37,827 nucleotides of DNA from the NCBI GenBank assembly GCA_028866905.1, contig JAGWHI010000009.1, positions 1 through 37,827 on the forward strand, in the 5' to 3' direction. This DNA is from Microcaldota archaeon (GTDB taxonomy: Archaea; Micrarchaeota; Micrarchaeia; Micrarchaeales; Micrarchaeaceae). Below the pieces are notes generated by a model. It saw only the letters and a list, made by a program, of their open reading frames with translations, was not told where the DNA came from and ran no database searches. Made by a program: the position numbers and the translations under genes. Positions 1 to 37,827 of the stretch are shown here, piece by piece. Every line of letters begins with the position of its first letter. Positions within the stretch are counted from its first letter, which is position 1.

Positions 1-2
1 TC

Positions 3-149
3 TCCCTGGATCTCAACGTCATACAGCCGACGCACATAAGGACCGAGAAGGGGTACGGCCTGGGGTACAGGCTGAACCCAAAGGTGAAGGATGTCGTCAA
101 GAACGTGCAGAAGTTCTCCAAGGTAATAGAGAGCGTCACTCAGAGCTAG
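3..149 (+). CDS. C-terminal fragment of an unrecognised protein
   Basis: The window opens inside a reading frame that runs 48 codons to a TAG at 147-149. The visible tail is basic and mixed hydrophilic, ending KVIESVTQS, with a central GYGLGYRLNPKVKDVV segment that could be the wing and last helix of a winged-helix domain, but this is a guess. No catalytic motif is visible. Its stop codon overlaps the stop of the convergent Nre gene by 4 nt. The rest of the gene lies outside the window. Confidence 0.55.
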   Translation, partial: SLDLNVIQPTHIRTEKGYGLGYRLNPKVKDVVKNVQKFSKVIESVTQS

Positions 150-1393
150 GGCTTCACGAAATCCGGTATGCGCCTCTGCGTAAGCATGTCCTTCAGTATC
201 CTGCTGTTCCTTATCCACTCCTTGGTACCGATCTCCAGCTTGCCCTTGATGTAATCGAACATCTGTTGGGTGTTTTCCAGCGTCTCCGGCTTTGTCGAGA
301 GTGTCTCCCTGACATGCTCCCTGACGTTCCACACCCCGACCGGCATAATGTAGCCGTCGTGCACCTCCCTCAGTATGAGAGCCACGCCCTGCCTCTTAAG
401 TATCTTCATGCGCTCCGTGATTGCGAGCCTGCCTGAGTAGTAGCAGCCACCTATCTCCGCGTAGGTCTTGCGACCCTCCCAACCCTCGTACGACCCGTAT
501 ATCGATATGTCCTTGCCGTTCTCGTTCCATACGGTCTTTGGCCACCACGCCTCTATCGACTCGTACTGCCAGTTGCCTGGCATGAAGAATATCAGCCATC
601 TGTTGTCGAGCGCGCAGTTGTAGTACGCGTATATCGAGTCCACGGGCTCGTAGCTCTTCACTTCCTCCAGCGTGTTCTTGGACAGCGTGTCGTCTACCGC
701 AGTTATGCTCCACCTCGTCGGCACGAACTTCCTCCTCTGCTTTAGGCCGAACAGCCCTGCCGAGAACGCCTTCTGTATCTTCGAAACTGGGACCCCTTTC
801 TCGTAGAGCTCTACAACCGAGGTCTTCGCATCCGCATCCGCGTCGCTGAACCTGCTCTCAATCTTCTGGTCCGAGCGCACGTCGCCCATGTCAAAAGACT
901 TTATTGTGCCGCTTGGGCCGAACGGCTGCACCTCGTCCCTGAGCGTCATGTTGAACCTGGGCCTCTTTATGAAATCCATCTCGGAATCCGCAGTGCCGTC
1001 TGCCATCGCGAGCTCCTGCACCTTCTCTACAAGGCCGGGCTTCTCGGTGTCCGTCACCCTGACCTCCTGCATTCCCCGTACGAGCTTTGACCTGAAGTCC
1101 ACGATCTGCTCTATGTTGAGGAACCTCCATCGCTCCGGCGTACCCAGTATCGTGGTGTCGCCGAACTCCGGCGGGACGAGGGGGCCTATCGACACTTTCG
1201 GGTAGCCGAACCGCCCAACGAATATGTCGGTGGGGGAAGAACCCGCGAGCGACAGCCCGTTTATCTCCTTTATCGTCTTTACCGCGTAGTAGTGCCTGAG
1301 GAGCGCAGGGTCTCGCATGTGCCTGTAGACTATGTCGGATCTCTTGACGCGTATCGCTGCGTCCGAATAGCTGTACAGAGGAGTAGGGCTCAT
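146..1393 (-). CDS. nreA: Nre family DNA repair protein with C-terminal PCNA-binding motif
   Basis: A 415-residue protein of the archaeal Nre family (N- and C-terminal Nre domains, formerly DUF650/651), linked in haloarchaea to DNA-damage survival through PCNA. Family signatures are visible near residues 55-80: SPTDIFVGRFGYPKV, then GPLVPPEFGDT and a PERW motif. The extreme C-terminus carries QRRIPDFV, which fits the PCNA-interacting pattern Q-x-x-I-x-x-F. The ATG at 1393 is chosen because a TATA-like element lies about 26 nt upstream, giving a leaderless message; longer in-frame extensions run into the divergent gene. With this start the protein lacks the Cys-rich zinc segment that many Nre proteins carry at the N-terminus. 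Confidence 0.85.
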   Translation of the reverse strand: MSPTPLYSYSDAAIRVKRSDIVYRHMRDPALLRHYYAVKTIKEINGLSLAGSSPTDIFVGRFGYPKVSIGPLVPPEFGDTTILGTPERWRFLNIEQIVDFRSKLVRGMQEVRVTDTEKPGLVEKVQELAMADGTADSEMDFIKRPRFNMTLRDEVQPFGPSGTIKSFDMGDVRSDQKIESRFSDADADAKTSVVELYEKGVPVSKIQKAFSAGLFGLKQRRKFVPTRWSITAVDDTLSKNTLEEVKSYEPVDSIYAYYNCALDNRWLIFFMPGNWQYESIEAWWPKTVWNENGKDISIYGSYEGWEGRKTYAEIGGCYYSGRLAITERMKILKRQGVALILREVHDGYIMPVGVWNVREHVRETLSTKPETLENTQQMFDYIKGKLEIGTKEWIRNSRILKDMLTQRRIPDFVKP

Positions 1394-1411
1394 GGAACTA
1401 TATTGGCGTGC

Positions 1412-1425
1412 AATCTTTTTATGCC
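1412..1425. promoter_or_regulatory. Divergent TATA region between nre and the M24 peptidase
   Basis: The T/A-rich core CTTTTTATGCC reads as CATAAAAAG on the minus strand. It is centred about 26 nt upstream of the nre ATG at 1393 and about 32 nt upstream of the peptidase ATG at 1451, the spacing expected for archaeal TATA boxes. Only 57 nt separate the two start codons, so both promoters must share this segment. Confidence 0.5.
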
Positions 1426-1450
1426 TTCTTAGAGATATCATGGCGATCTG

Positions 1451-2551
1451 ATGCGGAGCGTAAAGGACAGGCTGGAGAAGGTCTTCAGGGGGACGAAAAT
1501 CGACGCAATACTGCTCACCACTAACGAGAACCTCGACCCGAATTTCATCTACCTCAGCGGATTCGAGAACGGGCTCGACCAGAACGGCGTTTTCGAGAGC
1601 CACTACCTGATAGCGACCAGGAGGGGGATGACAATCATAACGAACCCTCTTGGCATCGGCGAGTGCAGGGCGCAAAGGCCAAGGGAGATGAAGATCGCGA
1701 GCATAGATTCAGGAAAGAAGCTCATAGCCCTACTTAGGAGACATCTGAAGGGAAGGGTAGTGGGGGTCAACGGGAGGTTCATCTCGTACAACTGGATAGG
1801 CCTGCTGAAGAAGGAGATTAAGCCGAAGAAGATAGTCGACATCTCGCAGGCGTTCGACAGCGTTAGGGAGGTCAAGGACAGGGGGGAGCTCGGGAAGATG
1901 AGGACTGCCAATGCAATCATAAAGAAGGCGGTCGACCAGGCACGGGCTTACCTCGTTGAAGGGGTCACCGAAATGGAGATGTCCATGCACATAGGCAGCC
2001 TGGTGATAAAGAACGGCGGATCGGCGCCTTCGTTCCCCACGATAGTCTCCTTCGGGAAGAACTCCGCTGACCCGCACCACATGCCGGACTCCACAAAGCT
2101 GGCCAGGAACACCGTTGTAATGATTGATGCCGGAGCGAGGTACAAGGGCTACTGCTCGGACATAACCCGCACGATGATATTCAGGCCGGACAGGAAGTCC
2201 GACAAATACGCGCGGATGGCCGACATCTACAACACAGTAGCCAGGGCGCAGAAGCTTGCAATGAAGGAGTATATTGTAGGCAATGACGCGTCGAAGGCGC
2301 ACAACGCAGCTGAGAGTTTCATAAATTCAGCCAGGGGGGGCGCCTACAAGGGAAAATTCATGCATGCGCTGGGCCATTCCGTGGGCATCGACGTCCATGA
2401 CGGCAGGAACGCGGTTTCTCCGTACTCCAAGTTCAAGTTCAGGGAGGGGATGGTCTTCAGCAACGAGCCAGGCATATACGTCAATGGGTTCTGCGGCGTG
2501 CGCCTTGAGGACGACGTGCTGATAACGAGGAAGGGCCCTAGGATACTTTAG
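1451..2551 (+). CDS. M24 family metallopeptidase (Xaa-Pro dipeptidase/aminopeptidase)
   Basis: A 366-residue cytosolic pita-bread peptidase that would release N-terminal residues before proline. The N-terminal creatinase-like domain spans about residues 1-125. The C-terminal catalytic domain has all five dinuclear-metal ligands in order: Asp in MIDAGARYKGYCSD, a second Asp in SDITRTM, His in HALGHSVGIDVHDG, Glu in FSNEPGIYV and Glu in GVRLEDDVL. The ATG at 1451 is the first start after an in-frame stop. The 3' end overlaps the convergent gatE gene by 14 nt. Proline-specific peptidase and generic M24 aminopeptidase cannot be told apart from sequence alone. Confidence 0.9.
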   Translation: MRSVKDRLEKVFRGTKIDAILLTTNENLDPNFIYLSGFENGLDQNGVFESHYLIATRRGMTIITNPLGIGECRAQRPREMKIASIDSGKKLIALLRRHLKGRVVGVNGRFISYNWIGLLKKEIKPKKIVDISQAFDSVREVKDRGELGKMRTANAIIKKAVDQARAYLVEGVTEMEMSMHIGSLVIKNGGSAPSFPTIVSFGKNSADPHHMPDSTKLARNTVVMIDAGARYKGYCSDITRTMIFRPDRKSDKYARMADIYNTVARAQKLAMKEYIVGNDASKAHNAAESFINSARGGAYKGKFMHALGHSVGIDVHDGRNAVSPYSKFKFREGMVFSNEPGIYVNGFCGVRLEDDVLITRKGPRIL

Positions 2552-4397
2552 AGGCAAGGATGGAGTTAAGCTCCTCGCCGTCGATTCGCAGCCTGTACTT
2601 GGACATCAGCTCCTTCCTTATCGCGTTCGCATCCGCCTTGCCCTCCTTCTCCGCCTGCGCGACGAGCGCGCTGATCTCGTGCCTGTGCATCCTGGAGAGG
2701 CTGTGCTTCTTTATTATCGAATCGACTGGCTCGTCCTCGCGGCCCAGGCTCTTCAATATCTCGTCAATCGCCTGCTTGGTTATGCGCTCCATGTCGTACT
2801 CGCGGAACATTTCAAGGATGCGGTCCTCCCTTATGGACGATACGTTGACGCCCTGCCTGCCCAGCTCTGTGAGCTTCTGAAGTATTACCGATGCTGCGAA
2901 ATTCGGCTCCACATTAGTCTTGGTCGTGACCGCCTTGAACAGCTGCAGCCTCGGGGAGGTGAGGAGCTGCTCCGCATACGCCTTGTTCGTGAGCTTCGCT
3001 CCGAGGAACTCCCGCTCCTTCTCTATGCTCGGCGCGGATCCGGCGGCCTGCTCCATTAGCATGCTGTGTATGGGTATCGGATGCGCGTCCGTTTCGGGGT
3101 ACATCCTCGAACCCCCGGGCAACGGCCTGAGGAAACGGGTGGTGCAGAGCTCGACATTGTTTACGCCCCTGGTCTCTACAGGAATGCCGACCATCGCCTG
3201 CGACGCCCGCCATGCCGAACGCGACGCAGCCTTCTCGGCCTGGCCCTCCTTCCCGCCGACTATTATGAACGAATCGTGCTCCGTTATCGAGAGCTCCTTC
3301 CTCATGTGGGCGAGCTCCTCCTTAGTTATCGAATACGACGCTATGTCCTCGTCGCTGTGTATTATGCCGTGCACGCCTGCGGTCTTGGCGTAGTCGCTTA
3401 TCTCGCTGCCCAGCCTCCTGTTCGGGTTGACCTCCGTGCCCAGCAGCCCCTTGAACCCGTGCAGAGGGATCGCCATCACCCTCCCGTCCGCGTCGAGCGA
3501 GCTTCTCAGGACCTTCGACTTCGTGTTCGCGAATGCCCTTGTGACGTTCTTCGGCCTTCCGACGGAGGCCTTGCGTTTGACGAGAGTGTCGCGTATCCTG
3601 ATCAGGTTCTCCTGCCTGTCTATCTCGTTGTCTATGAACCTGTCCATCGTGTCTATCTCCTGGAGCCCCTTTATCTCCACGCGGGCGCCGCCGGATATAG
3701 AGACGTTGACGTCCTGCCTTATCGAGCCTATGCCGCGCTGTGCCATTCCCGAGACTCTTATCAGGGTGCCTATGTAGAGCGCGATCTCCTTGGCGGCCTT
3801 GGCGGTTGGTATGGTCGGGTCCGTGTCTATCTCTATGAGCGGTATTCCGAGCCTGTCGGTGTTGTAGGATATCAGGTTGCCTTCCTCCCTCTCGATGCCG
3901 CTGGACTCCTCCTCTATGAAGAGAGATGGGACCCCGACGGATGCTGAGCCGACCTTTATCTGCCCGTTGAGGGCGACAAGCACGCTCCTCTGGAAGGCGC
4001 TCGGGTCGCTGCCGTCGACCACCTCCTTCCTCATCGGCTGCGCCTCGTCGACCGGTTTCATGCCCATCGCCTGCGAGAGGGAGAGCGCGACCATGAACGC
4101 CTGCATGTTTATCCCGTGCGGCGGCTCCTCGTCTATGTCGACCAGGCAGGTGCGGTCCCTGAAGATGTGGTACTTGAACGTGCGGTCCTTGCCCTCCTCG
4201 AATTCGGCTGACCTGTCGATGCTGCCCAGTTCGCCAGCTACGGCCCTCTGCTTCCTGGTAACGTGGCCGATGCTTTTGTCTGATGCGTTTATGTCTGAAA
4301 GGCATTCGCAGAAGAGCTTCCTGTCGGTAGCCAGCCGCTGGTGTATCTCTAGGCCGCACTTGAATCCTATCTTCCTGTAGTGAGAGTCGTCCTTCAA
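2538..4397 (-). CDS. gatE: Glutamyl-tRNA(Gln) amidotransferase subunit E
   Basis: GatE (619 aa) binds misacylated Glu-tRNA(Gln), phosphorylates the glutamyl group and transamidates it with ammonia from GatD, the archaeal route to Gln-tRNA(Gln). The N-terminus has the conserved FKCGLEIHQRL motif of the GatB/GatE fold. A Glu/Asp-rich middle region and a helical YqeY-like tail (about residues 500-619) follow. Translation starts with TTG directly after the gatD TGA, with a GGTG Shine-Dalgarno-like element 5 nt upstream; no ATG exists before the conserved motif. The gene lies in the same reading frame as gatD, separated by one stop codon, so expression is almost certainly coupled. Confidence 0.95.
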   Translation of the reverse strand: MKDDSHYRKIGFKCGLEIHQRLATDRKLFCECLSDINASDKSIGHVTRKQRAVAGELGSIDRSAEFEEGKDRTFKYHIFRDRTCLVDIDEEPPHGINMQAFMVALSLSQAMGMKPVDEAQPMRKEVVDGSDPSAFQRSVLVALNGQIKVGSASVGVPSLFIEEESSGIEREEGNLISYNTDRLGIPLIEIDTDPTIPTAKAAKEIALYIGTLIRVSGMAQRGIGSIRQDVNVSISGGARVEIKGLQEIDTMDRFIDNEIDRQENLIRIRDTLVKRKASVGRPKNVTRAFANTKSKVLRSSLDADGRVMAIPLHGFKGLLGTEVNPNRRLGSEISDYAKTAGVHGIIHSDEDIASYSITKEELAHMRKELSITEHDSFIIVGGKEGQAEKAASRSAWRASQAMVGIPVETRGVNNVELCTTRFLRPLPGGSRMYPETDAHPIPIHSMLMEQAAGSAPSIEKEREFLGAKLTNKAYAEQLLTSPRLQLFKAVTTKTNVEPNFAASVILQKLTELGRQGVNVSSIREDRILEMFREYDMERITKQAIDEILKSLGREDEPVDSIIKKHSLSRMHRHEISALVAQAEKEGKADANAIRKELMSKYRLRIDGEELNSILASKVS

Positions 4398-5735
4398 TCA
4401 AACACCAAAGTCATTGTATTCGCTCCTGCCTTTTATCTCGCCCACGAGGTTCTTGGGCAGCATCTCGGCAGCCTTGTCCCTTGTGTGGTTGCCGAGGAGC
4501 CATCCCAGCTTGACGTAGGCGGTCTCGGGCAGCATGTCCTCGCAGTAGATGACGCCTGCGTTGCTCAGCAGCCTCAGGTTCTTGTATACGCTAGGGTGCA
4601 CCCTTCCGTGTAGCGTCTGCGAGGTCATCCCCACCACCATTCCGCTTGACACGGCCCGCTTTATCGCGGGAAGCCATGAGTCCTCCTTGTCGCGCGTAGA
4701 CACCGGAGTGTGGCCCAGGCCCGTGCCCTCTATTATCATTCCCCTGTATCCTTTGCCTATGTAGAATTCCATTATCTCCGGGCTGGCGCCAGGGTATGGC
4801 TTGACCAGCGCTACCCTGCGCTCGAACTTCGCCCTAGGAACGATCTTCCTTCTCTCTTCACGGACAACCCTCCTGTAGCTGTTGCCGGTATACTCTATCG
4901 CCCCGCTTTGGGCTATCAGCGCGATCGGTGAGTCGTTTATCGGCTTGAAGGCGTCCCTCCTTGAGGTGTGCATCTTCCTGGTCTTCGTGCCCCTCATCAG
5001 CGCGCACCTGTCGTCGGAGCTGCTGGAGTGCATGCATATCGACACCTCAGCGACGTCGGACCGCGCTGCGGCGTGGGCGCTGCATATGAGGTTCATGAAA
5101 GCGTCGCTGGAACCCCTGTCGGGGCTCCTTTGCGAGCCGGTGATCACGACTGGGGCGTTGAGCCCCTCGAGCATGAAGCTGAGCGCGGCAGCGGTGAAGT
5201 GCATAGTGTCGGTGCCGTGCGTTATCACGACGCCCCTGCTGCCGTGGTTGAGCTTCGATGCCACCGACTCGGCGATCTTCTGCCACTCGGCCGATGTCAT
5301 GTCCTCGCTCGATATGTTAAACAGCTGCTGCGGCTCTATGCGGGCGATCCCTGCCAGCTCCGGCACGGTATAGAAGAGCTCCTCTGGGCTCTGGAGCGTC
5401 GACACGCCGCCGGTCTTGTAGTCGACCCTGCTGCCTATGGTGCCGCCGGTGTAGACTACAGACACCTTCGGCAGCGTCTCAGCCTGCTTGATCTTGGCCT
5501 TGGGGAACGCGATCTTCCCCTTCCTCTTCGCGATCAGCCTTAGCCTGGACGCGTAGAAGTCGACGCCTATGTTGTACCCGTTGTCGAGCTTTATGACGAC
5601 TATGTCGAAGGCGTTCGCCTCGGTCGATGGCATGAGCTCCCCCTCGGACTGCGTACCCTTGAAGTTGAACGACACGCGGTCGCCGGGCCCTATCCCTGAC
5701 TTCTTCAGCTCCTTGCTTATCTTTTCAGAGTATAT
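4398..5735 (-). CDS. gatD: Glutamyl-tRNA(Gln) amidotransferase subunit D (start codon uncertain)
   Basis: GatD is the L-asparaginase-like subunit that releases ammonia from glutamine for GatE. An N-terminal barrel (GDRVSFNF, EGELMPS, LDNGYNIGV) precedes the asparaginase domain with YTGGTIGS, THGTDTMHFTA and GSQRSPDRGSSDA motifs carrying the catalytic Thr and Asp residues. The first GTG, at 5675, would cut inside the conserved GDRV motif. Reading upstream gives a plausible helix (YSEKISKELKKSGIGPGDRV) with no ATG, GTG or TTG before the in-frame TAG at 5789-5787. I place the start at ATA 5735, four nt after a GGTGG element; this gives 445 residues, near the family's usual length. GTG 5675 is the conventional alternative. 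Confidence 0.85.
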   Translation of the reverse strand: MYSEKISKELKKSGIGPGDRVSFNFKGTQSEGELMPSTEANAFDIVVIKLDNGYNIGVDFYASRLRLIAKRKGKIAFPKAKIKQAETLPKVSVVYTGGTIGSRVDYKTGGVSTLQSPEELFYTVPELAGIARIEPQQLFNISSEDMTSAEWQKIAESVASKLNHGSRGVVITHGTDTMHFTAAALSFMLEGLNAPVVITGSQRSPDRGSSDAFMNLICSAHAAARSDVAEVSICMHSSSSDDRCALMRGTKTRKMHTSRRDAFKPINDSPIALIAQSGAIEYTGNSYRRVVREERRKIVPRAKFERRVALVKPYPGASPEIMEFYIGKGYRGMIIEGTGLGHTPVSTRDKEDSWLPAIKRAVSSGMVVGMTSQTLHGRVHPSVYKNLRLLSNAGVIYCEDMLPETAYVKLGWLLGNHTRDKAAEMLPKNLVGEIKGRSEYNDFGV

Positions 5736-5745
5736 TGTACCACCG

Positions 5746-7017
5746 TCAGGCCATGCTTCCGTACAGCACGTTCGCGGATGCGGACTCTATCCTTGCGAGC
5801 ACCGTGCTTCCGGGCGCGGCCGAGCGCCTCTCCCTTATGACTACCTGCTTGTATGAATCACTCCTACCATTAATAGACCTTTCTGATGACTCGGTGATCA
5901 GCACAGGTATCTCCATGCCCATGTAGCCGTCGTTTATCTCGTGCTGGACGCTCCTAACAACGCGCGCCGCCTTCCTGCTCCTCTCGTTTATTACTGAACG
6001 CGGATGCTGCCCCATCCTTGCGGCCCTGGTGTGCGGCCTCGCCCCGAACTTGGAGAGGTTTGTCACGTCGGGCTTTATTTCCTTGATGAAGTCGAGAGTT
6101 CTGCTGAAGTCCTCTTCGGTCTCCGAGGGATAGCCGACTATTATGTCCGTAGCGATCGTTATTCCGCTGACCCTCTTGCGCAGTTCGCCGACATACCCGT
6201 TGTATTCGCCGACAGTGTAGTCCCTACCCATGTCGGCAAGCACGGAATCGCTGCCTGACTGCAATGGAAGATGCGCGAACTTGTAGAACTTACCGCTGTT
6301 CATCTGCTCCGCGAAATCGTCGAAATATCTGTGCAGGTGCTCTGGGTTGAGCATCCCGACACGCACCTTGAAGCCGCCGTCCAGCCCGGATATGCGGGAC
6401 ATGAGCTCGGCGATGTTGGTTCCCCGGTCCAGCCCGTATGCGCCGACATCCTGTGCCGTGAGCTCTATCTCCCTGGCCCCTCCGGCCACGCTCCTCTCGA
6501 CTGCCTTGACTATGAGGTCCTCGGTGAAGCTGTTCAGCCTTCCCCTTGCGCGCTTAGTCTCGCAGAAGCCGCACGCGCTGACGCATCCGTCGCTTATCGG
6601 TATCCGGGATATCACGCCAGGGCTTGGCGAGAAATGCGCTATCTTGTCCTCCCTGGAATCGGAAACAAAGCTCGCCTTGCCGCCGTGGTATGCGGCCCGC
6701 ACTGCGTCGCCTATCGCGTGTATGTTCTGAGGCGTCACTATGCTCGCGCTTGGGGCGTGCTTGGATATCATGTCCCGGTTGGCCCCGGCCATGCATCCCG
6801 CAACGACCAGCCTCTTGCCCTGGGAGGAAAGCGAGTCGAGATTGTAGAGTATTTTCTGCGCAGTGGCGCTCTTGACGGTGCAGGTGTTGACCACCACGAC
6901 GTCAGCTTCCGAGGCGCTTGAGCAGAGCTCAGCCCCGGAGTCGACAAGCATTGAACCCATCATCTCGCTGTCAGCCCGGTTCAGGGTGCAGCCATAGGTT
7001 TTTATATATGTTTTCAT
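5746..7017 (-). CDS. mtaB: tRNA t6A37 methylthiotransferase (CDKAL1/MtaB type radical SAM)
   Basis: A 423-residue methylthiotransferase that would convert t6A to ms2t6A at position 37 of ANN-decoding tRNAs. Three parts are visible: the N-terminal UPF0004 domain with cysteines in YGCTLN, NTCTVK and AGCM (second Fe-S cluster); the radical SAM core with CVSACGFC (C-x3-C-x2-C); and a C-terminal TRAM-like RNA-binding domain (about residues 360-423). The short archaeal form matches CDKAL1/e-MtaB better than MiaB or RimO. The ATG at 7017 has a TATA element about 23 nt upstream, so the transcript is probably leaderless. gatD follows closely, suggesting an mtaB-gatD-gatE operon devoted to tRNA. Confidence 0.9.
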   Translation of the reverse strand: MKTYIKTYGCTLNRADSEMMGSMLVDSGAELCSSASEADVVVVNTCTVKSATAQKILYNLDSLSSQGKRLVVAGCMAGANRDMISKHAPSASIVTPQNIHAIGDAVRAAYHGGKASFVSDSREDKIAHFSPSPGVISRIPISDGCVSACGFCETKRARGRLNSFTEDLIVKAVERSVAGGAREIELTAQDVGAYGLDRGTNIAELMSRISGLDGGFKVRVGMLNPEHLHRYFDDFAEQMNSGKFYKFAHLPLQSGSDSVLADMGRDYTVGEYNGYVGELRKRVSGITIATDIIVGYPSETEEDFSRTLDFIKEIKPDVTNLSKFGARPHTRAARMGQHPRSVINERSRKAARVVRSVQHEINDGYMGMEIPVLITESSERSINGRSDSYKQVVIRERRSAAPGSTVLARIESASANVLYGSMA

Positions 7018-7034
7018 GCTTATCTTCTATCGCG

Positions 7035-7064
7035 ATTTATAATCCCTATAAAGGAATATATAGG
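7035..7064. promoter_or_regulatory. Back-to-back TATA boxes for mtaB and the zinc protein gene
   Basis: ATTTATAATC at 7035-7044 is placed for leaderless transcription of mtaB (ATG 7017, minus strand). AATATATAGG at 7055-7064 is placed for leaderless transcription of the plus-strand gene at 7088. A further TATAAAG lies between them. Confidence 0.6.
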
Positions 7065-7087
7065 TTTCATAACTCCTCGGTGTTTTT

Positions 7088-7324
7088 ATGACGGTAAGGC
7101 TGTGCGATAGATGCAAACGTGAGATTTACAGGTTCGAGACTTGCGATTACTGCGACAGGAAGATATGCGACGCGTGCACGAAGAGCACGTACCGCGTGCA
7201 GAAGACCACAAGGCTTGCGATATGCAAGGACTGCTGGAGCAACCTCAAGAAGAGGACTGCTTTCAAGAACAAGTCAAGGTCGCTGGTAATAGTAAGGCAG
7301 GAACCAGAACGCGAAAGGTTCTGA
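7088..7324 (+). CDS. Small zinc-binding protein with four CxxC pairs
   Basis: A 78-residue protein with four cysteine pairs (CDRC, CDYC, CDAC, CKDC) in the first 50 residues, followed by a lysine-rich segment and a charged tail. The spacing suggests a two-zinc cross-brace or treble-clef fold such as FYVE/RING/B-box, or a pair of zinc ribbons. No named family is recognised. The ATG at 7088 sits about 26 nt after a TATA box. The stop codon abuts the stop of the convergent membrane protein gene with no spacer. A nucleic-acid or protein-interaction role is plausible but unproven. Confidence 0.8.
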   Translation: MTVRLCDRCKREIYRFETCDYCDRKICDACTKSTYRVQKTTRLAICKDCWSNLKKRTAFKNKSRSLVIVRQEPERERF

Positions 7325-7867
7325 TCATCTCTTTCTCAGCGCGAGGAGGTACGAAAGCCCCCCGAACAGGGCGCCGACAACAGCGGATATCACGAACGGT
7401 ATTATCAGATAGGGGTACATCCCTATCAGCTGCTCGTGCACCTGGATGTCTGTGAGCCCGTGGCCGCCCACGGCAGTGGGCATGAGGCCGGCTCCTCCTA
7501 TGTATCCTGCGTAGACCAGGAGAAGGCAGGCGCCCGTTATGCCTATGTTGACCAGTATGAAGTGCACCCATGCGGACACGTTTGCCGAGCCCCTGAAGCC
7601 GTTGTCCACCTTGCCTATGTAATAGTAGAAGAGCGCCGTCACACCGAGGTAGATTATCATTATCAGGTAGCTAAGGTAGCCGGCGAGTATCCATGTGCCA
7701 GCGCTGCCGAAGGCTATCACCTGTGCTGGCGCCGGCACCACAGAGATCGAGCCGTATACGAAGAGGACCATGGTGAGCGCGACGAAGACCAGGCCCTGGC
7801 CCAGCGCGCTGTATATGAAGCGCAGGGTCCACGTGTCTAGGTTCCAGACCATAAGGCTCCTTGGCAT
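7325..7867 (-). CDS. Predicted multi-pass membrane protein of unknown function
   Basis: A 180-residue protein with four or five hydrophobic helices (roughly residues 18-40, 50-80, 100-125 and 150-175) and a short basic cytoplasmic tail LALRKR. A Gly-rich loop around GYIGGAGL separates the last helices. No family is recognised. The ATG at 7867 is preferred over upstream in-frame codons because a TATA element (7887-7897) lies about 25 nt upstream, predicting a leaderless mRNA; the upstream extension also overlaps the alba promoter. It ends exactly at the stop of the zinc protein gene. Confidence 0.75.
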   Translation of the reverse strand: MPRSLMVWNLDTWTLRFIYSALGQGLVFVALTMVLFVYGSISVVPAPAQVIAFGSAGTWILAGYLSYLIMIIYLGVTALFYYYIGKVDNGFRGSANVSAWVHFILVNIGITGACLLLVYAGYIGGAGLMPTAVGGHGLTDIQVHEQLIGMYPYLIIPFVISAVVGALFGGLSYLLALRKR

Positions 7868-7985
7868 GGAATCTATTCTACCGCTGACTTTAAATCCTTT
7901 GCCTACCGCATGCATCTGAGGTCCCGGAAAACACAGAAACTGCTTTATAGCATTGCGGGATACTACTCTATGTACTGGTTTTGGC

Positions 7986-8576
7986 ATGGTCGGACAGCAG
8001 GAGGGTCAGCTTGGCAGCGGCGAGAACGTCGTCTACATAGGCAAGAAGCCGACGATGAACTACGTGCTCGCAGTTGTGACCCAGTTCAACAATAACAACA
8101 GCCAGGTCACGATAAAGGCCAGGGGTAAGAGCATAGGCAGGGCTGTCGACGTAGCGGAGGTTGCTAGGAAGAGGTTCCTGAACGGCGTGGCGATCGGCAG
8201 CATAAGGCTGGGCTCAGAGGAGCTGGCGAACGAGGACGGCACAAGGTCCAAGGTGAGCTCGATACACATAACGCTAGGCAGGGGGGCACAGGCGGGCGGC
8301 CCGGACATACCTGAGAACGTGGTATACGTGGGGAAGAAGCCGACTATGAGCTATGTGTTCGCGGTAGTAACCCAGTTCAACTCGAACGCGAGCAGGGTAG
8401 CGATAAAGGCGAGGGGCAACTCCATCCAGAAGGCGGTCGACGCAGCCGAGATAGTCAGGAACCGGTTCGTGCCTGGCGCGCGAGTCGAGGGAGTGGCGAT
8501 CGGCTCCGAAGAGCTGGCGAACGAGGACGGCACAAAGTCCAACGTAAGCTCTATACACATAGTGCTTGGGAAATAG
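7986..8576 (+). CDS. albA: Tandem two-domain Alba chromatin protein
   Basis: Alba proteins coat DNA and RNA as dimers of about 90 residues. This 196-residue protein contains two complete Alba domains in one chain, about residues 12-100 and 106-196. Each has the NVVYxGKKPTM motif with the paired lysines that contact DNA and are acetylated in Sulfolobus, the IKARG strand-turn, the AVDxAE helix, and the [11 protein letters not shown] loop with the closing VSSIHI strand. By hand alignment about 59 of 86 positions are identical between the halves, so the duplication is recent or homogenised. A short Gly/Ala/Pro linker joins them. A TATA element lies at 7942-7951, about 40 nt before the ATG, leaving a short leader. 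Confidence 0.93.
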
Positions 8577-8629
8577 GGTTGGCGCAGGGCGAGGCCCCGC
8601 ACCCCAAAAATAAAATAGACAGGATAGGA

Positions 8630-10141
8630 TCAGATTACGCCGCGCTCCATCGTGTAGAGCGTCATGTCGTCGTAGGTCCTTGTTATCTGGTTGGCGCGCA
8701 GCCCGTAGATCTCCTTTACGCCCTGCTTGTACGCCAGGTCTATCAGGCGCTGCGTTATTATGCCGTCGAATACCACGGATGAGACGCCGCCCATGTCCTG
8801 GATGTTCTGGATGAGCTCGCGTATCGGTATCTCCTTGACCATCGACCCGTCTGGGCCGTAGAGCCTTCCCCTAAGCGAGTTGTGCAGCTCGTTCAGGGCC
8901 GTTACGTAATCGCTGTTCGGCTGCCTGCCCTGCCTTGCTGCAGACTGCGGAGCCCTCTCCCTTTCTATCGAGGGTATGCCCTCTATCCCGCCGGGCTGCC
9001 GTACCTCCCCGCTAAGGTCCTTGATGCCGAAGGTGTTGTCAGTGGATATCGGCTCCTCCCTGGCGCGCTCCTGCTTCTGCGACAGGTTCCTGACTATCTC
9101 TGACGGGGGGCTTGCGGTGTACGGGCCCCTCTGCTGCATCGGAGCGTGCTGCTGCGACTGCACTGCTGGACGCTCCTGCTGGAACTGCCTCTGCTCTGTG
9201 GCCATGGGGCGTCGCTCCTGGAAGCCGGGCCTCTGCTGGCCGCGGTTCTGCTGGAAGTTCCTCGCGTCGCGCGCGTCGCGCTGCTGCTGCCTCTGCTCCT
9301 GCCTTCCCAGGCTCTGCATCACCTGCTCTATCGGTATGCGGCTCCTCAGCGCCTTGATTATCTCCTTCCTCGTGAGCTCCTCCACCTCCTTCCCGTCGGG
9401 AGCCCTCGCGACGTAGTCTATATCGCAGTTGTTCACTATCGTCCTGGTTATCATGTCGCCTCCGCGGTCGCCGTCCACGAACAGCACAGCGTCCTTTGCA
9501 GAGCACAGGTCTATTATCGACTTGGGGACGCTGCCCGCTGCGCCTCCCACGGCTATGCAGTTGGGTATGTCGTTCTTCAGCAGGTTGACCACGTCAGCCC
9601 TGCCCTCCACCAGCACAACCTCCGGGCTGCCCTCCAGTTCCGGACCGGCAGGCAGAGCCTCGGGCCCGTAGTTGATGACCGTGCTGGTCTTGACGTCCGA
9701 TTCGACCAGGTCGCTGAGCTCCTTGCTGTCGGGAATCTCAGTAGTAAGCATGCCCTTGATGAGCTCCTTGGCCCTGAGGACTATCATCTTCCTCTTGCTG
9801 CTCCTAGTGTCCTCTATCTTCTCCACATGGAAGTTGGTCTCGAACGGGCCTACCCTGTCGACCGACTCTATCGCAGCGCCGAGTATGCAGGTCTCCACCC
9901 TGTTGAGCGACGACGGCAGGAGCAGCCGGCCCATGGTCCTGTTGCCCTGGCTCTGCGCCTCTATCTCTATGCGGCCGATCTTGCCGTTCTTCTGCAGCTC
10001 CCTGAGGTCCAGGTCGCCGCCCAGAAGCCCCTCGGTCTGTCCGAACACCGCGCCTATTATGTCCGGTTTCTCAACCGAACCGGCTATCGTAAACTTCGCC
10101 TCGATCATGTACTTGAGAATATCTATGTATGTTTTTGCCAT
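8630..10141 (-). CDS. dnaG: Archaeal DnaG-type primase / exosome subunit
   Basis: Archaeal DnaG (503 aa) has primase activity in vitro and is a core partner of the RNA exosome. The N-terminal region (residues 1-165) is the conserved archaeal domain. The TOPRIM domain follows, with the catalytic Glu in VVLVEGRADV and the acidic FVDGDRGGD motif. Residues about 285-390 form a low-complexity linker rich in Gln, Arg and Pro. A conserved C-terminal domain closes the protein (about residues 410-503). The linker makes it longer than typical members. The ATG has a GTGAT Shine-Dalgarno-like element four nt upstream and a hairpin just beyond that, so it probably has a leader. Confidence 0.93.
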   Translation of the reverse strand: MAKTYIDILKYMIEAKFTIAGSVEKPDIIGAVFGQTEGLLGGDLDLRELQKNGKIGRIEIEAQSQGNRTMGRLLLPSSLNRVETCILGAAIESVDRVGPFETNFHVEKIEDTRSSKRKMIVLRAKELIKGMLTTEIPDSKELSDLVESDVKTSTVINYGPEALPAGPELEGSPEVVLVEGRADVVNLLKNDIPNCIAVGGAAGSVPKSIIDLCSAKDAVLFVDGDRGGDMITRTIVNNCDIDYVARAPDGKEVEELTRKEIIKALRSRIPIEQVMQSLGRQEQRQQQRDARDARNFQQNRGQQRPGFQERRPMATEQRQFQQERPAVQSQQHAPMQQRGPYTASPPSEIVRNLSQKQERAREEPISTDNTFGIKDLSGEVRQPGGIEGIPSIERERAPQSAARQGRQPNSDYVTALNELHNSLRGRLYGPDGSMVKEIPIRELIQNIQDMGGVSSVVFDGIITQRLIDLAYKQGVKEIYGLRANQITRTYDDMTLYTMERGVI

Positions 10142-10151
10142 TTTATCACTT

Positions 10152-10166
10152 GGCAGCTTCGCTGCC
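10152..10166 (-). promoter_or_regulatory. Hairpin in the dnaG 5' leader
   Basis: On the minus strand GGCAGC-GAA-GCTGCC forms a perfect 6-bp stem with a GAA triloop, ending 3 nt before AGTGAT, the likely Shine-Dalgarno of dnaG. The loop-closing heptamer GCGAAGC is known as an unusually stable mini-hairpin in DNA. No TATA box is visible at leaderless distance from the ATG, so this element is probably transcribed. It could modulate ribosome access or mark RNA processing. Confidence 0.45.
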
Positions 10167-10343
10167 TATGGTAAAACGGAGTAGGAAGCGCATGCGTTCT
10201 GCCGTTGCTAACCGCGTAGGGCCGAGCCTACCGATTCAGACGAAATAACGAATAACAACCGTCTAGCTGAAGCATTAAAGTGCATTTGATTACCGAATAC
10301 GCTTAGTGCAACCGTTTTACTGTATATTAGTGTAATGCCAAGC

Positions 10344-10352
10344 AATATAAAG
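10344..10352 (+). promoter_or_regulatory. TATA box for the gene at 10404
   Basis: AATATAAAG in an AT-rich patch predicts a start site near 10372, leaving a leader of about 30 nt with a GGGAGAT Shine-Dalgarno-like element before the ATG at 10404. The remainder of the 262-nt spacer 10142-10403 holds only small imperfect dyads, including GTAGG..CCTAC near 10218-10233, and possible distal dnaG promoter sequence. Confidence 0.45.
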
Positions 10353-10403
10353 GTTGTGTGTCCCCCGCTTAGGCTAAATATCTCGGCAGGGAGATAACCC
10401 AGC

Positions 10404-10988
10404 ATGGAAACCCCGAACAGGCGCTTCAGGGGGACGCCGTTGGAGAAGCTGCCGGAGGGCGTGCAGAGAGGGCTCGAGGATTTCATCGGCATACTAGGCA
10501 GGATAAACTACTTCAACCCGGACAGGAATCCGAAGCCGGAGTGGAGGATGTACTGCGCCTACAGCTGGGAGGGCGCGCACGTTGCGGCGGGCAGCGCGCC
10601 GTTAGGGCTAAACATCGAGGAGGCCAGGGCAATGCCAAGGGCCAGGGATGTCTCCAGGAACACCGCATTCTACGCAGGTAGGCGGGAGCAGTTCAACGAG
10701 GCCATGAAGCTGGTCAAAACCGCTGTCGAGGAGCGTGTGCTGGACCATTACGGGACGGATGTCTCCCGCGACGCGGTGGAGGCGGCCCAGTTCGCAGCAG
10801 GGCTTATAGTGATAAGCGATCTCGATTATGTGGGCAAGGAGAGGTACATGGAACTCGCCAAGGAGATGATGGAGGTGTTCGCCAAGGGCTACGGCTTCGC
10901 AGCCGAGGCGTACGGAAAGCTCTACGTCTACTACAAGCTGGAGTCCGGGATGCCGTTGCCTAGGTCCCAGGCGGCAGAGTCCCAATAG
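10404..10988 (+). CDS. Conserved-looking helical protein of unknown function
   Basis: A 194-residue soluble protein, predicted largely alpha-helical, with no signal peptide or membrane segment. The N-terminal 45 residues are Pro/Arg-rich; the C-terminal half has several amphipathic helices (EQFNEAMKLVKTAVEERV, DAVEAAQFAAGLIVISDLD, RYMELAKEMMEVFAKGYGF). No family or catalytic motif is recognised. Codon use matches its neighbours. A TATA box and a GGGAGAT element precede the ATG. It is followed after 25 nt by another helical protein gene, possibly in the same operon. Confidence 0.75.
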   Translation: METPNRRFRGTPLEKLPEGVQRGLEDFIGILGRINYFNPDRNPKPEWRMYCAYSWEGAHVAAGSAPLGLNIEEARAMPRARDVSRNTAFYAGRREQFNEAMKLVKTAVEERVLDHYGTDVSRDAVEAAQFAAGLIVISDLDYVGKERYMELAKEMMEVFAKGYGFAAEAYGKLYVYYKLESGMPLPRSQAAESQ

Positions 10989-11013
10989 GGTGTTTTAGAT
11001 TAGAAGGAGGATT

Positions 11014-11397
11014 TTGAATGACGAGGAGCTCTCCAGACTGCTGGGAAGCCTTAGGACGGAAGAGGGCAGGCGCAGCCTTGTTGGCGCGTTGGAGGCCAAG
11101 GCCGCATCTTTGGAGGAGTCCAGGGATTACCCTAAAGCCGCTGGGATTTGGATCTCGCTAAATGACAAAAAAGGGGTCGAACGGTGCATACATGCCTGCG
11201 AAAAGAAAAGGAGGTATTCGGAGGCAGCCGACATCTGCGAGATGGGCGGCCAATACATTAGGGCGGCCGACAATCTGGAGCGCGCCGGCCTTTACAGCCG
11301 GGCGGCGTACATACACGAGACGAGGCTGAAGGACAGGAACACTGCGCAGGCGCTCAGGAAAGCGAGCGACATGATCTACGGCGACGGCAGCGCATAG
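11014..11397 (+). CDS. Small alpha-solenoid (TPR/clathrin-like repeat) protein
   Basis: A 127-residue protein whose body is a run of short helical repeats with small-residue spacing: YPKAAGIWISLND, RYSEAADICEMGG, QYIRAADNLERAG, LYSRAAYIHETRL. This resembles TPR or clathrin-heavy-chain-like solenoids that scaffold protein complexes. The start is TTG at 11014, after a strong GAAGGAGG Shine-Dalgarno at 11003-11010. The nearby ATG at 11018 is better spaced but lies in another frame that soon stops. Partners are unknown; the gene lies between an unknown helical protein and pyrH. Confidence 0.72.
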   Translation: MNDEELSRLLGSLRTEEGRRSLVGALEAKAASLEESRDYPKAAGIWISLNDKKGVERCIHACEKKRRYSEAADICEMGGQYIRAADNLERAGLYSRAAYIHETRLKDRNTAQALRKASDMIYGDGSA

Positions 11398-11441
11398 ACT
11401 GCTACATATTAAATCCTGCTCCTACAACCAGTATAGGTTCA

Positions 11442-12122
11442 ATGCGGGTACTGTGTCTGTCTCTGGGAGGTAGCGTGGTCTCCAGGCAGGAGGGGCTGAA
11501 CATCGACTACCTGGTGAAACTCAAGTCCGTCGTCAAGCGCAACCTTAAGCGCAACAAGTTCATAATCTGCGTTGGAGGCGGCTACACGAGCAAGGAGTAC
11601 GTCCACTCATCCAGGGCCGCAGTGAAGAACGACTACCTGCTCGACTGGCTGGGCATATCTGTCACGAGGGCTAACGCCGAAGCCGTCAAGGCTGTGCTCT
11701 ACGAGCTGGGCGTTTACCCGTGGATAGTCACAGACATACGGGAGGTGAAGCAGGCGATAGACTCCAGCAACGTGGTAATAATGGGCGGCCTCATGCCAGG
11801 CATAACCACTGACGCAGTTGCCGTCCTGGCGGCCGAGGCGGCCGGGTCAAGGGAGATGATAAACATAAGCAAGGTCAGCTTCATATACGACAAGGACCCG
11901 GCGATAAAGGGCGCGAAGCCGATAAGGCGAATGGACTACAACAGGCTAATAGAGATGGCTGGCATATACGACACTAGGGTCGCGAGGTCGAATTTCATAT
12001 TCGACTCCATCGCGGCCAGGCTCGCCAGGAGGAGCAGGATCAGGCTGATGTTCATAGGCGAGAACATCTCCAACCTGGAAGCCGCGATAAAGGGAAGGAG
12101 CAAGGGAACCATAGTCACTTGA
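11442..12122 (+). CDS. pyrH: Uridylate kinase, archaeal type
   Basis: UMP kinase (226 aa) phosphorylates UMP to UDP in pyrimidine nucleotide synthesis, as a cytosolic hexamer of the amino-acid-kinase fold. Visible motifs are the N-terminal SLGGSVV loop, the GGG substrate loop near residue 45, the VTRANA segment, the MGGLMPGITTDAVAVLAAEAA motif region and the nucleotide-binding IYDKDP motif. Length fits the archaeal family. A TATA-like element at 11404-11413 precedes the ATG by about 33 nt. The 3' end overlaps the convergent hjc gene by 8 nt. Confidence 0.93.
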   Translation: MRVLCLSLGGSVVSRQEGLNIDYLVKLKSVVKRNLKRNKFIICVGGGYTSKEYVHSSRAAVKNDYLLDWLGISVTRANAEAVKAVLYELGVYPWIVTDIREVKQAIDSSNVVIMGGLMPGITTDAVAVLAAEAAGSREMINISKVSFIYDKDPAIKGAKPIRRMDYNRLIEMAGIYDTRVARSNFIFDSIAARLARRSRIRLMFIGENISNLEAAIKGRSKGTIVT

Positions 12123-12534
12123 GCTGCTCTATGACAGCGGCGGTCTGCGGCGCTCCGGTGATCGCGTCCAACTTTCTCCCTATCCCTACGGCAATTTTCC
12201 TTGTCACCGAGTAGCTCTTCTCGTTAAGCGTGAGCTCCTCCGGCCTGATGAAGTACCAGCCCATCCCGTTCATGCGCCACGCCACGAACGCCCTCATACG
12301 GGTGTTGCGCTCCCACCTCTTCAGCGACTCCACCTGCTCGTGATCCAGCGAGAGGCTCCCCCTGTCCCAGTACTTGCACTCGAACGCGAAGCCGTCCCCT
12401 TCCTTTATCGCGATTATGTCTGGGCTGAGCGAGTTGACGCCGCTGCCCGCGGACCTCATCACTGAGTAGCCCATCCCGTCTAGGGTGTTGAGAAGCTCGC
12501 GTTCGGCGCGCGCTCCCTTGGAATACCTGGTCAC
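12115..12534 (-). CDS. hjc: Holliday junction resolvase Hjc
   Basis: Hjc (139 aa) is the archaeal dimeric nuclease that cuts four-way DNA junctions in recombination. The active-site set of its type II restriction-like fold is present: Glu in KGARAERELL, the RSAGSG loop, Asp in SPDIIAI, and Glu and Lys in FAFECKYW. The C-terminal half is less conserved and ends VIEQLK. The ATG at 12534 is placed about 26 nt from a TATA element shared with the divergent methyltransferase gene. It overlaps the end of pyrH by 8 nt. Confidence 0.9.
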   Translation of the reverse strand: MTRYSKGARAERELLNTLDGMGYSVMRSAGSGVNSLSPDIIAIKEGDGFAFECKYWDRGSLSLDHEQVESLKRWERNTRMRAFVAWRMNGMGWYFIRPEELTLNEKSYSVTRKIAVGIGRKLDAITGAPQTAAVIEQLK

Positions 12535-12555
12535 GGTCCATTATCTCTGCAAAAC

Positions 12556-12565
12556 GATTTAAGCG
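12556..12565. promoter_or_regulatory. Bidirectional TATA element between hjc and the methyltransferase
   Basis: GATTTAAGCG is centred near 12560, about 25-26 nt from both the hjc ATG (12534, minus) and the methyltransferase ATG (12585, plus). A single near-symmetric box could direct leaderless transcription both ways. Confidence 0.55.
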
Positions 12566-12584
12566 TTTAGTCGGAATTAGACGT

Positions 12585-13226
12585 ATGCAGAGGCAGCAGT
12601 GGGACGCGATCTTCAAGAGGCACGGCAGGTTCTACCATACGCCCAACCGCGCAGTGGAGCGCGCGACCAGGATGCTGGGGAAGGGCGCCAGGGTGCTGGA
12701 CATAGGCTGCGGCACTGGCAGGCATGTTGTTTATCTGTCGGAAAAGGGTTTTGGGGTGTATGGCCTCGACAACTCGGCGAACGCCATCAGGATGGCAAGG
12801 GAATGGCTGCGCGGCAAGGGGCTCAAGGCGCACCTTTCGCTGCGGGACTTCAACATGCGTTTGCCTTACAAGGACGGCTTCTTCGACTGCGTGATCGCGG
12901 TGCAGACGATACACCACAACAGGCCAAGGGAGGTGAAGAGGATAATCAGGGAGATAAGGAGGGTGCTTGCTGACGGCGGGCTGCTTGTGCTCAACGTCCC
13001 GAAGCTTCGCTCCGAGGGCGACAGGTACAGGAAGATAGACTACAGGACATGGGTTCCTCTCGATGGCGAGGAGAAGGGGCTGCCCCATTTCTATTTCACA
13101 AAGGCGCTGCTGCGCGAGTTCCTCGACGGATTCGAGATAAAGAGCATGGCCATGCAGCACGATGCGAACAGGCATTACAGCGTGTTGGCGGTAAAGAGGC
13201 CGAGCGCGCCGCCGACTATGAAATAG
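12585..13226 (+). CDS. Class I SAM-dependent methyltransferase
   Basis: A 213-residue Rossmann-fold methyltransferase. Motif I is VLDIGCGTGRHVVYL, motif II ends in YGLDNSANAI with the acidic ribose-binding residue, and motif IV resembles FDCVIAVQTIHHN. The C-terminal part contains PHFYFTKALLREFL and a closing beta strand. It belongs to the methyltransferase type 11/25 group, in which tRNA, small-molecule and lipid substrates all occur, so the substrate cannot be named. The HHN motif resembles the TRM9/ABH8 tRNA-wobble methyltransferases, but that is tentative. The transcript is probably leaderless. Confidence 0.87.
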   Translation: MQRQQWDAIFKRHGRFYHTPNRAVERATRMLGKGARVLDIGCGTGRHVVYLSEKGFGVYGLDNSANAIRMAREWLRGKGLKAHLSLRDFNMRLPYKDGFFDCVIAVQTIHHNRPREVKRIIREIRRVLADGGLLVLNVPKLRSEGDRYRKIDYRTWVPLDGEEKGLPHFYFTKALLREFLDGFEIKSMAMQHDANRHYSVLAVKRPSAPPTMK

Positions 13227-13419
13227 ATTTGATATTTACACGATTAAACAGGCTTGTACGCAACGCTTTTAAAGGCGGCGGTTGAATTTCTCATGAAATA
13301 GACAGCGGTGAAACAATGAGGATCGGAGACACATAATTACCCGGATAAATTCAGATGCTATTGCACATTGGCAGCCATCTGATTGAATGATTTGCTAATC
13401 CTTTAGTGTTGAATGAACC

Positions 13420-14808
13420 CTAGTCGTAGCTCGGCAGCTCGAGCTTTCCCTTACCGTGGGTCTCCGCCTCTACAAGGTACTTGTAGTGGGCCGAGTACCT
13501 GTTGTCGAACCGCCTGTAGCAGAGCTCGCCTATCAGCACCTCGGTTATGACCATGCTGGAGAATTCCGCGCCCTCGGACACCTGCTTCAGGTGCTCCACC
13601 AGCCGGTCCACGCTCTCGCCGCTGTACAGGGGGGCTATCCTTACGCTGCCGTCCGGATCCCATATGTCTATTATGAGCGAGAAGGTGTTGGTCGGATGCG
13701 GGCCGTACGATATGGTGTCGCGCCTCCAGTCCGCCTGCCTCTTGTTGAACCTGTCGAGATTGACCCTTTCCATGACGATCACGGCGTCCTGCCTGACAGG
13801 CACGCCCTTCATGTTGATTGTCACGCGCCTTAGCATGCCGTTGTCCAGGAGCTTGTGGTATACGTACTGGGACCTTCCCTTCGGGAACCCGTACTTCGCG
13901 TCTATCAGCGAGAGCTGCCTCGAGCCGTCGGCGCTGAGCTCCTTGAGCACAGCGTAATCGCTGTACAGCAGGCTGCCCGGCTTGGGCCTCGGGCTCTCCT
14001 TCGTCCTTCGCCATACCTTTTCCTCGAGCATCTTGAAGAACTCGTCGCGCAGCGGTATGTATCCGTAAGCGGTGTGCGCGAACTTTATCTTCCATTCTGC
14101 GGAGTACTTCACGAACACGCTGGAGCGTATCTGCCTGAACCTCTCGTTGGTCACCTGCAGGTCGTTCTCGGTCAGTATGTAGATTATTAGGTCGTAGTCC
14201 CCCTTCAGTATAGCGCAGAGCTGCACCATTGGCATGCCCTTCAGCGCCTCCCTTATCTCGTCAGGGCTTGGCTGCCTGTCCCTGAACTTTATCAGTATTA
14301 CGAACTCGAGATAGCCGAGCTTGTTGACGTCGGCCTCGGCAAGGTACCTTATCCCGTACCTCTGCTCCGCCTTCCTTATCTGGTATTCCGTAGCCGTGCG
14401 CTTGAGCCCTATCCTGTCGGCTATGGTGTTCCTTGATATCCTTCCGTTCATGCTCAGGTTCATCAGTATCCTGTCGTCGTATTCGCCCATACCTTCCTCG
14501 GAAGAGGGCGCCATGTGCAATCCCTCGAGCTTTGTGAGAGCCTCCTCCCGCGCTATCGCCTGGGCTATCTGTTTCTGCGTGGGCTGCCTGTGCCTTACCG
14601 GTATGAGTATGCCCTCCTCGGTTATCCTGCCGAGGTATTTGGTTATCTTCCTGGATCGCCCGAGGCCGCGGTCGTACCTGCTCGTAGCCTCAAACAGGCA
14701 GTACCTCCCCTTTATCAGCTTGACCTCGAGGTAGGTGTTGTACTCGCGCTTCAGAACCTCCAGCGCGGCCGAAACGCGCTCCGGAAGCCTGCCCCTTGCC
14801 GTCGCCAT
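13420..14808 (-). CDS. Large Lrp/AsnC-like transcription regulator with duplicated modules
   Basis: A 462-residue putative DNA-binding regulator. Residues about 1-70 contain the pattern KGRYCLFEATSRYD.. RKITKYLGRITEEG, which resembles the N-terminal motif of some DDE transposases. Residues about 110-165 form an AsnC-type winged helix (DDRILMNLSMNGRISRNTIADRIGLKR), followed by a RAM-like ligand domain (YLEFVILIKF, AILKGDYDLIIYILT). A second winged helix (about 285-340, YAVLKELSADGSRQLSLIDAKYG) and a second RAM-like domain (TFSLIIDIWD, SSMVITEVLIG) follow. Most Lrp proteins are 150-170 residues, so this looks like an internal duplication. A strong TATA box sits upstream. Targets are unknown. 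Confidence 0.75.
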   Translation of the reverse strand: MATARGRLPERVSAALEVLKREYNTYLEVKLIKGRYCLFEATSRYDRGLGRSRKITKYLGRITEEGILIPVRHRQPTQKQIAQAIAREEALTKLEGLHMAPSSEEGMGEYDDRILMNLSMNGRISRNTIADRIGLKRTATEYQIRKAEQRYGIRYLAEADVNKLGYLEFVILIKFRDRQPSPDEIREALKGMPMVQLCAILKGDYDLIIYILTENDLQVTNERFRQIRSSVFVKYSAEWKIKFAHTAYGYIPLRDEFFKMLEEKVWRRTKESPRPKPGSLLYSDYAVLKELSADGSRQLSLIDAKYGFPKGRSQYVYHKLLDNGMLRRVTINMKGVPVRQDAVIVMERVNLDRFNKRQADWRRDTISYGPHPTNTFSLIIDIWDPDGSVRIAPLYSGESVDRLVEHLKQVSEGAEFSSMVITEVLIGELCYRRFDNRYSAHYKYLVEAETHGKGKLELPSYD

Positions 14809-14825
14809 CGGTAGAATTAGATGGG

Positions 14826-14837
14826 TTTATATATAAA
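14826..14837 (-). promoter_or_regulatory. TATA box of the large Lrp-like regulator
   Basis: TTTATATATAAA is a near-perfect archaeal TATA box centred about 23 nt upstream of the ATG at 14808, predicting a leaderless transcript. The spacer from here to 14990 is AT-rich with no further recognisable feature. Confidence 0.65.
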
Positions 14838-14990
14838 TATATTTCTATCAGGCCATTTTATGGCAATTTATTTGTCGTCGGAGTAGATGGGTAGAAATTC
14901 CAGGATTTCCAGATAAATAGAGCTAATATGGCAGTCATATGTTATTATTCCTCTAAGTGCTAGCGGTTTTTGAGGTTTACATGAGATATG

Positions 14991-15000
14991 TTTAAATATA
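14991..15000 (+). promoter_or_regulatory. TATA box of the structured RNA / mini-ORF transcript
   Basis: TTTAAATATA is centred 26-27 nt upstream of G15022, where the first strand of a long helix begins. This spacing is ideal for transcription starting at the helix base. Confidence 0.6.
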
Positions 15001-15021
15001 AGGTATCCCATAATATACTTC

Positions 15022-15125
15022 GGTGGAGATTAAATGGATAAGACTCTGTCTGTCCATCTGTTTGTAAAACCAACCACACACCTAATTCTCCACCAAACCC
15101 ACCCAGCAAGGGGTCATCCCCTTGC
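15022..15125 (+). ncRNA. Candidate structured RNA or riboswitch-like leader
   Basis: GGTGGAGATTA (15022-15032) pairs with TAATTCTCCACC (15083-15094), leaving one bulge. Inside are a hairpin ATGGA(ta)AGAC-tct-GTCT(g)TCCAT (about 15034-15057) and a short GTTT-gta-AAAC hairpin, together a three-way junction of 73 nt. Twelve nt later comes a perfect 8-bp hairpin GCAAGGGG-tcat-CCCCTTGC (15106-15125). A TATA box lies about 26 nt before the first G. It has tRNA-like length but no T-arm or anticodon arm, and it matches no RNA class I recognise (tRNA, 5S, SRP, RNase P). It could stand alone or be the leader of the two mini-ORFs that follow. Confidence 0.5.
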
Positions 15126-15152
15126 ATTATGTTCAAACCTTAGCGTGAGCTG

Positions 15153-15236
15153 ATGCTTGCAGAGATAATACTCAGGATTTTCAGGGACATCGATGCCGTC
15201 AGGATCGTGCCCCACTATGGCGATAAGAAGAAGTGA
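15153..15236 (+). CDS. Mini-ORF, 27 residues
   Basis: ATG 15153 to TGA 15234-15236 encodes MLAEIILRIFRDID..VRIVPHYGDKKK, an amphipathic helix with a basic end. A GTGAG element lies 3 nt upstream. Its stop region supplies an AGTGA Shine-Dalgarno-like element to the next mini-ORF, which suggests a translated pair. It lies downstream of the structured RNA. No homologue is recognised and it may not be translated. Confidence 0.3.
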   Translation: MLAEIILRIFRDIDAVRIVPHYGDKKK

Positions 15237-15240
15237 CAAT

Positions 15241-15366
15241 ATGGGATTCTGGTCGATTTTCCAGGTGGGCAGGCGGAAGTCAAGCGTTGACGAGACAAGG
15301 CCGGTTAAGATGGTGAAGGACGGCCATCTCTCTTGGAGGATAGTCTACGCTGACGAGATCGCCTGA
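15241..15366 (+). CDS. Mini-ORF, 41 residues
   Basis: ATG 15241 to TGA 15364-15366. The product starts MGFWSIFQVGRRKSS and ends DGHLSWRIVYADEIA, with an aromatic hydrophobic N-terminus, a basic centre and a beta-like end. An AGTGA element overlapping the previous stop is spaced 4 nt from the ATG. It ends 5 nt before the convergent helicase gene. Protein-like composition and tight packing favour a real small gene, but no family is recognised. Confidence 0.4.
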   Translation: MGFWSIFQVGRRKSSVDETRPVKMVKDGHLSWRIVYADEIA

Positions 15367-15371
15367 ACCTA

Positions 15372-16934
15372 TCAGAAAAGTATCTGCTGGCCCGCAGCCT
15401 TTGCAGGCCTTGAGCTGAACCTGCCGGATTCTATGTCGCGCTTGAGTTTGTATACGAGCTCGCGCATCTTGTTCTCCCTCGCCCTTGATATGACGAGGTA
15501 GATCTCGTCCTTTGTGTCCCTCGCTACGAGTATGAAAATCTCGCCGAAGCGCATTCGGCCTGCGCGCCCGCCGCGCTGTATGTTGCGTATCTCGTTAGGC
15601 ACAGGCTCGTAGAATACCACAGTGTCGACGCTGGGTATGTCAAGCCCCTCCTCGCCGATCGAGGTCGCGACGAGCACGCGGAACTTCCCGTCTCGGAATT
15701 CGTTTATGACGCCCTCCTGCTGCTCGTGGGTGACGCCCTCCTTCTTGCCCACGAACGCCCTTGCGGTTATCCCGTGCGCGCGGAGCATCTCCACTATGCG
15801 CTTTATCGTTGACCTGTACTGCGCGAAGACTATCGTGGAGCTGCCCGGCTGCGACTTCAGTATGCGGATCAGCTCCATCACCTTCGGGTGCTCTACGCCC
15901 TCGTTTATCGCGTTGGCCGCGGCGGCTGTAGCGCGGACCACCTCCGGGTTGGAGAGCAGGCTCGTCACGCTCTTGCTCTTCTTGGGACGCGCGCGCAGCC
16001 CGTCCATGTAGCTGATGAACGGGTAAAGCCCCTCGCTGGCAGCGAGGTCGTACGCGTGCAGCAGGTTTAGCACGTAGATGTAGTGGTACAGCGCCCCGAA
16101 CTTGTAGTTCTGCGCCTGTATCTTGCTGATGTTGTCGCCTATCTGGAGGAGCCTGCCCTTCGGCACGTTGTCTATGCCCTTGAACGGGCTGAGGCCCAGG
16201 CCATAGAGCTTGGTCAGGTGCAGCTCGATTACGGGCTTGATAGCGGCCATGACCTCGCGTATGACGGGGCCGGTGTCCACCCTGACCACGTGCACGTACT
16301 TGCCCATCACGTACGGGACCACATCCGGGTCGGTGGAGGTGCGTATTTCGATGTTCTCGATTCCAAGAGCCGTTGCAAGGGCCTCGATCCGCTTCCTGTT
16401 GCTCCCTGGCGATGCCGTAAGGCCTATCATCTGTACGTTCTCCTCGTTTGCAGTGTCGGCCAGGAAGGTGTACGCGTATCGCCCCACCGCCCTGTGGCAC
16501 TCGTCGAATATTATGACCCCGAAGTCGTTGATGGAGAGCCTGCCTGACTTTATGTCGTTGGCAAGGGTCTGCGGAGTCGCAGCGATCACCCTCGCCCCGG
16601 ACACCAGCCCCTGCCTCTTGGCGGCGCCTATGCTCCCCGTCAGCAGCAGAACGCCTTCGGAATCTATGTTGAGCAGCTTCGACATCGACTGGTAGTGCTG
16701 CTCGCTGAGCGGCTTTGTCGGCGCCAGTATCGCGGCCTTCTTTCCCTCGGAGAGCGCCTTCGCAGCTGCAAAAACCGCTATGAGCGTTTTTCCCAGGCCT
16801 GTGGGCAGCACAACTAGCGAGTTCTTCCCGGAGTAGACGCTCCTTATAATGTTGATCTGGTAGTCCCTGGGCTCGATGATATCCGTTCTTACGATTCCGT
16901 TGTAGGGCGCGAGCGCGTCCCAGGACAAGGCCAT
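15372..16934 (-). CDS. Hef/FANCM-type superfamily 2 DNA helicase without nuclease domain
   Basis: A 520-residue SF2 helicase resembling the helicase half of archaeal Hef, which acts on stalled forks. Motifs visible: I PTGLGKT, Ia APTKPLSEQH, II DECH, III LTASPG, V ATSIGEEGLDIP and VI QRGGRAGRM. A helical thumb-like insertion lies between the two RecA domains (about residues 225-345). The XPF-like nuclease and HhH region of full Hef is absent; the protein ends shortly after motif VI with a short tail GQQILF that only partly resembles a PCNA-binding motif. A TATA element about 26 nt upstream of the ATG predicts leaderless transcription. A separate nuclease partner may exist elsewhere. Confidence 0.9.
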   Translation of the reverse strand: MALSWDALAPYNGIVRTDIIEPRDYQINIIRSVYSGKNSLVVLPTGLGKTLIAVFAAAKALSEGKKAAILAPTKPLSEQHYQSMSKLLNIDSEGVLLLTGSIGAAKRQGLVSGARVIAATPQTLANDIKSGRLSINDFGVIIFDECHRAVGRYAYTFLADTANEENVQMIGLTASPGSNRKRIEALATALGIENIEIRTSTDPDVVPYVMGKYVHVVRVDTGPVIREVMAAIKPVIELHLTKLYGLGLSPFKGIDNVPKGRLLQIGDNISKIQAQNYKFGALYHYIYVLNLLHAYDLAASEGLYPFISYMDGLRARPKKSKSVTSLLSNPEVVRATAAAANAINEGVEHPKVMELIRILKSQPGSSTIVFAQYRSTIKRIVEMLRAHGITARAFVGKKEGVTHEQQEGVINEFRDGKFRVLVATSIGEEGLDIPSVDTVVFYEPVPNEIRNIQRGGRAGRMRFGEIFILVARDTKDEIYLVISRARENKMRELVYKLKRDIESGRFSSRPAKAAGQQILF

Positions 16935-17021
16935 GATTACTATCTTTCGGGCACTAATTTAAGGTTTGTGAATCGCAACAAGGGTTATAAATATTCCCCG
17001 CAGAATATACACTGCTAAAGC

Positions 17022-17095
17022 GCCGCAGTAGCTCAGCCTGGGAGAGCGATCCGCTGAAGACGGATAGGTCGCAGATTCAAATCCTGCCTGCGGCA
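17022..17095 (+). tRNA. tRNA-Phe (GAA)
   Basis: A complete cloverleaf of 74 nt: acceptor GCCGCAG/CTGCGGC, D-stem GCTC/GAGC, anticodon stem ATCCG/CGGAT with loop CTGAAGA (anticodon GAA), variable AGGTC, T-arm GCAGA-TTCAAAT-CCTGC and discriminator A. CCA is not encoded and there is no intron. The base at position 53 is A rather than the near-universal G, giving an A53-C61 mismatch at the T-loop base. A TATA element GTTATAAATAT lies at 16984-16994. Confidence 0.95.
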
Positions 17096-17179
17096 TTTAT
17101 ATGCCTTTGATCAGCTGTTTTGGATGCAGCCCATAGCCAATAAGAACATTTGCCTGCATAATCTATCGTATTCTATCAT

Positions 17180-17252
17180 GCGATTGTAGTCTAGCCTGGT
17201 AGGACATTGCCTTGCCAAGGCAGTAACCCGGGTTCAAATCCCGGCAATCGCA
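17180..17252 (+). tRNA. tRNA-Gly (GCC)
   Basis: A 73-nt cloverleaf without intron: acceptor GCGATTG/CAATCGC, D-stem GTCT/GGAC, anticodon stem TTGCC/GGCAG with loop TTGCCAA (anticodon GCC), T-arm CCGGG-TTCAAAT-CCCGG and discriminator A. CCA is not encoded. A run of five T follows at once and may terminate transcription. It shares acceptor and T-arm sequence with the tRNA-Gly(TCC) at 29470-29572. Confidence 0.96.
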
Positions 17253-17291
17253 CCTTTTTAATATCTGGTAAGCCACTATTCTGTTGTTATA

Positions 17292-18158
17292 ATGACGACT
17301 AAGGTTATCAAGATAGGAGACAAAGCGCTGGCCGCACTTATAAATCCACATAACTCGCAGATGTACAGCCTGAAATCTGGCGGTGTCGAGGTAATGTGGG
17401 GCGGGGGAGGCCCGGGGGAGAAGCCTGCGAAGGGGTGGCCAAGCAGCGAAATTGTGATGTTCCCGATAGTCGGACCTGCACCCAAAGAGAGGATACGCGT
17501 GAATGGCAAGGCATACCCGATGTCGCAGCACGGCATTGCGCGGGACCTGCCATGGGAAATCGTCGAGCAGAAACCGAACAGCGTCACCATGGTCCAGGTT
17601 TACGAGGCGGGCGGCAGGGTAACCGGAAAGAAGGGCGCAGTGTCCGAATTCCCCATATCCTACAGGCTCACGAAGACCTACAGCATCGACAATGGCGCAC
17701 TTAATTTCAACCTGGTCGTGGAGAACACCGGCGAGAATGACATGCCGTATGCGGTTGGATGGCACCCAACATTCAGGGCGCTCGAAAACAGTTTTGTCGA
17801 GGTGCGCAACGGCCACGACTTCGTAGGCAGCGCGCCGATAGAGAGGATAGCCGAGGCGGGAGGGAACGTGATGGTCTTCGAGAAGTCGAACAGGGTAGTC
17901 TACGCTACGCCGGAGTTCCACGTGGTGATGGAGCACGACTTCGGGATATTGCAGCTGTGGAACAAGGGAGAGGGACTTGTAGGGATAGAACCGATAACAG
18001 CCGTAAAGATGAACGAACCTGTTAAGGGGATGGATGCGGAGCTCTCCGGGCAGCCGGGTTACGAAACGCTGCTGCGCGGGAAATCTGCGACATATACTGT
18101 GTCAATACTCGTAGCACTGCCAAAGGTGCCAGAGGATATGGGATCTAGCGGCAAATAG
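17292..18158 (+). CDS. Aldose 1-epimerase (mutarotase) family protein
   Basis: A 288-residue beta-sandwich protein of the galactose mutarotase/YeaD superfamily, which interconverts alpha and beta anomers of free or phosphorylated sugars in the cytosol. Catalytic-type residues are visible: His in QHGIARDLPW, His in VGWHPTF, and an acidic residue in GIEPITAV near the C-terminus. Length is typical. The GIARDLPW segment resembles the LacX/YphB-type subgroup, but the sugar cannot be specified. The ATG at 17292 lies about 31 nt after TTTTTAATAT, which doubles as the T-run behind the tRNA. Confidence 0.88.
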   Translation: MTTKVIKIGDKALAALINPHNSQMYSLKSGGVEVMWGGGGPGEKPAKGWPSSEIVMFPIVGPAPKERIRVNGKAYPMSQHGIARDLPWEIVEQKPNSVTMVQVYEAGGRVTGKKGAVSEFPISYRLTKTYSIDNGALNFNLVVENTGENDMPYAVGWHPTFRALENSFVEVRNGHDFVGSAPIERIAEAGGNVMVFEKSNRVVYATPEFHVVMEHDFGILQLWNKGEGLVGIEPITAVKMNEPVKGMDAELSGQPGYETLLRGKSATYTVSILVALPKVPEDMGSSGK

Positions 18159-18162
18159 TCAT

Positions 18163-18177
18163 AGCACAGGCTGTGCT
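18163..18177. repeat. 15-bp palindrome AGCACAG-G-CTGTGCT
   Basis: A perfect inverted repeat of 7-bp arms around one base starts 4 nt after the epimerase stop codon and lies about 16 nt upstream of a TATA box (18193-18203) for the next gene. It fits either a dimeric regulator site or a short RNA hairpin behind the epimerase. No second copy was noticed in the other gaps. Confidence 0.4.
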
Positions 18178-18236
18178 TCGCCAGTCCAGTAATATTTTTA
18201 TATCTTTTCATAGCATACACCTGCAAGGGTGGCCAG

Positions 18237-18788
18237 TTGCAAAGGGCGGTTCACAAACCTCCAGAGCAGCAGAAGAACACCGGCAAGTTTTTGCCGGAAG
18301 AGGTTAACCTGTCTAATTTTAAGTCGGGATTGGGGCTCAACAACGCTCTCATGTTCGGATTCCTCAGCGTGAACACAACCAAGTACTCACCATCGGATTC
18401 CTACGACATGCTGGCGCAGAGCAAGGGCATAGCGCTCGAGGCCATAAGGGATCCGGAGCTGGCCAGGGTGACGGACAGGAACGGAATACCTGTGGTGTCG
18501 TGGGCCGTGAAATTCCACCACGAGCTGATACCAGAGGTCCTAGCGAAGCCTGAGCTATACAACCTTCCAGCGCACACCGACGAGAAAGACAGGCCAGTGG
18601 GAAGGGTGCTCGACACCATAGCCCTGATATCGCCGGAGTCGTTCTGGGAGATGAAGAAGGATGACCCGAGGAGGCAGTCGGTCGAGGGCATACTTGCAGT
18701 GCATGAACGCACGATGAAGGCAATGCCGAACTCGTGGCTCAGGTCAAGGGGTTTGCCGGATGGCTACGAGAAATCGTTAATCGTCTAA
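18237..18788 (+). CDS. Unknown soluble protein upstream of HMG-CoA synthase
   Basis: A 183-residue protein of no family I recognise. The N-terminal 35 residues are polar and probably flexible; the rest is mixed alpha/beta with a VVSWAVKFHHELIPEVL segment and a Lys/Asp/Arg-rich C-terminal half. No signal peptide or membrane helix is visible. The start is TTG 18237 behind a GGGTGG element; the first ATG would remove 38 residues. The adjacent HMG-CoA synthase gene has its own TATA box, so co-transcription is not required, and a link to isoprenoid synthesis is only suggested by position. Confidence 0.68.
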   Translation: MQRAVHKPPEQQKNTGKFLPEEVNLSNFKSGLGLNNALMFGFLSVNTTKYSPSDSYDMLAQSKGIALEAIRDPELARVTDRNGIPVVSWAVKFHHELIPEVLAKPELYNLPAHTDEKDRPVGRVLDTIALISPESFWEMKKDDPRRQSVEGILAVHERTMKAMPNSWLRSRGLPDGYEKSLIV

Positions 18789-18838
18789 CCGCCCAACGGC
18801 ATATATAAATGAAGCCGTTTATCTATTCCTCTGATGGT

Positions 18839-20500
18839 ATGGCGACCATTGTAGTTGAGAGTCAAAAGCTAGCCGAGCAGATGCCCAAAGAGAGGCCTGT
18901 GAAGCAGGTCGGGGGCATAGGGATAGACAGGATAGAGATCGTTTATCCATCGGTAGTGATAACCGCGGATGTCTTGGCGAAGGGCATCGAGAAAATCACC
19001 GGGAAAAAGTACGACGTGGAGAAGATAAGGAGGGGAATAGGCGTAGAGGAGATAAGGTGGCCGAGCTACTCGGAAAGCAACATAACCATGGCTGCCGAGG
19101 CGCTGTACAACCTGCTTTACAAGATTGCAACCAACGAGGAGGACTGGGATAAGCTGAAGAGGCAGCCGCTCAAGGCGATCGGCTTCCACACTGAGAGCGG
19201 CACAGACTGGAGCTCTACGGACCTTACGATGGCCATATGCCTTGCGCAATCGCTTCTTGCGACCTCTACCCCGGAAGACAGGTACAATAAAATAAGGGAC
19301 ATGCTGGAGGGCGCAATGCCTGTGCCGGTCACATTCGCCTGCGCCGGCGGCGGGATATCGATAAACGACCTTGTGCTGCAGGTGAAGAACGCAAACGGGC
19401 GCGGCTCCGCCATACTCGTAGGCGCCGACACCTCCGTATACGAAGAGAGCAGGGCCGAGGATGCGCAGGTGACCGAGGGATCTGCAGCGCACGCCTCATG
19501 GATCACCTCAAGCCCGTCCCTCGTGCGCGTTCATAGGGAGGGACTTGTGGGAGTGGACCACCAGCCCGAGGACGGATTCAGGAAATTCGGGAAGCCGACG
19601 CCGACGACCCACAAGCGCGGCTCTCAGATAATGTTCCACGCCGGCACCACAAACGCAAGGAGGAGGCTTGAAACAGCGTTGAACGCCTATGGGGAGAGCA
19701 TTTACGACGGATTGGAGGCCATAGTGTCGCACACCCCGCACAAGGGCGAGCCGGAGCTCCTTGCTACGCAGGTGTTCAAGGACTATTACAAGCTGAAGAA
19801 GCCCGACCGGTGGGCAAAGATAGAGGAGGAGATAGGCAAGGAACCGCTGCCCGAGGGGATATCGGATTTCGGCGAGCTGGTCAAGGCCAGGAGGGACAAG
19901 GCTTCCCAGATAGGCGTAAAGCCGTCTAAGCTGTCCGATTACGTTTCGGAGTGCGAGGAGATAATAGCCTACCAGGAGTGGCTTAGGAAATTGAAATCGC
20001 ATCCCGAATGCATCGAATTCAGGAAGGAGAAGCACGTTCCGGAGAGCCTGGTGAAGCATTCGGTCAGCGGAAACTCTTATTCTGTCGCATGGATAAACAG
20101 CCTCACGAGCCTGATACTGAACATGCCGGACGAGAGGCTGGACATGGACGACGCTGCCAAGATCCTGCTGAACAAGTTCGGCAGCAGCTCTGTATCGCTG
20201 GTCACAGTGCTCTACGTGGTTGCGACAGCCGATGACAAGAGGGAAAGGATAGGCATTAAGGACACCCCAAGGTATGTGATGGCCGACCCCGACGACTACG
20301 GGCCGCTCCACGCCTTCCTATCCACTGAAGCGGACGAGCGCATGGTGGGCCGCGACCTAGTGGCATTGAACCAGGCTATGCTTAAGGGGCAACCGGTGCC
20401 GAATAGCATCCACATAAAGACGGCTGACGATAGAGGCAATATGGAATTTGTCCGCGTCGACGAGAACGGAAAGGTCGAGGACATACAGCTAAGGTACTAG
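18839..20500 (+). CDS. HMG-CoA synthase family protein (enlarged)
   Basis: A thiolase-fold protein of 553 residues resembling 3-hydroxy-3-methylglutaryl-CoA synthase, the step that commits acetyl units to mevalonate and archaeal lipids. Visible landmarks are the N-terminal GIGIDRIEIVYPSVVI, the candidate nucleophile Cys in TFACAGGG, the LVGADTSVYE strand, the candidate catalytic His in VSHTPHKGEP, and GNSYSVAWINSLTSLI near the C-terminus. Archaeal enzymes are usually about 350 residues; here about 100 extra residues lie between the catalytic His region and GNSYS, with more at the end. ATG 18839 is chosen because the upstream in-frame ATG at 18809 lies in the TATA box (18800-18808). Confidence 0.82.
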   Translation: MATIVVESQKLAEQMPKERPVKQVGGIGIDRIEIVYPSVVITADVLAKGIEKITGKKYDVEKIRRGIGVEEIRWPSYSESNITMAAEALYNLLYKIATNEEDWDKLKRQPLKAIGFHTESGTDWSSTDLTMAICLAQSLLATSTPEDRYNKIRDMLEGAMPVPVTFACAGGGISINDLVLQVKNANGRGSAILVGADTSVYEESRAEDAQVTEGSAAHASWITSSPSLVRVHREGLVGVDHQPEDGFRKFGKPTPTTHKRGSQIMFHAGTTNARRRLETALNAYGESIYDGLEAIVSHTPHKGEPELLATQVFKDYYKLKKPDRWAKIEEEIGKEPLPEGISDFGELVKARRDKASQIGVKPSKLSDYVSECEEIIAYQEWLRKLKSHPECIEFRKEKHVPESLVKHSVSGNSYSVAWINSLTSLILNMPDERLDMDDAAKILLNKFGSSSVSLVTVLYVVATADDKRERIGIKDTPRYVMADPDDYGPLHAFLSTEADERMVGRDLVALNQAMLKGQPVPNSIHIKTADDRGNMEFVRVDENGKVEDIQLRY

Positions 20501-20510
20501 GTGTGATTGC

Positions 20511-20639
20511 ATGTCGCAGGTGCAAGCAACCCTTATGGCAAACAAACAGCGGACAGGCAGGCAGCTTGCCTTCGACGAGTTCGACCTGCTCGGCCTTAAG
20601 AGAGGAACAGAGATAGGACAGGTTAGGCTAAGGGAGTGA
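20511..20639 (+). CDS. Small protein of 42 residues
   Basis: ATG 20511 to TGA 20637-20639, 10 nt after the HMG-CoA synthase stop, with a GGTG Shine-Dalgarno-like element 7 nt upstream. The product is hydrophilic (MSQVQATLMANKQRTGRQL, then AFDEFDLLGLKRGTEIGQ). It fills the whole space before the convergent gene and probably shares the HMG-CoA synthase transcript. No family is recognised; it might be an accessory or regulatory peptide. Confidence 0.45.
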   Translation: MSQVQATLMANKQRTGRQLAFDEFDLLGLKRGTEIGQVRLRE

Positions 20640-20645
20640 AATTCA

Positions 20646-21104
20646 CTACTGCTTCTTCTTCCTTCCCCTGCCCGGCGCCTTTGGGGGCTTCAGCTCAGGG
20701 AATATCTTCGACATGATGAGCTGGTTTATGCTGACGTCCATCTTCAGCTCGGACGCGACCTTCGACAATAAGTATATCTCTGCTATGGGCTTCAGCTCCC
20801 TCTTCTCGCCGCACGCGCTCTCGAGCGCGGCCTTGGACTCCTTGCCCTCGATGTTCGATATCGCCTGGCCGAGCGATTGGAATCCCTTCCTCTGGCCTGA
20901 TGCGAGCCTCGCCGCTTCCGTGTCCAGAACGGAGGTGTTGATGCCGAGCAGCCTGTACGCCTTGGAGTCTATGGTCGTGCGTATGCCCGCCAGGTGGTAG
21001 ACCACCTCCTCCGGCTTGGTCTCCGGCCTTATGCCCATCCGCTTGACCGATATCCAGTCCCTGTACTTCGCTATGAAGTCTATGTAGTCGCTTGGCTCGT
21101 CCAT
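20646..21104 (-). CDS. Helical protein, possible DUF2666 family
   Basis: A 152-residue soluble helical protein. The N-terminus (YIDFIAKYRDWISVKRM followed by TKPEEVVYHLAGIRTTIDSKAYRLLG) resembles the archaeal DUF2666 family as I remember it; that assignment needs a profile search. The C-terminus is a basic tail, PGRGRKKKQ, suggesting nucleic-acid or ribosome contact. It is the last gene of a minus-strand operon with eL40 and a winged-helix protein, 4 nt after the latter's stop, which hints at a translation-related role. Function is unknown. Confidence 0.7.
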   Translation of the reverse strand: MDEPSDYIDFIAKYRDWISVKRMGIRPETKPEEVVYHLAGIRTTIDSKAYRLLGINTSVLDTEAARLASGQRKGFQSLGQAISNIEGKESKAALESACGEKRELKPIAEIYLLSKVASELKMDVSINQLIMSKIFPELKPPKAPGRGRKKKQ

Positions 21105-21108
21105 GCGA

Positions 21109-21327
21109 TCATTGGCCGATTACGTAGTAGCCAGCAGCCTTCTCCCTGGCGACGCGCTTTATCACGCCCTTCTGCGTGAGCGTTACAAGGGTGTTCGTGA
21201 CAAGGCTCTTCGGCCTGTTGCTCTTCTTCGCTATGTCATCAGCGGTCTTGATGCTGGTGTCCTTCGTAGCGCCGAGCTCCTGCATCGACTTTACGATAAG
21301 CTGCTCTATTGGTGTCAGATCTGCCAT
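21109..21327 (-). CDS. Small winged-helix protein
   Basis: A 72-residue protein that is essentially a single winged helix: helix 1 PIEQLIVKSMQEL, helix 2 TADDIAKKS, recognition helix PKSLVTNTLVTLTQKG and a beta wing VIKRVAREKAAGYYVI. It could be a transcription regulator; its position between eL40 and a basic-tailed protein also allows a ribosomal eS25-like role. A GGTGA Shine-Dalgarno element is spaced 4 nt from the ATG. It follows eL40 by 18 nt. Confidence 0.8.
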   Translation of the reverse strand: MADLTPIEQLIVKSMQELGATKDTSIKTADDIAKKSNRPKSLVTNTLVTLTQKGVIKRVAREKAAGYYVIGQ

Positions 21328-21345
21328 TATTTCACCGTGTTAATG

Positions 21346-21498
21346 TCACTTCTTCGTCTTGAGCTCCTTCTTCTTCGGCCTGAGGTAGGCGTAGCCGCAC
21401 TTCCTGCACTTCTCGCTGCCGGCCTTGTTCCTGGCCTTGCACCTCCTGCATATCCATATCTTAGAAATCTCTGCGTCTGCTAGCGCGAACTTTCCCAT
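21346..21498 (-). CDS. rpl40e: Large-subunit ribosomal protein eL40
   Basis: A 50-residue zinc-ribbon protein: MGKFALADAEISKIWICRRC, then KARNKAGSEKCRKCGYAYLR and a lysine-rich tail. The two CxxC pairs and length match archaeal L40e, a component of the large ribosomal subunit in archaea and eukaryotes. It heads a three-gene operon with a winged-helix protein and a possible DUF2666 protein. TATATATA at 21571-21578 might serve it through a leader of about 45 nt. Confidence 0.93.
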   Translation of the reverse strand: MGKFALADAEISKIWICRRCKARNKAGSEKCRKCGYAYLRPKKKELKTKK

Positions 21499-21670
21499 TT
21501 AGGCACCGAAATTAGACCTTGCTTGACAAAAGACCGACAAGAAGTTAGTCCACTAGAATTGTGCAGGGAAAGGTATATATAGATTGAGCCTTTGCTGGCG
21601 GAAATCGCGCGCACAGAGCAAAAGGTTTATAGCGTGGGAACACAAAGTTAAGCCAGCGGATCCTGGTGTT

Positions 21671-23239
21671 TTGATAGCGCAGACCAAGTACAGGAGCATA
21701 GGCGAGCTGGGCGTGCACACCGCGCACAGCGGCAGCATTTTCATGGCGAGCAAGATAGCCGGGGGAGTGGTTGCCGTGCTCCTGCTCGTTGTCACGGCCA
21801 GGCTGCTGCAGCCTATCGATTACGGGATATTCAGCGTGGTTATAGCCTTCGCCAACATGCTGGACATCGGGGGCAACTTCGGCATAGGCACAGCAGTCAG
21901 GCAGAGGCTCCCTGACGCGATGCGGCACCATCCCGAAAGGGTCGCGCCGATAATACTCAGCGGGTTCTACATAGTAGGCACGATTGCGCTGATAATAGCG
22001 CTGGCGGGGATAATCTTAAGCGGCGTGATAGCGAACAGCGTGTACCACAACCAATCCATGGCCGTCCCGATAATAATCGCGTCAGCGAGCGTGATTACCA
22101 CAGTGCTGCTCAACCTGATGATAATAGTCCTTGTCAGCATCGACAGGGTGAACCAGGGCTCGGTAGTTAACCTGCTCTACAACGTGCTGATGCTCATCGC
22201 AACGCCTGCGCTTATACTTGCGGGATACGGCGTGATAGGCGCTGTCGCAGCGATGATAATCGGGATGGGACTGGGCCTGCTCGTTGGGCTCTATTACCTG
22301 CTGAAATCCGTGAAGTTCAAGGCGATGGGCCCCGACATGAAGGTCTCCAGGGACCTTGCCGGATATTCGGTCCCTGTGGTCGTATCGCACGTGGCTGTCA
22401 ACGGCGCGCAGAACTTTGCCGTATTGATGCTTGGGGTTTTCGCGGCTTCCGTCTTGGTCGGCAACTACGGCGCGGCGTTCAAGATGGGGAGGTTCGGGGA
22501 CCTGTTCATAACATCGATAGGCTATGTTCTGCTTCCCGCTTTCACCAGGGTGTTCGCAGACAAGAACCTTGCGAAGAGGATAAGCGACGCCTTCAACACC
22601 AGCCTCTTCTACATGGTGATGTTCCTGGTTCCCATAGTCACCTTCGGGATAGCATCCGCAATCCCGCTGATGCGCCTGCTGGTCGGGGGCACTTACTCCC
22701 TGGCCGGAGGGTACTTCGCGGTAATGGCTTTCGGGACGATAATAAACGTGTTCGGAGGGATTGCGGGCTTCATAATACTCGGATACGGCAATTCCAAGCG
22801 GTTCATGATCTACCAGCTCGCGGTAGTGGCGATACAGCTCGTATTGCTGGCGCTGCTGGTGCCGAGCATGCAGGCCGTCGGTGCGCTGCTTGCGCTTTTC
22901 GTGATATCGCCGTTCGCGCAGGCGATAATATACATATACGCGCTCGAGCGCCAGTTCACCATATCGGTGGATTATGCGCAGCTCGCCAAGCTAGCGCTCT
23001 CCGGAATAATGGTGTGGGCGGTAACCTATGCGATAGGGATAGCTATGCACGAAAGCCTGGCCAGTCTTGCAGCGAACTTGGTTGTCACGATTCTGCTCTA
23101 CCCGCCGGTGCTTGTCTACACCAAGGCGGTTTCGAAATCCAATGTAGAATTCGTAAGAAGGGTGCAGGACCGCATGAAGCGCGTGGGGTTCCTGGCGGAG
23201 TACCTTGTCAGGTACTTCGAGCTGTTCATGCGCGCCTGA
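21671..23239 (+). CDS. Polysaccharide flippase (Wzx/MVF-like, MATE superfamily)
   Basis: A 522-residue integral membrane protein with about 12-14 hydrophobic helices, starting with a helix that contains FMASKIAGGVVAVLLLVVTARLL and the TARLLQPIDYGIFSVV motif typical of O-antigen/S-layer glycan flippases. It would move lipid-linked saccharides across the membrane, for example for surface glycan or N-glycan assembly. The C-terminal 40 residues are a charged cytoplasmic tail. The start is probably TTG 21671: a TATA element (21625-21632) lies about 43 nt upstream and no ATG precedes the first helix. Its stop abuts the dnaJ stop with no spacer. Confidence 0.87.
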   Translation: MIAQTKYRSIGELGVHTAHSGSIFMASKIAGGVVAVLLLVVTARLLQPIDYGIFSVVIAFANMLDIGGNFGIGTAVRQRLPDAMRHHPERVAPIILSGFYIVGTIALIIALAGIILSGVIANSVYHNQSMAVPIIIASASVITTVLLNLMIIVLVSIDRVNQGSVVNLLYNVLMLIATPALILAGYGVIGAVAAMIIGMGLGLLVGLYYLLKSVKFKAMGPDMKVSRDLAGYSVPVVVSHVAVNGAQNFAVLMLGVFAASVLVGNYGAAFKMGRFGDLFITSIGYVLLPAFTRVFADKNLAKRISDAFNTSLFYMVMFLVPIVTFGIASAIPLMRLLVGGTYSLAGGYFAVMAFGTIINVFGGIAGFIILGYGNSKRFMIYQLAVVAIQLVLLALLVPSMQAVGALLALFVISPFAQAIIYIYALERQFTISVDYAQLAKLALSGIMVWAVTYAIGIAMHESLASLAANLVVTILLYPPVLVYTKAVSKSNVEFVRRVQDRMKRVGFLAEYLVRYFELFMRA

Positions 23240-24370
23240 TCAGAATATCCCGAAGAGCCTCTTCTTCGAATCCGAGTCCAGATCGCCGAACCTTTTCATC
23301 AGCTCCTTCTGCTCCGGGGTGAGCTTCTTCGGTATCTCGACGGCCACATCGACAACGTGGTCCCCGACACGGGAGCTGTTGAACCGCGGAAGGCCCTGGC
23401 CCTTGAGGACTATCGTGCTTCCGCTCTGCGTTCCTGGCTCGATCTTCACTTTCGATTTTCCCCTGAGCGTCTGCACCTCCGCCTCGCCGCCCAGCACAGC
23501 TACGTAAAGCGGGACGCGAAGCTCGGAGATGACGTTGTCGCCGTCTCGCTGGAAGCCGCGCTCGCCCGAGACGCTTATGTCTATGTACAGGTCCCCGGTG
23601 TGGTCCCTGCCGTAGTTGCCCTGGCCTGCCACCCTGAGCCTTGTGCCGTCAGCCACGCCCTTAGGTATGGTAACGTCTATGGTGTTTTCCGATGTTGTGT
23701 GCCCGGAGGCCCTGCACTTAGAGCATGGGTCCTCTACCGACTTGCCCCTGCCCTTGCAGGTAGGGCATGTCGTTATCGTCTGTATTATCCCGAACGGGGT
23801 CCTCTGCGTATTCTTAGCCTGGCCGGAGCCCCTGCACGTTGCGCACGTGGCTATCTTGGATCCAGGCTCTGCGCCGGACCCGCCGCACCTGTCGCATTTT
23901 ACCACATGCCTGACGTTTATCTTCTTGTGCGTATCCTCAAGCACGTCAGACAGCTTCAGGTTCACATCATCTAGAAGGTCGCCGCCTATCTCGCCGCGCT
24001 GCACCCGTCCGGCAGACGGGAAGCCGAAGAGGTTGTTGAACATGTCGTCCGGGCCTCCGCCGAAACCCCCGAAGTCTATGTTTATCCCCATGCCCCTGAA
24101 TATCTGGTCGAAGTCGAAGTTCCTGAATATGTCCTCCTCTGAGAACCTCTGGCTGAAGCCCTCGGGGCCGAACGTGTCGTACTGCTTGCGCTTTTGCGGA
24201 TCACTGAGCACTGCGTAGGCCGCATTTATCTCTTTGAACGACTCCTCAGCCTCCTTCGTTTTGTTCCTGTCGGGATGGTACTTCAGGGCGAGGTTGCGGT
24301 ATGCTTTCTTTATCTCGTCAGGGCTTGCGCTCTTGGCTACGCCCAATACCTCGTAGTAGTCCCGTGCCAT
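23240..24370 (-). CDS. dnaJ: Chaperone DnaJ (type I Hsp40)
   Basis: DnaJ (376 aa) delivers unfolded clients to DnaK and stimulates its ATPase. The domain order is canonical: J domain with HPD (residues about 33-35), G/F-rich linker ([11 protein letters not shown]), four zinc-binding repeats ([32 protein letters not shown]), then the client-binding barrels and dimerisation tail. It is the last gene of the heat-shock operon, 9 nt after the dnaK stop. Confidence 0.97.
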
Positions 24371-24379
24371 CCCGAATCA

Positions 24380-26245
24380 TCACTTTTCGACTTTGAAGTT
24401 CGCGTCTGTGGCCCCAGCGCCTGGCCCTGGGCCTGCGCCCTGGCCCGGGCCCGCTCCCTCTTCGCCGCTTGGGCCTTGGCCCTGGCCTGCCTGCTGCTGG
24501 CCCTGCCCGTACATGCTCGCGCCGACCTCCTCGAGCGACTTCTTCAGCTCCTCCATCCTCATCTTGATGTCGCTGTACTTGTCGGCCTTTATCGCGTTGC
24601 TGAGGTCGTCCTTGGCGCGGTTTATCCTCTCGACAACCTGAAGCGGTATCTTCTCCTTGAACTCCTCCAGCGTCTTGTCTGCGGTGTATATCAGCGCCTC
24701 GGCGTTGTTCTTTGTCTCGACCTGCTCGCGCAGCGCCTTGTCCTGCTCCTCGAACGACTTCGCCTCGTTTATCTTCTGGTCGATTTCGCTCTTGTCCATC
24801 TTGTGCGGCGCGACGATGTCCATGCCCTGCGACTTGCCGGACGCCTTGTCCTTGGCGTTCACGTGCAGTATGCCGTTGGAGTCTATGTCGAACGTCACTT
24901 CTATCTGGGGTATGCCCCTCTTCGACGGAGGAATGCCGGTCAGGCGGAACCTGCCGAGCTCTATGTTGTCCTTGGCCATTGCTCGCTCGCCCTGGACTAT
25001 GTTGATGTCCACGCTTGTCTGGAAGTCCTCTGCCGTGGTGAACACCTGCGACTTCTTTATCGGTATCGTTGTGTTCCTGTCGATTATCCTCGTGGCGACG
25101 CCGCCGAGCGTTTCTATGCTGAGCGAGAGCGGAGTGACGTCCAGGAGCACTATGTCCTTGACCTCACCGGTCAGCACCCCGGCCTGGACTGCGGCGCCCA
25201 GGGCAACGGCTTCCATAGGATCCACGCCGCGCTCTATCTTCTTGCCGAGCAGCTGCTCGACGTACCTCTGCACAACAGGCATTCGCGTAGGTCCGCCTAT
25301 CATTATTATCTTGTCTATGCCCGCGGGCTCGAGCTTAGCGTCCTGGAGCGCCTGCATCACAGGCTTTGCGGACTTCTCGACTATCGGGACTACGAGGCTT
25401 TCCAGCTTCGCCCTGCTGAACGTGTACGTGAAGTGGAGCGGGTTGCCCTTGGCGTCCTTCGCGAGGAACGGCAGGTTTATCTCAGTAGACAGGACGTTCG
25501 AAAGCTCTATCTTAGCCTTCTCCCCTGCCTCCCGCAGCCTCTGCATCGCCTGCGGGTCGGACTTCAGGTCTATGCTGTTCGCGCTTTTGAATTCCGATGC
25601 CAGGAACTCCACTATCGTGTTGTCCATGTCCGTGCCTCCGAGCTGCGTGTCTCCGCTTGTGGAGCGCACCTCGAACACGCCGTTGCCGAACTCCATGATC
25701 GTGACGTCGAGGGTCCCTCCGCCCAAGTCGTAGACCAGTATCTTCATCTCCTTGCCCAGCTTGTCAAGGCCGTAAGCGAGCGCTGCGGCGGTGGGCTCGT
25801 TGACCAGCCTCACGACCTCCAGGCCGGCTATCTCGCCCGCGTCCTTTGTGGCCTGTCGCTGGTTGTCGTCGAAATATGCGGGCACTGTTATGACGGCCTT
25901 CTTCACCTCCTCGCCCAGGAACTGCTCCGCGTCGTGCTTTATCTTCTGGAGCAGCATGGCGGAAAGCTCCTGCGGCTTGTAGTCCTTGCCGAATATCTTG
26001 TACACGTAGTCTGTTCCCATCTTCCTCTTGAAAGCGCTGACCGTCCCCTCCGGATTGGCTACGGCCTGCCTTCTCGCAGGCTCGCCTATCAGCCTCTGGC
26101 CGTCCTTGGTGAAAGCCACATAGCTGGGGAAGGCCTTGCCGTACAGCGACGTCCCTTCGCTGCTGGGTATTATTGCTGGGCGCCCGCCCTCGAGTACCGC
26201 AGCTGCGCTGTTAGATGTGCCCAAATCTATCCCTATTATTTTCAT
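24380..26245 (-). CDS. dnaK: Chaperone DnaK (Hsp70)
   Basis: Hsp70 of 621 residues. The ATPase domain opens with [12 protein letters not shown] and contains [24 protein letters not shown] and [11 protein letters not shown]. The substrate domain contains [14 protein letters not shown] and the helical lid. The C-terminal 50 residues are a Gly/Pro/Gln-rich tail ([19 protein letters not shown]) and lack the EEVD end. ATG 26245 matches the family start; a GTG nine nt upstream directly abuts the grpE stop in the same frame. DnaK is patchily distributed in archaea and is usually explained by ancient transfer from bacteria. Confidence 0.97.
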
Positions 26246-26254
26246 TTCAATCAC

Positions 26255-26833
26255 TTATTCCTCGGTTTTAACATTAACATCAGCATTTTCTTTTTCCTTT
26301 TCCTGGGCCTTGCCATCGGATACTATAACCGAGGCCGGCCTTATCATCATGTCCTCTAGCATGTACCCCTTCTTCACAACTTCCAGTATGGTGCCGCGCT
26401 CTGCTCCGTCCTCGCGCATCATCACTATCTCGTGCCTGTAGGGATCGAATGTGCCGTCGACATTCACCTCGGTTAGGCCGTCCTTCTTGAGCGTGCCGAT
26501 GAAATTGGAATACAGCATCTCTACGCCCTTGAGCAGGTTCTTGTCCTGCGTCCCAGACATTGATATCACAGCAATCTCGAACTCGTCTATGATAGGCAGC
26601 AGGGACCTTACCAGCTCCGCCTTTCCTAGCGCCTCGGCCCTCTCCATGTCGGCCTTGGTGCGCTTCTTGTAGTTGTCGAACTCCGCTGCGATCCTAAGCA
26701 TCTTATCCTTCATCTCGCTGTATCTTGCGTCAGTATCCTCCTTGGTTTCGTTGACGGAAGCGGCATTTGGACCGGCGACTTCGGCCTGCTCAGCGTTCTG
26801 CGCTTCGTCCTTAATCTCTTGATCGTCTGCCAA
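26255..26833 (-). CDS. grpE: Nucleotide exchange factor GrpE
   Basis: GrpE (192 aa) releases ADP from DnaK. It has a disordered acidic N-terminus, a long coiled-coil helix (residues about 38-90), the LLPIIDEFEIAV dimer region, and the C-terminal beta domain with FDPYRHEIVMM and VVKKGYMLEDMMIRPASVIVS. The start is TTG, directly after the TGA of the upstream regulator in the same frame, with GGTGA five nt before, so translation is coupled to the regulator. Confidence 0.95.
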   Translation of the reverse strand: MADDQEIKDEAQNAEQAEVAGPNAASVNETKEDTDARYSEMKDKMLRIAAEFDNYKKRTKADMERAEALGKAELVRSLLPIIDEFEIAVISMSGTQDKNLLKGVEMLYSNFIGTLKKDGLTEVNVDGTFDPYRHEIVMMREDGAERGTILEVVKKGYMLEDMMIRPASVIVSDGKAQEKEKENADVNVKTEE

Positions 26834-27268
26834 TCAATCACCGCCCCTCAGCCGTCTTGGCTGGCGTGGGGATAGCATTATGCGCTCGAACTCCTCTGCA
26901 ACATGGTGGAGGCGCTTCATCTCGCGGTCTATGTCGTACTCGAGCTCCTCTATCGTCTTGGACAGCTCGTTGGCGCGCAGGTGATACCTGCGTCCCTTTC
27001 TGACCAGGAGACCCGCATCGATGAATCTGTTTAGGTGGTAGATGAGGGTGCTCCTAGCCAGGTGAGTCTCGAGATCAGCGTTAAGCTGCGAACTTGACAG
27101 CCCGTCCCCGTTGCCCTGGTTCAGTATGAAGCGCTTTAGTATTTGCTCCTCTATGTTGTCATTGTCCTTGCCGTTGGAAAGGTCGAAGACCTCGCAGAAC
27201 CACTTTATCATGCGGTCCGGGTCGCCGTCGTTTGGCATGCCGACTACCTTTATGACAATCCTTTCCAT
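26834..27268 (-). CDS. Winged-helix regulator heading the chaperone operon
   Basis: A 144-residue protein with an N-terminal segment (MERIVIKVVGMP), an ArsR-type winged helix at about residues 50-105 (SSSQLNADLETHLARSTLIYHLNRFIDAGLLVRKGRRYHL) and a long C-terminal coiled coil that probably dimerises it. First gene of the regulator-grpE-dnaK-dnaJ operon, so it is the natural candidate for its heat-shock control, analogous in position to bacterial HrcA and in fold to archaeal Phr-like regulators. ATG 27268 is about 27 nt from the TATA box, giving a leaderless mRNA. A 13-bp palindrome lies just upstream of that box. Confidence 0.82.
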   Translation of the reverse strand: MERIVIKVVGMPNDGDPDRMIKWFCEVFDLSNGKDNDNIEEQILKRFILNQGNGDGLSSSQLNADLETHLARSTLIYHLNRFIDAGLLVRKGRRYHLRANELSKTIEELEYDIDREMKRLHHVAEEFERIMLSPRQPRRLRGGD

Positions 27269-27290
27269 GCAGGTATTATGATTAGAAAAG

Positions 27291-27319
27291 CTTAAATACT
27301 TTGCTGTTCTTGTCAAGAA
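27291..27319 (-). promoter_or_regulatory. Promoter and palindromic operator of the heat-shock operon
   Basis: AGTATTTAAG (minus strand, 27291-27300) is the TATA box. A perfect palindrome TTCTTG-T-CAAGAA spans 27307-27319, starting 6 nt beyond the TATA box and so overlapping or flanking the BRE position. This is where a dimeric winged-helix protein would block or help TFB/TBP binding. A second AT-only palindrome, TGATATATATCA, lies at 27348-27359 and could be an additional promoter. Confidence 0.55.
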
Positions 27320-27359
27320 ATTGCTGATTTATCGAAAATAAGTTGTTTGATATATATCA

Positions 27360-27761
27360 TCAGTCTATTAGCCGCTTTGTAAGGAGGGCAGGTATCAGAA
27401 AGTCCTTCTGGCTGTTTATCAGCTCGCCCTTTTCGCCCTTGTATCTGGAATCTACCCACATCGTCTCCTCTATCTCGGGATCTATGGACCTGAGATCGCT
27501 GTGCGCCTCTATTAGAAAGAAGTGCAGCCTTACCAGGGTGTCGGTCTCTATAGGGGTTATGTTGTCGTAGTCTGCAAAGAACTTTGCGCCTGTTGGTTCT
27601 AGGCCTAGTTCCTCCTTCACCTCACGCAAGACGCACTGCTCCGCGGTCTCCCCTTTCTCCACATGGCCGCCGGGCAGAGTCCATATGTTCCTTCCGGCAT
27701 TCCTTACCACAAGCAGCTTCCTGTCACGGATTATCGCCGCTACAGAGACATCTTTAACTAT
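27360..27761 (-). CDS. NUDIX hydrolase (start codon uncertain)
   Basis: A small NUDIX pyrophosphohydrolase. The full Nudix box is present, GGHVEKGETAEQCVLREVKEELGL (given here in pieces: GGHVEKGE, then REVKEELGL), after the strand VSVAAIIRDRKLLVV. It would hydrolyse a nucleoside diphosphate linked to another moiety, such as an oxidised nucleotide or sugar nucleotide. The family start lies near ILIVKDVSVAA, but no ATG, GTG or TTG is in frame there. ATA at 27761 overlaps the upstream rhodanese TGA by one base (TGATA), exactly where a coupled start would sit. GTG 27710 is the fallback but would remove the first strand. Confidence 0.8.
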   Translation of the reverse strand: MVKDVSVAAIIRDRKLLVVRNAGRNIWTLPGGHVEKGETAEQCVLREVKEELGLEPTGAKFFADYDNITPIETDTLVRLHFFLIEAHSDLRSIDPEIEETMWVDSRYKGEKGELINSQKDFLIPALLTKRLID

Positions 27762-28087
27762 CAGAATATCTCCCCGACTATCGCGGTTATGCCTCCCTTC
27801 AGGTTCAGCGAGTCCACACCGTAATTCTCCTTTATCGACTCCGCCACATACCTTGATGTTCTGCCGTGGTAGCACATGAATATCCTGCCGGTGTATTTGC
27901 CGGCCTCCTCCTTTCCGCCTATGACTATGCGGTTGGGGCTCGCGGCCTCTATCGCTTCCGGCTTGAGATCCAGGAGCTGGCGTATGTAGTCGACAGGCTC
28001 CCGGCCGAGCCATACTATCTTGGAGCGGCCGCTACCGATAAGCTCCAGCGCCTCGTTGATGTCGACCTCCTTTATCTCGTTCGCCAT
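27761..28087 (-). CDS. Rhodanese-like domain protein
   Basis: A single-domain rhodanese of 108 residues with the active-site loop CYHGRTS following the FM strand; the cysteine can carry a persulfide, so sulfur transfer or phosphatase-like chemistry is possible. The N-terminus has the typical EVDINEALELI segment. ATG 28087 is chosen: a TATA element centred near 28129 leaves a 15-nt leader. It is followed by an overlapping NUDIX gene, suggesting a two-gene operon for metabolite housekeeping. Confidence 0.83.
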   Translation of the reverse strand: MANEIKEVDINEALELIGSGRSKIVWLGREPVDYIRQLLDLKPEAIEAASPNRIVIGGKEEAGKYTGRIFMCYHGRTSRYVAESIKENYGVDSLNLKGGITAIVGEIF

Positions 28088-28124
28088 GCAACCACGGTTC
28101 GGCATTATGCTTATCGGCAGCACT

Positions 28125-28134
28125 GTATTTATAC
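28125..28134. promoter_or_regulatory. Palindromic TATA box serving both strands
   Basis: GTATTTATAC is nearly self-complementary. It is centred 26 nt before the plus-strand ATG at 28155 (leaderless) and about 42 nt before the minus-strand rhodanese ATG at 28087 (15-nt leader). Confidence 0.55.
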
Positions 28135-28154
28135 CAGTTTGTAGATTCATACGC

Positions 28155-28481
28155 ATGGCAGGCAGGAAAACAGCAGGGGCGAGCAGGGCGGTCGAGTACG
28201 CGCTGTGGGCTGTAAGCGCGCTGCTGGTGACCTACTACTTCTCGCTCGGCTACTCGCTAATAACACACAACTACATCATACAGTTCGGCAACAGGCTGGG
28301 TACGCTGGACTTCGCTGAGTCGGTGACAGCGCCGCTCTACATCGTCGGCGCGATACTCCTTACCGGCTGGATATTCTTCACGACATCCAGATGGCCGCTG
28401 AAATCCGACTTCGTTCTCAAGATACTGGTCTGCTTCACTGTTGTAAGCGCGGTGGTGATATGGTTCTACTCTATGATATGA
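28155..28481 (+). CDS. Small membrane protein, three predicted helices
   Basis: A 108-residue protein with a basic N-terminus (AGRKTAGASR) and three hydrophobic helices: about residues 14-34, 58-78 and 86-107. The loop between the first two contains GNRLGTLDFAES. The N-in orientation follows the positive-inside rule. No family is recognised. It overlaps the next small membrane protein gene by 22 nt, so the two are probably made together and may form a complex. Confidence 0.78.
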   Translation: MAGRKTAGASRAVEYALWAVSALLVTYYFSLGYSLITHNYIIQFGNRLGTLDFAESVTAPLYIVGAILLTGWIFFTTSRWPLKSDFVLKILVCFTVVSAVVIWFYSMI

Positions 28482-28696
28482 GGCACGCTGCATCGTTCCT
28501 GTCAGGCGTAGCTGTGGGCGGTGCGCTGATGATGTACCTCCTGACGCTGCCCAGCGTGGTCGGCATATCCTCTATGAACGTCTCGCAGGCGTATTCGCTT
28601 GTGGTGCTGGGCATAGTGTTCTTCTCCGCGAATGTCGGGATGATCGTCGGGCTTTTCGTGAAGGGAGTGGTATCCGGGAATATACTGAAAGCATAG
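28460..28696 (+). CDS. Small membrane protein, two predicted helices
   Basis: A 78-residue protein with two hydrophobic helices (about residues 13-33 and 46-68) and a short tail GNILKA. The start could be ATG 28460, directly behind GGTGGTGAT, or ATG 28478, which forms an ATGA overlap with the upstream stop. I list the longer form. It is translated from the end of the preceding membrane protein gene. No family is recognised. Confidence 0.7.
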   Translation: MVLLYDMRHAASFLSGVAVGGALMMYLLTLPSVVGISSMNVSQAYSLVVLGIVFFSANVGMIVGLFVKGVVSGNILKA

Positions 28697-28705
28697 AAGA
28701 AGGCT

Positions 28706-28823
28706 TGGAGGAGGCGGGATTTGAACCCGCGACCTCTAGATTTCTTAGTCATAGCACACGGCTCATCACTCATAATGCTTTGCTTATGAGTCTAGCGCTC
28801 TAACCAGGCTGAGCTACCCCTCC
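28706..28823 (-). tRNA. tRNA with CAT anticodon (elongator Met or Ile2), intron-containing
   Basis: The 75-nt mature tRNA has acceptor GGAGGGG/CTCCTCC, D-stem GCTC/GAGC, anticodon stem CTAGA/TCTAG, T-arm GCGGG-TTCAAAT-CCCGC and discriminator A. Removing 43 nt (28784-28742) between positions 37 and 38 gives loop CTCATAA with anticodon CAT. The anticodon stem lacks the G-C triplets of initiators, so this is elongator Met or Ile2. The anticodon loop pairs over 8 bp with the intron (ACTCATAA with TTATGAGT), and no regular bulge-helix-bulge was found. A TATA-like element ATAATAAATG lies just upstream, within the end of the preceding gene. Confidence 0.88.
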
Positions 28824-28846
28824 AAATTCCAGAGATAATGCGCCAA

Positions 28847-29440
28847 TCATTTATTATAGCCTTTGTATTCGGGGTGGAATGCGAAGTCGTTTTTGTTTAT
28901 GCCCTCGGACACGCCCAGGAAAGCGAACCTAAGGCCGGCGTCCATGTCGCCCGCCGAGGTCGAGCTGTAGAGCGCTACAGCCCTGTGGCAGCCCTCTATT
29001 ATTATGCAGTCCTCCTCGGTGTTGACATCGGAGCTGGCAACAAGTATGGGCCTGAAGCCGCGCAGCGCCGAGTCGTTGCCCTCGATGCCCCTGATCTTCG
29101 ACACCGCTTCTGCGACGTTCTTGTCCATGAAATCGACAGGGTCCCTGTAAATGTTCCTGTACGCCTCGCCCAGCCTGTAGCTGTTGCCCGTCAGAGTCGA
29201 CCACGGGTTGCACTTGAGGAACCTGAACTCGTCCATATACCCGCTGTAGAAGGTCACCAGGTACCACTTTATGTCCATCGGCAGGCTGTCGACTATTATG
29301 CTGCGGTGCAGCTTTATGGCGAGTATCTTGGACCTGTCGTCCACTATGGAGCCGTCGTAGTCCGGTATCGAAGACCTCTCGTCCTCGTACCACTGCCTGT
29401 AGACTACGCTGTCCTCCACCTCGTGCACGTAGCTGATCAT
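28847..29440 (-). CDS. Unknown protein between two tRNA genes
   Basis: A 197-residue soluble alpha/beta protein. The C-terminal part contains EEDCIIIEGCHRAVALYSS, reminiscent of ParB/sulfiredoxin-like IEGxHR segments, but the rest does not confirm this. The N-terminal part is rich in Tyr and Asp (VVYRQWYEDERSSIPDYDGS). No membrane helix is visible. ATG 29440 is chosen because the longer reading frame runs into the tRNA-Gly gene. It starts 29 nt after tRNA-Gly(TCC) and ends 23 nt before tRNA-Met, all on one strand. The GGAGGATAGGGG stretch before the ATG could be a ribosome-binding site. Confidence 0.7.
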   Translation of the reverse strand: MISYVHEVEDSVVYRQWYEDERSSIPDYDGSIVDDRSKILAIKLHRSIIVDSLPMDIKWYLVTFYSGYMDEFRFLKCNPWSTLTGNSYRLGEAYRNIYRDPVDFMDKNVAEAVSKIRGIEGNDSALRGFRPILVASSDVNTEEDCIIIEGCHRAVALYSSTSAGDMDAGLRFAFLGVSEGINKNDFAFHPEYKGYNK

Positions 29441-29469
29441 CTGACCCCTATCCTCCGCAAAATATGATT

Positions 29470-29572
29470 TGCGATTGCCGGGATTTGAACCCGGGTCGTT
29501 GGCTGTCCTCTCCCCCTGTTTTTCAAAGGAAGAATGGAAGGCCAAAGTCCTACCAGGCTAGACTACAATCGC
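29470..29572 (-). tRNA. tRNA-Gly (TCC) with 30-nt intron
   Basis: The 73-nt mature tRNA has acceptor GCGATTG/CAATCGC, D-stem GTCT/GGAC, anticodon stem TTGGC/GCCAA, T-arm CCGGG-TTCAAAT-CCCGG and discriminator A. The intron is 29534-29505, between positions 37 and 38; splicing gives loop CTTCCAA, anticodon TCC. It forms a textbook bulge-helix-bulge: 5' bulge CA^T, central helix CTTC/GAGG, 3' bulge AC^A, and an intron stem TCTTCC/GGGGGA. A TATA element CCTTAAAAGC (29600-29609, minus strand) is correctly spaced. Confidence 0.96.
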
Positions 29573-29647
29573 ATCCGTGATTATAGTTTGCCCTGTAAGG
29601 CTTTTAAGGACTATTCTGCGGGCCGGAAAAAAGAAGGCGAGGCGATC

Positions 29648-29929
29648 CTACGCCTCGACCCCGTCCTTGCCCGCAGCTATCAGTATCGCTGCCGCACCGA
29701 AGTCCATCCCGCGCCTCTTCGCCTCCTTCCTCGCCTTGAGAATGTAATCCGCGGTCTTGCTCGCTAGCACAGCTTTCAAGGCCTCCTCTGCGGCCCCATC
29801 CGTGCCCTCCGCGCCCATCAGGTCGAAGACAGTGCCGAGGTCGCTGTCCCGGAATGCCTCCTTCGCCTTCTTGCGGAGCTGTATTGCTACAGCCTCGCAG
29901 TTTCCACCACCAACACCGAATTCTCCCAT
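29648..29929 (-). CDS. Small helical protein of unknown function
   Basis: A 93-residue protein, mostly alpha-helical, with a Gly-rich N-terminus (MGEFGVGGGNCEAVAIQLRKKA), a charged middle and a C-terminal helix GMDFGAAAILIAAGKDG. Its layout of Ala-rich helices is unlike any family I can name. The ATG follows a GGTGG element by one base; a TATA-like ATATGTAAAT lies about 25-30 nt upstream. It stands alone upstream of tRNA-Gly(TCC). Confidence 0.65.
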   Translation of the reverse strand: MGEFGVGGGNCEAVAIQLRKKAKEAFRDSDLGTVFDLMGAEGTDGAAEEALKAVLASKTADYILKARKEAKRRGMDFGAAAILIAAGKDGVEA

Positions 29930-30051
29930 TCCACCACTCTCATCCCCATTTACATATCTCTTGTGGATTTTGATATATTTAAAGCTTTTCCAGAACTTTC
30001 CAATATGTTATTGGATTTATCCGCCGTACCCAGTAAGGGGGTATTTAAATG

Positions 30052-30945
30052 CTACACTTTGGATATGGTGCCTGCGCCGAATATCCTGGGCTTGTCGCCC
30101 TTTACGAGGAGGAACCTGTCGCCTATAGCGACGGCGATCTTCCTCTCTGCGGACACCCGTACATCCGCGCCATCCGCCTTAAGCGTGGCGTTGGAGAACG
30201 AGAAGCCGGACGCTATGGAGCACGCCATGCCGTCGATGTTTATCCTTGCGAGAGGGCTTACCTCCACCTTCGCGGAGAACTCCGATACTTTGGGTATCTG
30301 CCTGTCCGAGATCACGTCGCCCTTGTCGAAGTCCGAGTACACCGCCCCCTTTATCGCCAGACCTACCCTTGTGCCAACGCCCGCTGAATCGACGTCCTCG
30401 TCCTGGCTCTGTATGGACCTTATGAGGACCTCCTTTCCGGAGCTGTGGAGCAGCTTGTCGTGCTTGCTTATCGTGCCGGCAGTGGTGAAGCCGAGCAGTA
30501 TGTCGCCGACGCCCTTGACGGGGAACGCCTTGTCTATGTCAACCCTCTTGGCGCCCGCGGGCCTGGGCCTCGGCTCGTAGGATTTCAGGTAGTCGAGTAT
30601 GGCGTCAGGGCCCAGCACTGCGCACTTCAGCTTGAAGCCGGAGAGCAGCTTGCTTACGTCGCTCTCGTCGGTTATTATGACGTCCTTGCCGAGCAGCGAG
30701 CATGCTATGAGCGACTCGCCGAACAGGCTGTCGGGGTTCCTGCTGCTTAGTATGACGATGTCGGACATCAGTATCGATTCCGGCACAGCGTAGTACTTCT
30801 CCTCCACGTCCGAGGGCGTGAGTATCGTCAGGATGAGGTCGTCCGCCTTCCTGTTGTAGAAGGTGATGCTGTTGACGGAGCCCTTCTTCCCAAGCCTCTC
30901 GGCAAGCGAGGGGTCGTTCGGTATCGCTATTATCACGCTCTTCAT
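30052..30945 (-). CDS. EF-Tu domain 2 protein with degenerate GTPase domain
   Basis: A 297-residue paralogue of translational GTPases. Residues about 140-220 form a clear EF-Tu-type domain 2 (VDIDKAFPVKGVGDILLGFT, GTISKHDKLL, VLIRSIQSQDEDVDSAGVGTRVGLAIKG, GDVISD), and a domain-3-like barrel follows. The first 135 residues occupy the place of the G domain but contain no P-loop (GxxxxGKS/T), no DxxG and no NKxD, so GTP binding seems lost. It could bind tRNA or ribosome-associated factors without GTP, like other SelB/EF-Tu-related archaeal proteins of unknown role. It follows the PLD-fold gene by 4 nt on the same strand. Confidence 0.82.
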   Translation of the reverse strand: MKSVIIAIPNDPSLAERLGKKGSVNSITFYNRKADDLILTILTPSDVEEKYYAVPESILMSDIVILSSRNPDSLFGESLIACSLLGKDVIITDESDVSKLLSGFKLKCAVLGPDAILDYLKSYEPRPRPAGAKRVDIDKAFPVKGVGDILLGFTTAGTISKHDKLLHSSGKEVLIRSIQSQDEDVDSAGVGTRVGLAIKGAVYSDFDKGDVISDRQIPKVSEFSAKVEVSPLARINIDGMACSIASGFSFSNATLKADGADVRVSAERKIAVAIGDRFLLVKGDKPRIFGAGTISKV

Positions 30946-30949
30946 GCAA

Positions 30950-31489
30950 TCAGTAGCTCGACCAGAGGCTCTCGAAGTGGTCCGCAAGCCCCCTTATTCG
31001 CTCCGGGTCGCTTATTACCTCTATGTGCTCAATGTTCTTATGCGTTCCCCCGTATGTCAGGTTGGCGCTGCCCACTATCGCCTTGGTGTCTGATATGAAC
31101 AGCTTCTCGTGTATGAAGTCCTTGGTCACCACCTTCATCCTTATCCTGAGGTTCATCCCGCTCCTGTAGTGCGCGTACAGCGCAAGCCAGCCCAGGATGA
31201 AGACGGGCAGGATGTAGAAATCCAGGGGATACATCCTGAAGAGCGTGAGTATCGCCTCAAGCACTATCATGTATAGGCTCCACTTGACAAGCGATGCCTT
31301 CCTGTTCCCCCTGGAGTTTATGTAGGCCACAGCCCTCTTCGACGACTCCAGCTTCGGCTCGGATGTTATTATCCGGACGTTCTTCCTCCTGGCCAGCCCG
31401 AGCAGCATCCTGGCGTAGTACGGCCCTATGTAAGGCGAGACTATGTTGAGGTTGGGGTCCCTGTTCGTCAGCAGGCCGTCTATCTCCAT
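30950..31489 (-). CDS. PLD-fold protein with one HKD motif and inserted membrane hairpin
   Basis: A 179-residue protein of the phospholipase D superfamily. One HKD motif is complete: HEKLFISDTKAIVGSANLTYGG. Single-motif members (Nuc-like) dimerise to form one active site and are often endonucleases. Two hydrophobic helices (about residues 80-120, WSLYMIVLEAILTLF and YILPVFILGWLALYAHY) are inserted between the N-terminal half and the HKD motif, so the protein is probably membrane-anchored. ATG 31489 is chosen about 46 nt from a TATA box shared with ileS. It probably forms an operon with the EF-Tu-like gene. Confidence 0.8.
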   Translation of the reverse strand: MEIDGLLTNRDPNLNIVSPYIGPYYARMLLGLARRKNVRIITSEPKLESSKRAVAYINSRGNRKASLVKWSLYMIVLEAILTLFRMYPLDFYILPVFILGWLALYAHYRSGMNLRIRMKVVTKDFIHEKLFISDTKAIVGSANLTYGGTHKNIEHIEVISDPERIRGLADHFESLWSSY

Positions 31490-31530
31490 GTAGGTATCCT
31501 TCCCGCTGTGGCTGTCCGCTGGCACGATAT

Positions 31531-31540
31531 CTATATAAGT
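31531..31540. promoter_or_regulatory. TATA region between the PLD gene and ileS
   Basis: CTATATAAGT is usable on both strands and precedes the PLD-fold ATG (31489) by about 46 nt. A second box, CGTTTATTAC at 31552-31561, is better placed for ileS, whose ATG at 31598 has GGTG six nt upstream. Confidence 0.45.
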
Positions 31541-31597
31541 TTAGACGTTAACGTTTATTACACTTTACGCTAGCACGGCCTTTTGCTTGGTGCGCAG

Positions 31598-34500
31598 ATG
31601 ATCAACCTTAGAGAGAATGAGGAGAAGGTGCTAAGCCACTGGAAGGCGCAGGCGATAAACGCCATGCTGAAGAACTCGTCTGCGGCGGGCAAGGACTTCT
31701 ACTTCCTGGACGGCCCGCCGTATGTCACCGGAGACCTGCACCCCGGCCACATCTGGGTGAAGACGCTCAAGGACCTTTTCGTCAGGTACAAGAGGCTGCG
31801 CGGGTTCAAGGTCAACGACCGCGCCGGCTACGACGTCCACGGCCTGCCGACAGAGAACAAGGTCGAGAGGGAGCTGGGGATATCATCGAAGCGCGAGATA
31901 GAGACGAAGATAGGGATAGAGAACTTCGTAGCCAGCTGCAGGGACTACATCCACAGGTACATCGGGCGCATGGACGCGGACTACTTCAAGTTCGGAATAT
32001 CGCTGGACTTCTCGAACCCGTACCTGCCGTCCGACAACAGGTACATAGAGACCGGCTGGGGCATACTCAAGAAGGCGGAGGAGAAGAGGCTGCTCTACAA
32101 GGGGAAGAGGCCGCTCACATACTGCGTCAGGTGCGGCACTCCGCTTTCGCAGGGAAGCATGGAGGTCGAGTACAGGGATGACCACGACCCCTCGGTTTAC
32201 GTCGCTTTCGACATAGAGGCAAAATCGTCTGAGAGGGTGGAACTGCCGGAAGGCGCCAAGCTGCTCATCTGGACCACGACGCCATGGACGCTTCCTGCAA
32301 ACGTGTCCGTCGCGATAAACCCTAAGGAGGAGTACGTGGTGGCCGACATGTCCGGAAGGAAGTTCGTCCTGGCAAAGGCCAGGCTCGAGAAGGTTGTCGG
32401 AGCGATCGGAGAGTCGGCCGTTGCGGAGAAGGCGTTCTACGGGAGCGAGCTCGTGGGTGTGAAATACAGGAGCCCGCTAGAGGACATCATCCCTGAGCAG
32501 AAGAGGCTCAGGAAGTACCACAGGGTGCTGGCATGGGACATGGTCTCCATGGACGACGGGAGCGGCGTTGTGCACATAGCGCCGGGGCACGGGCTTGACG
32601 ACTACCAGCTGGGCAAAAGGGAGAAGCTCCCGATATTCTCGCCGGTGGATTCGCAGGGCAACTACACCGGAGAGGCTGGCCATTACGCCGGCACTGCAAT
32701 ACTGGGCGACGCGAACCAGAGGGTCATTTCGGACCTGAAGCAGAGGGGGGCGCTTGTCGGCAATGGCTCGATAACGCACAGCTACCCGCACTGCTGGAGG
32801 TGCGACACCAAGCTGATATACATCGCCACCGACCAGTGGTTCATAAACGTGCAGCGCATGAAGAAGCGCCTGCTCAGGGAGAACGACAAGATAGTGTGGC
32901 ACCCGGCTGAGGCCAGGAAATGGGAGGCGGACATACTTGCGAACGCACCCGACTGGTGCATATCCAGGCAGAGGTACTGGGGCATGCCCATACCGATATG
33001 GGTGTGCGCAGGCTGCGGGAAGCACTCGGTGATAGGCTCGCTGGACGAGCTGATGGAGCGCGCCTTGGACCCGGCCGCCGTCGACTCGCTCAAGGACCTG
33101 CACAGGCCGTACATAGACGCGATAAGGATAAAATGCGACGCCTGCGGCTCTGAGATGTCGCGCATCAGGGACGTGTTCGACGTCTGGTTCGACTCCGGGA
33201 TATCCTTCAGGGCGAGCCTCAGCGGTGATGAGTTCGAGAGGCTCTTCCCGACCGACCTCGTTGTCGAATACATCGAGCAGATACGCGGATGGTTCCCCGC
33301 GATGATGAAGTGCGGGATAATAGGGTACAACAGGGCGCCCTTCAGGAACATCGTGGTCCACGGGATAATGATAGGCACGGACGGCAAGCCGTTCCACAAG
33401 AAGCTTGGCAACTACATGCCATTGGAGGAGCAGCTGAAGAAGACCTCGGCTGACGGCTTCAGGCTGTGGTGCACGAACCACACAACGCACCTCAACATCG
33501 AGTATTCGATAGACAAGATCCTGGAATCGGACAGGACGCTGCTCATGCTTTACAACATCTCTTCGCTGCTTACCGAGTACTCCTCGCTGACGGGGCACAG
33601 GCTCGGGAGGGTCAGGAGGCCGGGCAGCCCGGAGAGGCTCAGCCCGCAGGACAGGTGGATAGTATCGAGGCTCAATTCCATGCTCGCCGAGGTCACGGAA
33701 AGCCTTGACGGCTACGACAGCCACAGGGCCGTCAGCGCGTTGAACGGATTCGTGGTCAACGACTTCAGCAGGTTCTACCTCAAGATAGCCAAGCAGACAA
33801 TGGCGTCCGGGGAGAGGGCCGAGGCAAGGAAGACGCTCGAGATAGTCAACTACGTCCTCTTCAACACGATAGTCGCATTCTCGCCGATAATACCCATGAC
33901 CGCTGAGAGCGTGTACAAGCGCTCGTACGATTTCGCGCAGAGCGTGTTCATGGAGAGATGGCCAAGGCCGAACGGTAAGCTCATAGACATGGGGCTAGAG
34001 AAGGACTTCGATATTGCCATAGAGACGATAACGGCCATACTGAACCTGAGGGAGCGCAGCAACGCGAAGCTCAGGGTCCCGCTCAGGAGCGCTAGGATCG
34101 AGACCGGAGACGAGGCCGTTATATCGGCGATACAGAAGCTGTCGGGGATAATAGAGGCCTACACCAACATCAAGAGGGTGGAGGTGTCGAAGGGCGCGGC
34201 TGCGAAGAGGGAGATAAGGCCGGTCTTCGGCAAGATAGGGCCGGCGTTCAAGGCGGACGCCCCGCTGGTGGCCGCAGAGCTGAAGAACCAGGATGCGGAC
34301 AGGGTAGAGGCCGCTATGCAGAAGGAGGGGGTCTTCAGGATGCACGCAGGCGCGGGATCTTTCGAGATACTCCCGGAGCACGTCTTCATTGTGGAGAACC
34401 AGCAGGCCGAGACGGGGCTCAAGTACAGGTACGGGGTGGTCAACATAGACACCACGCCGGACGAGGAGCTGAAGAAGGAGCTCTTCATAAGGGAGATAAC

Positions 34501-34738
34501 CAGGCGCATACAGATGGTGAGGAAGGAGATGAAGCTCACAAGGTCGGACCCTGTTGTCGTGGCGATAGATTCTGACGAATTCGTCAACGAGATAATAAGG
34601 AATGGCATGCAGGAGATAAAGGAGACCACAAGGGCCAGGAGCATAGAGATCGGGATATCTGACCGGAACGCGCCGGCAGGGGAGTACGAGATATCCGGCG
34701 CGGTCGTCAGGATACACGTCAGGAAGGCCGAAGGCTAG
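31598..34738 (+). CDS. ileS: Isoleucyl-tRNA synthetase
   Basis: Class I synthetase of 1046 residues that charges tRNA-Ile. The HIGH motif is HPGH (residues 48-51). The CP1 editing domain contains WTTTPWTLPANVS and GHGLDDYQLG. Four CxxC zinc-type pairs are present (CVRC, CWRC, CAGC, CDAC). DWCISRQRYWGMPIPIW is diagnostic for IleRS rather than ValRS. The anticodon-binding and C-terminal domains are complete. The KMSKS loop is abnormal: the expected position reads GK-PFHKK-LGN (residues 598-602), keeping only one of the usual residues. ATG 31598 has a Shine-Dalgarno-like GGTG. The last 4 nt overlap the convergent nucleotidyltransferase gene. Confidence 0.95.
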   Translation: MINLRENEEKVLSHWKAQAINAMLKNSSAAGKDFYFLDGPPYVTGDLHPGHIWVKTLKDLFVRYKRLRGFKVNDRAGYDVHGLPTENKVERELGISSKREIETKIGIENFVASCRDYIHRYIGRMDADYFKFGISLDFSNPYLPSDNRYIETGWGILKKAEEKRLLYKGKRPLTYCVRCGTPLSQGSMEVEYRDDHDPSVYVAFDIEAKSSERVELPEGAKLLIWTTTPWTLPANVSVAINPKEEYVVADMSGRKFVLAKARLEKVVGAIGESAVAEKAFYGSELVGVKYRSPLEDIIPEQKRLRKYHRVLAWDMVSMDDGSGVVHIAPGHGLDDYQLGKREKLPIFSPVDSQGNYTGEAGHYAGTAILGDANQRVISDLKQRGALVGNGSITHSYPHCWRCDTKLIYIATDQWFINVQRMKKRLLRENDKIVWHPAEARKWEADILANAPDWCISRQRYWGMPIPIWVCAGCGKHSVIGSLDELMERALDPAAVDSLKDLHRPYIDAIRIKCDACGSEMSRIRDVFDVWFDSGISFRASLSGDEFERLFPTDLVVEYIEQIRGWFPAMMKCGIIGYNRAPFRNIVVHGIMIGTDGKPFHKKLGNYMPLEEQLKKTSADGFRLWCTNHTTHLNIEYSIDKILESDRTLLMLYNISSLLTEYSSLTGHRLGRVRRPGSPERLSPQDRWIVSRLNSMLAEVTESLDGYDSHRAVSALNGFVVNDFSRFYLKIAKQTMASGERAEARKTLEIVNYVLFNTIVAFSPIIPMTAESVYKRSYDFAQSVFMERWPRPNGKLIDMGLEKDFDIAIETITAILNLRERSNAKLRVPLRSARIETGDEAVISAIQKLSGIIEAYTNIKRVEVSKGAAAKREIRPVFGKIGPAFKADAPLVAAELKNQDADRVEAAMQKEGVFRMHAGAGSFEILPEHVFIVENQQAETGLKYRYGVVNIDTTPDEELKKELFIREITRRIQMVRKEMKLTRSDPVVVAIDSDEFVNEIIRNGMQEIKETTRARSIEIGISDRNAPAGEYEISGAVVRIHVRKAEG

Positions 34739-35469
34739 GCCCTACTCTTTTTATCGAAAAGCTCCTGGTACGATTCCATTGTGCCTATGTCGTACCATTC
34801 GCCGCTGAATTTGAGGCCCGCGACCTTCTCCGTCTTTATGAGCCACTGGATGAAATAGCCCGGGGCGTCGGGATGGTTCCCTGCGGAAAGGTAGTGCTTG
34901 AACGTGCCGAGCAGCTCCCTGGGGTAAAGGTATATCCCGGTGCTGAGCAGGTTGGACTTCGGGATCTTCGGCTTCTCCTCGAACTCGGATATGTTGCCTT
35001 CGGAATCGAGCGCCACGACTCCGGACTTTGTCAGGCTCTCCATCGAGTCCGTCTCGTACAGCGCAACTGTCGGCTTCCTTCCGGAGCCCTTGAACCGCTC
35101 AACCATGCGCTTCAGGTCCAGGCTGTAGAAGTTGTCCCCGTTTATAACCATGAGGTCGGAATCGATCCCGGCCTTTTCGATCGCGTAGGCTATCCCCCTG
35201 ATGGCGCCGAACTTCTCGTCGTTGTGCGCCGTGGGCTCGACAATCATCATGTGGCGCTTGCCGTCCTTGATGCGCAGCCAGTACTCGAACTGGTCGGCGA
35301 ACTTGGAGTTGGTGGATACGATTATGCGGTCCGCTCCGCAGCCGTCGAGCCCGTCGAATATGTAGTCTATGAGCGGTCGTCCCCCGACTGGCAGCAGCGG
35401 CTTCGCTATGAATCGGGTAATGGGCTCTAGCCTCTTGGCGAATCCCCCGCAGAGTATGATAGCGTCCAT
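34735..35469 (-). CDS. Sugar-phosphate nucleotidyltransferase
   Basis: A 244-residue GT-A-like nucleotidyltransferase of the RmlA/GlmU-N/mannose-1-phosphate guanylyltransferase group. It shows LCGGFAKRLEPITRFIAKPLL (signature loop with catalytic Arg and Lys), the metal-binding Asp in VINGDNFY, the EFEEKP motif and the WYDIGTMESY motif that closes the sugar site. It would activate a sugar 1-phosphate with NTP for surface glycans, consistent with a flippase elsewhere in the window. It lacks a C-terminal left-handed helix, so it is a stand-alone catalytic domain. It starts 5 nt after the upstream gene. Confidence 0.9.
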   Translation of the reverse strand: MDAIILCGGFAKRLEPITRFIAKPLLPVGGRPLIDYIFDGLDGCGADRIIVSTNSKFADQFEYWLRIKDGKRHMMIVEPTAHNDEKFGAIRGIAYAIEKAGIDSDLMVINGDNFYSLDLKRMVERFKGSGRKPTVALYETDSMESLTKSGVVALDSEGNISEFEEKPKIPKSNLLSTGIYLYPRELLGTFKHYLSAGNHPDAPGYFIQWLIKTEKVAGLKFSGEWYDIGTMESYQELFDKKSRA

Positions 35470-35474
35470 CCGGA

Positions 35475-36353
35475 TCAGGATTTAGATATGCGCTTTATGT
35501 TCTTTATTTCTTCATCTATGTCGATGGGCGCGCCCATCTCCTGTATGGAGTGGAGCGGGTATGCTATCGATATGTCCCTGAGGAGCTCCATCTCGGTCTT
35601 TATGCCCGCGTTGGCCGCTACGCGCATCTCGGCGTCTATCGACCTGCACGTCCTGCTGAGCAGCGCCTGCGAGAGCCTAGAAAGCCTGTCGGATGATATC
35701 TTGCCGTCCCTTATCAGCCGCTCTGCCTCGTGGTCGCCCCAGCCTGGCTCGTCGTCGTGCACGGAGAAAGCCTTTCCGAACGACCTCATGAACTCTGGAG
35801 ACACGTGGTAGAACACCTTGTAGAAGACCAGGCCGAACGACCTGGAGTATGCGCCCCTGAGTATGAGGTTCGTGGCCACGAGCCGCTCCTGCCAGTCGTC
35901 TATCGTCTCCAGATAGTCGAAGACTGCCTTGACCTCGGGGGTCGGCTCCCCGGGCTTGCTGCCGAGCCCCTCCATGAGGTTCTTTATAGCGCGCATGTGC
36001 TTGGTGTCCGATTCCGCCATCTCTGTGAAGAACCTGATATAGTCCGGGTTGGCGCTGTGCCCGGACTTGAGCACCCAGCCCTTCGCAATGCTCGCCATCC
36101 GCTCCTCGGCGTAATGGAAAAGCGTGAGAAGGTGCTTTATGTCCTCCATCCTGAAGGTCATGCCGTTGGGCAGCTTGACGTGCTTGTTCGTGATCTCGCC
36201 CTTCTTCCTCTTCACGTCTATGAAGCTGACCGCGTGCTTTATCGCGCCTATCGGGTGCTGCCTTATGTACCTGTAGACGTACGGCTTCACCCACTCGGGC
36301 AGCTCGTACTTCTCCATCATCTGGTCCACCATCTCCAGCTTTCCGAGAGCCAT
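35475..36353 (-). CDS. Helical protein, ferritin-like candidate
   Basis: A 292-residue, strongly alpha-helical soluble protein. Helices carry possible metal ligands: FHYAEERM, FTEMAESDTKHMRAI, DDWQERLVA, and GWGDHEAERL. Glu plus Asp-x-x-His spacing suggests a ferritin-like diiron four-helix bundle, as in rubrerythrin or PaaA-like proteins, but the motif is not exact and this is tentative. The start may be ATG 36353 (behind GGGGTG) or GTG 36365. It heads a two-gene unit with the sugar nucleotidyltransferase and shares a promoter region with the divergent DHH gene. Confidence 0.72.
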   Translation of the reverse strand: MALGKLEMVDQMMEKYELPEWVKPYVYRYIRQHPIGAIKHAVSFIDVKRKKGEITNKHVKLPNGMTFRMEDIKHLLTLFHYAEERMASIAKGWVLKSGHSANPDYIRFFTEMAESDTKHMRAIKNLMEGLGSKPGEPTPEVKAVFDYLETIDDWQERLVATNLILRGAYSRSFGLVFYKVFYHVSPEFMRSFGKAFSVHDDEPGWGDHEAERLIRDGKISSDRLSRLSQALLSRTCRSIDAEMRVAANAGIKTEMELLRDISIAYPLHSIQEMGAPIDIDEEIKNIKRISKS

Positions 36354-36392
36354 CCCCGACTGCACCCCTGCAATTACTGGTTTGACTTGAAA

Positions 36393-36402
36393 CTATAAAA
36401 AG
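36393..36402. promoter_or_regulatory. Shared TATA element between the helical protein and DHH genes
   Basis: CTATAAAAAG is centred about 34 nt before the plus-strand ATG at 36431 (8-nt leader) and about 45 nt before the minus-strand ATG at 36353. No other TATA candidate lies in this 77-nt spacer, so one AT-rich core probably serves both directions. Confidence 0.5.
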
Positions 36403-36430
36403 GGTTGCGCTCAAGATAGTGTGTGCTCCT

Positions 36431-37396
36431 ATGCAGATATACAACGTAACCCACGAGGCCGACCTCGACGGGATCGGATGCGCAGCCATGCTTGTCAGGA
36501 ACTACAGGGTACCTCTCAGGAACCTCGTATTCCTCAACTACGAGAAGAGGAGCTTCGAGCGGGGCATGAAGGAGATATTGGACATGAAGCCAAGGGACGG
36601 GATGGTGGTGTTCAGCGACTTCGGCATGAACGATAGGCTGGTACCGATAGCGAAGAGGACGCTGGCCGCGCTGAAAAGATCCGGCAACAGGATACTTTGG
36701 ATAGACCACCACCCATGGAGCGACAGGGCGATAGCCAGCGTCAAGTCCCTATGCGACGTGATGGTGGTCGGCGAGAACGAGAAGTACTGCGCCACGGAGC
36801 TTGTCTACAGGCTTCTGTGCGACAGGGACGCGTTCGGCGACAGGTTCATGAAGCTCGTGCACGCATCGGACTTCGCGCTCATGACAAGGAATGAACCAAC
36901 CATAAGGAGGCTCGCCCTTGCGATAAAGGTCATGAACTGGGGCAACCGCGATTCCAATCTCAGGAAGCTTGCTGGCCAGATGGCCGAGGGCATGCTCACA
37001 AGCCCTTTCATAGAGGCTGCGCACAGGAAGTACCTGGCGGAATCGAAGGCGAACCTCAAAGTCCTGAAGGATAGCCTGGTGCTTGCGAATCCCGGCAGGT
37101 ATACAATAGGGTTCGGCTTCAGCACAAGGCTAAACACAAACGCGGCGTGCGAGGCAATAGACAGGGAGCTCCACACGGACATAAGGATGTACGTCGACAG
37201 GGTTTCCGGTACGGCGCACCTCAGGAGCAGCAAGGGAGTGGACTGCTCCAGGATTGCGGTCTTCATGGGCGGCGGCGGGCACCCCCAGGCGTGCGGATTC
37301 CAGTTCGACATGAAGGAGTTCGACAACCTTAGCGAGAAAGGTATAGCGAAGTACGTAGACCGGATGATGGATGTGGCAAAAAAGGTCTACAGGTAG
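36431..37396 (+). CDS. DHH/DHHA1 family phosphoesterase
   Basis: A 321-residue cytosolic phosphoesterase of the RecJ/NrnA/GdpP superfamily. Motif I is THEADLDGIGCAAML, motif II FSDFGMND, motif III the hallmark IDHHPW, and the DHHA1 domain ends in GGGGHPQACGF. These proteins hydrolyse short oligonucleotides, pAp or cyclic-dinucleotide products; the short length fits the NrnA-like or archaeal oligonucleotide-degrading group rather than full RecJ. ATG 36431 follows the TATA element with a short leader; a GTG twelve nt upstream is possible. Confidence 0.9.
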   Translation: MQIYNVTHEADLDGIGCAAMLVRNYRVPLRNLVFLNYEKRSFERGMKEILDMKPRDGMVVFSDFGMNDRLVPIAKRTLAALKRSGNRILWIDHHPWSDRAIASVKSLCDVMVVGENEKYCATELVYRLLCDRDAFGDRFMKLVHASDFALMTRNEPTIRRLALAIKVMNWGNRDSNLRKLAGQMAEGMLTSPFIEAAHRKYLAESKANLKVLKDSLVLANPGRYTIGFGFSTRLNTNAACEAIDRELHTDIRMYVDRVSGTAHLRSSKGVDCSRIAVFMGGGGHPQACGFQFDMKEFDNLSEKGIAKYVDRMMDVAKKVYR

Positions 37397-37401
37397 CAGA
37401 G

Positions 37402-37587
37402 TTAAACGATTATCTCTATGTGAACAATATCCGCTTTAGAGAAGAGCGGATAATCAAGATCCAAAGGCTTTAGCTGCTCGAGGAACGCATATGCTTCCTC
37501 TGGCGACTCCCTTGGTATTTCCTTTACCTTCCCAAACGTAACACCCTGCAAATCGTGCCTCTTGTACACTATCCTGAATCTCGCCAT
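37402..37587 (-). CDS. Small unknown protein, 61 residues
   Basis: A compact basic-to-acidic protein: MARFRIVYKRHDLQGVTFGK, a Glu-rich helix ESPEEAYAFLEQL and a closing strand ADIVHIEIIV. The beta-alpha-beta look suggests a small independent domain. No family is recognised. It ends 5 nt from the convergent DHH gene and follows another small gene by 16 nt, probably in one operon. Confidence 0.65.
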   Translation of the reverse strand: MARFRIVYKRHDLQGVTFGKVKEIPRESPEEAYAFLEQLKPLDLDYPLFSKADIVHIEIIV

Positions 37588-37603
37588 AAACGCACCTATC
37601 GTA

Positions 37604-37792
37604 TCAATGTTTCTTGTAAGTGTAATGGCTGATCAGTTCGCCGCAATTGCTTCCTGCGACCTTCGAAAGCCATTGCCGTACGTTTCCGCTCTGCCCGTCA
37701 GAATGAAACCTTGCCTTAACAAGAAATCCGCATATTCCCTCTGTAACATGGATTTCCTCTATGTCCCCCAACCCCATAATTCTCATCGCCAT
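37604..37792 (-). CDS. Small unknown protein, 62 residues
   Basis: A 62-residue protein with an acidic first half (GLGDIEEIHVTEGICGFLVKA) and a basic second half (HSDGQSGNVRQWLSKVAG, ending HYTYKKH). No family is recognised. Another ATG six nt downstream (MRIMG) is possible. Its promoter lies at or beyond the window edge, where the remaining 35 nt show nothing clear. Confidence 0.6.
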   Translation of the reverse strand: MAMRIMGLGDIEEIHVTEGICGFLVKARFHSDGQSGNVRQWLSKVAGSNCGELISHYTYKKH

Positions 37793-37827
37793 ACTGTTTA
37801 TGTCATAGTTTTCCCTTGGCTTTACTA

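Follow-up and report, generated by a model that had tools for sequence, protein, structure and literature searches.

What is encoded in the non-coding gap at positions 14809–15371 of this Micrarchaeota contig? The window, by which we mean the whole stretch of 37,827 nucleotides that was analysed, corresponds to contig C7 of a genome of 885,590 bases in 31 contigs, and the gap within it is flanked by a minus-strand gene for a 462-residue protein and by a helicase gene (15372–16934, minus strand) whose product is 63% identical to a homologue of an uncultured Candidatus Micrarchaeota archaeon, a match that makes a Micrarchaeota host probable. An initial annotation had read the gap as a promoter, a three-way-junction RNA and two mini-ORFs, and had proposed either a stand-alone non-coding RNA or a sensing leader for small proteins. 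Little is known of structured regulatory RNAs in DPANN archaea.

A predicted folded RNA behind an archaeal promoter

The annotated promoter is present, with the TATA-like sequence TTTAAATATAA at 14991–15001, about 28 nt upstream of 15022, and a transcript start is predicted near 15020. The RNA that follows (15022–15094) measures 73 nt and is closed by a helix in which 15022–15029 pairs with 15087–15094 (GGUGGAGA/UCUCCACC); length and helix are as annotated, and the 11 bp originally given are reached only with a bulged U allowed. Compared with dinucleotide shuffles, the fold has z = −4.9 (15015–15140) or −5.9 (15010–15130), with none of 200 shuffles as stable, and in these models the closing helix, one inner hairpin and the terminal hairpin, the perfect 8-bp stem of the annotation (GCAAGGGG/CCCCUUGC, 15106–15125), are robust predictions. 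Of the two internal hairpins proposed, the one at 15034–15057 was recovered; the second, at 15059–15076, is weak, missing from the centroid fold and without support in a second copy of the element described below, and the three-way junction is therefore not established. Both mini-ORFs, of 27 and 41 codons, lie where they were described (15153–15236 and 15241–15366), and a 39-codon ORF running through the RNA itself (15034–15153), hereafter the uORF, had been overlooked (Table 1).

Table 1 Features of the element in the window.
Feature	Position	Strand	Basis or remark
Archaeal promoter core GATATGTTTAAATATAAG (TATA box)	14985–15002	+	18 nt identical in the C24 copy
CATAAT-like element immediately ahead of the predicted start of transcription	15009–15014	+	Kept in C24; YATAAT/CGTAAT in most leaders
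Closing helix, 5′ strand; uORF Shine-Dalgarno site	15022–15029	+	Folds
Closing helix, 3′ strand (anti-Shine-Dalgarno)	15087–15094	+	Folds, pair counts
Inner hairpin	15034–15057	+	Fold shared by the two copies, with one compensatory A-U to U-A difference
C/A-rich unpaired stretch ACCAACCACACACCUAAUU	15069–15087	+	Identical in C24; counterpart (variant) of the CCCACCC loop motif
Terminal 8-bp hairpin GCAAGGGG-UCAU-CCCCUUGC	15106–15125	+	Stem invariant in C24, loop differs
uORF, 39 codons (MDKTLSVHLFVKPTTHLILHQTHPARGHPLALCSNLSVS)	15034–15153	+	TGA stop overlaps the following ATG
Mini-ORF 1, 27 codons (MLAEIILRIFRDIDAVRIVPHYGDKKK)	15153–15236	+	No Pfam match
Mini-ORF 2, ADE-family small protein, 41 aa	15241–15366	+	Own-genome paralogue and profile matches

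The annotation had assigned the RNA to no recognised class, and our searches agree: Rfam 15 returned only tRNAs from the window at the gathering threshold and no family for this RNA, and ten related loci searched at E ≤ 5 gave one chance-level match, far below its threshold. Rfam and ARAGORN likewise gave no match to H/ACA or C/D guide RNAs or to tRNA variants, whose characteristic boxes, checked by eye only, were not seen. A tRNA-like or permuted tRNA, an idea prompted by the 73-nt size and the CUCCACC-A end, was rejected after ARAGORN and Rfam produced no match.

A second copy of the element lies in the same genome at C24:28443–28579 on the minus strand, 82% identical and including the 18 identical bases of the promoter. 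Comparison of the two copies over 26 pairs shows 22 kept or changed compatibly on one side, one compensatory change (A-U to U-A) and three broken, so that on balance the paired bases do not change without compensation, the pattern that the initial annotation had named as speaking against the structure. The terminal hairpin follows the closing helix in both copies. Behind the C24 copy there are no 27- or 41-codon ORFs; it lacks the ATG of the uORF, with a TTG possible in the same frame, and runs into the 3′ end of a gene that, from its sequence, we take to be YyaL-like. A covariance model built from the two copies (R1), run against the family, found only these copies and nothing in the other 84 genomes. 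Weak similarity between the two copies, above 500 shuffles, continues for about 190 bp beyond the promoter on its upstream side, between L002 (1640–1800, minus strand) and the window at 14815–14985 (TAGATGGGTTTAT, GATGGGTAGA).

Putative leaders of one plan ahead of small-protein operons

Mini-ORF 2 has a paralogue in the same genome, on contig C18, and belongs to a family of proteins of about 40 residues, with a consensus close to RPVKVV..GENSWQIVYADE, that we call ADE after its usual last residues. The ADE profile matches in 26 of the 85 genomes of the archaeal family, up to five times per genome, and changes among the homologues fall at codon positions 1/2/3 in the proportion 71/70/226 (668 codons), a strong third-position excess. 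Mini-ORF 2 is thus a real conserved gene. The other small protein proposed in the annotation fared differently, as we found neither a homologue nor a Pfam match for mini-ORF 1. The idea that it is a truncated RAM domain was rejected, its score against the RAM profile being −1 bit where shuffles reach 6.9.

ADE genes are accompanied elsewhere by genes for Lrp-type RAM-domain proteins, one of which (from locus L027) matches PF01037 with 28.2 bits against a cutoff of 25. Within the order the RAM family occurs in 127 of 164 genomes, the operon proteins match PF01037 without a helix-turn-helix (HTH) domain, and profile searches with them returned no solved structure at E ≤ 0.001. This genome carries RAM genes on C18, C9 and C25 and at the end of the window (37607–37825), while the window's own operon contains ADE and no RAM gene. 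In several other RAM operons the first gene is not ADE: a small CWMC zinc-finger-like protein comes first at L116–L118, L125 and L114, and a one-helix membrane-like peptide takes the place of ADE at L119 and L123.

Upstream of ADE genes and their accompanying RAM genes, in either order (ADE-RAM or RAM-ADE), we find RNAs of the same plan and of different sequence. A TATA box and a CATAAT-like element come first; the G-rich 5′ strand of a helix then begins where the transcript is predicted to start, followed in many by an inner hairpin and then by a C-rich loop motif and the helix's C-rich 3′ strand. We recognise this architecture across roughly a dozen of the family's genera. Most leaders are preceded by A/T-rich TATA-like and CATAAT-like stretches comparable to those of the window, and in most the G-rich strand stands 4–12 nt ahead of an ATG; the leaders ahead of the C18 and C25 RAM genes are 81% related to each other. 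The terminal hairpin, at the position it has in the window, is not general. The proposal of a leader for small proteins is thus well supported, since the same architecture heads homologous operons, and these comparisons suggest that an undescribed RNA heads small-protein operons in many Micrarchaeota; the open-access literature, outside which most subscription journals lie, gave no description of this leader RNA.

Among 24 non-redundant leaders, 21 have a closing helix that no more than 2 of 40 shuffles equalled, while CCCACC or CCACCC occurred in the loop of 14 (1.0 expected) and was missing from 10; the boundaries of these leaders were trimmed by eye, a bias reduced by an untrimmed repeat and a model search. 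In the repeat, a helix enclosing one of the two motifs (score ≥ 18) was found in 19 of 31 untrimmed 300-nt upstream regions, taken from loci of the discovery set, versus 1 of 64 control genes. Covariance model R2, built from a single genus-level group (group A), retrieved leaders in genus g26 that head RAM operons with an ADE-like first gene. Formal covariation within close groups appears weak: there are no two-sided changes in group A and one between the window and C24, the closing helices of L023 and L040 differ by one G-C to A-U change read from the sequences. RNAalifold found no consensus in a mixed second group. Some leaders (L029, L039, C24) have weaker helices. The case for the structure therefore leans mainly on distant leaders that would pair with different sequences. 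Separately, the interval from leader to ADE contains, in several genera (L029, L030, L032, L037, L041, L042), a second G+C-rich hairpin such as GGTGCGCACC-GCATC-GGTGCGCATCC, which follows an AAACCC-type stretch.

These comparisons bear on the other possibility raised in the annotation, a stand-alone small RNA gene whose helix protects the ends and which shares only a promoter with the nearby ORFs; such an RNA could act on other mRNAs, its C-rich loop pairing with their Shine-Dalgarno sites of GGUGG type, or in a complex with RAM or ADE. The promoter-bearing C24 copy, with no ADE/RAM operon behind it, would be explained in this way, as would the terminal hairpin that follows the helix in both copies and the complementarity of the loop motif to GGUGGG. 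At other loci, however, an ADE or RAM start comes directly after the RNA, the strong R2 matches whose downstream sequence was examined head RAM operons, and the frame through the RNA stays open until it terminates at the next start. We therefore regard a stand-alone RNA as unlikely, with the near-identical C24 copy as what still speaks for it.

An open frame without a conserved peptide

The uORF begins behind a Shine-Dalgarno site that is itself the 5′ strand of the closing helix (15022–15029), and its stop overlaps the start of mini-ORF 1 in the sequence TGATG (15151–15155), with an ATGA overlap in the C18 copy. Across 25 non-redundant loci this frame is open over a median of 40 codons versus 10 and 16 in the other two frames (Wilcoxon p about 0.003 for each of the two comparisons), and its stop mostly falls −17 to +33 nt from the next start.

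The peptide shows a different pattern. In 14 pairs of related leaders, which share sequences and are thus not fully independent, changes at uORF codon positions 1/2/3 number 60/47/44 in 536 codons, compared with 68/51/380 in 1117 codons for the RAM genes of the same loci. The leaders have changed at about 9% of sites versus 34% at third positions of the genes behind them, that is, 3–4 times more slowly. As the leader is slow-changing and lacks codon periodicity, selection acts on the nucleotides of the RNA and not on the peptide, and by these counts the frame is kept open without the peptide being kept. A uORF encoding a conserved peptide was rejected for its lack of codon periodicity. Leader-peptide attenuators are marked by conserved regulatory codons or a conserved peptide, and we found no codon-level conservation of this kind.

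The uORF might still be a real gene for a leader peptide or micro-protein, the helix arising only incidentally from a G-rich Shine-Dalgarno site and pyrimidine-rich coding sequence. A frame open well past the other two would be expected of such a gene, and the peptides of group A are similar to one another with a one-codon indel; but the 18 synonymous and 98 non-synonymous codon changes give no third-position excess, the rate of change is far below that of the third positions of adjacent genes, and from locus to locus the loop motif falls in each of the three frames, with Pro, Thr and His codons arising. On this evidence we consider a peptide gene quite improbable.

A predicted translational switch and its neighbourhood

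The reading that we favour, with a probability of roughly 0.58, is a cis-acting structured 5′ leader that would serve as a translational switch of a small-protein operon by hiding the Shine-Dalgarno site of a uORF to which the downstream genes are coupled. Transcripts starting at about 15020 would fold at their 5′ end into the long helix, in which the 5′ strand is the Shine-Dalgarno site and the 3′ strand lies inside the uORF, so that the closed helix would block ribosome entry. Opening of the helix would allow translation of the uORF, with termination at or next to the following start (TGATG in the window) and re-initiation on the following ORF, and operon output would then track the state of the helix. 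A structure hiding a ribosome-binding site is the mark of a translational riboswitch and is found here computationally; overlapping or adjacent stop and start codons are that of archaeal translational coupling (TeRe) and are found here as well.

The C-rich loop motif (CCCACCC family) could pair with the same Shine-Dalgarno strand and so create a two-state switch. Its predicted pairing with the uORF site (−4.8 to −16 kcal/mol) is more consistent than with downstream sites, and for this reason a two-state RNA fits. The motif as an anti-Shine-Dalgarno for downstream genes was rejected, as this pairing is inconsistent across loci and mostly weaker than that with the uORF's own site. The trigger would most plausibly be feedback by the encoded RAM or ADE proteins or their amino-acid ligand: a review of stand-alone RAM proteins reports that they bind amino acids and calls their role unclear (PMC2995911), and that binding makes RAM or ligand feedback the most economical choice. 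In the full version of this model, a previously undescribed ligand- or protein-responsive switch of Micrarchaeota would mask, in its helix, the Shine-Dalgarno site of a uORF that is itself not conserved, and would pass ribosomes on to RAM proteins that are stand-alone amino-acid sensors; this version we advance only tentatively and at less than even odds.

In the ppe2 B12 riboswitch of Mycobacterium tuberculosis, downstream expression requires uORF translation, with termination-reinitiation at a tight stop/start overlap (PMC11260477). The ppe2 and metE riboswitches share with the Micrarchaeota leader a structured 5′ leader containing a short translated uORF, predicted in our case, but differ in RNA, host and genes; the Micrarchaeota leader matches no aptamer family, and has its uORF Shine-Dalgarno site built into the closing helix, right at the 5′ end (PMC11260477). 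Termination-reinitiation is also established in archaea, where consecutive ORFs overlap in TGATG or ATGA as the uORF and mini-ORF 1 do, although those are pairs of protein genes and here a structured leader with an unconserved peptide comes first (PMC6728339). The downstream operon proteins, matching PF01037 without HTH, resemble stand-alone archaeal RAM (Lrp/AsnC) proteins such as DM1 of P. horikoshii, from which they are divergent, and a structured leader RNA is absent from the passages of that review that were consulted (PMC2995911). If correct, the model would describe an archaeal counterpart of uORF-coupled riboswitches, present several times in genomes of about 1 Mb or less. Heading several operons per genome, the leader would define a regulon of stand-alone RAM proteins and offer a direct handle on what these proteins sense and on uORF-coupled Shine-Dalgarno sequestration in archaea.

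The neighbourhood of the leader suggests a further explanation. Divergently from the RNA runs the gene for the 462-residue protein (13420–14808, minus strand), the first half of which gives weak matches to AsnC-type HTH and RAM and which is possibly a regulator of the ADE operon. The inverted repeat could then be constrained as DNA, as an operator for an Lrp-type regulator such as this protein, consistent with RAM proteins and an Lrp-like gene as neighbours and with constraint at the nucleotide level. However, the arms lie 50–100 nt apart, vary in sequence between loci yet stay complementary, are downstream of the predicted start and include, in register, a Shine-Dalgarno site and a start codon, and the operon RAM proteins lack HTH; we consider a DNA operator very unlikely. 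A duplicated repeat or mobile-element end is suggested by the presence in one genome of two 82%-identical copies, whose weak similarity continues for about 190 bp upstream. We consider it highly improbable, since neither in the window nor at C24 did we recognise a transposase or integrase at the copy, and homologues keep one operon context across genera. A viral or mobile origin was also rejected: no viral contig matched, and the only three phage matches, of 42 nt (E = 0.04), are at chance level.

Two minor observations concern the rest of the window. The RAM gene at its end, which scores 81 bits against the RAM profile at 37604–37825 (minus strand), is cut by the contig end, and as the RAM genes of C9 and C25 likewise sit near contig ends, repeated sequence around RAM loci is suggested. 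Rfam also detected two minus-strand tRNA genes that ARAGORN missed, at 28706–28823 and 29470–29572; at 118 and 103 nt, they probably contain introns.

Follow-up and report, generated by a model that had tools for sequence, protein, structure and literature searches.

The chaperone operon and its promoter

The window analysed here, meaning the whole 37,827-nucleotide stretch of DNA, carries on its minus strand a tightly packed four-gene operon, regulator-grpE-dnaK-dnaJ. The features of the operon and its promoter are as follows.

26834-27268, minus strand: regulator gene, encoding a 144-aa winged-helix protein with a C-terminal coiled-coil-like helix; ATG at 27268, after the TATA at 27298
26255-26833, minus strand: grpE (Pfam GrpE, E 8e-38, above cut-off)
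24380-26254, minus strand: dnaK, bacterial-type (Pfam HSP70, 1.5e-216; NCBIfam equivalog TIGR02350 above cut-off)
23240-24370, minus strand: dnaJ (Pfam DnaJ, DnaJ_C and CXXCXGXG; NCBIfam equivalog TIGR02349 above cut-off)
27291-27298, minus strand: TATA-like box TATTTAAG, aligned with the TATA boxes of relatives
about 27299-27305, minus strand: purine-rich BRE-like stretch, immediately upstream of the TATA-like box
27307-27319, no strand: 13-bp palindrome TTCTTG-N-CAAGAA (TTCTTGTCAAGAA on the plus strand), exact sequence match
27311-27348, minus strand: proposed operator array AAACAA-N7-TCGATA/AATCAG-N7-TTGACA, four half-sites, 38 bp, from the relatives' matrix and shuffles
27311-27316, minus strand: promoter-proximal half-site TTGACA, the strongest in the window (5/5 consensus positions)

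A sequence-only reading of this DNA had described a regulator-first grpE-dnaK-dnaJ operon with a perfect palindrome beside its promoter. The operon is real, with GrpE, DnaK, and DnaJ all passing their Pfam cut-offs, and the 13-bp palindrome is present as claimed, the TATA-like box lying 8 nt downstream of it on the minus strand. Further upstream, beyond a Nudix gene, there is a 131-aa minus-strand ORF (27761-28156) without a Pfam match.

The regulator protein

When searched against Pfam, the regulator matched only HTH_20, below threshold (E 0.0047). A structure model built from a 110-sequence alignment was confident (pLDDT 92.1, pTM 0.81); these sequences were picked, by similarity and by hand, from the 155 available (154 relatives plus the window). 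The modeled winged helix consists of helices at residues 39-49, 59-65, and 72-85, the last being the recognition helix, and strands at 88-91 and 94-97, and it is followed by a 31-residue C-terminal helix (102-132) that could serve as a dimer coiled coil.

The protein thus has the fold of a helix-turn-helix plus beta wing, with many winged-helix structural matches at Z of about 8-9, and its structural neighbours in fold searches were generic winged helices alone. No Foldseek match had an E value as low as 0.001; rank 15 was 1stz, which we take to be HrcA of Thermotoga, with a TM-score of 0.41 by query length. Among solved structures, the ArsR-like 2oqg gave the best profile match (E 8.4e-7), and members of the regulator family matched several HTH families weakly and no single one. 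The description "ArsR-like", given earlier to this protein, is therefore right for the winged-helix fold but not for the family: the score against ArsR (PF01022) was 12.5 bits, below the family cut-off of 22, and the weak matches are spread over HTH families.

Linkage to chaperone genes in Micrarchaeota

Homologues of the regulator were found in 55 of the 60 near genomes and in 210 of the 295 genomes of the phylum. We examined 67 loci with a regulator match in the same family as the window (f1) and 55 in the sister family (f2). A co-directional grpE gene comes after the regulator at 66 of the 67 same-family loci, the exception (L046) ending at a contig edge, and at all 55 sister-family loci. 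Two loci, L150 and L155, gave no regulator match with the window query; L155 and the genome of L150 (G024) were recovered in later searches. Sister-family promoter counts below use 54 of the 55 loci, L151 being left out because no start was found.

The arrangement varies in other families. In f7, grpE lies near the regulator in all 27 confident loci (L194-L220), head-to-head in 26 and co-directional in one, and at some of these loci hsp20 sits between the two. The regulator is head-to-head with hsp20 in f11 and f4, and it forms regulator-grpE-dnaK in f15, once with a divergent hsp20, while the divergent f1 genome G024 has both grpE-dnaK and hsp20 at the regulator. At confident Micrarchaeota matches, then, the regulator adjoins grpE-dnaK and/or hsp20. 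As hsp20 adjoins the regulator in several distant families, the regulator may have targeted Hsp20 before DnaK or in addition to it. The hsp20 neighbours in distant families are at L154/L197, L215, and L219, and at L155, L156, L157, L254, and L255. Three very weak homologues (L221-L223) are without chaperone linkage and are probably other winged-helix proteins, possibly a paralogous family.

The 13-bp palindrome

The palindrome had been put forward as the operator of this system. TTCTTGTCAAGAA occurs as a single exact copy in the 885,590-bp genome, and the one copy with one mismatch falls inside a reading frame that resembles V/A-type ATPase subunit A (named by eye). The window contains 11 perfect 6+1+6 palindromes, and after dinucleotide shuffling of the 110 nt upstream, one is also present in 156 of 3000 sequences (5.2%); taken alone, the palindrome is not clearly more than chance.

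Conservation in related promoters had been set beforehand as the check on this proposal. The best match to the palindrome was 7-9/12 in the 67 same-family promoters and 7-10/12 in the 54 sister-family promoters; these counts resemble those of shuffles in the former and are somewhat above shuffles in the latter, an excess that we attribute to the sister family's own TTCAA/TTGAA operator. None of this amounts to a retained palindrome in the 121 relatives, and it was therefore rejected as a conserved operator. A second perfect palindrome, TGATATATATCA (27348-27359), abuts the operator array and is situated right where the upstream Nudix gene ends; it was not seen as a conserved element.

A conserved candidate operator in relatives

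What the promoters of relatives do share is the motif T(G/T)TCAA-N7-TTGA(C/A)A, upstream of TATA. A score of at least 11/12 against TKTCAA-N7-TTGAMA was reached by 51 of the 67 same-family promoters, versus 0.75% of shuffles, and by 45 of the 54 sister-family promoters, versus 0.41% of shuffles. The usual same-family operator is TGTCAA-N7-TTGACA-T(A/T)TCAA, which ends upstream of BRE/TATA; half-sites 1, 2, and 3 are strong (at least 4/5 letters in 90%, 91%, and 90% of the 67, respectively) and the fourth is weak (15%). The sister-family operator is TTTCAA-N7-TTGAAA, close to the BRE. Three same-family promoters are off consensus (L025, L094, and L095). L094 and L095 have AACAA/TTGTT-type repeats in place of the usual half-sites, a possible further operator change.

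Of 85 family genomes, 26 contain exact TGTCAA-N7-TTGACA, with 27 sites in total, and every one of these sites is at the regulator (reversed control, 2). Allowing one mismatch in TGTCAA-N7-TTGACATNTC gave 46 distinct sites in 45 of the 85 f1 genomes (reversed control, 3), and all 46 lie 50-96 bp upstream of a regulator match. In f2, 31 of 31 distinct sites are at the regulator (31 of 69 genomes; control, 0). An extra f2 site, at the end of G170:C4, was discarded as a second target, as it represents two overlapping contig ends with the same site. In f7, 14 of 15 sites are at the regulator, the other (G105:C8:2830) lying among other genes and away from any detected regulator; the control gave 8 matches, so exclusivity is weaker there. 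Because nearly all sites are at the regulator, these sequence searches suggest that, in f1 and f2 at any rate, it serves a single locus. One genome bin, G278, holds two regulator copies (G278:C44 and G278:C76), each with its own exact operator; the bin could contain a mixture of two strains or of two organisms.

Distant families have the half-site TNTTAA in place of TNTCAA, for example TGTTAA-N7-TTAACA in L226, and no clear operator site was found in f15 promoters. Positions 73-74 of the protein are S/T then T/S in 81 of 81 sequences of f1 and f2, and A/G then A/G in 28 of 28 sequences of f7, f11, f15, and f27. The apparent change at the start of the recognition helix in parallel with that of the half-site (TNTCAA to TNTTAA) is suggestive, and the correlation may be one event on the tree. 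In the head-to-head families, most clear cases have the best site some 15-30 nt away from the start codon of the chaperone gene, probably inside the chaperone core promoter.

The proposed operator array of the window

To look for this operator in the window, a matrix was built from 63 same-family relatives, with the window excluded, and both strands were scanned (75,606 positions). The matrix omits four of the 67 same-family loci, which scored under 12 or were too short, and the leave-one-out set omits three of the 67; TATA and array positions were taken from a motif-anchored alignment of relatives. The two top-ranking positions of the 75,606 are 27311-27335 on the plus strand (12.0 bits) and 27324-27348 on the minus strand (11.1 bits), while the best score elsewhere in the window is 2.0 bits, and 0 of 3000 promoter shuffles reach either 12.0 or 11.1 bits. 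The signal resides in halves 2, 3, and 4 in the window and in halves 1, 2, and 3 in the relatives; as the array is two-fold symmetric, the window array can be taken as the family operator read in the opposite direction.

This operator is degenerate: its 12.0 bits compare with a leave-one-out median of 28.5, only 2 of 64 relatives scoring lower, and a strict operator pattern with up to two mismatches found 7 sites in the window's own genome (control, 4), none of them at the chaperone operon. The distance from the end of the array to TATA is about 11-12 nt in the window's family, which places the array upstream of the BRE. The palindrome overlaps the array only at half-site 4, the promoter-proximal TTGACA. 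Judged by sequence, the 38-bp array is most likely the candidate operator in place of the palindrome.

Comparison with known heat-shock regulators

Bacterial HrcA is a winged-helix regulator with a long C-terminal domain; it is encoded first in operons of the hrcA-grpE-dnaK-dnaJ type and has an inverted-repeat operator at its own promoter, CIRCE (TTAGCACTC-N9-GAGTGCTAA). The window shares with it the regulator in first place in a grpE-dnaK-dnaJ operon and an inverted repeat at the regulator's own promoter, but its 144-aa protein has a coiled-coil-like tail instead of the long C-terminal domain. The HrcA domain (PF01628) was found in none of 41 genomes, including that of the window; of 14 named genomes searched as a control, 7 contained it. 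The best CIRCE match was 10/18 in the window promoter and 8-12/18 in the 121 relatives, weak matches at most in all 122 promoters. Given the lack of HrcA from the 41 genomes and of CIRCE from the 122 promoters, this is not an HrcA system, though by analogy it probably works like HrcA/CIRCE. The autoregulation of HrcA/CIRCE type that had been proposed is supported by the comparison (linkage, and an inverted repeat upstream of TATA), with the exception of the palindrome as its operator.

ArsR/MarR-type regulators share the winged-helix fold, but the window protein lies below the Pfam cut-offs and its family is spread weakly over several HTH families. Phr of Pyrococcus and HSR1 of Archaeoglobus are also winged-helix proteins; neither was among the matches listed in the profile and fold searches, which distant kinship could escape. 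According to a review, Phr and HSR1 are the only regulators identified for the archaeal heat-shock response, and both are described as repressors (PMC9133787); both are assigned to arCOG01684 (PMC5852551). They resemble the proposed system as archaeal autoregulated heat-shock regulators (PMC9133787, PMC10653856, and PMC5852551), and hsp20 adjoins some relatives of the window regulator. The regulon given for them in PMC10653856 is one gene for an sHsp and one for an AAA+ ATPase, with DnaK not among them, whereas the window regulator is linked to a DnaK operon. The HSR1 site is CTAAC-N5-GTTAG (PMC9133787), in contrast to TNTCAA-N7-TTGANA in the families of the window regulator; the search for this HSR1 site, and for that site only, gave weak matches at most: 6/10 in the window, 9/10 in one, and 8/10 in six of the 121 relatives.

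Proposed mechanism and alternatives

We consider it highly probable, from the comparison of promoters, that the regulator binds the array at 27311-27348, and likely that this winged-helix protein, encoded at the head of the chaperone operon, controls its own operon through the array upstream of BRE/TATA. The basis for autoregulation is the conserved chaperone linkage, an operator with fixed N7 spacing, and sites almost only at the regulator locus. A dimer, as the C-terminal helix and the two-fold operator suggest, would bind the inverted-repeat array just upstream of BRE/TATA and, as long as conditions are normal, would repress by obstructing TFB/TBP or polymerase. Protein-folding stress would release it, possibly, as with HrcA, through titration of chaperones or through lability to heat. 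By adjusting transcription of its own operon, it would set the chaperone supply.

The protein is rather more plausibly a repressor than an activator, because the head-to-head site lies in the probable core promoter and because Phr and HSR1 are described as repressors in PMC9133787. As an activator, which we regard as unlikely, it would bind the same array upstream of the BRE, recruit TBP/TFB, and raise chaperone expression under stress. Archaeal activators use a position upstream of the BRE, and the array of the window's family, ending where it does about 11-12 nt from TATA, occupies such a position; the single site of the head-to-head families, within or beside the chaperone core promoter, argues against activation, as does the precedent of the two known archaeal heat-shock repressors (PMC9133787).

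It is improbable that the palindrome TTCTTG-N-CAAGAA serves as an operator specific to this lineage and has taken the place of the family operator. It is perfect, genome-unique, and adjoins TATA, its centre is the array's strongest half-site TTGACA, and the relatives compared all lie outside the window's genus; yet those 121 relatives do not conserve it, 5.2% of shuffles hold such a palindrome, and its outer letters contribute nothing that is seen in relatives, while the 38-bp array fits a matrix built without the window. Very improbable is a reading in which some other factor binds the conserved motif, or the motif is a promoter element of a general kind, and the winged-helix protein acts elsewhere: the link between protein and motif does come from sequence comparison, but the motif is at the regulator locus and almost nowhere else, accompanies both regulator copies of G278, and changes together with the recognition helix.

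Implications

No earlier description of this regulator was found in the literature searched, most subscription papers being outside its scope. On balance, we lean toward a Micrarchaeota-wide (class-level) regulator family that is dedicated to DnaK/Hsp20 and has in essence a single target in each genome. Such a family would have switched between co-directional and head-to-head arrangements, and its residues at recognition-helix positions 73-74 (S/T-T versus A/G-A/G) would vary in step with a single base of the operator (TNTCAA versus TNTTAA); to our knowledge, it would be the first for an archaeal Hsp70 system. The array provides an exact sequence for testing. If the reading is true, the DnaK system, which is a chaperone set of bacterial type, would have a regulator of its own in an archaeal lineage with tiny genomes, in contrast to the small heat-shock protein and AAA+ ATPase genes of the Phr/HSR1 regulons (PMC10653856), and control like that of HrcA would have been built from a new operator and a protein that is either unrelated or related in fold alone.
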